Position numbers and translations under genes: made by a program. 64,000 nucleotides of DNA from Isoetes taiwanensis (lineage: Eukaryota > Streptophyta > Lycopodiopsida > Isoetales > Isoetaceae). Shown here piece by piece: positions 1-64,000 of the stretch (its first letter is position 1; the number at the start of each line of letters is the position of its first letter). The stretch spans positions 1-64,000 of the forward strand of contig JAJEKV010000159.1 of NCBI GenBank assembly GCA_021234155.1, read 5' to 3'. The notes below the pieces were generated by a model that had not been told where the DNA came from, made no database searches, and saw only the letters and a list, made by a program, of their open reading frames with translations.

Positions 1-1330
1 ATAATCTCTCATATTAGCACAATTCTCAAGTCACGAAATTATTCATTTTGTCCTTGTAGCAATTCTACGCCCCCCCCCTTGAATACAAGCTTCTTGCAAG
101 AAACCAAATGCTTTAGTGAAAGTCTTGAAGAGTTCACGATATCAACTGAAATCGGTTGGAAATACAAGTCTTGAGATGATTAAGTTATACTTTGAAAATC
201 TTTCTTGTTGTCTCTGCTTAAAGAGAGGATTCAGTCTGAAAAAAAACATCTCAAGATCTCTAAGATTGAGATTAGTTCAAAGCATCTCTCCAAGTATACA
301 GGTTGTCAATGTCTAAAACGAAGTGGGTGAAATACTTCCACCCCGATCCTGCTGGATGCCATGAGAGGAAGATTTCAAAATACAATGAATCTTCTTTGAA
401 TTAATGTCAATTGAAGATTAAAGCGAGAGGTGAAGTTGGACTATCTTTATGTTGAAACCGGAAAAAATACGAAGAAAATAGGAAAAGAAGCGGCCGAGGA
501 ATTTGAAAATCGATGACAGATTGATTTGCCAAGAACCGTCCACAAAAGGTGCAGAAGCGATAAAGAACTCCTCTGATCGGAGAAACTTGGCTTAAAGGCA
601 GGAGTCATCTCAAGTCGATTTGACCCGGTAAAGTCTACGGCTTAAAATTCTCAATCATTTGGGATATCACAAAACTCCGGGACACTCACTTTCCCTCTTA
701 TATCAAAGCTGCGATTACCATGAAGAACTCGGTAATCTTTATGAAGATAGAAAGCAAAATTATTTGTCTTAGCCGACCTTCCGACTCAGTGAACTAACAC
801 AAAGGCGGTCTAAAGATTAGTGCGTGACTCATTATAATAATAGGTGGAAACAACAAGATGATGTCGACTGTCAAATTAATCCAGTATGCATGCGATGCAT
901 GTGAAATTATCATGGTATGCATGCATGTATGAGTGGAATATGGAATATTCAGCATCTGATGACTAAGCGGTCTATGGAAAAAAAAAAAAAACAATAAAAG
1001 CAGTGGTGGTGAAATGAAAAGAACTCTATCCCCTAAGCTCAAAGGCAATGCTCGGACCCACGACATTATTCCCTGAAAGTCCGCGATGCATAGGAATAAT
1101 GCAGAATCCGCTTTCATCACGAACAAAGCGGCGACCATCAAGTTGTTTAATAGAAGCCATCCATTTTGCTGATCGGGTAGAGCCTGATGGGAATCGATCC
1201 CAGCGTCTTTAAGGATCTAAAATCTCATGATTCAAAATGTGGTTAGAATGGCGGATGGGAATCTTGCCAAATCAAAGAAAGAAGTGCTGTTGGGTTCAAG
1301 CGGATTAGTGCAAACTTTCGGAAATTGAGG
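1..1330. other. Unassigned left flank, probably decayed copia leader/gag
   Basis: No gene is supported here. The stretch lies directly upstream of a recognisable copia protease remnant on the plus strand, so its position suggests the eroded leader and gag region of that element, but no gag motif could be read. It holds a C homopolymer near 70-78, an A run near 977-989 and CATGCATG-rich sequence near 885-925. The longest ORF (minus, 794-1141) has low-complexity composition and no known motif. Confidence 0.4.
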
Positions 1331-1339
1331 ACATCATTT

Positions 1340-3480
1340 TTGGTTCACAGTACGCTAAAGTAAACCTTCTTAGTGTCGGTGGAAGTTTGACAACAAAGGC
1401 GGGATTTTCGTTCTTTTTTTGGACTTGTCCATATCATGAAAAAAGAATCCTTTACACTTTATTGATCTTCAGCGGTTGGGGCGATAGCTCAAGGGCATCT
1501 CAATGATGAAGGCTTATATCGATGGAAAACCTTTGTCAACCACGTTTTGCCTGGGAATCATCACTTGTAGCAGCTTGTATCTAAAACTTCGGGAACATCT
1601 TTTGGCATGAAAGGTATGGTCACATCGGTCCGCCTTCTTTAGTCATTGCTTCTCGGCTCAAAATGGTGCCGCGGGTTGCCTTCATTTCAAGTTAAAACCT
1701 TCTTTGTCATGCACTGCTGAGACTTGGCAAAGCAAGTCAAGCTCCTTTTCCTACAAAAGCGGTTGAGCCCAAAACCTCTTGAACTAATTCATTCGGATAT
1801 TTGTCATGCGCCTATTGCATCATTTGGTGGTCCCGGGTATTTCATTGTCCTAGTTGATGATTTCAGCCCGATTTGCTTGGGTTTTATCCTATCAAACTTA
1901 AGTCTCAAGCTTTATCTATCTTCAAAACTTTCGGTCGGTTGGTAGAAAATGAATTTTCAACAACCATCAAGGCATTGAAGCGGATAATGGAAGGAATACA
2001 TGTCTCAAGAGTTTGAAGCTTATGTGGACATCAAAGGTATAAAAAAGGAGTTAATTGTACCTTTATCATGCTCAAAAAGCGGGGTGGCGGAGGTAAAATC
2101 GAACTCATCATGGATTTAGCAAAGTATGTTAAAGCATAAAGGCTTACCACGAATTTTGGGCTGAGCGATGTGCACAACCTATGTTTCTAATCGGGGCTCC
2201 CACTAAGGCTTTAAATCGAATGCCCTATGAAGTTTTGCATGGAATCAAACCCGATGTTTCTAATTTTCCATGTTTGGATGTCTTGGCTATGCATCTATTC
2301 CTCGAGAAGTACTTCAAAAGAATGGCAAATTATCGTCGATCCACTAAAATAATTTTTATTGGATATCCAACTCACATGAAGGGATGGCCATTTGTTATGA
2401 CCACGTTACAAAAACCGTTTTGTATCTAGAAGCATACAATTTGTGGAAGGCGGTGTACTCCATGGAATTTCATCGGTGCCACTACCAAACTATGATACCG
2501 GATCAGAAATTTGTTTCAAATTGGTACATCTTCTCTATCACTTAGTTCTGATTCTATTTCTCATGTACCTCAGCTCATTACACCTTTGCACGTCCAGCGA
2601 GTCCTTAAGTCTTCAAACTAATTCTAGTTCTAGTTCTCAACCTATTCCATCTGCTCCATGTTTCCTCTCTTAGTCAAGTTGCACCATGCTGCTTGTCCTC
2701 CTCCATCTGCTTGTCCTTCTCCATCGCTTGTTCTTCTCGCAATGCGGTCCTCTTCCTCGGTTGATTCAGCAAGCCCTTATCATCCTTTTAGATCCACTTT
2801 CGATCTATTAGAACCCGTCAAATCTAAGCTCATTATCCCTTTACCTATACATCTTGAAACGGTGGAAGACCTTCCTTTTCTGATTTATCATTGGGGAGAC
2901 TCTTGTGATCAAAGCCAACACTCTTTAACTCCTATATCTGCACAAACTCCTCCACCTCGAAGGTCAGCCCGGACTTCTTTGCTTTACCATCTGTTGATTC
3001 TTGTAATCTTTGCTCTTATGGTTACGATTACGAAGAGATTGAACCCACTACATATACTCAAGCGACAAAGCATTCACATTGGTTGGCAGACCATGCAAGA
3101 GAATTGTCTATGCTTGCAAAGCAAGGGACTTAGGAACTTGTACCTAAACCCGGTGAATAAAAACATTATTGGAGCCAAATGGATTTTTAGAACTAAGTAT
3201 CATTACGATGGATCTTTGTCAAAGCATAAAGCGGTTTGGTTTGCCAAAAGGATACACTCGGCAAGGATTAGGATTTTCGCCCATGAGGCCTTTGCTCACG
3301 TAGTGTTCGGTTGGATGCATTTGCTTTTTGTCATTGCCTTGGCCGCCCATAAACATTGGCCTTTGCATCAATTAGACTTCAAATTAAACTTTTCTCAATG
3401 GCGATCTTGAAGAGAATTATATATGCAACGGCCGCCCGGGTTTTCGTGATAAAAATATCGATTATGTATGTAGACTCAAG
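1340..3480 (+). pseudogene. Ty1/copia pol remnant (protease end to RT start)
   Basis: This is a decayed copia polyprotein in which frames change repeatedly. In order one can read a protease tail ending in a NLLSVG-like motif near 1350-1390, a GAG-pre-integrase segment (WHERYGHIG) near 1600-1640, and an integrase core (KPLELIHSDIC, then YFIVLVDDFS) near 1770-1870. The integrase C-terminal part follows (APTKALNRMPYEVLHG, then IFIGYPTHMKG) near 2190-2390. The start of the reverse transcriptase is visible as NIIGAKWIFRTKYHYDGS near 3160-3215 and KHWPLHQLDFK near 3350. The reading stops at VCRLK near 3475. The next expected residues, SLYGL, occur at about 7154, on the far side of a LINE. Stops and frameshifts mean no protein is made. 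An abundance of GCGG where copia codons predict other bases suggests mutation or an odd source family. Confidence 0.85.
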
Positions 3481-3498
3481 AATAGAATAGAATAGAAT
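3480..3498. repeat. (GAATA)n microsatellite at LINE 3' end
   Basis: About three to four copies of a GAATA unit separate the copia sequence from the 3' end of the minus-strand LINE. Read in the LINE's orientation this is an (ATTCT)n tail. A second copy of the same LINE family, at 17633, abuts a different microsatellite, (CCTT)n. Confidence 0.7.
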
Positions 3499-6400
3499 AT
3501 GATTTTTATCGTCCACGAGGAGACCAATTGGCCTATGGGACCCAAGTACAAAGAGAAAGAGAAGCGGCTGATATTACTACGAGTTAAAACCCCCGCCCGA
3601 GAAGGGTTTGGAGGAAAAACCTTAGTAGCAATAAGGATCTTGACATCTTGCCGCGATTATATACATAATCACAAATGCGGTGAGGTTAATGTATGGACGG
3701 GGGCATAAAGCGAGGTCCAGCGTATCCATTACCTCCCAGTCGATCCCAACAAACCTCTGAGGAGGCCGTGCTTTCGGTAGCTCATGCAAGGCGATGGGGC
3801 ACAACTAACAGAGCATCACAGAGCCCGGATATGCTCTGGCCGGGACGGGCACGGAGGCGTGACTTTCATCCTCAATGGCCCATTGGCGGCGGCCGGACTC
3901 TGTCCTCACGCGGCTCCCGAATCCATCTCCACTGTCTCAATGCGGAGGTGGTGTGCACTTGTCTCGAATGGAAAATAATCACCACTGGCGGCTTTTTCAT
4001 GGGTAGATGGGTGCGCGGTAGTGGTGTGGGCCCCTCGTGAGCATGGGATTAACACAACATCGATAATTTGCCACCTTGACATGTGGCGGGGCCTCTGCAT
4101 CCCAAAGCTTGGCCATGAAGCAAGCATCAAGTCTTTGCTTCAAGGCGGTAGCGTTCCTTCGGTGTATGCCACTGGTCCACATCGTGTGCACGATTCCATA
4201 GCGAGAACCAGCGGGCTTGCTTGTCTTTCCAGCCCATGGCTTTGAGTCATTTCAGCGGGCCCATCGCCCTGCTTTACCAAAGCAAGGTTGGGCAGCGGCT
4301 TTCATCCATAGCCACCACCTTAAAGAAGTAAATAATGTGGCGTTCGGTAGCACCCTCATGTAATGGAAGGAAGCTTGTCTCTTGGAGCAAGATCGATATG
4401 GGACCGTGGATTTCACTCCGATTAGGGCCAAAAAGCTTTTTGTACTGCTCTAGATCGTTCAAGTGGTGAGGGATATCAGCCCCCACACGCCGCCCCATAG
4501 AGGAGGACCGGTTCAGCCAAGGCCACGAACAAATGTGCTGGTGACCCCATGCATCTGATCTACGCCTTGTGGCTGTTGTTTTGCATTGCATCTGAGGGCT
4601 TTCCGACTGCGGTGACCCATAACGATGGATGCATCCGGTGTGTGGTAGTAGAAAACTCAATGCCCAAATACTTATAAAGGCGAGCCACCTCCACTACACC
4701 CCACAGTAAGTGAATGAGGGAAAGAGCGTGGAGTGCGGGATGATGGGACCAGCAGCACCCTTGTCTTGGTCAAGTTAACTCTCATGTCGATGAATTGGCG
4801 AGAAAGTGTCAAAGCATCCGGTGGCGTTGCATGTCCTCACGGGGTATATCGCGAGCAGGCCAACATCATCGGCATATATGAGTTGCGGATTATGTGGTGC
4901 ATCAACTGAGCGCCTCCCCGTGCTCAGCTAGCCATTCTTCTAGCTGGTCAATGTACAAGCCGAAGAGCGTCGGGGATAGAGGGCGACCTGGCGCACCCAA
5001 TGCTACTAACAACGGGCTCCCCGGCGGTGTGAGAGCGGCCGGAGCAAGCCTGCATTATAGTCTGTATATAGCGTTCTACCAAGTCGGCCAGGGGTCCCTA
5101 GGCTGTCTCAATCTGTCCCCACAACTTATCGAGGCAGCGTGTCAAAAGCGCTGCGAAATCCACAAAACAAGATGCAGTTAAGCGTGGATTAGGCTATCCT
5201 CTATGAGTGTTCGCCCGGTGAAGATATGGTCAATAGTATTGATGCGGTGGAAGCCTGCACATCTTGACCCGCACTTCTCCATCCTCTGCCCAAAGTGTCA
5301 ATCGCCCAAAAATCGGCAAGCAACTTGGCAAAACAAGCCCGACCATAATGTAGATGCGATAGTTAGGCTGGGTACGTGGGGTCCCCCTTTTTGTATATGG
5401 GCACAACTCTCTTGGTAGTCGGTCGCGGGGGGAAGCCTTCTTGCAATGCCTGTTGAAGAGTCTTTGTGAGAACAGGCACCATTGGGGGCCCGACCCCGCG
5501 AGAAGCTCTGCACATACCATCCAAATCTGCTTGCCTTCCGGATTAGCGAGGCGTTGCGGGGCCATTATGACATCCCGCCGATAATGACCCGGTTACTAGG
5601 CACATGTCTGCGGAGAATGCGGTGCCCGGCTTCCCCATTGGGTCATCCCAGTGGCGCAAGTATCCCACCCATTGTTCGGGGGTAATATTTCACATGGTGA
5701 ACGTGCGGGCTTACTCAAGACCTTTCTCGAGGAAGGCCCTAGGGTGGCGGTCTAGAAGACCAAACATACATTCTTTGGTGCTCACTTAAGGTACACGGCT
5801 TTCTTGGTCTTGAGGAAGGGCGGTATTGACGGACGGCTGCTTGCGAATGGTGGGATCCAACACTTGGCGGAGCCATCGTTTCAACTCAGACATTAGGTCG
5901 CCGAACCAAGGATTGCGGGGAAAGGTGGTTGCGGCCCACATGGATGGTCGAGGCGGTCTCTCCCAAAAGCATCATCCCCTACCCTCGAAGGAGGCTGGTT
6001 CCAGTGGGCGTCTGGCTGTTGAAGTGTGGGGGGAGTTGCGGCACTCCCGGCAGCTCATGCTCAAGCATCCTCGCATAGACGCCCGCGCCATGATCATAGT
6101 CGGGGCCAACTGGTGGTACATGGGGTGTTGGGGCAATGGGTGCTTTCGGTTGGCTGCCAATCTATGCGCAGAAGAACGGGGCTGATGGTGAGGTCTACTT
6201 CCTCGTCCGACCACTGTCCCAACAGCAAGCGAGTGATCAAGTGTAGGCATTGCTCGATGCGCTGCCGCGTAATCCACCACTGCTGCGCCCCCACTGGTTC
6301 TCCGTCTACAAGTGAAGCGGTGGAGGGCCCCGACCCAGCGTGCCGACCCATTGCAAATGACCCAGTCAAAGATCTTGCCCGACAAAGGGGTGCCCGGCCA

Positions 6401-6850
6401 TCGGTCACTGGCTGTCATCGATGCCCTTGGCCAAACCATCTGCGTGGTCCATTTGCAGCACATCCCCTCGACTAGAGGTCGCGAATTTTGGGATGCTGCT
6501 GCGCTTTGTGCGGCGCATTGAAATCTCCAAGCAACATGACCTTGCCCAATTATGCATGCTCTTTGTATGTCATCATATAGATCGACATAGGGCTCTGCTG
6601 TCCACATCAAGTGCGTGTGGTAAAAGTTGCTCTCAGCATGTGGGAAGTAGCAAGCCGCCACAAAGAGGGGCCATCATGTTTGATTACACACTCGTACCTC
6701 ACGATTATCTGTTGTGTCACATGCATTACCGCAGGGGAGACCGATTGGGCCAAAGGCTGCAGGTAATAACATGCAATTCCTCCGTGTCCTCGTTTCCGGT
6801 GCACTCATTGAAGGCCGAATAAGCTGGTATCTGGCAAATCGGGGTAGGCG
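3499..6850 (-). pseudogene. Non-LTR retrotransposon (LINE), EN and RT remnants
   Basis: This is a nearly full-length but frameshifted LINE on the minus strand. The apurinic endonuclease shows LLGDFNA with GDFN at 6517-6528, then DWVIC near 6370 and a degenerate SD...SPVLLRIDW near 6180. The reverse transcriptase begins near 5565 (PNYR.IMVG, LTLWAEDGEVR) and continues with CFVDF near 5165. The catalytic YADDVGLLA has YADD at 4865-4876. The C-terminal part includes ISILLQETSFLPLHEGATERHIIYF near 4320-4400, which matches the second copy at 18281-18529. The 3' end (right of 3499) shares TTTATCGTCC and GGCCTATGGGACC with the second copy. The element sits inside copia RT. The clade was not assigned. 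Base composition is more GC-rich than the surroundings. Confidence 0.8.
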
Positions 6851-6939
6851 AGTCACGGTTAATATCGAGGCGGGTCTCGAGTTCGAGTCTCCATGGGTGC
6901 CTATATGCATGGGTAATTTGCAAAGACTTGGTAATCATT

Positions 6940-7060
6940 GTGACATGGTATAGCCTTGGATGCTCGAGGACGAGCATAGTTCTAGTGGGAGAGACTGTAA
7001 CGGGCCCATGGTAGACCGCTCGAGTATTCGAACCTTGAATGTGCCTGTGGGGTGTTCCCG
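6940..7060 (+). mobile_element. Ty3/gypsy 3' fragment: polypurine tract and LTR start
   Basis: A GCTCGAGGACGAGC-containing segment near 6958-6978 is followed by AGTGGGAGAGAC and TGTAACGGGCCC near 6984-7008. In plant chromovirus-type gypsy elements the pol end typically reads CGAGGACGA..., then a GTGGG(G)GAGA polypurine tract, then an LTR starting TGTAACG. The match is to this junction only; no gypsy coding domain or full LTR is visible. The fragment lies between the LINE 5' end and the resumed copia sequence, which adds another layer of nesting. ATGCTCG and CGAGCAT form a 7-bp hairpin across AGGA. Confidence 0.55.
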
Positions 7061-7141
7061 AGACACCGGCATAAATGGGTAGAAGTGACTACTCATAAAA
7101 GTCTAGACGGTTTTGCCCAGTTGGTTAAGGGCATGTCGGTT

Positions 7142-8267
7142 AGGAACAAGAAGAGTCTCTATGGTTTGAGACAAGCACCACGATGTTGGCACCAGAAAAT
7201 TAATGCTTTTCTTCTTGAAATGGGATATCAGCGATCAGGAGCAGATCCAAACCTCTATTTCAAAACAGAGAATAGTATGATTTCTGTCCTATTGTTGTAT
7301 GTGGATGATACTATTGTGACTGGCGATGCCATTCAGCTTATTCAGCAAACAAAGGATTGGCTTAAGCATAACTTCGAGCTTACAGATCTGAAGCTTATGC
7401 ATTATTGTTTGGGGATTGAAGTGTGGCAAACTGCAGATGGTATACATCTTACTCAACAGAAGTACATTTCAGAGTTACTAGCACAGTTTTATATGACAGA
7501 CTGTACATCTGCATTAACGCCATGTGAACCAGGCCAAAAGCTCACAATTGAAGGCCGCGAGGAAGATCTGAGATGCTACTTTGTATCGACGGTTAGTGGG
7601 GTCATTATTATATCTCACTCATACTTTCGACCCGGACATAATCTATGCAAGTAGGAGTTTTATCACGATTTATGCATAATCCAAAGAAGCCACACTGGGT
7701 TCTTTGCTCAAAGAGTCTTGCATTATCTTGGGGATACAAAAGCGAGTAAGGGATTTTCTATGAACGAGTCACTGATCCAAAGCTTCATTTGTTTTCTGAT
7801 TCAGATATGGCATCTACAGATATTACATCCAGGAAAAGTCTTACAGGGTATGTTTCTTTTTATGGAGGTAATCCTATTACTTGGAAAAGTCAGAAACAAG
7901 AGTCTACAAGTTTAAGTACAACCGAGGCAGAGCTTAAAGCACTTGTTTCTACAGTTCAGGAGTTGATGTGGATTGTCCATCTGTACGAAGATCTGGAGTG
8001 TTAACAAAGCCTGCACTTCTATTTTGTGATAACAGTGGTGCAGTGTTACATGTCAAGGATTATCAATGGCGTTTACAGATTAAACATCTTGACATTAAAC
8101 TATGTTTTATAAGGGAACAAATTGATAATGGTATGCTTACATTATCCTACTGTTCTACCTCAGATCAAGCAGCGGATGGCTTCACTAAACAACTTGCTGG
8201 TCGCCAGTTTGCTCGTATGAAGCAGATTCTGCATATTATTCCTGCTACTGTGACTTCAGGGGAATAA
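7142..8267 (+). pseudogene. Ty1/copia pol remnant (RT C-terminal part and RNase H)
   Basis: The RT resumes with NKKSLYGLRQAPRCWHQK near 7145-7190, followed by DPNLYFKTENSMISVLLLYVDDTIVTG with the catalytic YVDD at 7298-7309. Next come LKLMHYCLGIEV and GIHLTQQKYISELL. After a degraded linker the RNase H follows: SDSDMASTDITSRKSLTGYVSFYGGNPITWKSQKQ and STTEAELKAL near 7795-7950. After a frameshift come CDNSGAVLHV...HLDIKLCFIREQI and a TKQL-type C-terminus, ending with a stop at about 8265. This part is much better preserved than the plus-strand copia at 1340-3480. It could be the other side of the same insertion-split copy or a different copia copy; the junction residues are compatible with one element. 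Confidence 0.85.
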
Positions 8268-9540
8268 TGTGCTGTGGTGTCTGATATTGCCTCTTGAGCA
8301 AGGTCAAGCAATGGACATACCGCTTGCCAGTATTTAGTGATTCATATAAAAACTTCAAGGAGACATTCAATAAGATAAAATTAGACAAGTTACCAAATTA
8401 TGTAACTTGTCATATCATGGAACCTATTCTTCCAATCCTTGCGGATTGCTTGTCTTTCTTCACCTTTTTATTCATCTATAGACTTTCGAGAGGTTTGAAA
8501 AGTATATTGACAATTAATCATTTACAAACAAGCAAGTTTCTATTTATAATCAAAGGGTCTATAAATGTATGGCTTAAAAGAGAGGGGAATTGGCACGACT
8601 TAATTTGCATCATTTAAATTGAATTAGTTGTTATGAACAATTCATTTTGGGTTTTGAAAGTCAAGATTAGCCCAATATTGTTGCTCCATGTTCCTGGCAA
8701 ATAGAAACATAAAAGTCAAGCATTGCTCCATGTTCTTGAGCTTCATTTTCAATGCACTCTTTTGCTAAGAACTACACTATAGGGCTTACTTAATTGCTTC
8801 TTTTCCTTGTTCATGTACAGGCATCCTTGAGAATCAGACATGACTTGTTGCTTTTGTTGCATGTAATAGATCTGCTTTGCTCCTTAAAACCGAGAACCTT
8901 GCCAATGATTCATCTTCACAATGATGTCTTTTAAGTATAAACATCTTTAAGGGCTTTTTTAACTTCATCCACATCGTTCATCCAAATGTGGAAGTCAAAC
9001 TTGAGGTAGAGAAAAGTAAGACATGCATTCATGAGACAAATACAAACATTGTAAATCATTCAGATGCAACTGTATTAGGAAATTTTGTACAATGCACTAC
9101 AACATAGCGAGAACTTTTCATGTAATGCAATATATGAGAAGAGTGACAATACAATATGGTAGTAATGAAAAGAGTGATTGGAGCATGCTGGTGAGTCCGT
9201 TTATGATTTTAGTATTTTTTGCACAACATGAAGCATTTGCAAATTTTTAGATATAATTGTAAGTTAGTAAATTAGTCAGATAATAGCCTTGTTTACCAAT
9301 CTCTAGTGCAATTTCATATGATAGCTTTGCCACAAGCTCTTCAGTTTTTATAGTGTTGCAAGGACTACAACAAAAGATGGAAATACAAAATTCAAATCAT
9401 CCTCCTTGCTTATGTGCTCATACGCAGGTCGATAATGACATGCAGCAGATGGGGCACTCCTTTTAAAAGCTTGCATATAAATAGAGTGTTTAATTTCGAG
9501 ACTGATGATCACCAACCAATTCCACATCTTGGAGTATTAA
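8268..9540. other. Non-coding, possible copia 3' LTR remnant
   Basis: No gene is seen. The position, directly after the copia stop codon, is where a 3' LTR would lie, and TCAGGGGAA before 8265 could be a weak polypurine tract. No second LTR copy exists in the window to compare. A plus-strand ORF at 8294-8617 has no recognisable motif. The rest is AT-rich, with short imperfect repeats. Confidence 0.35.
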
Positions 9541-9990
9541 ATAGAATATATTTTATTTGTCCATTGTTCTAGGACCATATGAACAAAATACTTAAATCAG
9601 AAATGGCTTCAAATTTTTATTTGTCTAGACCATAAGCACTATAGGACAAATGACGAAAAACTTGAATCAGAAGGGCTTTTAAAATTTTATCTGTCCTAAG
9701 CCAACTGTATCCAGGGCCAAATGGAATGCAATATTCTTTTGCTAACCAAGGCTCTAAGAAATTTGAGGATTATCTAGAAATGAGCTCGCACGAATCTTCC
9801 TTTTGGAACTACTTATGAGAGTTAGCAAACTTCTCCATTGCAACTATTTCTAATGTTACCTTCCAAGGTCTAGAAATAAAATGTTAGTCCACAAAGGTAT
9901 CAACTTTTTGAATGCAGAATGACTGAAAATTATGTAATGATAGGTATCAACATTTTAAATGCAGAATGGCTGAAAATTGTGGAATAACTA
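9541..9990. repeat. Two local tandem duplications (about 72 bp and 47 bp)
   Basis: Between about 9550 and 9705 a unit containing GACCATA/GGACAAAT, AAATCAGAA.GGCTT and TTTTAT.TGTC occurs twice with divergence. At 9895 and 9942 a 47-bp unit beginning AGGTATCAAC and containing GCAGAATG.CTGAAAATT occurs twice. Both are local duplications with no coding content. Confidence 0.7.
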
Positions 9991-11570
9991 AAATAGCTAT
10001 AGCAGTCAAATGTGTCGATAGTTCTATTTTCTCATCCTGTCTGTTACCTAAGCAACATTTGTGGTGCAAATTGTTCAACTTACAAGCATGGAAATTGAAA
10101 ACCAAAGCTAAACATTCTGCCACTTTGGTTGCAGAAGGCCAAATACAAATTGGATGGGTAAGAAACTATTGAAGGATTTTACGCATATTATCATAAGAAG
10201 GAATAAACATAGAAGATTGATAGTAGACTGATTCCTACTGTGAATTCAGGATAAAGGAGTATATTCTAATTCCGAGAGCATGAAAGAGAATCCAAATATG
10301 CCAATGGGCGAAGAATGTACCTGATAAGTAAAGGGACCTTTTCAAAATATTTGAGCACGGAATACAAGAGATCCTTTTTTAAGATCAGAATCACCATAGC
10401 CAGGACCATAGGTATTATAGTCACAATAACAAGCACGTGACACTACTATTAACAAGCTTCTGCTCCGCTTGGTACAAAAATGGAATATTGCAAGTAATAA
10501 CTTGGCAGATTGGGTAAATGAATACTGCCAGTATTAACCTAGCAGAGACTGTGCAGAACAAGAAAAGTATTATGAGTGATACAATTACTCCTGGATCTGC
10601 AATTGCAGACCAGTGCCAATTGAACTGCGCAGGAAATTTCAACTCTTCAGAGGCCTGTTTATGATGTCACTAGCTACTAGCATAGGCTAAATTTGAAAGG
10701 GACTAAGAGCGAATGATTCAATAATCTAGATCATGGACAATTAGCATTTAGAACATAGATGTGAAAATTGAAACCAACTTATGACTATCATCATGCTAAC
10801 AAATATTTCCTTAGTTTCAATGGATTTTCACATCCTAAATTACATGGTAATTCCTTTTATCATTCGTAAATTACGAAAATCCACATACATACCTGTAAAA
10901 GATAGCTTGCGCAGCACTTGTATGAATTCACAGGAAGCATGAGCACAAATTCCGTCAACAGGCATCTCAATTTCGTTCTGAAAATCAACCATAATAGTCC
11001 TAGTCCGAACAGTTATCTTAAAAACGTGTCTTCCCTGAGATCTTGAACACTGCACTCCAGCAAATATTGATATCTTAAAAACGTGTCTTCCTTGAGAACT
11101 TGAATAGAGCACTTGCACAAGTTTTCCAAGCACAAATAGAACCAGTCCAGACTGACAGTAAGCTCGTCAAATCTCCATAGGAGGCTTCCTAGTTTCTTCA
11201 CATAATCTAGAAAGCTTCCTGATTTCTTCTCGTAAGCCAGAATGAGCTTTGTGAAAGCATGATTTTCTGACGCCTGTAACCCTCAATACAGATATAGAGC
11301 ATGCGGCAAGCAAGTACTGGATTGAAAGAAACGGCCCTTTGCAAAGACTTTTAACCCTAGAAAACTACACAGGCTTCCGGAAATGAAGCATATATGCGAA
11401 ACGACAACAAAATAGGTGATGTAAATCATGACATCACGAACCACAAGAAGAAATTAGGGAAACAAGAAGATGGACAATGGGGTGTAGCTTCTCGCTATGA
11501 CAGAGCAGGGGATCGATGAAGAGCTATGACAGAGCAGGGATCGACGTCCCTTCCTATCCCGTTCTCCAAT
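9991..11570. other. No clear gene; 57-bp internal duplication near 11017-11105
   Basis: Several minus-strand ORFs of under 100 codons occur, but none has a known domain. A segment containing AAAACGTGTCTTCC and a following TGAG..CTTGAA occurs twice about 57 bp apart, at about 11020 and 11077, and gives repeated GRHVFKI in one minus-strand frame. AAGCTTCCT-containing words recur near 11185-11225. Whether an exon lies here could not be decided from sequence alone. Confidence 0.4.
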
Positions 11571-11712
11571 TTTTAGGGCTTTTCTAATTTTCGTGACCGT
11601 GGATGAGAAAAAGCTTAGATCTAATGGTATATTTGCATGCCATCTCAGATTTTGCTGAGGTGGAAATGACACGTGGATAGCTTAGAATTTCAGGAAAGGC
11701 TGTAGGCTCGGT
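11571..11712. repeat. Dispersed repeat, divergent copy 1
   Basis: This stretch shares with 12402-12533 and 14984-15111 the order TTTCTAATTTTC, TAGATCTAATGGT, and ACGTGGATAGC.TA.AATT. It is the most divergent of the three copies. It lies just upstream (in minus orientation) of a minus-strand ORF at 11454-11672. The repeat may be a short non-autonomous transposon or a duplicated promoter-like segment. Confidence 0.55.
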
Positions 11713-12401
11713 AGGGCTCGGTAGTACATATTTTTTGTACCATTTCAAAGCCAAATTAGGTCAAAGTGATATAAATTGAATACTTTAGATGACGCCCCTG
11801 CATTTTGAGGTACCAGTATTTCCTAGTTTTGAAAGGCCAGGATGTGAGATTGTAGCCCTCTGTGGTGGTATTGTGAAGGTTTATGTAATGTTTTTTTAAT
11901 TTTGTTTTTATTTTCATGCATGTTGATGAATGCACTCAGCTATGTCCTTAGACAATGCATTGAAATTGCAATAAACCATGATGTATCATTGTACAGTTTC
12001 TTTAAATGAACAATTTTGTCAAGACTTTTGATCGTATTTAACTAAGTAGCAACATATATTTTCTTGAAGTTCTCTTACAAATTTATGTTTTTGGCACATT
12101 TAAGAAATCAACAATTTGTATGGTTTTTATAGATTCAGGAACATTTGTGAACTCTGTGGTTATTATGGACAACGTTTGTTTTGACTATTAGAGGAGTTGA
12201 GGAGGCATGAATGATTTCCACGATACAGAATTTGGGCACTTCATTTTCATATATCACCAAAGGAGGAACTCCAATTTTATGGATGCTAACTAAATTGCAA
12301 ATAGTATCTACAACTTGACAACCTGCACTTATCCCCCAAACAAACATATCTACATGTTGTAACTCCAGCCATTCAGCAAAATACAAGATTCTAATGTGAA
12401 A
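11713..12401. other. Non-coding gap between repeat copies
   Basis: No gene could be supported. A minus-strand ORF at 12135-12386 (83 codons) shows no family motif. Composition is AT-rich and lacks obvious repeats. Confidence 0.4.
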
Positions 12402-12533
12402 TTCTAATTTTCATAGTCCTAGATCTTGCAAAATGAAGATCTAATGGTGATAGCTATTGCCACATTAGATTCTGGTGACATGTAGTTGCTACGTGGATAG
12501 CCTAAAATTGCAAGGAGGGTTGCACGCTTGGTT
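12402..12533. repeat. Dispersed repeat, copy 2
   Basis: It begins TTCTAATTTTCATAGTCCT and ends GTTGCACGCTTGGTT, and matches 14984-15111 almost base for base except for a 4-bp indel and a few substitutions. The high identity over 2.6 kb of separation suggests a recent duplication or two insertions of one short element. No terminal inverted repeat or target duplication was found. Confidence 0.75.
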
Positions 12534-14983
12534 TTTGCTTGTATACAGAGATGGGGTCTACAGAGAAAATGCAAGGAATATCATAATTTACGTGCCGCAT
12601 TTCAAACTAGAATGTCTGGAATTCCAGAGCAACATGCAAAGGTGCAAAGTCTATGTTCGGATGTTATGCCACTGAGACTTCTGCATTAGCTGGCAGGATG
12701 CTATATTGTAATTGTAAATGCTATCGTACATAGTACGTACAGCAGTCATATCTATGTTACAAGAGTACAAATGATAACAAACATGCAATGCATGCAACGT
12801 TACCTGTGCACCCTAATAGATTTCTTACCTGTTATGGCTATGAAGTTGCATTTCTTTTTAGCCAGTAGGTATGTTTCCCTGCTACTACAATGTAAGGCCC
12901 TTTCCACCTGTGCTGCTACTTTGCCTGATCAAGACCACCTTCCCAGGCATTTGTTGATGGACCAGTTATAAATAACTCGTCAAATGCGAATCAGAGTCCA
13001 TGTCCATTTTTTTGCTGAGCACAAGCCTATTCATGTTAAGCCCTATATAACTCCAGGTAGATCTTGAAATGCGTCGGCTTGATGCACCTAATACCAAACA
13101 GAAAATATCCTTTCTTCGTGTGTTGGCAGTTAGGCTCTTACTCATCCAGGTATATCTTGCACTGCTCATCATTGTCGCATGGTTATTTTGCACGTCATGT
13201 GAGGAAGGGTACTTTGACGTACTACCAGATCTCAGCTTTGATAATGCATGTGGCAGTGTGCCGGATTGTCCTACTATGGATGATACAATCTGAAACTTTA
13301 CCCCTGCACTCGAACAAAATAAACGCATCACAAGTGGACCGGTCCAATCTGAGACAGCCGCAGGCAGAAGCAAAGGAAGAACATAAATTTAAACCAAGAC
13401 AAATTCAAAAGAAATGAACTAAATCATGTGGGAAGGAATAAGAGCATGTACTATCAAGCTATAAACGCCAGTAAGGCTACTTAGATTTCTAAATCAATAT
13501 AGCATGGGAACACAAAAGTCTGCTAAACTTACTTGTATATATTGTGTGGCTAATCTGCACATAGAGCTGTATGTGTAAATTGAGCTATAACTTGTTCTCT
13601 TCTACCAAGGCGAACCAAGAGGAATGTGCCATTTCCATGAGAATGAAATGATGGTCGATATAAACATAAGGTGTTTTACGATATGCAACAACTTTAGACA
13701 CGATCTGTCAACCTGCATAAGAAATCATAGATCTGACCATGAAGTGTCAAATGAGACAGTAAAATGTGCTACTGATGCTTCCAGATATTAGGAGCATGTC
13801 AGTTTTACTTTTCAAACTGCTCTCAAATCATATGTTACTACTACATTGCTATCATGTTTTCACGGCTGTACGGCACCAGGGGCTAACCTGTCTTGTTGGA
13901 AGATATTTTCTTCTGTAGTTAAATATTGATCCGTCTTCGCCACATTGGCTTTCGTTTTGATGTATCTCAACCTAATTAAAATAGTAAGACCGAGGCACAT
14001 GAAAGATTAAAACTTAATGGTAATTAATAAAAATGCATGTGTACCTCAATTGCTGCCAAAGTATAGAAAGCAAGAACTTACCTTCAAGGATAGCCGGCTT
14101 CTCTCTTTCACAATGGCGCAGAGGCTTAGTTAAGAACACCTTTCATTGCCAGCGAAAATGCTATAAAAAATTAAACTTAGGCCGCATCAAGACTTGAAGA
14201 AAAAGGGAAAAGAAGAAATAGACATCCCTCTATAGAAAAATTGGTTGTAATCCAAAAAGGAAAACAGCCAAAATAGGCATCTGTCCATCTAAGAAAAAGG
14301 AAGCAAACCCCGACAGAGGCGACAGAAGATTCTGCAGGGCTAAAAATGCAATAAGATTCAAGATCTCTGCTTAAAAGATTAATTCAAGAACTTGGCTTAA
14401 AAGATTAGGGCAACGACGCAAAAAGAGCATCAGAACTTGTTTCTGGAGGGGCAGCATGATTTAAAGAACACGAATTTAGATACAATGGCATGCATATCAC
14501 AGAATAAATGCTTCCAGTATTATAGACAACGACTTAAATTAAAAGGGAAAAACAACAAGGAAGGGGGAAAATAACGAAATATGAATACCTTGGCTCGGAG
14601 GCAGAGAAGAGGCATGCCGGAACTATCAAGGATGATTCTGGTAGTATGAAAGCTAGAGATTTTGCCTTCAACAGAGAACCAGAGATTGCCGAAGATGTCT
14701 TTAATGTTGTACTTTGTAGAAAAAAACGAAGGAAACAAAATAACCTCTTGCATAGATCCATTCTAATGCCGAAGAGACAGATCCGATAGGCACAATGCAT
14801 GCCAGAAACATTAAATGTAAAGCAAAAACAAGAACCGAAAGCAAAAGGCCCACTCCCGCACATAGAGAAGGGAAAAAAAAACTAGAGAGTAAGGGACGGA
14901 CCGAGGGAGAAAGTTAAGAGGGGGAAGAGAAGCGGCACAAGAATCGGCACCCATTCTATTCTCCGTGTATATTTTTAGCCCTT
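12534..14983. other. Long stretch with only short unrecognised ORFs
   Basis: ORFs on both strands near 12966-13417 and 14520-14863 were inspected and no conserved domain was recognised. The 13069-13293 plus ORF contains a hydrophobic stretch (LLLIQVYLALLIIVAWLF), but its frame is shared with other overlapping ORFs and it is not supported as a gene. Runs such as AAAAAGGGAAAAG occur near 14195. Confidence 0.35.
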
Positions 14984-15111
14984 TTCTAATTTTCATAGTC
15001 CTAGATCTTGCAAAATGAAGATCTAATGGTGATAGCTATTGCCACAATTCTGGTGACATGTAGTTGCTACGTGGATAGCCTAAAATTGCAAGGAGGGTTG
15101 CACGCTTGGTT
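14984..15111. repeat. Dispersed repeat, copy 3
   Basis: Near-identical to 12402-12533 (same start TTCTAATTTTCATAGTC and same end CACGCTTGGTT). It also shares the upstream TTTTTAG.CCTTTTCTAAT word with copy 1 at 11571. The flanks after the shared end differ, which marks that edge as a true boundary. Confidence 0.75.
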
Positions 15112-15535
15112 AGGCTGGCGTGCTAAAAAAAAAAAAAAATAAAAAAATCATATTCTAGAATACAAAGTATATTCCAAAATACATTTCCCACATTCTTTTT
15201 AGACCATGATCCGGTATCCCTTGTCCCCCACAAAATAAACAAAGGAAATCCCTTTATTATTTAGAACCATGTTCCTGTATCCCTACAAAAAAAAAACAAA
15301 TAAAATAGCAAGGCCATTCAAATAATTGGAACAAAAAAAATCGCAAGGACATTGAAAATGCCAAAAAAAAATTTCCTTCCGCTATTCCAGAATACAAAGT
15401 GTATTCCAGAATATGAAAAGAGTTTGATATTATTTCCCAGTTTGCTATTCCAGAATAGCAAGTGTATTCCAGAATATAAAATGGGTTTCATGTTTTGAAC
15501 ACAGTATCCCTTTTTCGCTACTATCTCCACTATTC
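15112..15535. repeat. AT-rich repeats with TATTCCAGAATA palindromes
   Basis: The motif TATTCCAGAATA or TATTCTAGAATA recurs at about 15150, 15172, 15382, 15403, 15444 and 15466, usually in pairs about 21 bp apart, with phrases such as CAAAGTGTATTCCAGAATAT. Other words (CCTTTATTATTTAGAACCATG and TTTTTAGACCATGATCCGG) are also repeated. An A run lies at 15126-15145. No gene is present. Confidence 0.65.
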
Positions 15536-16020
15536 AAAGAAGAGGTTTGCTAATATCTAAGACACATGGAAAATCAGATATTTGTTGGCCATTTTTGTTT
15601 TTTGTGCTTGATCACTCTTCACACTTTTGCACATAACAGAGTATTTTAAAAATACCGTAAATTTTGCATGTGAATATCAAGATTTTATCTTCAATTTTTT
15701 AATTTGCTACAATTTTGGTTATTACTTCGCTTCTATTTTCGGTTAAAACTTACGTTCTCTTAAAACAGGAGCTCTCTCTGAAAACACACATAAGGAAAAT
15801 TCTAATTGTTTAAAAAAGTGTCATTTTGACATAGTCAATTCTCTCTTCCCCCCCAAAAAAGGGGGCTATTTTGGGGGGGATGGGGATACAATTTTATGTC
15901 TTGAAAAAAAGGAATCTTTGGGAAATATTTCTTTTGCTCCCGTTTAGATGATTGCTCTCGTTTAATATGCAACAGTGTTACTTACTCCAAAATAGAAGAC
16001 TAACGATAAGAATCAATTTG
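15536..16020. other. Non-coding, with a word shared with 61195-61245
   Basis: Near 15915-15975 the order ATCTTTG..AATATT, CTTTTGCTCCCGTTT and CTCGTTTAATATGCAA matches 61185-61245 closely. This marks a dispersed repeat or shared element end. A G/C run (CCCCCCCCAAAAAAGGGGG and TTTTGGGGGGG) at 15849-15879 can fold back on itself. Confidence 0.45.
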
Positions 16021-17560
16021 AAGATACTGAATCCAAATACGTTCCGTCATTTCTAACTCAAGGGACGAACACTCGTAAGCCATCAGTATCTTTTTCTGGG
16101 ACACCTTAATAACACCACGTGCATATGAACAAATGCCCTGAAAAATGTGGCGTCTGCGGTGCTTCTATATCGATCAAAGGACCCAACCAGAACCAAGATG
16201 GAATGCCCTCTGTTTAGCTGCAGGCCATGCATTGGGATAGGACATCAAGAAAACGAATCGGCAGTCCAATGCACTGTTAAACAAACCTTGTAGCCAGGAC
16301 TATGCTGGCTGAACCCCTGGACAATAGAAAAGACCATGCTCAAGAGTCTCAACATGTGAAAGGCAGAGCGGGCATATTGCATATATGCGAGGATCATAAC
16401 GATGTCGGAAGGGCATTAACACCCAGGCACCTATGGATAACCTGCCACCAAAGTACAGAAATTTTAGGGTGGAGCAACTTATCTCAAAGCCATCACCATG
16501 TACGACGCAGAGTGAGCTGTGGAACCTGTAGGTGCCATCCATCTGGCAATGGGAGGGGCTATGGTGCTAAGAGAGCAATATACTGATTTGACAAAGTGCT
16601 TGCCTTTGTGAATATTTTTATGACAGTCCCAAGGCAACCTTTCTGTAACACCAACCTGCACCATAAGAGGCAGATTCTCTACGACCTCCTTTCAGACAGA
16701 CACATCCCAACGAGAGAGCAGGAACTTTGCCTGAAATTCAAACCAAGACAACAGGCGACCAACTTCATACCATGCTTGAATAGAGACAACACCTGCAAGA
16801 ACCCATTGTCTAAGGAAATGAACTGATGCAGCCAGTGGGGGTGTTGAGGGGTTTGGAGGCAGTGGTGTCCACCACCATGAAGTCTCCAATAGGATGTGGA
16901 TGGAAGGATCTCGCCAAAAGAGATGTATGACTGCATCCCATGCTGTCAACAATCCACGCAGAAATGAAAAAGCATTTAGAAAAGGCTACAGAGGCTGAAA
17001 CAATGCCCAAGGTAGGACTAGTTTGACTGCTTTCTTGCCTAGAGAGATACAGTGATCAAGAGCATATCTAAAAAGGCATAGACAGGAGAGTCATCTTCAC
17101 CATTCAGAAGTCTCCAAATGAACTTTGAAATAAGAACTTTGCTCTGCAGTAAAAAGTCCATCATACCCAGACCACCTGCACATTTTGGAAGGATGCATTT
17201 CGACCAAGCCACCTTAATCACAGCACCTTCCTCAGTACCCGCCCATATAAAGTTTCGGACTATTGCAATGAGCTCACGTACTCTAATATGTGGGGTTAGC
17301 AGTAAGGATGCCATATAGACATGGATACTACTAAGAACTGACTTGGCCACTGTAATGCGATCCATAAGAGACAATTTTGCCGTGGACCACCAGAACAAGT
17401 GCTTCTCCAAAACCTTAATGATCTCCTCCCATGCAGCTCCACAGCAGTAACATGGATACCAACTGGAATCCCCAACCACTTGATGGTCTGCCCATGAGCA
17501 AGTAATTTCCATGGATAATCATGAACACATGTCGGAGTCAGAGTATCCAACGTTCATAAA
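16021..17560 (-). pseudogene. L1-type LINE, 3' half (RT thumb and zf-RVT)
   Basis: On the minus strand the end of an L1-like RT is readable: VHDYPWKLLAHGQTIKWLGIPVG near 17540-17470, then KLSLMDRITVAKSVLSSIHVY and LIAIVRNFIWAG near 17380-17220. These are followed by VAWSKCILPKCAGGLGMMD and SKFIWRLLNGE. Further 3' a zf-RVT-like segment reads GRLSIGAWVLMPFRHRY and CPLCLSHVETLEHGLFYC near 16480-16320, with a C-X2-C...H-X4-C zinc pattern. Frames shift between the blocks. The catalytic core lies upstream and is missing, because the copy is cut at 17560-17613 where another LINE begins. No clear poly(A) tail was seen on the 3' side. Confidence 0.85.
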
Positions 17561-17613
17561 GCTGTACACTTCTGCCACCCTACAAGTGTTGAATGTGTTC
17601 ATGTTAAATCTAA

Positions 17614-17632
17614 GGAAGGAAGGAAGGAAGGT
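17614..17632. repeat. (GGAA)n microsatellite at LINE 3' end
   Basis: About four to five GGAA units lie exactly where the second LINE copy starts. In the LINE orientation this is a (CCTT)n tail. The first copy of the family has (ATTCT)n instead. Confidence 0.7.
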
Positions 17633-18590
17633 TCTTTTATCGTCCGCGGAGGCCAATCGGCCTATGGGACCCCCCCTTAGGAGGGAAAAAGCCCTGTCGC
17701 CCCCCTTAGAAGAAAAAGCAAGAACAAAGCTTCGGCAAAATACAAAATATACATATATACATGAATTCCCGGCACCTTAGGTAGGCGCCTGGGGGCAGAG
17801 GTGAGTCCGCAAATCCAAAACCTCCCGGAGGTAGGGAGCCAAGGGATCGAACCAACGGCTGCATCTTGAGTAGCTGGTGGGTAGGCGGACCAGTGTCGCA
17901 CCAAGAGAATGTAGCGAGCCCCGAATCAACTATAGGGTTTTGGACGTACTCTAGAAGCATGGCTTTCATCCTCAACAACCCCCAACAACACCGACAAAGC
18001 CCGTCTGGCCGGCGGCTCTCCAACCCACCAACCCGCCTCAAGCCGAAGATGGTGGGCCCCAATTTCCGAATCGACGCGATGATCCCCGCACTTTTCATGG
18101 GCAACGAGAACGTAGGTAGAGCCGTGGGCCTCGAACCCGAGGTGGGGGTTTATGTGTCATTTGTAGTGTGCCATCTTTACCCGTTCCGAGCATGGTGGTC
18201 CCGAGCTTCCCGTGAAAACAAGAGTCCAAGTACTCCCTCGGCCTATCCGGCTCTAAGGCCCAGGTAATTGACGGGCGCACCTATGTGCGCCTACGTTCAA
18301 ATAGCGCTAGCCACTGGGCTCTCTTGTCCTTCCAACAAGCCCTGAGTCGTCGCGGGATCATCGCCACAGCATAAGCCAAGTGCGGGAGCCGAGTGTCGCC
18401 CATGCTGGCCACCTTCTGGAAATAAACAATGTGTCTATCGAGGGCCGCATGCTGCAGGGGCATGAATCCTGTCTCTTGCAACAGGATCTGATATGGAACT
18501 GAGGGCTTGACCCCAAGTGCCCGCGTCAAACTGGCTCCACCAGTGCCCAGAACAAATGTGACTGGTGGCCCCAGTCATACAGCTCGGCCC
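17633..18590 (-). pseudogene. LINE copy 2, 5'-truncated, same family as 3499-6850
   Basis: The 3' end repeats the TTTATCGTCC, AGGCCAAT.GGCCTATGGGACC signature of the copy at 3499. A minus-strand frame at 18281-18529 reads ILLQETGFMPLQHAALDRHIVYFQKVASM, which matches ILLQETSFLPLHEGATERHIIYFFKVVAM of the first copy. The copy stops near 18590, so endonuclease and the catalytic RT core are absent, as expected for incomplete reverse transcription. It is GC-rich compared with its flanks. It may be inserted in the L1 copy at 16021-17560, but no continuation of that L1 was found beyond 18590. Confidence 0.75.
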
Positions 18591-18593
18591 TGT

Positions 18594-18795
18594 GACAATC
18601 ATATGTTGATGAGACATTAGGGGATGAAGATCAAAGGTCAAAGGGAATATATCCTTATATGGTATTACAAATGTGAAAATAATGGATCCTTAAGGAGACA
18701 ATCATATGTTGATGAGACATTAGGGGATGAAGATCAAAGGTCAAAGGGAATATATCCTTATATGGTGTTACAAATGTGAAAATAATTGAAGTATT
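18594..18795. repeat. 103-bp tandem duplication
   Basis: A unit starting GACAATCATATGTTGATGAG and ending near GTGAAAATAAT occurs at 18594 and again at 18697 with very few differences (for example GGTATTAC versus GGTGTTAC). It begins a few bases from the 5' end of LINE copy 2. It could be a very long target duplication variant or an unrelated local duplication. Confidence 0.8.
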
Positions 18796-20340
18796 TAATG
18801 GTTGCAATATGGATTGAACTATTGCAAAGGTCATATATAGAATGTGATAATCGGTCGAATGTTTATTAGCCAACGAAATATGAATATTTTGGGGAAGTTC
18901 ATGCATCAGTGAAAGGCGAAATTGACGAGGCCCAAAGCGGTCGGATCTGAGCCTAAGAGGCCGGATCTAGCCCTATAAGATTAACATGAAGATCATATGT
19001 AAAACAGCTGCACTTGGAGATTGCAGGCTCGAGCTATCTTAGCATAAATTATTCACTTCTATTGTGTACAATGACTTTTGATAAAGCATGATTTTGAGCT
19101 AATGGTTTACATTGTATTTCATTTGCATCATTGAAATACAATGAGAATGTCTAGTTGAATACTTGGATCATTTGAAAGTATTGTGATTATCTTATTTCTG
19201 TTTATTTGAATATCTACTTACTTAAAATGTGTTTGTGGGGCGTGTCCTCTTTTTTCTGGCGGCCGGTGGACATCGGAATCCGGCAAAAAAGCGAAATTTT
19301 GGGATCAGAAAATAAAAATCCGGCATGTAAAGTTTTTTGAGAAATTGAGGATCAAGGCTGTCTGTGACGCTGTAATTTCGGGCGATTTTGTTTTTAATGG
19401 TGGTCAAAACAAAGCCCTGGCTAAAGCAGAGGAGGCGATGTGGTTCGTTGTGATAAGAGATCTTTCTTCACATTTTTTGGGGTTAACCGGCAAGATCTAT
19501 CTGCAGTTTTTGGTTAACCCCTTTATCCATCTCTGGAATTCCGGCCCATGGTTTCCATTAGCGAGTCGTTAAAGCGGAGGAGTCGTGAAGTAAAAGAAGC
19601 TCATGTTACAATCTTTTCCTTCTTTCTGGGATCATTTTCCTCTACAAAACCACGTATGCAGTTTCGATTTTTGGTAAATCATTAGAAAGCTTGGAGCTTG
19701 CGCTGGAGCAGAATTTTCGCTGAGCAGAGGTTGAAGCCGAGATTTGAGGCGTGAAAGGTAAATCGATGAATGCTAGAATGGTTTTTACTTAGAATGGTTT
19801 TTTAGAATGGTTGGGGTCGGAATGGTCCATTTTGCCCAGAAATTTTTTCTCCTCTTACATTCTGCTGCTCTTTTCTGTGTGTATTGATGGCCCCTGTTTC
19901 CACAAACAACAGAAGAACCCGCACCTCTATTGCTGACTGTTTCTTCAAGAACAATAACTCTATTTCTTCCAGACTTCTTCAGCAACAACAATATGAATCT
20001 GATCCAACCATGCTTCACAATCTGTTGAAAAATTTTTTCATTACCATACGAACATTCTTCACAATCCAGCAGAATCTTTAACGTTCCCATACAACCATGC
20101 TTCACAATCCGACATTTTTTTCTTAACAGATGTGCAGGGTCTCTCCGTCCTCTCTAGATTTTTGCTATGTGTAAGTTTTTGTCTAAGAAAAACTGTGAGA
20201 TACCTGACATGTGCAGGCAACCAGATTCGAAGGCACAATGTAGAGTATTTTTGTAGTTGTTATGCCTGCATGAAATTCTGGATTTGCAGGCTGGGGATGT
20301 AATTTGAGTATTGCATTTAAATATAAGGAGTAGCATGAGC
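18796..20340. other. No supported gene
   Basis: ORFs near 19222-19572 and 19785-20105 carry no known domain. TAGAATGG-type words recur (about 19778, 19792, 19803), as they do in the inverted-repeat cluster to the right. A CCGGC-rich patch lies near 19258-19285. Confidence 0.35.
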
Positions 20341-20790
20341 TGGTACGTGCTGTAGTAAAGGGACACAACCTGAAGTTATGTAGAATGGCATGGGGGAAGC
20401 CATTCTTGCTGCCCCCATGACCTGCAGAATCAGGGAGCCCCGTGTAAACACATTCTGCAGGTCATGGGGGCAGCAAGAATATTCAGAACTGGATTCTACA
20501 GGTTTTGGGGACCCATTTTCCATTCTTGACAAGAATGATCAGAGTTGACCCACTTTTAAATGTAGAATGGCATGGAAGAGTTTAGAATCAGGTCGCCCTA
20601 CACGGGGCGACCTGATTCTGCAGGTCATGGGGGCAGCAAGAATGGCTGACCCCATGCCATTGTACAACGTCAAGGCAAGAAGAACCGGATTCTACAGGTT
20701 TTGGGGACCCATTTTCCATTCTTGACAAGAATGATCAGAGTATCAGGCAAGAACACAGACCCACTTGCCTTGACGTATCATATCAGGCTG
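20340..20790. repeat. Cluster of nested inverted and direct repeats (foldback element?)
   Basis: A perfect 29-bp inverted repeat has arms at 20402-20430 and 20452-20480 around a 21-nt loop. The left arm with its flank (20385-20434) is also the reverse complement of 20611-20661, over about 50 bp. A third hairpin has 15-bp perfect arms at 20585-20599 and 20605-20619 (AGAATCAGGTCGCCC). A direct repeat of about 55 bp (GGATTCTACAGGTTTTGGGG... to GATCAGAG) occurs at 20491 and 20688. A 14-bp inverted pair (ACGTCAAGGCAAG) links about 20668 and 20775. No ORF of interest is present. The region would fold strongly as RNA or single-stranded DNA. Confidence 0.85.
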
Positions 20791-21774
20791 CAAACAGTAG
20801 TCATCGTTTTGCTTTTAAATTGAGAGTTTAAGTTGAATCCATATATAGCTAATGCAACCGGCTTTATCAAAGGTGTGGCAAGATGGATTTTAGCTCGCAT
20901 ATCCTGAAAAATACCATGGAAGCAATATTTTTCCCCTAGCATTCCTGATAGACATGATATTTTACCTTGCCCATCCGGCTGGTCAACCATATTCAGAAGA
21001 ACAGCTAGAGAATTTGGAAGAAATAGTTGTCTGATTATGTCTTGAAAAGTTATTTGAGAAAAGTTATTTGAGAAAAGTTAAATCTATATGCAGGCTATTA
21101 ACTGGATTGATCCTTCCTCATGAGCTAATGCATGGCTGGCTACATTTTCAATGGCACCATAGATTTTCAAGCAATCTAATCTTATAAAATTGTTCATGAA
21201 AAAATGTTATGTATAGTCTGATTGTTAATTATTCATTTTGTTAGAAAAGGGATTTAGTGATATGTGTTGATTCATGACATGCAGGTAATTTGTAACAGTT
21301 CCAGTGGAAAATCAAGCTTTGTAGAAATTAAGAATAATAAATTTGAAAGGTTTTTCCTACGTCAAATAGCAATGGACATATCTTTAATTTATGGTGATGG
21401 GTTTTAGATTTAAACGCCAAACTATTGTGCAATATGGACTCAATAAAACATTAGATCACATTTGATTTACATGATCCATTCCCCATTTAACAAAGCTACA
21501 ACATCCAAAATAGTATAGATACCTCATTTGTAGATAAGATGTAAGTTTCAGCACAGAAGATACCATAAGCCAATAAAGAATGCAAGGTTCTTTTTTTGTA
21601 GATTAACAGACGCATTTGTGTCTACAATTTGTTGCATACGATAAGAGGGAAAAAATGTAACTTATTGAAGTGTATACCACAGTATACAGCAATGAATATG
21701 TGTATCTATAATTGGCCACATGCCATAAGAAAATAGAACTCTTTCAAGTTAGCTCCAACCTAGAGATAGCCACA
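20791..21774. other. AT-rich non-coding stretch
   Basis: No gene or family motif was found. A short duplication (AAAAGTTATTTGAG) lies at 21046-21075. Otherwise the sequence is unremarkable. Confidence 0.4.
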
Positions 21775-22780
21775 ATTCTAGAATGGGACTCGCATGAAAC
21801 CAACAAACCGTTGCTTCTCATTCATCTCAGCAGATTTTCTACAATGGTGGATAGTGGGTAGCCGCACACATGCGAACTACCCACAAAAAATAAAGGGAAA
21901 CTCCAATTATATCATTTGGACCCCAACAAAATACAATGCTAATAGAGATTGGGCTAGTGTACTGCTAGAAAGCTTATCAGGGGATTAAAAACCCAGCCCT
22001 TTCGGGTTTTCGAGGAAAAACCCTAGTGATAAGCCTTGACAAGGGGCTTGACAAACGTAAGGCATAAAAATCGCTCCCCAAAACCCACGAATGGAAAAGT
22101 CCCGAAGCGGTGCTTTCGCTAAACCCGTACGCACATCACCAACAAAACAACAAGACAAAAACAAACCTCCCGAGTGGAGGGGCTGATTCTGTAGCGTGCC
22201 CACGCGATAAAAATACAACAACAAAGAAGGGGAGGGTGGGTTCAAAGAGAATAAGGTAATCGCGAGAGAGAAGAGGAAGCCCGATGAGAAGTCGATCGTA
22301 GCGCCTAAAATAGCGAACTCCCCAACGAAACGGGCATCGCGCCGCCGCGATGCATGCAAAACATGCATGCTCGTCCCATTCTAGAATGGCGATCCGATGT
22401 CTCGGATCGATGGGATTCTAGAATAGGACTTGCATGAAACCAACAAACCGCCCGAATACCAAAGGACTTCCTTAACAAACTAGGATCGAGGACGAAGGTC
22501 ACAGGATGAAGGCTAAAGGCCGAGAAAGGACAGCATGAAGAGACGCCAAATTGGCCAAACCAGGCAGGAAAAAGCCCCTCCCCTGCCTGGAAACAATTCA
22601 AAGAGAATAAGGTACTGCTGAGAGAGAAGAGGAAGCGCCGATGAGAAGTCGATGCAGAAGCGCGCCTAAAATAGCGAACTCCCAACCAGAACGGCCATGC
22701 GCCGTCCGCATGCATGCAAAACATGCATGCTCGTCCCATTCTAGCATGGCGATCCGATGTCTCGGATCGATGGGATTGTA
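21775..22780. repeat. Direct repeats of a GC-richer unit (36 bp and about 180 bp)
   Basis: A 36-bp word starting ATTCTAGAAT and ending CAACAAACCG occurs at 21775-21810 and 22415-22450. A 177-181-bp unit starting TTCAAAGAGAATAAGGTA and ending TCGATGGGATT occurs at 22241-22417 and 22597-22777, with scattered indels. Each long unit contains GCATGCAAAACATGCATGC and a perfect hairpin CGATCCGA/TCGGATCG (22390-22409 and 22750-22769). The arrangement could be internally duplicated non-autonomous elements. No transposase was found. Confidence 0.75.
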
Positions 22781-23587
22781 TGAAAGAACAAACGATTGTC
22801 AATTGTTTAGGATCCTAATTCGTGTGTAGAGGATGTTTGCTTGAAAAATGAAACATTAATTTGAGCCCATGGCAACCCACCATCAATTTATGACATCATT
22901 TGCCATTCTGCAGTATGGCTAACATTGTTGGAAATTTATGCAAAATGCCAACAATTATGAACACACTCATTAAGCATGCACACCCCATCCTTGGTTTCTA
23001 CTTGCATAGCTTTCAACACAATTCTTATGCACCAATAACATGTAAGGAGCATGCATTGAAAGTTCATATGGACACATGGCATTGTCGGGCACCCATTTGC
23101 TAGGGACGTTTGCCTTGCGTTCTCGAGCATAGGTCTTATGACATTCAATGTTTTATCAAGAGTGCGCTCATGCTTCAACCTATACAATCGGACATTTTAC
23201 TACCAATTATATCAAATTGATGATTTGTATGATCTTTGCATTTAATCAATGCATCACATATTCAACTATCAAATTGTCCATCTTCTAGAGTATAAGAATA
23301 TACCAAAACCCATCTAGAGACACGTCTCTACAGCATTGCCTTAATTGCGTATGACTTCTATTCGAACTCAGTCTACCAATTTTCTTAGATATATGAAACT
23401 TTAACAAAAGAGCGATAAGTACTAAACAAAATGATGTAATTTGTTAGAACCACATGGATCAGAAGGAGGCTAAATAAAGTTTAAGGCCAAAATTGCTATG
23501 GCATCTTCATGGAAGAATTAAAAATGATACAACTCCATAGGATCAGGTATATTTAGAAAGTCTATAAAAACACACACTTTTGCTTAT
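22781..23587. other. Possible body of a non-autonomous Helitron; no gene
   Basis: No ORF with a known domain is visible. The region lies immediately upstream of a Helitron-type 3' terminus, so some of it is probably Helitron internal sequence. The 5' TC terminus was not located, and the left boundary is unknown. Confidence 0.35.
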
Positions 23588-23617
23588 GCCCGGCAACGCC
23601 GGGCACACGTTTACTAG
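23588..23617 (+). mobile_element. Helitron 3' terminus (hairpin plus CTAG)
   Basis: A perfect 7-bp stem GCCCGGC (23588-23594) and GCCGGGC (23598-23604) around AAC is followed by nine bases and CTAG at 23614-23617, then T. Plant Helitrons end with a GC-rich hairpin about 10 nt before a CTRR end and insert between A and T, so the end fits well. The element's 5' end and any RepHel protein were not found, so it is presumably non-autonomous. Confidence 0.7.
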
Positions 23618-23631
23618 TAACATCTTTAAAT

Positions 23632-23643
23632 TGGTATCCGAGC
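23632..23643 (+). other. Copia primer-binding-site remnant
   Basis: TGGTATCCGAGC differs by one base from TGGTATCAGAGC, the complement of the plant initiator-Met tRNA 3' end. It sits 22 bp before a copia gag ORF, as expected. No LTR remains upstream, because the Helitron end is only 14 bp away. Confidence 0.65.
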
Positions 23644-23653
23644 ATACCGAAAG

Positions 23654-25137
23654 ATGTCAACTAGATTAGGAGCATCTCTTCTAAGTGTTGTTGATGTTTT
23701 TAAAGTAACAGGGGGCTTCCAAGTGTGGAAGGAAAAGATAAAAGTACTAGAGGTGGAAGGGCTGTGGACTTATGTCACAGGAGAAGTTGAGCAGGTTAAC
23801 TCAGTAGCAGAAAAGAGGCAGTCATCTCAACTGCTAGTTCAAGTGCAAAGGATGATGAGAGTATAACAGAAGTAAGTTCTGAGGTGAGTGTGGCTACTAA
23901 ATTAATTGAAGCCAAAAGTATTATCACTGTTAAACTAGGATCTACTATACTATTAAAGGTTAGAGATATGAGTCCTAGAGCAATATGGAAATATCTGGTT
24001 GCCACCTATGACAATAAAACATCATCTCAATTGGATGTTTTAAATAGGGAGCTAAGAAATCTGAAATACCATGATAAGGAGAACATCACTGAATTTTTCC
24101 AAAAGTTTGACAACTTGGTTGCAGACTTAGAGGCAACAGGAGTAATGATCACTCAAGATCACCAGGTAATGACTATTGCCCGAGCGTTTTCAAATTATGA
24201 ACATCTGTCCACTTTAGTCAGAAATGTTGCAAAGAATAGAGAGAGTGCTGAGTTAATGGTGAAGACAGAACTTGAGCAGAAAGCAATCATCAGTGATACA
24301 AATGATCAAACTGAAATTTTATTTGCTGGAAGGGGAAAAGGAAAAAACAGTGATAAGAGTAAAATTGGACCATGTTATATGTGCAATAGTTATGAACATC
24401 TAAAAAATATCTCTTCAAAGAATGTGAAGGAGAACAAATGTTACTCTTGGCAACAAGTTGTTCAAGTCCTAAGGGCTATGCTAGAGACAGGGCAGAAATG
24501 ATAATCCCAGAGGGAATTTCATAAGGGGCGAGGGGAAGAGGACGAGGAAGAAATACCATAACCATTAATATTGCTAAAAGTGTAGATGCTGAAGGAGAAG
24601 AAACACTGGACGAGAATTTAGAGGTAAGCACAACCCCTAAAATTCCAAAGGTTTTGTCCATAAATAAGACAACTTCTAAAGATGATTTGCTTGTATTAGA
24701 TTCAGGAACTGAAAGATCAGTCATAAAAGATCTAAACAAACTCAAGGAGAAGGAGAAAAAGGGGTCCAGCTATGTGCAAATGGGAAATGGGAACATGCAA
24801 AAAGTTGAGGTGACAGGAATGCTTGAAATATCTGACTTGTCAGGAAAACAAGTCAAACTCAGAAATGTGCTATGTGTACCTTCAATTATCAGAAATTTAA
24901 TTTCTGTTAGTCAGCTTGTTGATCTAGTTTTAAGAAAACACATTGTAAAATCTTTCTTGGAAATACATTGAAATTTCTAGCAAGAAGAGTTGGTAATTTA
25001 TTTGCATTTGATAATGAAAAACTTGATGGTTCTATCAATTTGGTCTCGGCTCCAACAACCAAAAATCGGCATGAAAGATTGGGGCACACACATCTAAATA
25101 ACATTCAGTATATGATCAAGCACAATATGATTATTGC
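23654..25137 (+). pseudogene. Ty1/copia gag-protease-preintegrase remnant
   Basis: Gag begins at ATG 23654 (MSTRLGASLLSV...GGFQVWKEKIKVLEVEGLW). After a frame break it continues as a UBN2-type domain at 23884-24440, with IWKYLVATYDN, LNRELRNLKYHDKENITEFFQKFDNLVADL and DHQVMTIARAF. The zinc knuckle near 24370 is degenerate (CYMCNSYEHLKNI), with the last Cys missing. The protease follows at 24685-24920, with the active-site motif LVLDSGTERSVI and NVLCVPSIIRNLISVSQL. A GAG-pre-integrase segment (HERLGHTHLNNIQYMIKHN) ends near 25130. The copia then stops abruptly at a minus-strand L1. Integrase, RT and RNase H are absent. Confidence 0.88.
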
Positions 25138-26200
25138 AGAAAGAGAAAGGGATGAATCCAAAGCAGAGGACTGCCGAAAGTCACAGAAAGCATCATATAC
25201 ATCTGGCTCCAGCCATTTTCAATACTCTTGGAAGAAATCAATTGGCAAACCATCTAGTCCTGGACATTTACCTCTTTTCAGTTCAATGACTGCCAAGCCT
25301 AAATCATCAGCTATCATAGCCGCCTCTATTGATGCATGCTGCTCGTCAGAAATGATATGGGAGATCCTAGACAAAACTACATCTACTGAAAGGGAAGATG
25401 TTTCTCAGCGAAAAAAGTCTGAAAGTGGTTATGCAGATGTTGCATGATTTTTGTTGGCTCTGTTAGTACCGAGTCATCTGGCAAAAGCAATGAGGATATG
25501 GTTGATATCATGCGATGCCTCTTAGCCGCACAGAAAAGGAAGCCTGTATAGCAGTTGCCATCACGAAGCCACTGCAGACCTGTGCCATAATATCTCAATC
25601 ATGATCATTTGGACGGGGTCTTTGTTGAGAATGAAGCAGGTCTTGATAGAAGGTGCTAATACAGCATGATCTGCTGCTGCAAACTCTCATCCCCACTGCT
25701 TGGCAAAGCCTTTGACCGCTGCAATTGCATCCACTATGCCAGTCATGCCTCAACATCAGTTGAAGGTCCCTGTCCAAATGTTCTTATAGCCTTCCTGAAA
25801 GTCAGCATTCTTCAAAAATTTTACAAAGTGAAAAACATATTCATCCAGGATGTCGCTGCTGCAAAGGCTCGTTCGAAAGGAATTGCGGATGGTGGTTTGA
25901 AATTGAAATGTCTCTGAGACAGAAGCGAAAGAGACCCAGAAGTGCCACAGCTGCATTTGCGTTCCAGTAAGCTCTATCCAACTAAGAGATTGCACGACCC
26001 CCCACCAACCTGATCATTGCACCAAGTAAAGGCACCTTCACCATCAATCCCTGAGAGATTGCATTCATGGAGTAGACGGAGCCACTGCTGGCATTCAAAA
26101 CCAGACATCAGACTGCACTTCCACTATATTAAGATCCCAAATAAGAAGCCATGAAATGGCCCAAACTGAGCACCTTTCTCGCAAGGAGACCTACAGTGAA
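25138..26200 (-). pseudogene. L1-type LINE, 5' half (EN end and RT start)
   Basis: Reading the minus strand, endonuclease remnants occur near 26060-25900 (GEGAFTWCNDQ..., then DRAYWNANAAV). The EN-RT linker at 25598-25383 reads RDGNCYTGFLFCAAKRHRMISTI and HLHNHFQTFFAEKH. The RT begins with SRISHIISDEQ, AVIELKRGKCPGLDGLPIDFFQEY near 25350-25215. The element is then cut off at the copia junction near 25138, so the YADD core and zinc end are missing. Several in-frame stops show it is dead. It may belong to the same family as the 3' half at 16021-17560, but the two pieces do not overlap and this could not be tested. Confidence 0.8.
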
Positions 26201-26985
26201 GCTCTCTGTAAGTCTCCAAAGCGCACTTTGTGAAAGTAGAGAAATTCTACATCAGATTTTTGCTCTTAGCCAATCAGAAATGAGTGCCTTTGTTCTTAAT
26301 CTATACATGCCTGCCATGCCATGTTAGTTTTGGTCCATGTGTCAGATTTAGATAGGGTCCCTTCTCCCAAGGGAGACTCCCAAATCTGCTCCACCTTCCC
26401 ATAGAGAGCATTTCTCAATGGAGATTTGAGGTCATTTACTTACATGCAGTTAATTTTAGTTGCCGCTTTTGAATTCTATTTTGGCAAGGTCGAGCTGATG
26501 TGGGAAACCACAGGGTTTCGAAATTGCATGAGAAGACCTATTATGAAGCATAGAAGCTGCTCCAAATTGGGTCTCAAAGCACAGATATACTCGAGATAGG
26601 GTTCGGTTTTGATCTGCCAAATTGTTTTTGAAGAATAGGGGGCAGTGATAAGCTCACAGGGTAAGGTTTTGATGGATCTGGCATTTCAAATTTCTCTAAA
26701 ACTAACTTTTTGTTGTAGGCATCCATGCAGTATAGGCAATCGATCTGAAGGCCGGTCAGAAGTAAGAACAGTAGTCCTTCACAATGTCAAGGATGCCAAT
26801 GGCGAATGGCTTAACTTTGTTATTTCTGTTAGCTACTAGGTTACCCTCCATCCTAGATCCACATATCATGCAATGAAAACACTACCACCCCAATTCTGGG
26901 TCCACACCTAAAAACAACAGTAACAAAAAGACCACATGTCGTTGTTCCAAAAAATCTACATGTGGTTATGTGGAGGTGTGGTTTA
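26201..26985. other. Non-coding, LINE 5' flank
   Basis: No gene found. TTCTC..AAGGGAGAC and CCCAAATCTGC words near 26365-26420 resemble a LINE 5' UTR, but this is not demonstrable. Near 26930-26965 the words CCACATGT and ACATGTGG form an inverted pair just before the T-rich array. Confidence 0.3.
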
Positions 26986-27655
26986 TTAAGGAGGCGGTGT
27001 AGTTTTTTTTATGGAGCTATAGTTTTTTTTTTTTTTAAGGTGTGGTCTTTTTTTGAGGTGTCATTTTTTTAAAAGAAGTATTGCTTATTTTTTTGAGGGG
27101 ATGTTGTTTTTAAGAAGGTGTTGTTTTTTGAGGTGTAGTTTATAACTAGGTGTAGTTTTTAAGTAGTCGTTTTTTATGGAAGTATAGTTTTTTGAAGTGT
27201 AGTTTATAAAGAGGTATAGTTTTTAAGTGGTTGTTTTTTAAGGAAGTATGGTTTTCTGAAGTGGTAAGATTTTTTTCAATCGAGGTGTTGTTTTTTGAAG
27301 TGTCGTTTATAAGTGGGTGTAGTTTTTAAATAGCTGTTTTTTAAAGAAAGTAAGGTTTTTTGAAGTGTGGTTTATAAGCGGGTGTAGTTTTTAAGTGGCT
27401 GTTTTTTAATGAAGTATGGTTTTTTGAAGTGGTTTAGTTTTATAACTAGGTGTAGTTTTTAAGAAGCTATTTTAAGGAAGTATGATTTTTTTAGGTGTGG
27501 TTTATATAACTAGGTATAGTTTTTAAGTAGCTGTTTTTTAAAGTAAGTATGGTTTTTTGAGGTGTGGTTTTTAAGTAGGTGTAGTTTTTAAGTGGCTATT
27601 TTTTTACAGAAGTGTGGTTTTCTGAAGTGGTGTGGTTTTTTTGAGGCTATTTCTT
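26986..27655. repeat. Diverged T-rich tandem array (about 65-bp period)
   Basis: Phrases such as GTGTAGTTTTTAAGTAG, TGTTTTTTAAGGAAGTATGGTTTTTTGAAGTG and GTTTATAA recur about ten times with length variation. The array is strongly G+T on the plus strand, with almost no C. No ORF is plausible. It lies about 100 bp from the 19-bp minisatellite. Confidence 0.85.
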
Positions 27656-27756
27656 AAGCAAAGCACCACCACCTGGAATATTGTTTGTGTGCTCAACTTT
27701 GGGAATGTATCGTATTGTTTTACATTCGTGAAAAATAATTTCAACGGTTAGATCCA

Positions 27757-29211
27757 ACATGGCTCAAACATGCCACATGGGCTCCAACATGCCAATTAGG
27801 TGCCAACATGCCAAGGTGGCTCAAGCATGCCACCTAGGCACCAACATGCCACCTGCCAAGGTGGCTCAAATATGCCATGCGGGCTCCTATATGCCACCTA
27901 TAGGCTCCAACATGCCACGTAGGCTCCAACATGCCACCTAGGCTCCAACATGACACCTAGGCTCAAACATGCCAAGGTGGCTCAAACATGCCACATGGGC
28001 TTCATACCACCTAGGCTCCAACATGTCAAGGTGGCTCAAACATGCCATGTGGGCTCCAACATGCCACCTAGGCTCCAACCTGCCAAGTTGGCTCAAGCAT
28101 GTCGCCTAGGCACCAACATGCCACCAAGGCTCAAACATGCCAAGGTGGCTCAAACATGCCATGCGGGCTCCAACACGCCACCTATGCAGGTGGTTCAAAC
28201 ATGCCACCTAGGCTCCAACATGCCACCAAGGCTCAAACATGCCAAGGTGTATGCCACGCGAGCTCCAACATGCCAAGGTGGCTCAAACATGCCACGAAGG
28301 CTCCAACATGCCACCTAGGCTCCAACATGCAACCTAGTCTCAAACATGCCAAGGTGGCTCAAACATGCCACGCAAGCTCCAACATGATACCTAGGCTCCA
28401 ACATGCCAAGGTGGCTCAAACATGCCAAGGTGGCTCAAACATGCCATGTGGGTTCCAATATGCCACCTCAGCTCCAACATGCCAAGGTGGCTCAAACATG
28501 CCACCTAGACTCCGAAATGCCACGCTGGCTTCAACATGCGACCTAGTCTAAAACATGCCAATGTGGCTCAAACATGCCACGCAGGCTCCAACATGCCACC
28601 TAAGCTCCACATGACAAGGTGGCTCAAACATGCCACCTAGGCTCCAACATGCCAACGTAGCTCAAATATGCCACCTATGCTCCAAAATGCCATGCAAGCT
28701 CCAATATGCCACCTAGGCTCCAACATGCCAAGGTGGCTCAAACATGCCACCTATGCTCCAACATGCCAAGGGGGCTCAAACATGCCACCTAGGCTCCAAA
28801 ATGCCACGCGGGCTCTAACATGCCACCTAGGCTCCAACATGCCAAGGTGGCTCACACATGCCACCTAGGCTCAAACATGCCAAGGTGTCTTAAACATGCC
28901 ACCTAGGCTCCAAAATGCCACGCGGGCACCAACATGCCATAGGTCCAACATGTCAAGGTGGCTCAAACATGCCACGTGGGCTCCAACATCCACCTAGGCT
29001 CAAACATGCCAAGGTGGCTCAAACATGCCACCTAGGCTCTGAAATGCCATGTAAGTTCCAACATGCCACCTAGGCTCCAATATGCCAAGGTGGCACAAAC
29101 ATGACACGTGGGCTTCACCATGCCAACTAGGCTCCAACATGCGACCTACTCTCAAACATGCCAAGGTGGCTCAAACATGCCATGTGTGCACCAACATGCC
29201 ACCTAGGCTGA
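27757..29211. repeat. 19-bp minisatellite, about 75 units of alternating variants
   Basis: Two main 19-bp variants are interspersed: ACATGCCAAGGTGGCTCAA and ACATGCCACCTAGGCTCCA, with a third type carrying CACGCGGGCT or CATGTGGGCT. The variants are nearly complementary through their cores (CCAAGGTGG and CCACCTAGG), so transcripts could form many short hairpins. Because 19 is not a multiple of three, the same repeat reads in all frames every 57 bp, giving long spurious ORFs with MPPRLQHAKVAQTCH-like repeats. Occasional units are shortened by 1-7 bp. No flanking gene uses these ORFs. Confidence 0.95.
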
Positions 29212-30240
29212 GTTTTGGTTGTTTACACTTGGGACATGGCTGAGAAGTCGTGGATGAAGCAATTGGAACTGACGGAACGGAGTTTGGATCTATCCTCCTC
29301 CTGATGTGGCAATTAAAAGCCAAGAGCTGCTTTTGCAATAGCAAGACATTGTTTAGCATGCTTCTGGATGGCCGATAAATTGGAACCCCATTCTTTTACT
29401 TGCCATGGCTCTACATGCATGTTTAAAGATGGCTTTCCATGCATGTTTAGAGATGGTGCATCAAGCTATCTATGAAAAGGACCACGTTTCGGCCTCCAAA
29501 CATAAATCCTACGAGTTGCTAGGTTCTTGAAGGGCTTACATTTCGGAAGTCGAGTTTTGGTCTTTTGCACTTGCCATGCATGCTTTGAATAGATATGGTG
29601 TGTTAGAACCTCCAGGATGCTTAAGGCAACCAATGTTTGTGCAAAATTTGCAAAATAGCATCAATTACATTAGGATTCCTAAAGTAAAATGAGGTAGTTA
29701 CACTCAGATCCAAATAACGCGAGCTTTGCTAATCATTTTTAAATCATTTTTGCAGGAGCAATCAGAGAAAAGTTGTGGTGAGATGCAGGAAATAATTTAC
29801 CTCAATTTGGATATGAGATGACAGAGAAAATCGGGTTCAAAGCTGGAACAAAAATTTGATAATGCATTTCCCTAAGACAAAACAAGGTCTGCACACTCAA
29901 ATGATAATAATTCAGGTTATACTCTACCGTTTGGATTATTTTTGAAATAAATATCGGAAAAAACTTGGCCTGATTTGGAATTGAAATGATGGAGAAAAAC
30001 TAGCGTGGATCACAAATTTTGTTAGTGAACTGTCATAGAAAAACAGCAAGCCACATACAGAGTGCAGACATTCAACAAATAGGAGGATAGATCCAAACTC
30101 CATTCTGTCAGTTTGTCTGCTTCGCGTTTTCAACTGCAACTTCTCAGCCATGTCCCCAGTACAAATGACCAAAACTCAACCTCCAAAATGTAACCCTTCA
30201 AGAACCTAGCAACACATAGGGTTTACGTTTCGGAGGCTAT
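29212..30240. repeat. Large imperfect inverted repeat with about 0.5-0.8 kb spacer
   Basis: Segment 29212-29310 (GAGTTTTGGTTG..., GGACATGGCTGAGAAG, GGAGTTTGGATCTATCCTCC) matches the reverse complement of about 30085-30185. Segment 29497-29565 (GTTGCTAGGTTCTTGAAGGG, ACATTTCGGA, GAGTTTTGGTC) matches the reverse complement of about 30165-30240. The second right-hand arm joins the first, so the left side has been split or rearranged. Minus- and plus-strand ORFs across the arms share peptides such as RQTDRMEFGSILL and RIDPNSVPSV in opposite sense; none has a known domain. It looks like the ends of a decayed DNA transposon or a foldback duplication. Confidence 0.65.
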
Positions 30241-31474
30241 ATCCTAGTAAGATTCGACCAAAGCCTTGTATCATGCCATGACATAAACGGAGGGTGTGCA
30301 TTGGGGATCTTGACTGGACATTAGACTTCGTCTTAGATTGAATAAATTTCCTGCTTGTCACGAAGATGACTTCCTAGATGCCGCTTCTTGGGGCACGCAG
30401 TTAGGGCAGCTATGGCAGGAGAGAAGCCGTCTTTCTTTCCTTTCTTCGGCACTGCTGGTGCACAAACAGATCTTCGATTCCTTAGCCAAATTGTTTGTCT
30501 TTTACCACTCCTTATCCTAGCTTTCTTTGTACTACTTCATTCTATATAACTCTTAGAAGCCTGAATAAGCATTGTTTATTGGAGATGAAGAAGGTGCGAA
30601 CCTGTAATAGTCCCTCGTCATCATCCAAAAAATGCCATGACATCATAGTAAAATATGCTCTTCTAGTGTTCAAGTATGTTGCTTGATTCACATTTATCTC
30701 TGATTAAGTCTGAAATCTTTATCATATACTACTGCAGATACAGAATCACCAAGCAGATATTGTATGCAAATTACTTTGTAGAGAGAAGACGACGCATTTG
30801 AGAACGAGATCATTGGGAATGGAAGGCGTCGGAAAATCGTTCGGCCACTTCAAATTCAATGCAGCTCTCAATTGCTTGTACGAGTATGGATAACAAAACT
30901 TTTAATGTGGAGGAAGATTGGACATTATTCGAGTGCAGGAAACTAGTAGAGTCATTTTGCTGTTATGGTGATTTTCAATTCTATTTAGATGATAAAAAGG
31001 TTGGCTTCCGTCGTAAAAAAAAAGGGGTTTGAGAATACTGGTTGAAATCAGGTTTAAATCCTGAAATTCTAAAATGCATGTCAGCAAGTTTTCTTAAAGT
31101 TATATCAGCAAGTTTTCTTCATGAATTTAGCAAGTTTTCAGCATGAATCTAGTCAGCAAGTTTTCTCTATGAATTTTACACTAAGCTTTCTGAAGCTCAA
31201 AGGTTCAGAAGTTCAAAGCATTTTCGAAGTTCTCATCTTTAAAAGTTGAAGGCTTCAATCCGAGGAAGTGTCCATTGTTTTAAGCCTGTTTGGTTTCTCA
31301 TTGCTTGTTCTATGTTTCACTTGCTTGTTTGTATCTAGACAACCATGATTCCAGCAAATTGAAGATAAGAATAAGTTCTAAGTTTCATATGTTCTAAGTT
31401 TATGGTTTCAGAATATCCTACAAGTGTAGGTGAGTACATGATTCAAGTTTGTTGTTGCAAATACGTGTGACAAA
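30241..31474. other. No supported gene
   Basis: Short ORFs near 30338-30686 and 30902-31087 were inspected without finding motifs. Near 31078-31165 the phrase CAGCAAGTTTTCT..ATGAAT is repeated three to four times. An A/G run lies at 31014-31028. Confidence 0.35.
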
Positions 31475-31830
31475 TTCAAGTTGCATGACTGTTATACCAG
31501 TTGCAAGTTAAATACCAAACAGGGTTTACATGATTCCCGTCTGTACTTCCAAATACTTGTTTCAAATTCAAGTTGCATGTCTTATACCAGTAGCAAGTTA
31601 AATACCAAACAGGTTTTACATGATTCTTAAGTCTGTTATTGCAAATAATTGTGCCAAATTCAAGTTGCAAGTTAAATACCAAATAGGGTTTACATGATTC
31701 CAGACTGTACTTCCAAATACTTGTGCCAAATTCAAGTTGCATGTCTTATACCAGCTGCAAGTTAAATACCAAACAGGGTTTACATGATTCCTGAGTCTGG
31801 TATTGCAAGAAATTCCTATCTTGTACTTCC
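31475..31830. repeat. Tandem repeat of about 75-90-bp units
   Basis: The order CAAATTCAAGTTGCA, TATACCAG.TGCAAGTTAAATACCAAA, TTTACATGATTC and GTACTTCCAAATACTTGTG is repeated four times, with TTTACATGATTC at about 31526, 31616, 31691 and 31778. Unit lengths differ by deletions. The minus-strand ORF with repeated HVNPVWYLTC and QLEFGT is a by-product. Confidence 0.8.
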
Positions 31831-32233
31831 AAGTACTTGTGTGAAATTCCTGTCTATACTTCCAAGTACTTGTGTGTAATTCAAGTTGGAACAGTAACAG
31901 TAAAAGAACAGTAACAGTAGAAATGAACAGACAGTAGTCAACTACAAGAACAATGGAAACTAAAAGAACAGTAACAATACAAAAAGGGCTACAAAAAGCA
32001 GTTACTGAAAGTACTTACAAGAATAGTTTTAGAAAAAAAGCCTGTCATTTACTGAAAAAGGTCATGTACAAAGCTTTTCGTAAAAAAATTGTCACAAGGA
32101 TGCTTTACATAGATAGTTTAACCATCATGCTTCTTCTGTGAAGTATGCAAAATATACAAATGAAACATGAGCCCTGGATTAAAAAATAAATAAATCTATA
32201 AACTAATGTATAATCTGATGGCAGGGTTGATCT
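31831..32233. other. AT-rich spacer with AACAGTAACA repeats
   Basis: Short repeats of AAGAACAGTAACAGTA occur at 31887-31975. The plus-strand ORF at 31953-32141 is lysine-rich and unrecognised. No gene is called. Confidence 0.35.
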
Positions 32234-32524
32234 TCAGACCAAGGGTATCCTCAGCTCGTAATGCAGGTCATCTTCCATGGCATACATCTTCATCTCCAAG
32301 AGACGCTCCTGATCTGGGTAAGCTCGATCAATCCATTCAAGGATCCTATAAGAACAGACAGCTCCAGCCTCAATAAGCTTCTCAACTTCAGGAGGAGTGA
32401 ACCTAGCCACCACTGTAACCGAATGGCCTCCACTTGAAGAGGCTGACTCTGATCGATCTGGAGCTGAACTCGCTAGAACAATAGATGGAGTAGGTGCAGA
32501 TTGTGTTATCTTCGTTCTGGCCAT
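32234..32524 (-). CDS. Unrecognised 96-aa ORF beginning MARTK
   Basis: The ATG at 32524-32522 opens a frame that starts MARTKITQSAPTPSIVL, passes through a Ser/Ala-rich stretch and ends with a folded-looking acidic region (FTPPEVEKLIEAGAVCSYRILEWIDRAYPDQERLLEMKMYAMEDDLHYELRIPLV). I do not recognise the family. Plant gypsy Gag proteins often begin with a similar basic MART segment, so a retroelement fragment or first exon is possible. The frame is open upstream of the ATG as well. There is no supporting partner gene. Confidence 0.3.
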   Translation of the reverse strand: MARTKITQSAPTPSIVLASSAPDRSESASSSGGHSVTVVARFTPPEVEKLIEAGAVCSYRILEWIDRAYPDQERLLEMKMYAMEDDLHYELRIPLV

Positions 32525-32699
32525 GGAGCTCGAAATCGGGGCAGGCAGACAGACGGATTGGCGCTGAAGTGAAGAGGCAAAGGTTTGGGAATGAAGCGAA
32601 GAGAGGAAAGGGAAGTTTGCATGCTTATGATTTTTGTCCTCGGGACCCGAGCTACCCACCTCAATATTTTCCCCAATGTTCAATATCTTATTATTTCAT

Positions 32700-33620
32700 G
32701 GGTTGATGATCAATTAGATTAAGCCTCAATGGGTTTAAGATCAATGGATTTCAACATTTTACTTCATGCTTAAGATCAATAACATTTTAAGACCATTTAT
32801 AGGCTTAATTCTACAAAAAACTATGGAATCATCTTCATTATTGCACTGCTTTTAAAGATTGTAAAGTTTAGGATTGCCGAGCTATTTGGTTGCATGGGTT
32901 CTACTTGAGAAGAAACTATCCAGTCTTTCCTGATCATGGTTGGTGATTATGGTTGGTAGTTGGGTCCATGTAGTAACTTCTTATCTTCACTGTTAGTCCT
33001 GTGCCTCCTGGTACAGGACTATTCATGCATACGACAGACCAGGTCAAGCTCAAGGATCCTCAGTCAGCCACGGGTCAGTCATCAAAGGCTCCGCAGAAGA
33101 CCAAGCAGCAGACCACGCAGTCAAAGCCTGTGGCCGTCAACAAGAGGCGCCGCTCAGACAAGTGACGGCCCATCACCGCCCGCGTCAGCGTCATCGTGAT
33201 TCTAGGCACTTCAAGAGGCACCGCCAACATTCCTGCAAATCAGGCCTCCTTCCAGGAGTCGGCACCGAGATCAGTCAGAGTGTCTATATTGGGCCCAAGG
33301 CCATTGTACTATATATATGAGTAGAGCTAGCACATGAGTTTTTAGATGAGTTTTGAGTCTTGTCTCCTTTCAGTTTTCTCTCTATTGCGAGAGCTCATGT
33401 ATTTTCATCATTGACATCAAGGAAGCTTATCATCTTTCTCTCAATTGTTCTGTTTCTTCTTTTTCTTCTCTTCTTGCAAATCCCGCGTGACATAGTCCCC
33501 CGGACTCTCCTGTTAGATCCACGGGTCCTCACAGAGGGCTGTCTTCCAGGAGTTCCCGAACCCAGACCCCAAACATTCACATTGTGTATTCACTATGTAG
33601 ATACCAAATAGAAGTAGTCT
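32700..33620. other. Possible LTR-retroelement 3' fragment, non-coding
   Basis: Around 33020-33200 the plus strand is GC-richer, with Gln/Arg/Ser-rich readings. It is followed by TATTGGGCCC, a TATATATATG box at about 33309-33319 and a pyrimidine-rich stretch (33425-33480), an arrangement seen in plant LTRs. No matching second LTR or pol domain was found, so this is only a hint. Confidence 0.3.
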
Positions 33621-33690
33621 ATTCACTATGAACATATTGGCATAATACACGTGTCTACATGGATGGTACAAGGTGCACATGGGATGTTGC

Positions 33691-33920
33691 TTTGATTTAA
33701 CATCCGATGGGTTGAACTATGAGTTTGCCCATAATAGGTTAACTTAACAAGAAACAATGTTACCATGCCTAGAATACCATGGTATGAATCACTTCTTACA
33801 TTTAACATCCTATGGGTTGAATTATGGGTGTGCCCATAATAGGTTAAATTAACGTGAAACAATGTAACCAGGCCTAGAATACCATGATATGAATCACTTC
33901 TTTGATTTAACATCCCATGG
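33691..33920. repeat. 105-bp tandem repeat, about two and a quarter copies
   Basis: TTTAACATCC starts at 33696, 33801 and 33906, an exact 105-bp spacing. Each unit runs through GGGTTGAA.TATG.G, TGCCCATAATAGGTTAA, GAAACAATGT and CTAGAATACCATG.TATGAATC. Because 105 is divisible by three, a minus-strand ORF repeats MLNQRSDSYHGILGLVTL; this is a by-product and not evidence of a gene. Confidence 0.85.
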
Positions 33921-34135
33921 GTTGAATTCTTACTTTGAATTTGCGCTCAACAAATGTTTTGACAGAAGGATGTGGGTTGAACGAATATGTTGACAAAAGG
34001 AATGGATCTCCACGGCGAAAAGATTTCTTTCGCCATGAAGATCCAATCCAACTGCAATAGATATGGAATTTCTTATATATAGATGTCTCTCTTTTTTTTA
34101 GTTGATCATGTGGAATATATGCTAGCAAAAACCTA

Positions 34136-34152
34136 TTTTAGGGTTTAGGGTT
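34136..34152 (+). promoter_or_regulatory. Telobox-like (TTTAGGG)2
   Basis: TTTTAGGGTTTAGGGTT contains two plant telomere-type units. In plants such teloboxes (AAACCCTAA on the other strand) commonly sit in 5' regions of growth-related genes. An open but unrecognised ORF follows on the plus strand from about 34190. The link to a gene is not shown. Confidence 0.45.
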
Positions 34153-34182
34153 CATCCTTCCGACCCTTGAAAATGATCCGGA

Positions 34183-34497
34183 TTGCTGCTTTGTCGATTC
34201 TTCTACTCTGTCAATTCTTCTAAGGGAGAGGTATGGGTAGTCAAGAAAGTTGGTACCACTGTTGAGTGTAAAGCAGTAGCAACCTTGAATATCAAGAGAT
34301 ACCACCAGACTATATCCCAGAGGGTCGTCATGGCGTACCTGGAGATGGACATAAAAATAGAGGATCAGATTCTAGCTTGGGCTGAGGCAGCACCACTGCA
34401 CCAAATGATGCATGGGGAAGTAACCTTTGTGAGACATGGGGATTCTTGGTGCATGTATGAAGTCCTCAACCCTTCCTACGCATGCGAGTTCTGTTAG
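34183..34497 (+). CDS. Unrecognised 104-codon open frame, possible exon
   Basis: The frame is open from about 34183 (no ATG at the start; first in-frame ATG at about 34330) to TAG at 34497. It reads GEVWVVKKVGTTVECKAVATLNIKRYHQTISQRVVMAYLEMDIKIEDQILAWAEAAPLHQ..., then GDSWCMYEVLNPSYACEFC. The composition looks protein-like (mixed charged and hydrophobic), but I recognise no domain. It could be an exon of a host gene or a transposon fragment. A telobox-like site lies 31 bp upstream. Confidence 0.25.
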   Translation: MLLCRFFYSVNSSKGEVWVVKKVGTTVECKAVATLNIKRYHQTISQRVVMAYLEMDIKIEDQILAWAEAAPLHQMMHGEVTFVRHGDSWCMYEVLNPSYACEFC

Positions 34498-35130
34498 GAG
34501 CAGTTATAAATAGCAAACCTTTTATGACAAAAAAATCTCGGCTAATATGGACTGCAAATCCCTTTTTTTGGTTGCTGGCTATTATAAGTGTTCATGTTAA
34601 ACTTGTTATGTTATCAGATCATGTTAATATCAGTTCATATTATACCATTTTTGAAAATCAATGTGCAAATCTTTTTTAGTTGTTGGCTATTATACGTGTT
34701 AATGTTCAACTCGTTATGTTTTCAGTTCATGTTAATATCAGTTCAGGTTATGCATGTTCTGTTATCAGTTCTGTGATATCAGTAGTTGTACCAAACAGTG
34801 ATAATAGCAGGGATTTTATCTGAAAAAGCAGTGAAAATATCTGAAAAGGCAGGGATTCTTTTTTCTAAAGATAGCTATTTAGTTTAATCTTATGTGACAG
34901 AAAACACTCAATGGAACATGCCAAGACAATTGAATGAAATGAACCGTACACATGATCTACAAGTTGTCTTTTAACACATGATCAATAAGTTGTCTTTCAC
35001 CAAATTTCAAGAGCAATATCTACTACCAATTCTCTACCTCTTCTGCCTCCATGCTAACAAGCCTAGCAGCAGAACTTTTCCAAGCCTCTCCTTTTCTTTT
35101 CTTTGAAGCCTCAGCCAATGCCTTATACAA
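34498..35130. other. Non-coding with a diverged internal duplication
   Basis: Near 34560-34770 the phrase TTGCTGGCTATTATAAGTGT.CATGTT, ACTTGTTATGTT.TCAG, TCATGTTAATATCAGTTCA occurs twice about 118 bp apart (34572 and 34683). No gene is supported. Confidence 0.45.
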
Positions 35131-38121
35131 CTATGGAGCAGCTCGTCTCGCTACATTCTCTTCATGACGAGAAATTACTCTCCTGTAGAACCGTTGTGCC
35201 ATCTGTATGAGTGGATTGGACAAAGAATGTGACCCTCCACGTCGAGTCTTCCGGTTATACGCAACTTTGGCCAGCTTGTGGGACTTCTTCATACCTTGCG
35301 TGTTCCAAATTGATAAGCTTCCATACGTCTGAGCAAACCAAGGCCCATGAGCATATATGATGTGGATGTAATGAATGACCTCTGTCTCACCCGAGGCATG
35401 TATGTATGCATGTGTAAACTCCCTGACCGCCACCCTAAACCTGGCTATTTCAGCCTTAGTTCTTTTGTAAAAGGCTATTCAAATTTGACAGTGCATTTCA
35501 TGTAGTCACTTTTTTCACAGTACCATTCACGCCATCTGTCCTATCCCTTTCAGCCTCAACTAATTTCTTTCCAAATTCATAAACACCACCCTTAGCATTC
35601 TCAGATCTGCTCAAGAAATGCCTAACTCTAACTCCACCAATAATAATAATAATAATAATATTATTAATCTTGCCTCGGGTCGACCCTTAGGGCCATGAGG
35701 CATCATTTACAATGAGATGTTCTCCAATTTCAATATAAGAGCTCGATGCCTTTCAACATCTAGCATAAATTTACCCAATTGATTTGGGTCCCTTTGTAAC
35801 AAATCATAGAAAGACGTCTCAGTTATACCATGTCTCTGTCTTATGCTCCTGTATTGGCTACAAAAAAGGAAAGTATGTGATTCGTCTTCCACCTGGTCTT
35901 CATCGCAGCACTTACAAATGCGCTCTTCTCTTGGAATTTGGTTCCACCTACCTGTCTCCACTTTTAGTCTATGAGAGCTCGTGCGATATCTAGCAATTAC
36001 CCTCCTTATCCACACTGCTTTTGATTTTTGCAGATAATCTTGCTCCGTGTAAATTATCATTGGATTGATTTCAGCTCTATAAAAATCAAGACGTGTGCTA
36101 TGCTTTTGGCACATCCTCTCAACAAACTTGAGCTGCACCAAATCTCGGATTCCTTCCTCAGACTGGGACTAAGGCAGCTTTTCCATTACCCAACTTGTTG
36201 TGGTCTTGTTCCAGTTTGACACATCCACCATGCAAGCCTACCTCGGACAATACCTTCTCAACCCACTCAATGTCTTCTTCCCTCTCTTTCTCCCCTCGGA
36301 TGTTCTATACAAAACACTCCGAGTGATGTATCATCTTTTCCACAATCCTGACAAGTGCATGAAAAGTGCAAATGTGCACTCTTTCTAGTGGTACTGGAGG
36401 TATTGGATCAAAGGTGTCATCTTTCAAGTGACGATCAGGAGGCATGTTCTGATCACACTCAAGAGTGCTCTTGGACGCTTTCTTCTTCTTCCCCTTCAAT
36501 GTGTAGCAGCAATAAATACAATTCCTTGTGGTCTTGGCACCTGAAGAACTTATGTTTATACATGACATTTTCTGTCTTTAAGTCACATGTCAAATGGAAA
36601 TTAACAATAAAGGAACCATGGGCTGCAACACTTAATTTTTCACCATTGCCATACATACCTAGCAGCTTGGGATGTCTGTCTGATCAAAAACTCATTTCAA
36701 AACATTGCAGTTCTCTTTCTGAACCTGGAATATGCCCAACCACCAAGTATGGTTCTTCTGATTGTGCAGAAAACAAATCTGGATCCCTAATTTTCTTCTT
36801 GTTGTTCCTTTCCTCATCATAATTGCTTATGAATGCCCTGTTCATCAGAGTAAGATACTCTCTCATACTTTGTCCTGTGTGACATCTCCATCTCATCCAG
36901 CTTCAAGCAAATTTCGAGTTGTCCATTCACCTCTGCTTCTTGTATGTTATAATAAACAACCATGAAAGTTAAAATCTTATCCAATTCAAACCACACGTTA
37001 TTTTTGGCATGCAATCCAAGAATATATTTTTCATTACTTTTTGAGCCTTTTTTGGGATCTTTTCTAGTTTTTTGGCACCCTTACCATTCCCAACTGTAAC
37101 TGAAGCTGCAACAGGAAAACCACATTCCAAAGAATGCATGCTTCCTAATATTTCGCTTACTGAAATGTTTTTTCTCCTTTTGATTAGCTCGAAGTTGTAG
37201 GGTCTAGGGATGATAATTTTCTTTGTGCTCAATGACTTCAAAGCATCATAAAATGGCTTGAACAACAATTTGTAGCCCTGCCTACTGATTCCAGCAGTAT
37301 CACAAACCTCTTTCACTTTGGATGCATCAATTTTAGAGTATATCTCGCCAACTACATGCTTAAGCACTCTTTTCTTAAGGCCAATATTTGAAGGGTCATC
37401 AAGCAAGAAAATTATCTCGTCATTTTGTTTTAACAATCTGTCCTACATTTTCCCTGACAACCTGCTGGTCATTGTGTGGCCTCTTTGTGTTTAACACATT
37501 CTTGATTGCATAAATTCTTCTTTTGGCAGCACCACACCTCATATTCAAGTTCTCAATTGGTTTTTTCCTTTCTTCCTTTCTCGCCATCCAAGAGAGATCC
37601 TCTTCATCTGGGCCAATCTCTTCTCAGCACATACAAGTTTTCTCTTCAAGTCATTTGCACGATTACTCTCTGCCTCAGATTCTCGTTGTGTCAATTTTAG
37701 CACACAATTAATTTCTTAATTTTTTTATTGTCTTCTCTTTCTCCTTCAATGCACTTTCGATTGACATGCCTGTTCTTGCTAAATTACAGAATTCTTCATT
37801 TCGTGCATGCATGCACCTTAATAATCTGTGAATTTCAGCCAACAATTGGCCACTATATTGCATCATGTCTGTGCAGTATCCAAGTAAACCTGATTTACCT
37901 TCACAAGCAAACTTTACAAAGCTGGCAACCGAATTAAAATCTGGATGATGTCTGGTCATAGGATTCTTTGGGTAAACCTCTCCTCTTGCCCAAATATTTG
38001 CATGCTTTGCTTCAGAATTGCGCAATGCATTCTCATCTTCAAGATGCCTTGTAATTAACCTACGCTTGTTTGTGGTTTGAGCATATTCAGCTGATGGGAG
38101 GTTAATTGTGATCTGAGCCAT
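35131..38121 (-). pseudogene. Decayed gene of unknown function (coiled coil plus conserved C-terminal blocks)
   Basis: An ATG at 38121 starts MAQITINLPSAEYAQTTNKRRLITRHLEDE. The frame continues through a helical region ending in KEKEKTIKKL (37710), with further coiled-coil sequence in shifted frames to 37440. It then reads NDEIIFLLDDPSNIGLKKRVLKHVV and GISRQGYKLLFKPFYDAL (37430-37270). Later blocks are KDDTFDPIPPVPLERVHICTFHALVRIVEKMIH (about 36430-36330) and HYIHIIYAHGPWFAQTYGSLSIWNTQGMKKSHKLAKVAY (about 35370-35260). The order suggests one gene of four or more segments, now broken by frameshifts and by a LINE at 35636-36165. Similar block orders exist, as far as I recall, in uncharacterised transposon-like proteins of invertebrates, but I cannot name the family. 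Introns rather than frameshifts could explain some breaks. Confidence 0.5.
35636..36165 (-). mobile_element. 5'-truncated LINE with (TAA)n tail
   Basis: The minus strand ends in GTCGACCCGAGGCAAGATTAA followed by (TAT)n, about eight units at 35638-35664. Upstream it encodes a LINE C-terminal segment: KAVWIRRVIARYRTSSHRLKVETGRW, then RICKCCDEDQVEDESHTFLFCSQY (C-X2-C...H-X4-C). GAGGC words 45 bp apart can pair near the 3' end, as in LINEs with a 3' hairpin and a TAA tail. The RT core is missing. This family differs from the two other LINE types in the window. Confidence 0.7.
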
Positions 38122-38197
38122 AACAATGGAAACAACAGTGTATGGACAACTGCCCCGGCCATGACCCTGTTGGTTTTTTATCGGGGCGCAAGGTTTG

Positions 38198-38292
38198 TTT
38201 TGAATTTGAATTTGAATTTGAATTTGAATTTGAATTTGAATTTGAATTTGAATTTGAATTTGAATTTGAATTTGAATTTGAATTTGAATTTC
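38198..38292. repeat. (TTTGAA)n hexanucleotide repeat, about 15 units
   Basis: The run is perfect over about 90 bp. Being a multiple of three it stays open in several frames (Ile-Gln on minus; Asn-Leu or Lys-Phe in others). It sits 77 bp upstream of the ATG at 38121 and is in frame with it, so it may be 5' leader of the decayed gene. Its perfection implies recent slippage. Confidence 0.9.
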
Positions 38293-38399
38293 AAATGTGA
38301 GAACATCAAAGCAGATCGGATGGAGGAAGGAGTTTCCCGATAGATCAAGTGGGTATGCACGGCCAGATTTTGGATCCAAGAGGTGCAGCACTCAGATTT

Positions 38400-39684
38400 G
38401 TTTGAGTTCGTATGCCATCGATTTTTAATTTATGGTGGGTTAGTGGATCGTAAACAAATGCGGACGGCCACGGAACTCCAGTTCACGAGAAGGGAAGATC
38501 TCCCCAGCTAACCCACATGAATTTGGCATCCACGTGGCAGCAGCAGAGTACAAAAAGGAATAAGAGATTTGAAATGGAGGTGGAAAAGAAATCACAGATT
38601 TGCTTTATTAATGCAAAAATTGACCTATAGCCTCATATTATATTTAACCAAAAAATACAATAAAAACAATTTATAATTTCTTAAGTGGCCCTTTGGAGAC
38701 CACATATTACTTGTGCTCTTGAAGAAATATACTGAGCATCCAATTTAGATAAGTGGGAAGAAATATGACTGGGGAAGAGGCTACCCCCTGAACACTCCAT
38801 GAAAGTAGCCGCATTGACCTTGTGATGGGATTAATTCAAATGAGACCGCTGGTGTCTCACGAGAATTTGAGGTTGTCTCCTGGGCATCTAGCATGGCAAT
38901 AACCTCGTCAACCAAATTAGCCCACTGAAGCAGATCAAAGCGACCATGATGATGCAATTTATTCTTACGGAACTAACGTTCCGCCAAACAACAAAGTTAA
39001 TAAAGTATATTTTCATCTGTTCTGTTGATATCAGATCAGGGCTTTGTTATTTATTATCAATTCACAAATAATTTAGCAATTTATCATTTGGAGTTCCCGG
39101 AGCTAAATTTGCAGTCTAAATTTGAACATTAGATAGTGTTTTGCATATATAGCAGATGCGTGTTTGTCTTAGCAAATGTGTTGGTTCAATTTCTTTACAT
39201 TCTTGCTTCCAACCTGCTTGCTTTTAATTCACCCAACTGATAAACCTGACTAGTTGGTTGACACAGCAACTACATTAACAAATTCATATTAAAGGTATGT
39301 ATGCAGATTCAATACATAGTTGACTACACTATGTTTTTAAATTAAATTCTTGTGTGGCACAAGCTGTAACCACCATAGCAGATATCACACAATGTGAGGC
39401 AAAAGAAAGTCAAGGCACTTATAACATTCAAGTTCTCCATTAGAGGGTTGTACTTTACATCTTGTTTTGAGATATCAATAATGGACTTATATGTATCTCT
39501 TACAATGACGAGAGCCGAGGTGACAAGAAAATCATGTGCCATGTGTTCACTAGGAGTGGAGAAGACTTAGGCCTCTAGCTAGTGCCAACAACCCTCTACC
39601 TTCAATTTACAAGTTTAATAATGCACTTCTAGGTGCATTCTATACACTTGGACCGTTGAAAAATTTAATGATGACCAAATTTTC
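38400..39684. other. Intergenic space downstream of the LAZ1-like gene
   Basis: No coding feature is supported. The first 300 bp downstream of the LAZ1-like stop (to its left) is AT-rich and should contain its 3' UTR. A minus-strand ORF at 39342-39542 has no known motif. Confidence 0.5.
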
Positions 39685-42391
39685 TCACCTTTTTACAATC
39701 CATCTCTTGCCAGATGTCCTAAAGCCACCTAAACCTTGATCGCTACTTTCACCGCTACTCTCAGCTCCACTTACATATGACTTCTTACTGCGAATAACTC
39801 CGCTGTCACTGATACTCCCAGCCAAAAGCGGATCATCAATTCCTCTAATTCCTCTAATTGCACTGATAGGTGGCTTCTCCCTTACTGATGAAGCAATAAA
39901 TGAGTCATCTTTGCTGCGCTTCTTTTCTTTCTTTCGCTGTAGGTGCTCATTTATGCGAGTAATACCTTTTTCTATAGGCTCAACTGCCTGGTGAACAGTA
40001 AGCTTGACATCATTCACCACCTGAGAGCCAGATAAAATCAGGTTATTTGTGAAGCATTATACCTCATAAGATTCTTTCAAGGTGAAAAAAATGTTTGCAT
40101 GTTGTAAAACCATTATAAGCATTACTTGTTCACCACCACTGAATACGATGTCTTGGAAACTCTGCTTTACACTTGTATGAATAGTGCCAACATTTGGGAT
40201 GTGATGCCGCAAAATTGCCCGCCTCTCACTTTCTTTGATTTCATCAGGATCAAGAGGTGAGTCAATTGATGCATAGTCCGAAAGAACAGAAACACTACCA
40301 TAGCCTGGTTCAAATAACAGTTGATAAGGCCTTGCTGGAAATATGTACATGTGAGCTACTGCAGCAATAGCCATCTGCAAGGAAACATACACTGATGTCT
40401 TAACAATAATCAGCTAATTATTTAGCCTATTATAATTTTTTTTTTTAACGAAAAATCATATCCTGATGGAGTTGTTGAGATGTTAAACAGGATCATTGGC
40501 AATTCTAGTCTATGGTTGCATTTACAATATTGTGGGCTCATTTTCAAAGGATTATGCTAATCAATGAATTGAAAGACGTAGTCACTCATATATACGCAAT
40601 GCTGGAGAACCTCACCTCTATGCATATGATGAAATCCTGCAAACTTGCTTGCAACTTCATCCCTTCAATAGATGATACGTTAATGGCGCCTGAACCAAAA
40701 AGAACTGCTATGCATACACCTTGCCACCAAGTTGCAAATACTATAGCTTTGAACGAAATGAACTTTGCCAACGGCTTAATTTCATGAAGTTCATCCTTAG
40801 TAATGGCGTAAAACTGCACCAGACAATATAATGCCCATGTCTGACTGAAGTTTAATATGATTGTCATATATGGATATCTGCAAGTGCAGTAAGATCAATT
40901 TCAATTAATCCGTCTACAGGCATGTAGGAAATTATTAATGCCATTCTAAGTCTTCCTATCCATGTAGAAACCTACAAGAGATAATATTTCAAATCTGCGT
41001 ATTAGAACCTACCCAAGATTCCATTTGAATTCGCCATCTCCATAAGCATCAAATAAGTTCAAAAATAATGCCAGAAATGAGAGGAATGTCTTGACAATCA
41101 TCTGCATGTCTTCACAATGAATTAGCAAATAAAAAAAGATAGTAGTAATTATAATGCAAAGCCTGTTTTTCAAAACTCACATACTGCACAATCCCAAACT
41201 TCACGATGTCATAAAAACTCTTTCCGAGGACCCAAGGGGAAAGACACCAGTTAAAAGGAACTGGATGTTTAACAGCAGCTCTTTTGAGGGACCGAGTACG
41301 AGTCAATAATGGTGTCCGAGGACCAGAGACAGCTTGTCTTTCTAGCATATTCACAACTCTTTTTTCTCCACCTACAGGATAATAAATAGTTAGTTCCTTT
41401 CAGTAAGTAATGTGTCGATGCCCTATTATCAAGTAATAAGTCTGAATAAAAACGGATTTGAGGACCCAATATTTACATGGAAATCCAAAGGAATGATCAT
41501 ATACTTAAATCGGTTGGATGAACTGCAACAGAGTTAGAACATACTTGACAATTGGTAGGGGCTCTCAGGGATATCGTTACTGCACGATAATCCTAGCATT
41601 TAGGTCACTAATATGCCCATTCTTACTCCTTATTTTCAATAATCATTACTCTTCATTGTCCACAGGTTTGCATGATGGATACTATAATCATAATTTATCT
41701 TTTTAACTCTTCATCACACACATCATCTACTGAATCCTACACTCTATGACCCCAAAACCTTGCCAATGCCAAGTCTGCAATCCAAATACAATGTTCAGCA
41801 TCATATCATCCTCATATGAAAAGTAGATCTCTTTTAAGGCATGAGTCTGAGAGTAATTTTGTCACATTATTTCTAGAAAAAAAGGGAGGAGAGGTACGAA
41901 CCTAAACATGCAATAAGATACGAGATAAAACAATACATCGCAAATGCTTCATAGCAGTCTCGCAAAATTCCACAAGCTAAGGAAATTGTTGGATTCCACA
42001 ATGAAACTAACTGCATTAAGGGAGGGCAAAATTAATAATGATGCTGCACATAAGAATACACTGCACACAACACTGGATACTGCATAGGACTTACGGATTC
42101 AACAGAGTAAAAGGGGACCATGAAAATAACACCAAGCAGCCATTTCTGTTCCTGCAAACATTGGAAATATAGAAATGTTGGAAGATGCCTTGGACAACAT
42201 CATTTATAGCCGCTTATAAGCAGAAAAAAAGTTCTAACCTCAGGCTTCTTATATGATGTGAGATGATCGAAGATCAAGAAACTTGAAAGTGACACTGCAA
42301 CAAGAACGAAAATGCCTGCTATAATAACTGCCCATGTATGAATTGGGGAAACTGGATCCCCGTCATCCAGTCTATATAGTATATCACTCAT
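39685..42391 (-). CDS. LAZ1: LAZ1-like DUF300/TMEM184 family transmembrane protein, eight exons
   Basis: Coding exons on the minus strand are 42391-42239, 42151-42095, 42010-41902, 41371-41181, 41101-41013, 40877-40616, 40374-40126 and 40020-39685. All introns are GT-AG, and the total is 1446 nt (481 aa plus stop). Hallmarks are SSFLIFDHLTSYKKPE, FMVPFYSVES, CGILRDCYEAFAMYCF, TPLL, FGIVQY, GEFKWNLGYPY, ILNFSQTWALYCLVQFY, IKPLAKFISFKAIVFATWWQG, DFIICIEMAIAAVAHMYIFPARPY and SVLSDYASIDSPLDPDEI. The C-terminus GGFRTSGKRWIVKR resembles LAZ1 homologs 1 and 2 more than LAZ1 itself. The family has about seven membrane helices. Arabidopsis LAZ1 is tied to programmed cell death and tonoplast/brassinosteroid trafficking; the role here is inferred. 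The ATG at 42391 (MSDILYRL) gives family-typical length. Introns are short (79-530 bp). No disabling change was seen. Confidence 0.93.
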
Positions 42392-43860
42392 TCCGACAGA
42401 AAAGATGTAAAGTCTCCCACTCAGGTTCGTCAAACCTCAATTCGCTCACAACATGTATGACCTTGCCACGAGCAAGACAGCAGCCGATCAATATTCCCGG
42501 CAAAAGAGCCCTAAATACAAAATCCCTTATGTCAACGTAAATAAACAGAAGAGAATTAAAACTACCATGCTCTATTAGTTCTCAATTACTGGAAGGATGA
42601 TTTTTTAATCCAAAACAAAACTGTCAACAAAGTTTCTGATTCAAGGACAAGACCTGCAAGAATGCGTACGAATTGGGCATGTCTTGACGGACTAATGTAC
42701 TGAAAAAGTCCCATAAATCGTGCTCCTGTGGGAGTACCCACATGCCGTAAAATATCAACAGTGTTGCGAGCTGGGGCACATAGACAATCCGATCTAATCC
42801 GGCAAGAGAACTAATTATATACACCCGAGTCCATATCCGCGGAAAGATTTTATGAATAATAAAAGCTCCATGGAAATGAAGGACGCAAGCAAGATTTAGT
42901 CAAAACCTGTAACAAGGATCGGATCAGAGACCCAACTCAGTATGGGAAGGGCTCGCCCAACCCAGTCAATCGCCATAGCTGAGAAGAAGCTCCCCAACCA
43001 AACATTACGACAACCAGAAGCCAAAAGCTCTAAATGTTTCCTAAACTCGAACCCAAATCATGGGAACCTACTTCCATTTTAGGGTTCCTCATTTTCCACA
43101 CATTTCCAAAGGTTCCTATCTTAACTCCTGGTTTCTAGAAATCACCTTATTTTTGTCCTCCAAGTAAACAGTAAATAGATTAGCATATTCTTTGAGGATA
43201 TGCCACCTCCATAACCATCTCAAGTCTTTTAACCTTGGGTTAGAAATGCAGGACGTAAAAATTGTTTCTTCTTCTTCTTGTCTTCTCCAAATGAATAATT
43301 GATGTACGGGTTGGTAGGAGTCTCGCACACATCCTATTTGGTTCTATCTTGTGAAATGCACCATAGAAACTTATCAAGTTTAATCTTTACCAAAAGGAGT
43401 ACCTTTGACAGACATCTGTCCACCATCATTCATCGCACAATGCTCCTGTGTCGTGAATTCATATAAGAGGTCATTCTTTACTAAACTTCATCTAAATATC
43501 TACCATCCGTGGATAATTTGTATGCACGTGGAACAAGATTTTCATGCTATTTTATATTCTACTACATCAGCTTCCCTCCCTCCTTCCCTATATGTGCAAA
43601 ACAAATCCTCATTTTTGTCTTTGCTCACAAGGGTCTTAAAAGGTTCCTAGGAAATTAAAAGCTCCACGGGGCTTCATGTTGAAAACCCACGAGTTTTTTT
43701 TGCGTAAAAAGTTGTCAGTTAAAGATGTTATATCAAATAAAAATTCCGAAACAAGAACACAATTAAAGAATAAGTCCTTTGAACACTCCAAAATATTAAA
43801 AGATTGCCTAAGAAATCAAGTAGCATCAATATACTCATTATAAATAATCATTGTGTGGTG
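42392..43860. other. Upstream region of the LAZ1-like gene
   Basis: This should hold the promoter and any 5' UTR exon of the minus-strand gene. A possible 5' UTR intron cannot be resolved. A minus-strand ORF at 42624-42824 is unrecognised. No convincing TATA box was identified, and no other gene is supported. Confidence 0.4.
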
Positions 43861-43861
43861 T

Positions 43862-43907
43862 TCTCTCTCTATATCTATCTATCTATCTGTCTATCTCTAT
43901 CTATCTC
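43862..43907. repeat. (TCTA)n microsatellite
   Basis: Interrupted TCTA/TCTG units follow a short TC run. A smaller related run (CTGTCTATCTATCC) occurs at 44060-44077. Confidence 0.85.
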
Positions 43908-43989
43908 AAGGTCACGGATTCAGTGCCTCTTTGTGAAAGTGGCCATAGAGTTGGTGTGGGGAAGAACCCACTTCAGCTATGTATAGTGG

Positions 43990-46840
43990 TGTGGCAGGAC
44001 CCGTTGTAAATTGCCCCATAACCTATGGCTTCCCGTGGACGTCAAAATACCATCAATCAGTCTGTCTATCTATCCTCCTCCTTCTTCTTCTTAATAGCAA
44101 CAAAAAAAGAAGCAGCTTAAATAATTAAGCTTGATTGCATATACAAAAAAAAATTGGAAGTTCCAAATGACTTTGTACATTTTAAACTTCGTCTTATAAC
44201 AAAAACTATTTTCTAAGACACTGTTTCATGCATTATTGAGAGCTACATTTTGTAGTTTGCAGTAATGCATGAAAGCGGTTGTGTATTTTCCTGATGATTC
44301 GTTGTTTAAGATGCTCAAGATAGAATTATGAAGGTCTATCATTGTTTCTTGCATCCTCAGCAAACAGGCATTTGATCTGTGAGGTATATTTATGCATAGG
44401 TATTTTGTTTCACTTAGTGGATCTTGATTATCCTCAGTTTCATTCCTGACTTGTTATATTTGTTCTTTGGTAAAATTTGTCGTCTTCAAAAAAAATGATG
44501 TGAATAACATGTTTTTTGAAGTGTGAAATGAGAACTTTATTTTAAGATTTTGTATCAAATATGAACAAACTTCGAAGAGTTGACTGAAAAATTAATAATT
44601 TAAATTTGAGGCACAACTGCCACCACATTAACATAGTTACAAATAACATATGTAACTAATATACATGTAACATGCCATTGGATATATGAGAGTTGACGAG
44701 CATATCCATCATTTATAGATAGTCATCATTCGAGAACAAAAAGAATAGCTCAAGGCAATTTTTGAAAACCCACAACCTTCGCCTTGCAAATTGAAGGTCT
44801 TGTCTAACTTGCTCCTCCATTATCTTTTTGTGTGGCAGTCATATAATGTGCACACATGGTCCTCACACCATCTCCCTCAGATGAACCATCTCCTAACAAT
44901 CACATCATCCCGCTTCAACGATAGTATCCCCCACGAGATGATTGGTAAACTTGAGAATTATCCAGAAGTCTTTGATACATAAAACCCTGTTGATTTTAGA
45001 ACCTAATTGTCTATGAAGATATGGAAGGTACCAGGTGGACTGAAAGATCATCCTCCACAAGTAATATTTTTTCAGAAGTAGGATTAGAAGTCTCAACAAA
45101 CATGGAGTGCAACCTTTCTGATGAACTTTTATGATAACGTGGATGGAGCTAAAGAAGTAACTAAGCTTTTCTCATAGTCACGAGAAATAAGTTTTGGGAA
45201 ATCTCGTTATTTCGAGTTGAAGGTGTGATGACCATTATTGCTTTCGTATGTCTCGCCTATTTTCTCTTGTTTTCACGTAGGTTCATGACAGAAAAGATCA
45301 AACTTCTTCTTTGGTTAATAGAGCTTAGCAAGTAACTATGCTACATTGGCCCAGAGAGGCAAAGGAAAAAGTTTGGATAATCTCGCTTCTTTCACCCCCA
45401 AGTAACAAGTGTTCCCGAAGCTCTTTCTATTGTATTACTACAAAATGCAACGTAGTATTGTGGAGCACCACCTCTATGCATGACATTCATTTCAATGGCA
45501 TTAGTGCATATCGCCATAACCTATAGTGGACACCATAGTCCTACCATGGAGTCCAAAAGAAAGAAGATTATGACCAAATACACTGATGCCATTAGAATGA
45601 ATGCAGCGATGGTTCTTATGGGACAAGTCTAAAATGCCACCTATGACGAGACAAGCAATCTCACTATGGGTGGCATTTTAAATGAGTCAAACAAGAAAAT
45701 CAGAAATAGAGAGCGCAACAAGCAATAACTAAGAATATGGACCTAGTAACAAGTAACCAAACTGCATTTCTCAAAGAGCAATTAAAAAACTCATCAAAAA
45801 TCTTCCCATTGCATCTCTGGGTCAAGGGAACCTAGTTACTGGCTGGCTAGGTTGCCATTCGCGACCAATGGAATCCATTTATTCCCCAGCTACTACATTT
45901 ACAGGTTGATATGAGCAGGTTCAGATACACTTCATAGCTTAATCATGGAAGCTCATAAAACTAATTGCATGACCCATAGCTAAGGTTTAATCTTTTGAGA
46001 TAGTTAATAGAGTAAGAGAGTCTGTCTATTAGTCTCTTTTGCTACGCTTACAAATTTACAGGTATACTATGTGGCATAACTTGATTTGCAATCGCCATCA
46101 TGTTTTCATGTTACATTCCAAAGAAAAGAAGCTCAAATTATAGGCTCATATGCCAGTGAAATGCATGCAATGCATAGCGATGCTAGATAAACAACAAAGA
46201 GAGAAAGGAAGCAAATTTATGATCTTTTAAAATGCAACCTACTATGAGACAAGCATTCTCGTCATTTTTGGTGAGTCAAATAAGAAAATTAGAAACAAGA
46301 TTAGAAGACAATTGTTTTTTATCAACTAGATTAATTGATCATTTCACAATATGCCAAAGTGACTGACATTCCAAACAGACCAGCTTGCTGCCACCCTATT
46401 CATAACAAAAGGAGTGCCTAATCAATATCGAACTATGCTATGCTTGCGTTATCGGCTGTCATGTCCTTTGTGAGAGACGATGATAGAAACATCACAAAGT
46501 ACTTTGCCTAAGAATCCCAACATAGAAAAGGCACTCAAGAGCCTTGCATCACTCATTAGTGAGTTTGTATGCTTTGGTAACAAGATGGAGGAATTTCTTA
46601 GGTCTGCATATTCATGAGATTATTTAAACCCATTCCAGAGTTTATTGAGTTTTAAGACTTCTCCAAGGACTTAGTGAAGTTCCCATTATTTCCGCCCAAT
46701 ATCCTGCAGCACCTGTGGTCTAAGGGTGCATTCCAATGCTACTTGCATGGCTGAAAAATCTAATGATGGGATGGCCTCCGTAGATGGCCATGAGAATAAC
46801 TTGTGTAAGAGGACTCTGTCCTCTCCTAAAGCCATGAACC
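43990..46840. other. Non-coding stretch with a few dispersed words
   Basis: No gene was supported over almost 3 kb. Words such as TAGTGGACACCATAGTCC.ACCATGGAGTCCAAA near 45528-45553 recur near 54615-54650, so a dispersed repeat is present. AAAATGCCACCTATGACGAGACAAGCA near 45630 recurs with changes near 46230. ORFs here are short and frame-scattered. Confidence 0.4.
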
Positions 46841-49830
46841 TTGGGCAACTATCTATCTAGGTACAATGTGTTAGGTAACGAGAAAAGCCTCAAGACTGCT
46901 TCTGAAAATACAATCAAGGAATATGATGCCCCAGACAGTCCATTCCTTGATTCTATTCCCAATAACGTACCAGTGTCCTATTGTTACTACGCAGATGGAG
47001 ACAAACTTGGAGCAGAATCTAATAGTTCTAACTATTATAAATAGGATATTGGGGGCGACCTTAAGAGGACAGACATATGGGATCAGAAAATAGGCCTCCA
47101 GGAATTTGACAGGGGATGAAGAGAATACTTGGCTATCTCTAATAAATAACATGAGTTTATCCTAATTCCTTCATCCAACACCTCATTTTCGTGGTCTAAT
47201 AAGCAAAAAGGTATATTGAGTCTACTGTTTATTGGACAGATTTTACATGTCTAACTCTTGGGTGATCTAGCTTTGTCCCACTCTGATCACGTCCTCCGAA
47301 AACTTGTACTAGAAGGGATTCTGGAAGCAAGAAGAAAGGGAAACATCTATCTCAAAATCAATACAACCTGGTTGGATAAGGATGCCTTTTGTAAGTCATT
47401 TAAAAAAATTCTAACCACTATTCAAGATGATGAACCTCCAAGCATGAAAAACTGGGTTAGGGGGCTTTATTTGATGAAAGATTGGGCCAAATAATGGAAC
47501 AAATAGAAAGCGATAGAATTTCGAAGGAATAAGGATGATATCTATAATAAATTTAGGCTTGTTAGACAAGTATTAGTTGTCAATCCATTCAATAATGCTA
47601 GGTAGCTGGAGGAGGAGGAACTTGAAGTGAGAGCTAAGGTATAGAGGAAGAAGATGCCAGAGTAGCTATTGTTCGATTAAAGATCAAATGGTACGCTGAA
47701 GCTAAACATGAGGCCTTCAAATGCTTCTTTTGAATGCAAGGATTAGACTATCAGAACATAGTATCACATCCTTAAAAAATGACAAGCAGGAAGTTATGCA
47801 TGATCAAACTGAGATCTGTTCATTTATTAAGAATAGTTTCCAGAATATGTTAGGAAAATTCACTGCCATCATCCTATATCATGGTTGGATAAGATTGATT
47901 GGAGCAATGGGGTGTCAAGGGAAGATAACATGTCTCTCTGACTGACCCAACGAGTGATGGTATATATAAAGTCATGTATTCTCTTGCTTCAGATAAGTCC
48001 CTTGGACCAGATGGTTTCCTCATGAACGTTTTTGTGGAATTTTGGGAAATGCTTGGTTTTTTTTTGTCAAGGTTATGCAGGGTGCATGGTCCTCTCGGTG
48101 CTTGCACCTTACTTTTGCCATGGGCTTCATTACCTTGGTACCTAAGGTTGGTAAATGACAAGGACTGGAGGAATGAAGACTTATTGCTCAGAGAAATGTA
48201 CTACCTAAGGTCATTAGGAAGATTATTACCAATAGGTTAAAACAAATTCTAAACAAGATTATTGGTAGGGAGAGTCTGCATTCTTGCCTAGTAGGTCAAT
48301 TCTTGATAATTACCTCGTTGCTTGAGAACGTCTCCACTGGACCAAGGTTTCACAACCGGAATGCGTACTAATTAAAATGGACTTTAGGAAAGCTTAAGAC
48401 TCCTTAAAATGGGATGGCTTACACGAGATGATGAACATGCTAGGATCTGATGTTCAGTTTGTCAAACTAGCTATGGGTTTGAATAAGTTCTCGACAGCAT
48501 TTGTTTTCGTTAATGACTAGCCATCTGGTCTATTTGACCTTAGAAAAAGGTATTACACAAGATTGTCCATTGTCCCCTTACTTATTCCTAATAATTGCTA
48601 ACTTGTTAACAAAAATTACCCAGCTTAAGATTGAAGGAGGACATCTAAATGGTTTGGAGCTCCTAGAGGATGGAGGTAAATTGACAATCATGCAAGACAC
48701 TGATGACACATTTGATTTTCTCAAATATGTTAGTAGCATATTTTTCTCCTTTAATGACTGGTGGCCTTCGAAATAATCTCTGGAATTGAACTTAATGCTG
48801 GAAAGTGTGTCATTTATGGACTCCTGAGGACGATGTTGATCCTAGAGTGGGGAGTCTAGGCTTTCCAATTGTTCTACCTAGTGAGGTGACCAAACTTCTT
48901 GCCCTTCCACTTGTATTCTCTGATAATCTTAAAGGTCTGTGGTCTCCTATTTGGGATAGATTCAAAAATATGTAGGAATAGGAACAATGCTAAGTCTGGG
49001 TTTCAAGGACCTTTCAATACAGGCTAATGTATTATCAGCTAGGTTCGTATGGAGAATTACTATCAAAAGCACCTCACCAGCCCTTATTTTATTAAATACT
49101 ACCTTGGATTATGTAAGATGAAAAATAAACCCTCTCTTCCTAGAGATGAGATAGGAACATTATTCTATGAGTATAAAGTTGCTCCAGGAACCTCTCCTGC
49201 GATGAGAAAGATCCTTCAAGCATAGATACAAGTCCAACAGTTGTTCTCACCTATGGAACCGGCAATGGAAGTAGGTAATCTTAGTATTAGAAATAGTCTT
49301 CCTCTTGTATTGATCCATCCTAGAGCCTTCACCAAGTGGAAGAATGCTGGTGTTACTAAATTGCATCATCTATAAAAGAATAACAAGTGCGTATCATGGT
49401 CTAGACTGAGGAACTTATTTCAGAATGCTAGTGAAGAGGATCAAACAATGTTTCAATCAGATCCTCTTTGGTAAGCTAGAGCATGGTGATATGTGGTCTT
49501 GTGGAGGGAAAGAAAGGTATGATGAGGTTAAGGTGCTTTATAATTCACTTTCACGACAGACTCCCCTCAAACTGGCTCTTACCTTGGGAATGAATGAAGG
49601 AGCACTTTCAAGCTCCTAGCTCATTCATGGCAGTTGTTATCTACAAGAAGAATCCAGTTCTTTAGGTGGCTCCTCCTACAGGGAGGGGCAAACACAAAGG
49701 CAAGGTTAGTCGAGAGAGGGATTAGAACCTCCACTAATTGTCCCTTGGGATGTAAAGATGTAGCACACCTTTTGCCCCAAAATTATAGAAATTTGGGCTG
49801 AGTTGCTCGTATAATTGGATTGTAGATGCA
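46841..49830 (+). pseudogene. L1-type LINE, eroded, plus strand
   Basis: An endonuclease remnant near 47180-47290 reads NTSFSWSNKQKG and LALSHSDHVLRKL, covering the SDH catalytic motif. The EN-RT linker follows (WLDKDAFCKSFKKI), then the RT: ASDKSLGPDGFLMNVFVEFWEMLG near 47985-48055 and GITQDCPLSPYLFLIIANLL near 48550-48610. A degraded active site, DTDDTFDFL, lies near 48697, where YADD has become TDD. The zinc end near 49650-49790 reads FFRWLLLQGGANTKARLVERGIRTSTNCPLGCKDVAHLL. Stops and shifts are frequent, so it is inactive and old. It runs opposite to the other L1 fragments in the window. Its 3' end near 49830 is followed by the hAT element region. Confidence 0.85.
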
Positions 49831-50448
49831 TTAGCTTCATTGGTCATAAGTTATTCTTTTTACTGATGGTGACCAAACATCGGCCACCTTAGTCAGCATT
49901 GTCTTATGGGTGATTTGGATACACATGTAATGTTGCACTGGGTGGGAAAGAAATGCATGGCTATGATGAGAAGTAGCTTTAACCATGATATAGCATTGAT
50001 GGCCCTCTCGCACCATGGGAACTTGGGGAGAGAATATGATAACAAACTTGAAAGAATATGTAGGATTGAAAGATTCTATAGCTTTTTCAAATGTAATTGG
50101 GTTAGACAGATGGATCATAGTTACAAAAAACGAAAGAGAAAGCAAAACGGCTAGTCATTTCTTGAAAAGGAAAACGAAAACGGCAAAAAAACGGCAAAGT
50201 ACTCAAAAGATACAGAATAAGATCATTTTACTATAAAATGCTATTAATTTACTCAAAAACAATATACAAATATATTAGAGGACTTTTGTAGTAAGAACAA
50301 CTAACATAATAGAAAATGCTTACATATGATAGTCGATGTTTTATACTCACTTCACAACATAATTATATAGACCAACAATATTTCAAAGATTGAATATTAC
50401 AAAGAAACTAGCATAAACGAAAATTCAAATAAGCCTTCAAGGCATCAT

Positions 50449-52505
50449 TTATGGATTTGATCTAGAATCCCTATAAGCAACACCTGGATGAGATGAAGGA
50501 ATGTAATTTGGTGAAACATAACAAGCTTCATTCTCATCTACTTCAATGTGAGTGGCATCATCAACATCATGGTCAACCACATCCTCATCACGTTCATCAT
50601 GCTCTTCCACGTCATACTCCCAATCCTGTGGTTCTAGAAGGATTTCCTTCTTTGCAAAGCCAATGTAAGGCTCCTTTTGCACCTATCTATGACACTGAAT
50701 CCACTTTAAGTTAGCACTCACAAACACCAAATCCGACGTCCATGATGGAAGAAGCCTTATTCTTTTCTTGCTTGTTAGATGGCTAAAGATGCTAAAAAAC
50801 CTTTCAAGTGGAGAAGAGAATGCCCGTTGACTAAGTATATGAACTGCCATGGCTTGCAATTCTGGTGTCTCTCCTCCATACTCCGCCCACCAAAGAGCGG
50901 ATGCAAACTTGAAGCGAGCCGCTTGTGCATCCATTGTTCCAAATCTAACTCCCTTCCGCCTATAGATTCCGTATTGTTTTCTTATGATGTGAATTTTATC
51001 CACATCTTGTGGATCCTGCCATTGCTTGTTCCCTTGGAACTCAGGATTCAAGTAAAATGTAGCAGCTTGAATTGAAGCGTTCTAATCATCCCATCTTTTT
51101 GCACACAATTGATTCAATGATTCAAACTTTTCCTCATCCTTCTCCAACTTTTTGATGTGCCCAATCATCCTACGAAGGCTCTCATAAACTTGCCAATGCA
51201 AGGAACAATTCTATCAACAAAGCGTAGTATCAAGATAATTGGTTCTACAACTTGAATGTGATGCTCAACATCAGGCCAAAAATCATCATCAAATACTATC
51301 TCATAGCAAACTTTACCTGTAGCTGAGCATGGAATTTTAGACTTGCGATAGCCTTCATCAACAAATAAAAATTTCAACACCCAATGCAGTTCATGCAAGC
51401 TTGTAACTAAAGCGTGTCTCGCAATACTTAAGCAAATTGTAATTTTCTTGTGTCAACTTCAAGAATTGTGCTTTGATTCCTGAATGCCCATTCATATATG
51501 TAACCAGTGATTTCCCTTTTTGCACCAAGGATGCAACATCTAGTAGGCTTCCAATGTCCTTCACTAAGTTATTAAGACATGTGCAATGCATTGACAAAAG
51601 AAAATATGTGGATATTCCTTCTTAATTTCTCTTCCTGCTGCACGGTTTGCATTCTCACCATCGGCCACTATTTGCACAACATTACAAGCACCAACATATA
51701 AAATATTCTCCTTCCAAATTGAAGCTATATTTGCAGCTGGTTTACCTGTTGCTGAAATGTCATGTGATATAAGAAAGTAGCTGCCTCTACAAGCGACTGA
51801 TCTCTCAATGTGGCGTCCTTGTCTATCCATCCATCAAAATTAACGTAACTCTAAAATCAGCCCATTGCACTCTTATTTCAGCCAAAAGATCCATCAAACT
51901 CTCGGGTACATAGGTCATCATATTTAGGTAGCTCATATCAGGACTATAGCTCGCTATTTCTTTCACCATAGCTATAAAAAAAGTTGATCTAGCAACTAAA
52001 AAGGGATATGGACATGAAAAAATCACCTGACAACTTGTCTATCCACCACTTCCTTCTTGCGTGGATCCATTAGCTTTTTGATCTCTTACTGCGCCATCTT
52101 CTTGGATTTCTTTTCAGGTGCAATAAACTTCCGAATCCCACTACTACAAGCCAAAGTGATTTTTTCAATGCTCCTTACCTTTGAGGTTTCTTCTTCCCCA
52201 TAATCTGAATCATCATTAGTATTGGGTATTGGAAGAAATGATATATCAAATGAGGTTGCCTCCCTAGAATAAACTTGCATTTCATTCCTCCGTATTTGAA
52301 TTGCATTCAATTGCTTCCCAACGACCCGTAGTTGTTGTTTTTTATCCTCTGAAATAGATAGACAAGATGCAACATCACATCCTTCTTCTCCAAGCAAATG
52401 ACCTCTTACTCTTTCCACCGAAGAAATCTGGGTCTCTCTACAATAAGGGAAAATCCATTCTCTAGCATTTCCTACAAGTTTATTGCCACTCTGAACTAGT
52501 TCCAC
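50449..52505 (-). pseudogene. hAT transposase pseudogene (BED, DUF659, dimerisation)
   Basis: From the N-terminus, a BED-like zinc finger region reads WIFPYCRETQISSVERVRGHLLGEEGCDVASC, in which the first Cys of the usual C-X2-C appears lost. A linker with the acidic stretch DDSDYGEEE follows. The DUF659 region begins LVARSTFFIAMVKEIASYSPDMSY and continues after a frameshift with DRQGRHIERSVACRGSYFL, CNVVQIVADGENANRAAGREIKKEYPHIFFCQCIAHVL. Later blocks are LLKYCETRFSYKL (51400) and FDDDFWPDVEHHI. The dimerisation domain is FASALWWAEYGGETPELQAMAVHILSQRAFSSPLERFFSIFSHL (about 50925-50790). An acidic tail EEHDERDEDVVDHDVDDATHIEVDENEA ends it. Several stops and shifts (for example near 52085 and 51830) make it inactive, although the protein blocks remain clear. 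Confidence 0.88.
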
Positions 52506-53251
52506 CTCTTTCCATCAATCACCTAATTTAAACCTTGATGCCCCCCTTTGGTGATTTTCTTTTTCTAGTAGACATGTTTCCTGCACATAAACAATAGCAA
52601 TTTCATTAGTAACAATCAAGATTTTGGCTCTTTTTATATGAACCGCACCATGGATAACAATTCTTATTATTATAGCAATTTGACCTTTAACAATTTGCAT
52701 ACAGTAACAGGGCAGCAACATTTAACATTTAAGCATTCTGATCTAGCTTTTAAGCATTCACATTTACTCATCAGATATGTGTTCACTTGATATCATACTC
52801 CCTATACAATAGGGCACACGTTTCATAATATGGGAGCCACTAATTCATGCCCAATGATGCCTTAGTAAGCCAGGACGCATATCAAGGTCTGCAAAATAAG
52901 ATCTTCAAATATCAGATTTAAGAATTGAGTCTAGTAATGGCAAATTAGTGTGTTAGAGACCCTGTATCAGGATAATCAAAATTGAGACACCTCTGAGCTA
53001 AAGGAGAAAAAATCAGTGGACATTTGATATCCCATGATCAAGCAATCGAATGGCTCTCATTTTCAATACTTGAATGGAGCAGAAATTAGTAGAGATGAGT
53101 CTGGACCCTTAATTGCAAAACCTCAGCTATTCTTCATCAGTATCTTTACAGTATTTAGGGAGAGCAACTCCAATAACAGTATTCAAGGGGAGCTAAAACA
53201 AGGCAGTCATATATTGAATAGGATCAATCAAATATACATATTGCCTCTACA

Positions 53252-53330
53252 AAATTGGCGGGTTGCTTAGGCATCAGAAATTGGTGGGTTGCTTAGACAT
53301 TAGAAATTGGTGGGTTGCTCAGAAATTGAT
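53252..53330. repeat. 26-bp tandem repeat, three copies
   Basis: AAATTGG.GGGTTGCT starts at 53252, 53278 and 53304. The units are separated by TAGGCATCAG or TAGACATTAG. It lies within the right subterminal part of the hAT element. Confidence 0.85.
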
Positions 53331-53765
53331 GACTAAATGCTCCAAGAATCATAAAAACCAATGCAAAGTTCTGTCTGCACAAAAACTCAAGGAATCTACT
53401 TCAATCTCAGGTCGGAAAATGGCAAACTTGCCGAGACTGGTCGGCATTCAATCAAATGGTCGGCAACAGAAAAAAATAACTATACATTCATTCAACGAAA
53501 AAAAAAGCTTCAAAAATAAAGAACATACCTTCTTAAAGCTATTAGCGGTTGCCAAATTCGGGTTCTCTTCATCCATGCCATTGCTTTAGTTCTGTAGAGC
53601 TGCCATTGTTAGTTCCTATGTTTTTTTTCTAAATTAGATTTTGGGTTGTCCACGATGAAGGGAGGGGAAAAAAATCGTGATACTAAAAACGTATGTTTTT
53701 TTGAGATAAAACGATCAAAAAATGGCAAAACGATCAGTTTTTTGCACCAATATTTTCTGACCCTA

Positions 53766-56460
53766 CATAGATGTGGAATCCATAGCGAACAAATCCATAG
53801 ATGTGGAAATAACTAGCGACGTCTTCTTTCTTTTTATACTTTGGCTTTCAACAAAATCATCGACCCTAAGAATCATCTCTCGACATTCACAAACTCAAGG
53901 TTTGCAACCCTTTCCCCTTTGCGACAATAAAACCCTCACTGTGGAGGAATGTTTGCATGTGAATGGTCCAATCGATCACACAATTGTCAATTTGATGAGC
54001 ATGAGAGGGATGGTTTAGAATGATGCTCAATGGCCCAAGATTTTGGTGAGAACCAAATTAAAAAAAAACAAAAAAGGCTTCCATCCATAGCGTGCATCTC
54101 GATGTCATCAAAACTAGTGGTCAAAACATCCTTTGCAGTGCCCAGTACAGTTCCTCGACTCTGAAGTCCAAAGCAAATGACGTATTAATCATTGATCTCA
54201 ATGCAATTGAAATGCACGTTCGAGGAAGCCCAACCTTCAATGTACTCAGCCGTGAGGGGAGTGTCGACTCTATGACCGACATTTAGCACTCAACCTTACT
54301 TTACATACTGTAGAAAGTGTTCTTCGTACTCTGATCAAGAATTTTACTTTGTTGTCACTATCGCCTATCAACAAATATACAAGAGATGATGATGGAAGCT
54401 TCCTAAATTTCTTGGTCTAAGTACCAAGAACTCCATTTGTAGTATGTATGGTAGAAACAACTGTTGCTACGTGAGAATAACTAGTTGCATAAATCTGGAT
54501 TGTCATGTATATCAAATGTTTGTAAATCACAATTCTCCTCAAGGCAAAGTCACTGAAAGCAGTTTTCTTTAGCGTTCATCTCAATGCATCTTAATCGTTG
54601 GTCAAAACATCCTTTATAGTGGACAACACAGTGGGTCGACCATGGAGTCCAAAGCTATAGTTATTGGTCCGAATGCCATTGAAAGAACATTACTAGAAGC
54701 CCAACTTCCAATGACGTTGCCATGAGGGGAATGATGAGCATTTCTTTGATAAAATATCTTATTATTATTGAAAGACATGACCTATACGAATGCTTATCAA
54801 GATATATAGAAATCCCCTTTTTTGGCATTGAACATCTGTAGACAGTACCATAGAGAGTTAGGGCATAGGAGAGTAAACACTCTTGGAGCTTCATGAAGGA
54901 GACGTCATACACCTTCGGGCACCACCAAAGCAACTCTGGGCAGTAGTGCCAGGCAAGTACCGCCACTCTTGAGGCTGCTAACTCTATCTAGAAGCCCAAC
55001 TTTCAATGACTTTTATAGACTGGTTTATTACATTTGCGACCGCCACGATGCCGCAGTATGTACCACCACGTGCACGCTTGCAGGCGTTCACGACCACATA
55101 ATTTTGGGGACGCAGATGTTGCAAAAAGGGAATGCCAAAATCTATACGCATCCGGAAATATGAACCAAATGCGTCAGTTTTTTTATTGTTTTATGCATAA
55201 AACACAAATTGTCTAGAACTGATAGCTTACTATCCAACTGCATATCTCTCTACGTGACATTAAACTTTGATTATAGTAGATATTCGAAATGAGGTTCAAC
55301 TTATACTACCTCGATTATTGGGTTCCTCGATCCCATACGACTTAGAGTGTATTTGGAACCTCTGAATGCCTCTCTTTTTTTATGCTCAAATATGATTTGG
55401 GGCGCTTCTAATTTTAAAATATGTATATGCGACGACACCTATGGTTTGGAAAATGATATGTGGACTTGAACCCCTACAAAAAGAAACCAATGTTCTAAGA
55501 GGATGGTAAGAATTTCTTTCTTTCATTCCTTTTTTTCTTTCTTTATTTTTTCCTTTTCTTTCTTTCATTCAATAAATATAATCGCCAACCAAAACTGATT
55601 GTCTTATCAAATTCGACCTACTTTTTATTTAATAATAAGGCTCTCTTAGCATGAAATGGTTTCAAGGACAGTCATTTTCCACAACCAAACCAATTTCCCC
55701 CTAGAACCCCCAAGTTATTATGGTAGATATTACTACCATTCAACTTGAGATGGAATTGATAGCACAATGCCTTAATCTGCTCTATATGTTGCGTTATCAT
55801 GTCCTCCAATACCTCCTCTCTCTCCTTGAGGCACATGAAAAAACATGAGCTGAAAACATGAGTAGATGGAGGACTAAAGGTGAACCCCAAAGATAGCAAC
55901 TTTAGATACCCTACACACCAAGTGACAACCTAAAAGGGAAAGAAAAACTCTTTTGGTTACTTTTGAAGAAGGTGTTGCAACACAATGGATTGCCCACTAG
56001 GGAAATGGATTTTATGTGATGGGCAACAAATTGTAGTTTTATTTACCTCGACATTCCTCTGTTCTGATGCTTTAAGGTTTGGAACAAAGGACTATTACAA
56101 AGAAAATAGCTTCTATGATAAAGAAAACAGAAGAAACACGTGAAGCCCTATCTTGTGAGCCAATTCGAGAAGAATGGGTAAGGCTTCTGAATGTTGGCAA
56201 GCCATGATTCTCATTAAGCAGAAAAGGCAGTGAACAAGCCATCCACGAGCATGGAAAACATAACTGCAACGCTACAGAAAAGGTGGTAATTTGAAGGCTA
56301 TGTAAACGCTTCTCCAATCAGACTATGTTGAATGCTATGCAGCAAACATTTTTGCACCATCCGATGTGTGCTCGCATGATGCCAAGTACCCATTACCCCC
56401 AAAAAAAATCCTGATGGGGCAGAGATACTCGTGGACCATATGGGGAAGTACGTGTAATGT
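53766..56460. other. Intergenic stretch with a duplicated 170-bp segment
   Basis: A segment at about 54085-54260 (GGTCAAAACATCCTTTGCAGTG, AGTCCAAAGC, GAAGCCCAACCTTCAATG) is repeated at about 54570-54730 with moderate divergence, and the last part again at about 54988-55012. Minus-strand ORF 54661-54966 and plus ORF 53773-54018 were not recognised. A pyrimidine-rich tract (TTTCTTTC/TTTTCC) lies at 55510-55570. No gene is called. Confidence 0.45.
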
Positions 56461-56562
56461 GTGACGGAAAAGGTCAGGGCCATGCACCCTCTCGAGTCGC
56501 CACCTCTCCTTTTACTCCATACCTGCACCTTGCTCCCACACACACTACCGCATTGCTCACCC

Positions 56563-57040
56563 ATGGCCCTTCTAGGAGCGCCCTCAGCATCTGCATCTCT
56601 CATCTCTTCCAAGCTCGTATGGCAGCAGCTCAAAGACGGTGCCTCTTCCTTGCCCCCTTCATCTCGCCGCCATCTCACTTGCAAATGCAGTTTACAAGAG
56701 GTTAGCATGCAACATTTTTTTTTTTTTGCTTTTTTCTTTCCTGTCTTCTATTTGGTTTGCTATGGCAACCCCTTTTTAGTTTTGTTGTTTATTGATTGCT
56801 GGCTGTGGCTGAAGGAAGAGGCCAGTAACTCAGATAGAAGAAGGTTTCTGCTTGCATTGATTGCTGGTAGTGCATCATTGGGAATTTCTAAGAATTCCTT
56901 TGCAGGGCCAGATCTTTCAACTGAAAGCTGGTCTATGACAGAAAAAGCAGAGAATTTGATGAAAGATGCAGAGAAGCTCATAAAAGATGAGTCTCCTAAA
57001 CGTTTTCCACCTGGGCAATTTGACACTAAATTAGATGATG

Positions 57041-57080
<40 letters not shown>

Positions 57081-57481
57081 TGACAATGATTTAAGGTTCA
57101 CATTATTCCCTTGATTTTCCAATTCTTTGATTTTTGAAGAAATGCATCCCTTACAAGTAACAGGAATGTCAGCGAACCCAAGAAATCTCTCAAAAAAACA
57201 AAAGACCAAGTTGTTGGCTCATTTGACAAATCACAGGTTAGTACTTATACTACAGCTAAACATTTTACACCATACCCCTTGATTTTCCGTTTTGTTTGCA
57301 GGATAAAGCTAAGGGATTTCTAGACCAAGCACAAACGAAAGCAAAGGACTTGCAAAAGGATGCTAAAAAATGGATAGAAGAGAAAACAGAGAGTAAGAAG
57401 GTGCAGGAACAAGCACAAAGTAAAATGAATAAGCCAGATGATGGTGTTGGTGGATTTTTTGGTTTGAAGAAAAAATCATGA
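56563..57481 (+). CDS. Predicted plastid thylakoid protein with 17-Asp run, four exons
   Basis: Exons are 56563-56700, 56815-57095 (start 56821 also possible), 57164-57236 and 57302-57481; introns are GT-AG and 65-114 bp. The product is 223 aa. Residues 1-45 (MALLGAPSASASLISSKLVW...) are Ser/Ala-rich and basic like a chloroplast transit peptide. Residues 53-77 (DRRRFLLALIAGSASLGISKNSFAG) look like a twin-arginine thylakoid lumen signal. The mature part has KAENLMKDAEKLIKDESPKRFPPGQFDTKL, a 17-Asp run, and then Lys/Gln-rich helical repeats (DKAKGFLDQAQTKAKDLQKDAKKWIEEKTESKKVQEQAQ) resembling LEA or apolipoprotein-like amphipathic helices. The C-terminus is GVGGFFGLKKKS. I do not recognise a named family, and function is unknown. 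ATG 56563 is chosen because it opens the transit-like segment; an upstream in-frame ACG-initiated extension is not needed. Confidence 0.72.
57034..57084 (+). repeat. (GAY)17 microsatellite encoding poly-Asp
   Basis: Seventeen consecutive GAT/GAC codons lie inside exon 2 of the plastid protein gene, followed by AAT GAT. The mixture of two synonymous codons shows it is not a fresh single-codon expansion. Confidence 0.95.
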
Positions 57482-57707
57482 AAATAAAAAAATGAATTCA
57501 TTCATTGGAGCCATGGTATATACTTGTCTCCAGTCCACTCCCCCATTAAAATGTTTGATAACAGATGCACATCAAGGAGCATTAACAAAGAGAGGGATAA
57601 TGATTCATAACAATGATCCTATAACATATCCACACTAACTGAGCCGGCGAAAGATATAAATGTAATTATATTTGATATTAATTCATAAGCTGCTTAGAAT
57701 TTCCGAC

Positions 57708-57850
57708 AGCACTATGTTAGCCAGGTAGAATGTTAAAATGCTGACATCTGGTTACACATTTAGGCATGGTTCTGGCAGGCAGCACTATGTTAGCCGTGTG
57801 GTAAAATGCCGAGGTCTGGTTATACAGTTAGGCATGGTTTAGTAATAACA
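57708..57850. repeat. 73-bp tandem duplication
   Basis: AGCACTATGTTAGCC begins at 57708 and 57781. Each unit continues AATG or GGTAAAATG.C, CTGGTTA.AC, TTTAGGCATGGTT. It lies 230 bp downstream of the plastid protein gene. Confidence 0.8.
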
Positions 57851-57947
57851 TTCAACATGCTCTTGACAGCCTTGGGAAGCACTACAAAACTTTTATCCTT
57901 GTGGCCATCTATGTCCTTGTTATGATTTTCTGCAAGGGATCTCCTAT

Positions 57948-57960
57948 TGGTATCAGAGCC
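57948..57960 (+). other. LTR-retrotransposon primer-binding-site-like sequence
   Basis: TGGTATCAGAGCC is the exact complement expected for plant initiator-Met tRNA priming. The bases before it (CTCCTAT) do not give the usual CA end of an LTR, and no pol domain follows. It may mark a decayed non-autonomous element covering about 57860-59270. Confidence 0.55.
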
Positions 57961-58416
57961 TTGCTGCATATAATTGGTTTGAGGGTGTTCACGCCTGTGT
58001 CCTCCATTATAGAGCATATTAAATGTCATCTCCTGTTTTATTGGGTATTAGTAAGCCAAGGAGGTTCATCATGCAATATAGTGATCCAAACGTGGTTCGC
58101 CATTTGGTTCACAATATAATGGCGTTCTTCAGTGTGTTGGGCACGGATCTGGATTGGAGGTTCTATGTATTGGACTTTGCACTACGAGCTATGAACCTAA
58201 TATATTTCCGTCATTCATTGCTGCATTTCTCGATCGTAAACCACAGGTAGAGGGAATTCCTGGTAATTATACCAGTCGTTCCTTTTCAGTAACCTAGTTC
58301 TAAGAAGCTTAAGCGGCGCCGCCATAACACTGCCAAGAAGTAATTTTCCTTTTCTACAACCTCGGTTCTTTCTTGCTTCGATGCAGCTATGGCATCTTCA
58401 AGCTCCGGTATCGAGT

Positions 58417-58546
58417 CTTCGAGCTATGGCTTCTTGAAGATCTGGCTATGGCAGCTTCTAGGTCCAAATAAGAAGTGCACACTTCGAGCTATGGCTTCTT
58501 GAAGATCTGGCTATCTAGGTCCAAATAAGAAGTGCACAGAGCAGCA
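58417..58546. repeat. 65-bp tandem duplication
   Basis: CTTCGAGCTATGGCTTCTTG starts at 58417 and 58482, each followed by AAGATCTGGCTAT and AGGTCCAAATAAGAAGTGCA. The second copy lacks an internal GGCAGCTT segment. A related AGCTATGGCATCTTC phrase precedes it at 58386. Confidence 0.8.
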
Positions 58547-58985
58547 AGTTCGAAGCCGCAGCTCCTTCTGCCATTTTTTTATTTGCTGTTCAGCTGCATG
58601 ATTCACCAGGCGGATTATTTTGCTCTGTTTTCCTTTTCTGCTATGCCAGAATCTCCTATTTTCCCAGGACTGCCGTCTGGATCTTTGCTAGCTATTGGGC
58701 CACCGGAATGGATAACTCTTGGAGGTCGATTTAGGCGTTTTTTTTGCCGGATCAGCTTAGAACGAACCCTTGTCCGCTTCTATTTAGAGGGAAACAGGGG
58801 CAGAACTCCTGTAAGAAAACAAGAAACAGGGGCAGAACTCCTGTAAGCTGGAGAAGAACCCTCGTACATGCTTCCAAACTTCATTTGCTTGCTCAAATCG
58901 CAAGAATCTTCAAAGAAAACAGCTTGAATCTGCATTGAATCTGCTTCAATCGCCCACGTGCGTAAACCCACGAGCAGTCGAGGAT

Positions 58986-59069
58986 TTCCGGTGGGAAACC
59001 GGCAGGCGGCGGCGCCGCTCAGGGCTAACGCCCCTCATGGCGGCGCCGCCTGCCGGTTTCTCACCGGAA
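58986..59069. repeat. GC-rich inverted repeat (about 30-bp arms)
   Basis: Arms at 58986-59018 and 59040-59069 pair with one mismatch and a 3-nt bulge, around a loop of about 21 nt. The arms contain CCGGCAGGCGG and GCGGCGCCGC. A short related word, GCGGCGCCGCCATAAC, occurs at about 58313. No ORF is formed. The GC content contrasts sharply with the AT-rich flanks. Confidence 0.85.
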
Positions 59070-59159
59070 CCCTCTCCTACCCGTGTTCCCTAAGAGAAGG
59101 CTGGCAAACATGGTTCTACAATTTCAAGAAGCCCGAGCCATTAATTTCCAAGTTTCCAG

Positions 59160-59470
59160 TTTGTGGGGGAATTGTTTTTGTGTGTGTCTTGATTGACCAT
59201 TGTATCACTATTTTTGTAATTGTTTTTGTGTGTGTGTCTTGATTCAATCTAGACCATTGTATCACTATTTTTGTAATTGTCTTTTATGGATACAGAGCTA
59301 TTTTGTTGGTGTTATAGAAATTAGGGACGAATGCTTTATACAGCCTTCTCCTATGTGGCACAATCCTAGGGACAAATGCTTTATATAGCCTTCTCGTACG
59401 TGGCACAATCCTAGCCCTCCAATCCAAGGATTGTAGGCCAGATATCAACGGGGTTGTATAAAGCATTCTA
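59160..59470. repeat. Two short tandem duplications
   Basis: TTGTTTTTGTGTGTGT.CTTGATT...ACCATTGTATCACTATTTTTG occurs at about 59172 and 59221. GGGAC.AATGCTTTATA.AGCCTTCTC.TA.GTGGCACAATCCTA occurs at about 59323 and 59370, and an inverted TATAAAGCATTC follows at 59457. No coding function is seen. Confidence 0.7.
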
Positions 59471-61250
59471 CCGAGAAAATAGAGTTGAATTAGAGTTATT
59501 TTTTAGTGTTATAAATATTCAGATGGAAAATTCACATGGGTGATGTTTGGAAGCATTGGAGAAGGTGCTAGTAGTGCCGAGAAGGATGGCCTTTTGATGC
59601 TAAGTAAAGGATTAAACTGTCCTTGTAAATCACTCTAGGGAAGTCAAGATACTTTCGTTTAGTATTTGGTTGGATCCATTTAGTTCGTGTTGCGGTTCTA
59701 AGTTTTGTCCTTGGGACATGTCAATTCTCTAGATCGCAAACATTGATTCCATATATTTGATAACCTTCAACATAGATGAAAATCAGGAGCATCTCTAATT
59801 AAAGTGAGAGAGTGAAAAAAAAAATAACTTTGGTGCCTATGCTTATGCTTTGGTTCGTAATGTTCTGGCCATAGGATAAATTCTACTCATGGTCTGATGC
59901 ATCCCACTCTTCTCGTCGTACACGTGGAAAATAATCTCAAATAGCAAAATACAGAGGCGGTGGAAGATACATCTCCGAATAACGAAACACAGTGGCAATG
60001 GAGGAATCAAGCCTCTAGACATTCCACAAAACAGAAATGGAAAAACATATAGAGATTCAATACAAAACACTTATAATAGATGTAAACATGTAGAGATGCA
60101 GCAATGCAAAACACCATAGAAAGGTCATTGAGCTCTTGAAATTTCCAAGAGCATATATAAGCATAAAAATGATTATGTGAAGCAACATAGATCATATGCA
60201 GATATTCTTGAGAAGTATCTGAAGCTCTCATGCCATTTCCGTCAGCTCCAGCATTACATATGCAATGGAAAGAAAGCCGAGATTGAACAAATGCAAAATA
60301 CAGGGCAAAAGAGACATCTGACTCCACCTTCTCCATCCACAAGCATCAAATTGAAGCTCCAAATCCAATCCGAAAAAAGAAATCGATCTGATGAAGCCTA
60401 ATCTTTGCCTGTAAAAACGGATGACAACTAGCCGCATGTGCCCAAACAAAAAAAAAAAAAAACAAAATTGAATCGAATTGAATTGAATTGATTTTTATCT
60501 GTGAGAAATGTTCACATCATAACTTTGTTATGACAAAGTGTAAATAGGCTACAGACACTTCACAAGGAAATTGCTGAAACAATTAAAGTAGAATTGTCCA
60601 GGATTGTCCAGGGTTTATGACTTCACAGATATGTTGTCTGGATAACTTATGTGACTAGTGGTGAAGATTCTATCTAGGTAAATTGACCTAGTAGAAACAA
60701 CTAGGTTAGAAAATTATAACCTAAGTTGAGATGTTGTCAAATAATTATTGAAGTGAACAGTGCAGCTGTGTATGGTATTGGTTATTCGAATTAAGAAAAG
60801 AAATGCTCGGTCGAATAGTTTGGAGTCAAGACGAACTTTGAAAAAGGTCGGTTCCAAATTACAAGGATACTAGAAGGCTCGGCAGTTCCATGACTGTCGG
60901 AACTGCCTATACATAATCTAAGCTGTAAGATATGTATTCGTATTGTGATTTAATATATAAGTGTGAAATCGAGCGAAGGTATAAACATATGTAAATAAGT
61001 CTCAATAAACAATTGCCACAGTGAAATGGTTAATACGATATGAATAGTGCCTATTGTCATAGAGAAAATTTGAAAAAACACAGAAAGGTTCACAATTTAA
61101 GCTTGTGACAAAAGGGTGGCCACAAAAGTCCACAATGTCTCAAATTGAAAAATAAATTAAAAAAGTTGTGTTCACACAAAAATCTTTGAGGAATATTCTT
61201 TTTGCTCCCGTTTCGATGATTTTCTCCCGTTTAATACGCAATCTTGTTTA
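59471..61250. other. Intergenic stretch without a supported gene
   Basis: ORFs near 59843-60449 on both strands overlap one another and lack motifs. An A run plus GAATT repeats lie at 60442-60490. Near 61185-61245 lies the word cluster shared with 15915-15975. Confidence 0.4.
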
Positions 61251-61756
61251 GGATGATGTGATCGACTTGGTTGGTCAACCTTGCATGTCTCCCCAACCTG
61301 AGAGTGCCACGAGCATCTGCATCGCTTCTTTTCCACGTGGGCTGAAGGCTCGGCGGAAGACTATGATTCTACCATCTGTAAGGATGGGAAGATTCTCTAA
61401 ATCGCGTTATCGTCTCCAAATAATTAAATCCTGCTTTATGAAGCCTCGATACCTGAGATGGTTTTCCTCGTGTAGCTTTCTGCTTCCCGAATCTCTTTTG
61501 AAAAATCTTATGACCCTCTGTTGATGAAGTTGTCCAAATCTTCATTTCTTTGTAGCAGTGACATGAGTCGCTCGTCTCTGTAATCGCGCTCTCTGCATTC
61601 CAGGAGATTCTTGATGTCATTCAAGAAAAGATATTCTTGACCTTCGATGATGATGGGGGATAGACTTGTGATACTCATCCCTATTGGAGCAGCTATTCTT
61701 GTTGTAAAAAAAGGCTGGTAGAAGGGAGTTGCAGCTAGGGTTGATTGAACATCCAA
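61251..61756 (-). other. Unrecognised minus-strand open frame
   Basis: A minus-strand frame at 61756-61508 (no ATG at its upstream edge; first ATG at about 61678, MSITSLSP) reads IIIEGQEYLFLNDIKNLLECRERDYRDERLMSLLQRNEDLDNFINRGS and then hits a stop. A shifted frame continues with EIREAESYTRKTISGIEA. The charged, helical sequence looks protein-like but matches nothing I know. It may be related to the interrupted ORF at 62706-63811 on the same strand. Confidence 0.3.
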
Positions 61757-62705
61757 TTTCTTCTGAAAAAAGACTAAAAACTAGGTTGATATCTACCTAG
61801 GCTACATGAGCTAAGGTGTTGTACCATTCAATGAAAGAAGGGGTGGCCATGCTGAACTACTAGCTGAGGTTGCGAAACGATGACTGAAGTGCCTCCGGGA
61901 CTTGAAAAATCAGCTTGGGATTTGAGAGCAAACTATTAAGGATGTACTAGGGTTATGCTTCTATTTAAAACAAACACTAACTTTAGGATTTTAGGGTTTT
62001 GAGGATTTTGGCTATTTTGGGAGAAGATATGGTGCTTCTAGGTTAATTGGATGTGATAAATGTTCTAAACACTCTAAGGGTTCCAATGTAATAAATTTCA
62101 GGTCATTTGGAGTTGTCTAGCTCAAGTTATGAAGTTGCAAAATTTAGGGTATTATGAGTTGCGTCTAGGGGGTGTTTTGGCGAGGTCAAAATGGTCTCTG
62201 GCACAACTCATGAGTAATTGAGTTATTTAAGGATAAAATGCAATCAAAATGGGAAAGTAAGGATACAATCTTGCTCTACTAACCTTAATTAGCCTAGATA
62301 CATAGTTTATTTTTCAAAAATCTGATATCAAGATGGGAATTCACTCCACCTACTCATGAGTTGCGTCTAAGGGCATTTTGGCCTTGCCAAAAGTGGTCCC
62401 GCAACTCGTGAATAATTGATAGAATTTGCTAGAACTTTTATTAGTTTGAAATGAAACATATTACAAGGCAATGTATTGATTGCACTACATGAGACAATTA
62501 CATACTTGAATTTCCATTTTATATTAACAAAAGCATTTTATACAAGGATCAAAATATTATATAGAGTTTACAAAATTGTTTAATAACTTATTATCTACCT
62601 ACGTTTAATAAAGTGTGCCAATTGAATGTCTCTTGGCATGCAAATGACCAGTCTAGCATGCAAGGCACATGCTAAGGTGTCCTAAAGTGTTGATCCACTT
62701 CCATC
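61757..62705. other. AT-rich gap with a repeated phrase
   Basis: CATGAGTTGCGTCTA.GGG...TTTTGGC occurs near 62155-62185 and again near 62355-62385. The same neighbourhoods share CAACTC.TGA.TAATTGA. No gene is supported. Confidence 0.45.
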
Positions 62706-62921
62706 TTAGCTGCCTCTTGCAATACTAAGCAGCATATTGTTATGCGCTTTATCTTGTTGAATTTCTCGAATAAATCTTGCAAACTTGGTTCTTGGGATGA
62801 AAAAACATTGGCTCCCTAGTAGTAACGGATCTCCTTCAAAGCTTAGGAGTATGATGCGTTGCTTTTGTGCTTTGCTGGCTTCATAGATGGCTCTGGTACT
62901 TCCAGTGGCTCTTGCAGGGTC

Positions 62922-62926
62922 ATTCT
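62922..62926. repeat. Target-site duplication, left copy (ATTCT)
   Basis: The five bases directly before the 5' LTR are repeated directly after the 3' LTR at 63476-63480. Confidence 0.92.
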
Positions 62927-63104
62927 TGTTGGAATGTTGGAGTATGTGTAATGGGCACACATGAAGAATGACTCAGTGGAAGAGTACCGAAAGCCCATCA
63001 AAGGGCCGGTAGCTCAGTGGTAGAGTACTTGGCTTGCAAGCAAGAGGTCCTGGGTTCGATCCCCAGCCTGTCCACCCAATCATAGAAAAGCTCATTTCTC
63101 AACA
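62927..63104 (+). repeat. TRIM 5' LTR
   Basis: 178 bp, TGTTGG...CAACA. The first 76 bp contain a tRNA D-arm-like segment (62969-62988), then the tRNA-like unit (63003-63074) and a 30-bp tail. Confidence 0.95.
63003..63074 (+). tRNA. tRNA-Ala(UGC)-like sequence in 5' LTR
   Basis: The 72-nt unit folds as a cloverleaf: acceptor GGGCCGG/CCTGTCC, D stem GCTC/GAGT, anticodon loop CTTGCAA (anticodon TGC) and T arm CTGGG-TTCGATC-CCCAG, then A73. The acceptor has G3-U70, the alanine identity pair, and one C-U mismatch at 5-68. The anticodon stem CTTGG/GCAAG has a G-G mismatch at 31-39. The polymerase III A box (TAGCTCAGTGG) and B box (GGTTCGATCC) match consensus. No T run for termination follows closely. 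It is best read as a tRNA-derived promoter or structural module of the LTR, not as a working tRNA gene. Confidence 0.85.
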
Positions 63105-63117
63105 TGGTATCAGAGCC
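63105..63117 (+). other. TRIM primer-binding site (initiator-Met tRNA)
   Basis: TGGTATCAGAGCC directly adjoins the last base of the 5' LTR. This is the standard plant LTR-retrotransposon PBS. The primer is therefore tRNA-iMet, not the alanine tRNA carried in the LTR. Confidence 0.93.
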
Positions 63118-63288
63118 ATGGTCCCAAGTAGAGGGTGCTTAACAGCACCGGGATAGCCCCCAGTGGTGTAGGGGTGAGAATGAGTAAAGCTTGGCCAGTG
63201 GAAAGCCCAACTCCTGCAGTGGTGGAGTTGCCCGAGGAGGGGAGCTTGTGGATTGTCGTGAAGGCTGGAATGGATTGGTGTGCCCATT

Positions 63289-63297
63289 AAGGGGGAA
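63289..63297 (+). other. TRIM polypurine tract
   Basis: AAGGGGGAA ends at the base before the 3' LTR, as needed for plus-strand priming. Confidence 0.9.
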
Positions 63298-63475
63298 TGT
63301 TGGAATGTTGGAGTATGTGTAATGGGCACACATGAAGAATGACTCAGTGGAAGAGTACCGAAAGCCCATCAAAGGGCCGGTAGCTCAGTGGTAGAGTACT
63401 TGGCTTGCAAGCAAGAGGTCCTGGGTTCGATCCCCAGCCTGTCCACCCAATCATAGAAAAGCTCATTTCTCAACA
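63298..63475 (+). repeat. TRIM 3' LTR
   Basis: No difference from the 5' LTR was found over 178 bp. It is followed by the ATTCT target copy at 63476-63480. Confidence 0.95.
63374..63445 (+). tRNA. tRNA-Ala(UGC)-like sequence in 3' LTR
   Basis: Same 72-nt unit as at 63003-63074, 371 bp downstream, with the same G3-U70 pair and the same two mismatches. Downstream lies host sequence (ATTCTCGGTG), also without an early T run. Confidence 0.85.
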
Positions 63476-63480
63476 ATTCT
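63476..63480. repeat. Target-site duplication, right copy (ATTCT)
   Basis: Identical to 62922-62926, confirming a single LTR-type insertion event. Confidence 0.92.
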
Positions 63481-64000
63481 CGGTGTACTGCACCTTGTAG
63501 GCTCTTGTAAGTGTCGTACATATCTTCGTCTTGTAGACCTTGTCCTCATTCCAAATGTAGGCATCCTTCGCTTTCTTGCCTCGCTTCTTTCTCTCCGGAT
63601 TCAGCCATGATAGGTAAAGTGGTGGTGCTGGTAGCTCCCCCCCTTTTGCTTGCTCTTGCTGACTCGAGAGATCTGTCTCTTCGGGGTCCCAAGCAAGCAC
63701 AGGCTTCTTGGGCACTCCCAATCTACCTTCTCCTGAAAGGAGGTCTTCTGCAGATGGCATCCAACCAAGAGTTGGATGAATATGATGACGAGCCTTCTGG
63801 TTCTCGCTCTGTTATGACGATGTCGGGGATGCCGGTAGTCTTTATCTTCCTCATCTTCTTGCGAGGTGTTTCCAACACCTTTCCCTTCTTCTCCTTTTGC
63901 TCCTTCTCTGCCTTCCTCTTCTTCTGAAGCTCTTACTTCCTGGCCTTTTCGAGTTTTTTCAATGCTCGTAACTCGTTGCGGACCTTCCCTCTTCTCTCTT

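Follow-up and report, generated by a model that had tools for sequence, protein, structure and literature searches.

A Helenus-type miniature LTR retrotransposon family in Isoetes taiwanensis, probably driven by RNA polymerase III from a tRNA-Ala-like module in its LTRs

The window analysed here is a stretch of 64,000 nucleotides of Isoetes taiwanensis DNA (contig JAJEKV010000159.1, positions 1 to 64,000, forward strand). Near its end lies what was originally predicted to be an intact miniature LTR retrotransposon (TRIM) with a tRNA-Ala gene-like module in each LTR. What does such a module do in an element that is 549 bp long in total, has an internal part of 193 bp and has no coding capacity? 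We consider the locus to be a recently inserted copy of a non-autonomous, Helenus-type LTR retrotransposon family driven by RNA polymerase III (Pol III) from the LTR module, and give this reading a probability of roughly two in three. The evidence lies in the anatomy of the element, in copies dispersed with their own target-site duplications (TSDs), in solo LTRs and tandem arrays, and in a depletion of pre-insertion variants from the module.

The anatomy was correct to the base as originally described, with identical 178-bp LTRs, a primer binding site (PBS), a polypurine tract (PPT), a 5-bp TSD and one module per LTR:

62922-62926, no strand: left TSD, ATTCT, 5 bp (sequence)
62927-63104, plus strand: 5' LTR, 178 bp, TGTTGG...TCAACA (100% identity to 3' LTR)
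62999-63001, plus strand: CAA triplet just 5' of the module, possible Pol III start (conservation in 88 LTRs)
63003-63074, plus strand: tRNA-Ala(UGC)-like module of the 5' LTR, 72 nt, with C:U and G:G stem mismatches (ARAGORN, Rfam)
63010-63021, plus strand: A-box-like TAGCTCAGTGGT (sequence; motif TRGCY/YGG, PMC10886601)
63054-63064, plus strand: B-box-like GTTCGATCCCC (sequence; motif GGTTC, PMC10886601)
63105-63117, plus strand: PBS TGGTATCAGAGCC, initiator tRNA-Met (iMet) type (sequence; iMet-like 3' ends in the genome)
63105-63297, plus strand: internal region, 193 bp; stop-to-stop frames that touch it reach at most 89 codons
63278-63289, plus strand: left arm of a perfect 12-bp inverted repeat bracketing the PPT
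63289-63297, plus strand: PPT AAGGGGGAA (sequence; PPT/LTR pattern matches genome-wide)
63298-63475, plus strand: 3' LTR, 178 bp (repeat search)
63320-63331, plus strand: right arm of the 12-bp inverted repeat, inside the 3' LTR
63374-63445, plus strand: tRNA-Ala(UGC)-like module of the 3' LTR (ARAGORN, Rfam)
63476-63480, no strand: right TSD, ATTCT, 5 bp (sequence)

A repeat search of the 64-kb window aligned the two LTRs (62927-63104 and 63298-63475) at 100% identity, and their termini are TG...CA. The PBS sequence TGGTATCAGAGCC has two exact matches in the window, against a shuffle mean of 0.07 with one mismatch allowed in the shuffles. With one ATTCT taken out, the joined flanks carry a minus-strand open frame of 183 residues that spans the empty site, consistent with an element that landed in a reading frame older than itself. 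None of TATAAA, TATATA, TATAA, AATAAA or ATTAAA is present in the LTR of the window copy. The inverted repeat (63278-63289/63320-63331) could place the PPT in a 30-nt loop (z -3.2); in the 24 TSD-bearing copies its arms formed a standard pair in 286 of 288 cells (four of them G:U) and were broken in two, and a role in plus-strand priming is conceivable. Elsewhere in the window, at 7052-7651 and 23884-24498, lie fragments of Copia-type reverse transcriptase and gag (Pfam RVT_2, Retrotran_gag_2).

The PBS complements the 3' end of iMet, and iMet-like 3' ends, GGCTCTGATA, occur in the genome: an iMet 3'-end pattern found 131 places at up to two mismatches, 10 of them exact. The 3' end of the module is not complementary to the PBS, so the carried tRNA is not the primer; the view that the module is no captured primer and that the PBS is of the iMet type holds.

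To place the locus in a family, the genome (1,658,258,908 bases, 1110 contigs) was searched. The whole element gave at least 46 matches (40 of 376 candidates scored). Module cores matched a 40-base pattern at 295 places with up to three mismatches, LTR/PBS junctions a 26-base pattern at 123 places with up to two, and PPT/LTR junctions their pattern at 142 places with up to three; the reversed control was 0 each time, and genome-wide the pattern of copies lies far beyond chance. Perfect 5-bp TSDs flanked 23 of 43 LTR-pair rows (24 of 43 allowing one mismatch), a strict count that assumes the LTR to start at position 1 and rows that take in array-internal and cut pairs; by eye, these 23 TSDs are 22 different sequences. 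A recheck, near the aligned ends, of the 19 rows without a TSD added L031 (TCTTT) and possibly L043 (TAACT); a match at L047 looks like chance, and the count was kept at 23/43. At L031 and L107 the LTR begins 8 nt further in, from the second TGTTGG of the TGTTGGAATGTTGG end, and is likewise flanked by a perfect TSD; the LTR start thus seems variable. Seven LTRs lacked a standard partner; three of these (L079, L089, L107) have perfect TSDs, as for solo LTRs, and the remaining four are either cut short or lie next to PPT or PBS sequence. A module-only search returned at least 41 matches (40 of 448 candidates scored), and all 30 loci kept from it fell within LTRs of the same Helenus-type family. 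Three LTRs stand in a row, as tandem arrays, at L013 and L039, the whole L039 array lying inside a single TSD, CCGCT. Internal-region tandem duplications were also seen in several of 20 copies (L110, L111, L115, L120, L125, L127), with units of ~83 bp in L111. Seven of the 24 TSD-bearing elements have no LTR-LTR substitution and the others have up to 11, indicating that insertion has been both recent and prolonged. Dispersed copies with other TSDs, which the original prediction proposed to look for, therefore exist, and what was found is neither a single copy nor a set of tandem tRNA duplications lacking the PBS/PPT arrangement elsewhere.

Helenus, described in 2024, comprises TRIMs with tRNA-derived LTR sequence from fungi, animals and, as the sole plant, Selaginella moellendorffii (PMC10886601). 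The family studied here resembles it in being a TRIM shorter than 1 kb (here 549 bp) with a tRNA-derived sequence in each LTR and with PBS and PPT, in its 5-bp TSD, as in plant and fungal Helenus (here perfect in 23/43 rows), in the conserved A box (TRGCY...YGG) and B box (GGTTC), in a carried module that is not complementary to its own PBS, and in its solo LTRs, many tRNA-like predictions and tandem arrays, the last found in one zebrafish family of Helenus. By these described features the I. taiwanensis family is a Helenus-type TRIM, and the earlier assignment to tRNA-bearing TRIMs is borne out by LTRs, module, boxes, PBS, PPT and TSD alike. It differs from Helenus-1_SMo of S. moellendorffii in size (LTR 178 bp against 120 bp, internal part 193 bp against 85 bp), and its PBS matches the 3' end of iMet whereas those of the majority of fungal Helenus families match anticodon loops (PMC10886601). 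As far as literature searches show, the family is new within an already known class and follows a single earlier one reported from a lycophyte; no report of Isoetes together with Helenus was found in a literature search.

Cassandra is likewise a TRIM with an LTR module derived from a Pol III gene and forms tandem arrays, according to PMC4717578, but its module is 5S rRNA and the one here is a tRNA; at gathering thresholds Rfam found no 5S in the window. Helenus and tRNA are absent from the main text of a Cassandra paper (PMC10853983). Module-free plant TRIMs, including those of Selaginella, resemble the family as miniature LTR elements with TSDs and tandem arrays; in the main text of that survey 'tRNA' occurs 0 times, so that no tRNA module is reported in it (PMC4717578). 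A tRNA-derived SINE, which has no LTRs, PBS or PPT and is mobilised by LINEs, was rejected as a description of the window element, which has LTRs, TSD, PBS and PPT.

We asked how far the module is still a tRNA gene. ARAGORN called tRNA-Ala (TGC) at 63003-63076 and 63374-63447, the sole two tRNAs in the 64-kb window, and Rfam RF00005 scored each module at 62.3 bits (gathering score 29); at gathering thresholds Rfam found these two tRNAs in the whole window and nothing else. Both programs thus return one tRNA per LTR. Across 44 LTR pairs the majority sequence reads TAGCTCAGTGG for the A box and GGTTCGATCCC for the B box. The module retains anticodon UGC, a G:U third pair and A73. G3:U70 is a tRNA-Ala identity element, so that the third pair of the module reads as Ala-like. 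The stems tell otherwise: in 48 of 48 LTRs from 24 elements the acceptor stem carries a mismatch (C:U in 46, U:U in 2) and the anticodon stem a G:G mismatch, neither of them ever repaired, and a working tRNA is therefore unlikely. The label 'tRNA-Ala gene' accordingly stands for the Ala-like anticodon and G:U pair and fails for the two mismatched stem pairs. Folded alone, the module has a best structure of -20.5 kcal/mol that is not the cloverleaf (-18.7 kcal/mol, a gap of 1.8 kcal/mol), and its folding z-score is +1.2. The CAA triplet, 4 to 2 nt upstream of the module, is conserved over 44 LTR pairs (C in 81/88, A in 86/88 and A in 88/88 LTRs); its C is T in 5/88 LTRs, the T variant also occurring in both LTRs of an element, i.e. 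before insertion. In plant tRNA genes, transcription is reported to start at CAA triplets lying up to 10 nt 5' of the gene (PMC11700998).

To determine whether the module matters to replicating copies, we made use of the equality of the two LTRs at insertion: a variant present in both LTRs most likely arose before insertion, and a difference between them arose after it. In 41 LTR pairs, post-insertion differences numbered 78 in the module and 117 elsewhere, so that the module took 40% of them versus 41% of the compared sites, and distinct pre-insertion variants numbered 8 and 41 (ratio 0.29, bootstrap 0.16-0.48, Fisher p 0.0023). No such depletion was seen in control 72-nt blocks starting at LTR positions 1, 27, 53 and 107 (ratios 1.78, 1.30, 0.95 and 0.87), those from 27, 53 and 107 partly overlapping the module. 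Depletion was seen in the A and B boxes (3 pre, 36 post; p 0.017) and equally in the rest of the 72 nt (p 0.029, from 5 distinct pre- and 42 post-insertion changes). Substitutions per site in the 24 elements were 0.010-0.012 in the module vs 0.038-0.047 in the rest of the LTR.

A first set, 32 of the 43 pair rows, had 49 post-insertion differences in the module and 89 elsewhere with 8 and 36 distinct pre-insertion variants (p 0.039; p 0.015 minus CpG sites), and the 24 TSD-bearing pairs alone had 27 and 47 post and 5 and 28 pre (p 0.038). Adding 16 pairs, with three three-LTR loci skipped, gave 48 pairs and p 8e-6. L104 and L121 look misaligned, L098 is oddly spaced and L119 is heavily decayed; without the first three, 45 pairs gave p 0.00016, and without L119 as well, 44 pairs gave p 0.00056. 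L095, L098, L103, L104 and L106 were in the set on the strength of perfect module identity, a source of bias in this test; after their removal 43 pairs gave p 0.00013, and dropping L119 and L121 also left the 41 pairs quoted above, the most conservative of the extended sets. These p values come from Fisher tests that treat events as independent, on a sample drawn from few source lineages, in which similarity to the window copy set the ranking of copies and some LTRs were cut by the fetched stretch. The module mutates in proportion to its length after insertion and has few pre-insertion variants: replicating lineages keep it. Source copies therefore seem to need it, and selection seems to protect it during multiplication; Pol III promotion is the likeliest reason.

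For the polymerase, the helper and the ends of the RNA we infer the following course. Pol III would recognise the A and B boxes, start at the CAA before the module (LTR position 73) and read on through the end of the LTR, the PBS, the internal region and the PPT into the 3' LTR; the transcript would end where the first T-run occurs, in most cases within flanking DNA, and would carry a repeat R (LTR 73-178) at both ends. Initiator tRNA-Met would prime reverse transcription at the PBS, cDNA would be made in trans by enzymes of an autonomous element, probably Copia, LTR 1-72 would be restored from the 3' LTR, and integration would generate the 5-bp duplication. From the end of the element to the first TTTT the median distance is 103.5 nt (22 of 24 elements having TTTT in the fetched flank). 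TTTT is absent from 23 of the 24 TSD-bearing elements and from the unique 371 nt of the window copy; its absence was rejected as evidence of read-through, 71% of shuffles of these 371 nt also being without it. RNase P/Z would excise a competent tRNA and destroy R in doing so, and the two fixed mismatches would thus fit a module that serves as promoter and not as tRNA. Several observations count against parts of this course: the CAA at the proposed start site is not invariant, a promoter alone would not predict the constraint outside the boxes, the lone module folds best into something other than a cloverleaf, and no helper came to light in the searches described below. According to the Helenus authors themselves, experiments are needed before its Pol III promoter can be called functional (PMC10886601). 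A tentative refinement, to which we would give odds well below even, sees in the module an imperfect mimic of a tRNA that is kept by selection, all 72 nt being needed for replication and the mismatches allowing it to act as Pol III promoter and yet escape RNase P/Z.

The module might instead act as RNA, a tRNA-like fold within R aiding packaging, reverse transcription or stability of a transcript made by Pol II or by read-through. Pre-insertion variants are scarce in the A and B boxes and in the remainder of the module alike, which leaves promoter and RNA roles unseparated, and both this and the low substitution rates across the entire 72-nt module are what an RNA role would favour. Against it stand the two stem mismatches, a lone module that does not favour the cloverleaf by energy, and an LTR with none of the checked TATA or polyadenylation motifs, and we regard it as unlikely. 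That this is an ordinary Pol II TRIM whose LTR once took in a tRNA gene or SINE, the module being a neutral passenger, we hold to be improbable: Helenus has been proposed to stem from the insertion of a SINE (PMC10886601), and module-free TRIMs are common in plants (PMC4717578), but a passenger would not combine proportional post-insertion mutation with few pre-insertion variants. It is very doubtful that the element spreads usable tRNA-Ala genes to the benefit of its host. The UGC anticodon, the G:U third pair and A73 are indeed kept; the acceptor-stem (C:U or U:U) and anticodon-stem (G:G) mismatches in all LTRs and the lack of TTTT in the unique part of the window copy speak against it, as does a host that already has 220 ordinary tRNA-Ala pattern matches, largely clustered among the 100 matches listed. 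A tandem tRNA-gene duplication or assembly artefact, which a 178-bp direct repeat with one tRNA per copy resembles locally, is refuted by the 123 LTR/PBS junctions, the 23 pairs with their own TSDs and the lone LTRs with TSDs.

Pol III-driven copies would still need a helper. An autonomous element sharing the PBS-PPT flanks, which the original prediction suggested seeking, was not identified among the internal-region matches and the junction pairs spaced up to 7.0 kb. No larger element was present among at least 42 internal-region matches (40 of 263 candidates scored), 40 of the 42 covering at least 188 of 193 nt and the two partial ones lying beside such copies. Pairing the first 100 of the 123 5' junctions with the first 100 of the 142 3' junctions listed gave 53 pairs, 51 spaced at 141-772 bp and two at 7.0 and 10.4 kb (on C919 and C1056). 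In the 7.0-kb pair (L112) the TRIM sequence is left at internal position ~77 for a repeat that also occurs twice at window positions 22241-22774; with this dispersed repeat present, nesting of one element in another explains the spacing better than a partner would. A chimeric locus (L116/L129/L130, G000:C985:13040260-13042420) is an old copy with TSD CTGTC and a ~0.8-kb insert at internal position ~43-50. By its motifs the insert resembles a Copia pol 3' end; it had no Pfam match and no PDB sequence match. Co-packaging with a Copia helper was not upheld as its explanation: the 5' junction of the chimera has a single genome match, itself, and filler DNA taken up during break repair would account for the locus just as well.

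Among the tRNA-like places and patterns searched in the genome, no tRNA gene stood out as the source of the module. Of 20 tRNA-like places fetched, the two closest to the module are LTR sequences of the same family and the next ones are tRNA-Ile. By eye, the ordinary tRNA-Ala genes (the 220 pattern matches) have a D loop one base longer than the module and a different anticodon stem. A canonical D-arm pattern had two matches, both of which look like module variants, and a tRNA-Cys pattern had 0 genome matches. Six plasmid records were returned by blastn, matching solely around the module at 77.8-84.2%, which reflects general tRNA likeness. The host also has long clusters of tRNA-like genes (G000:C926, C232, C66, C921, C971, C534, C1101, C1079), with three anticodons among the 100 tRNA-Ala pattern matches listed; places on G000:C1101 were typed tRNA-Ile and on G000:C1079 tRNA-Arg, and matches to the two-mismatch iMet 3' pattern are often ~660 bp apart on G000:C971 and C534.

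Setting pre- against post-insertion variants tells neutral decay apart from selection that acts on copies as they replicate, and the approach is open to every TRIM family. With its hundreds of tRNA-like loci in a plant genome, the family has a bearing on inflated counts in tRNA annotation. For the related Isoetes sinensis, 8,975 annotated tRNAs are reported (PMC10541799), and this count may be tied to the family described here. If the reading of the module as an imperfect tRNA mimic is true, Helenus would be a Pol III-driven LTR retrotransposon whose own make-up keeps it from turning into a true tRNA.
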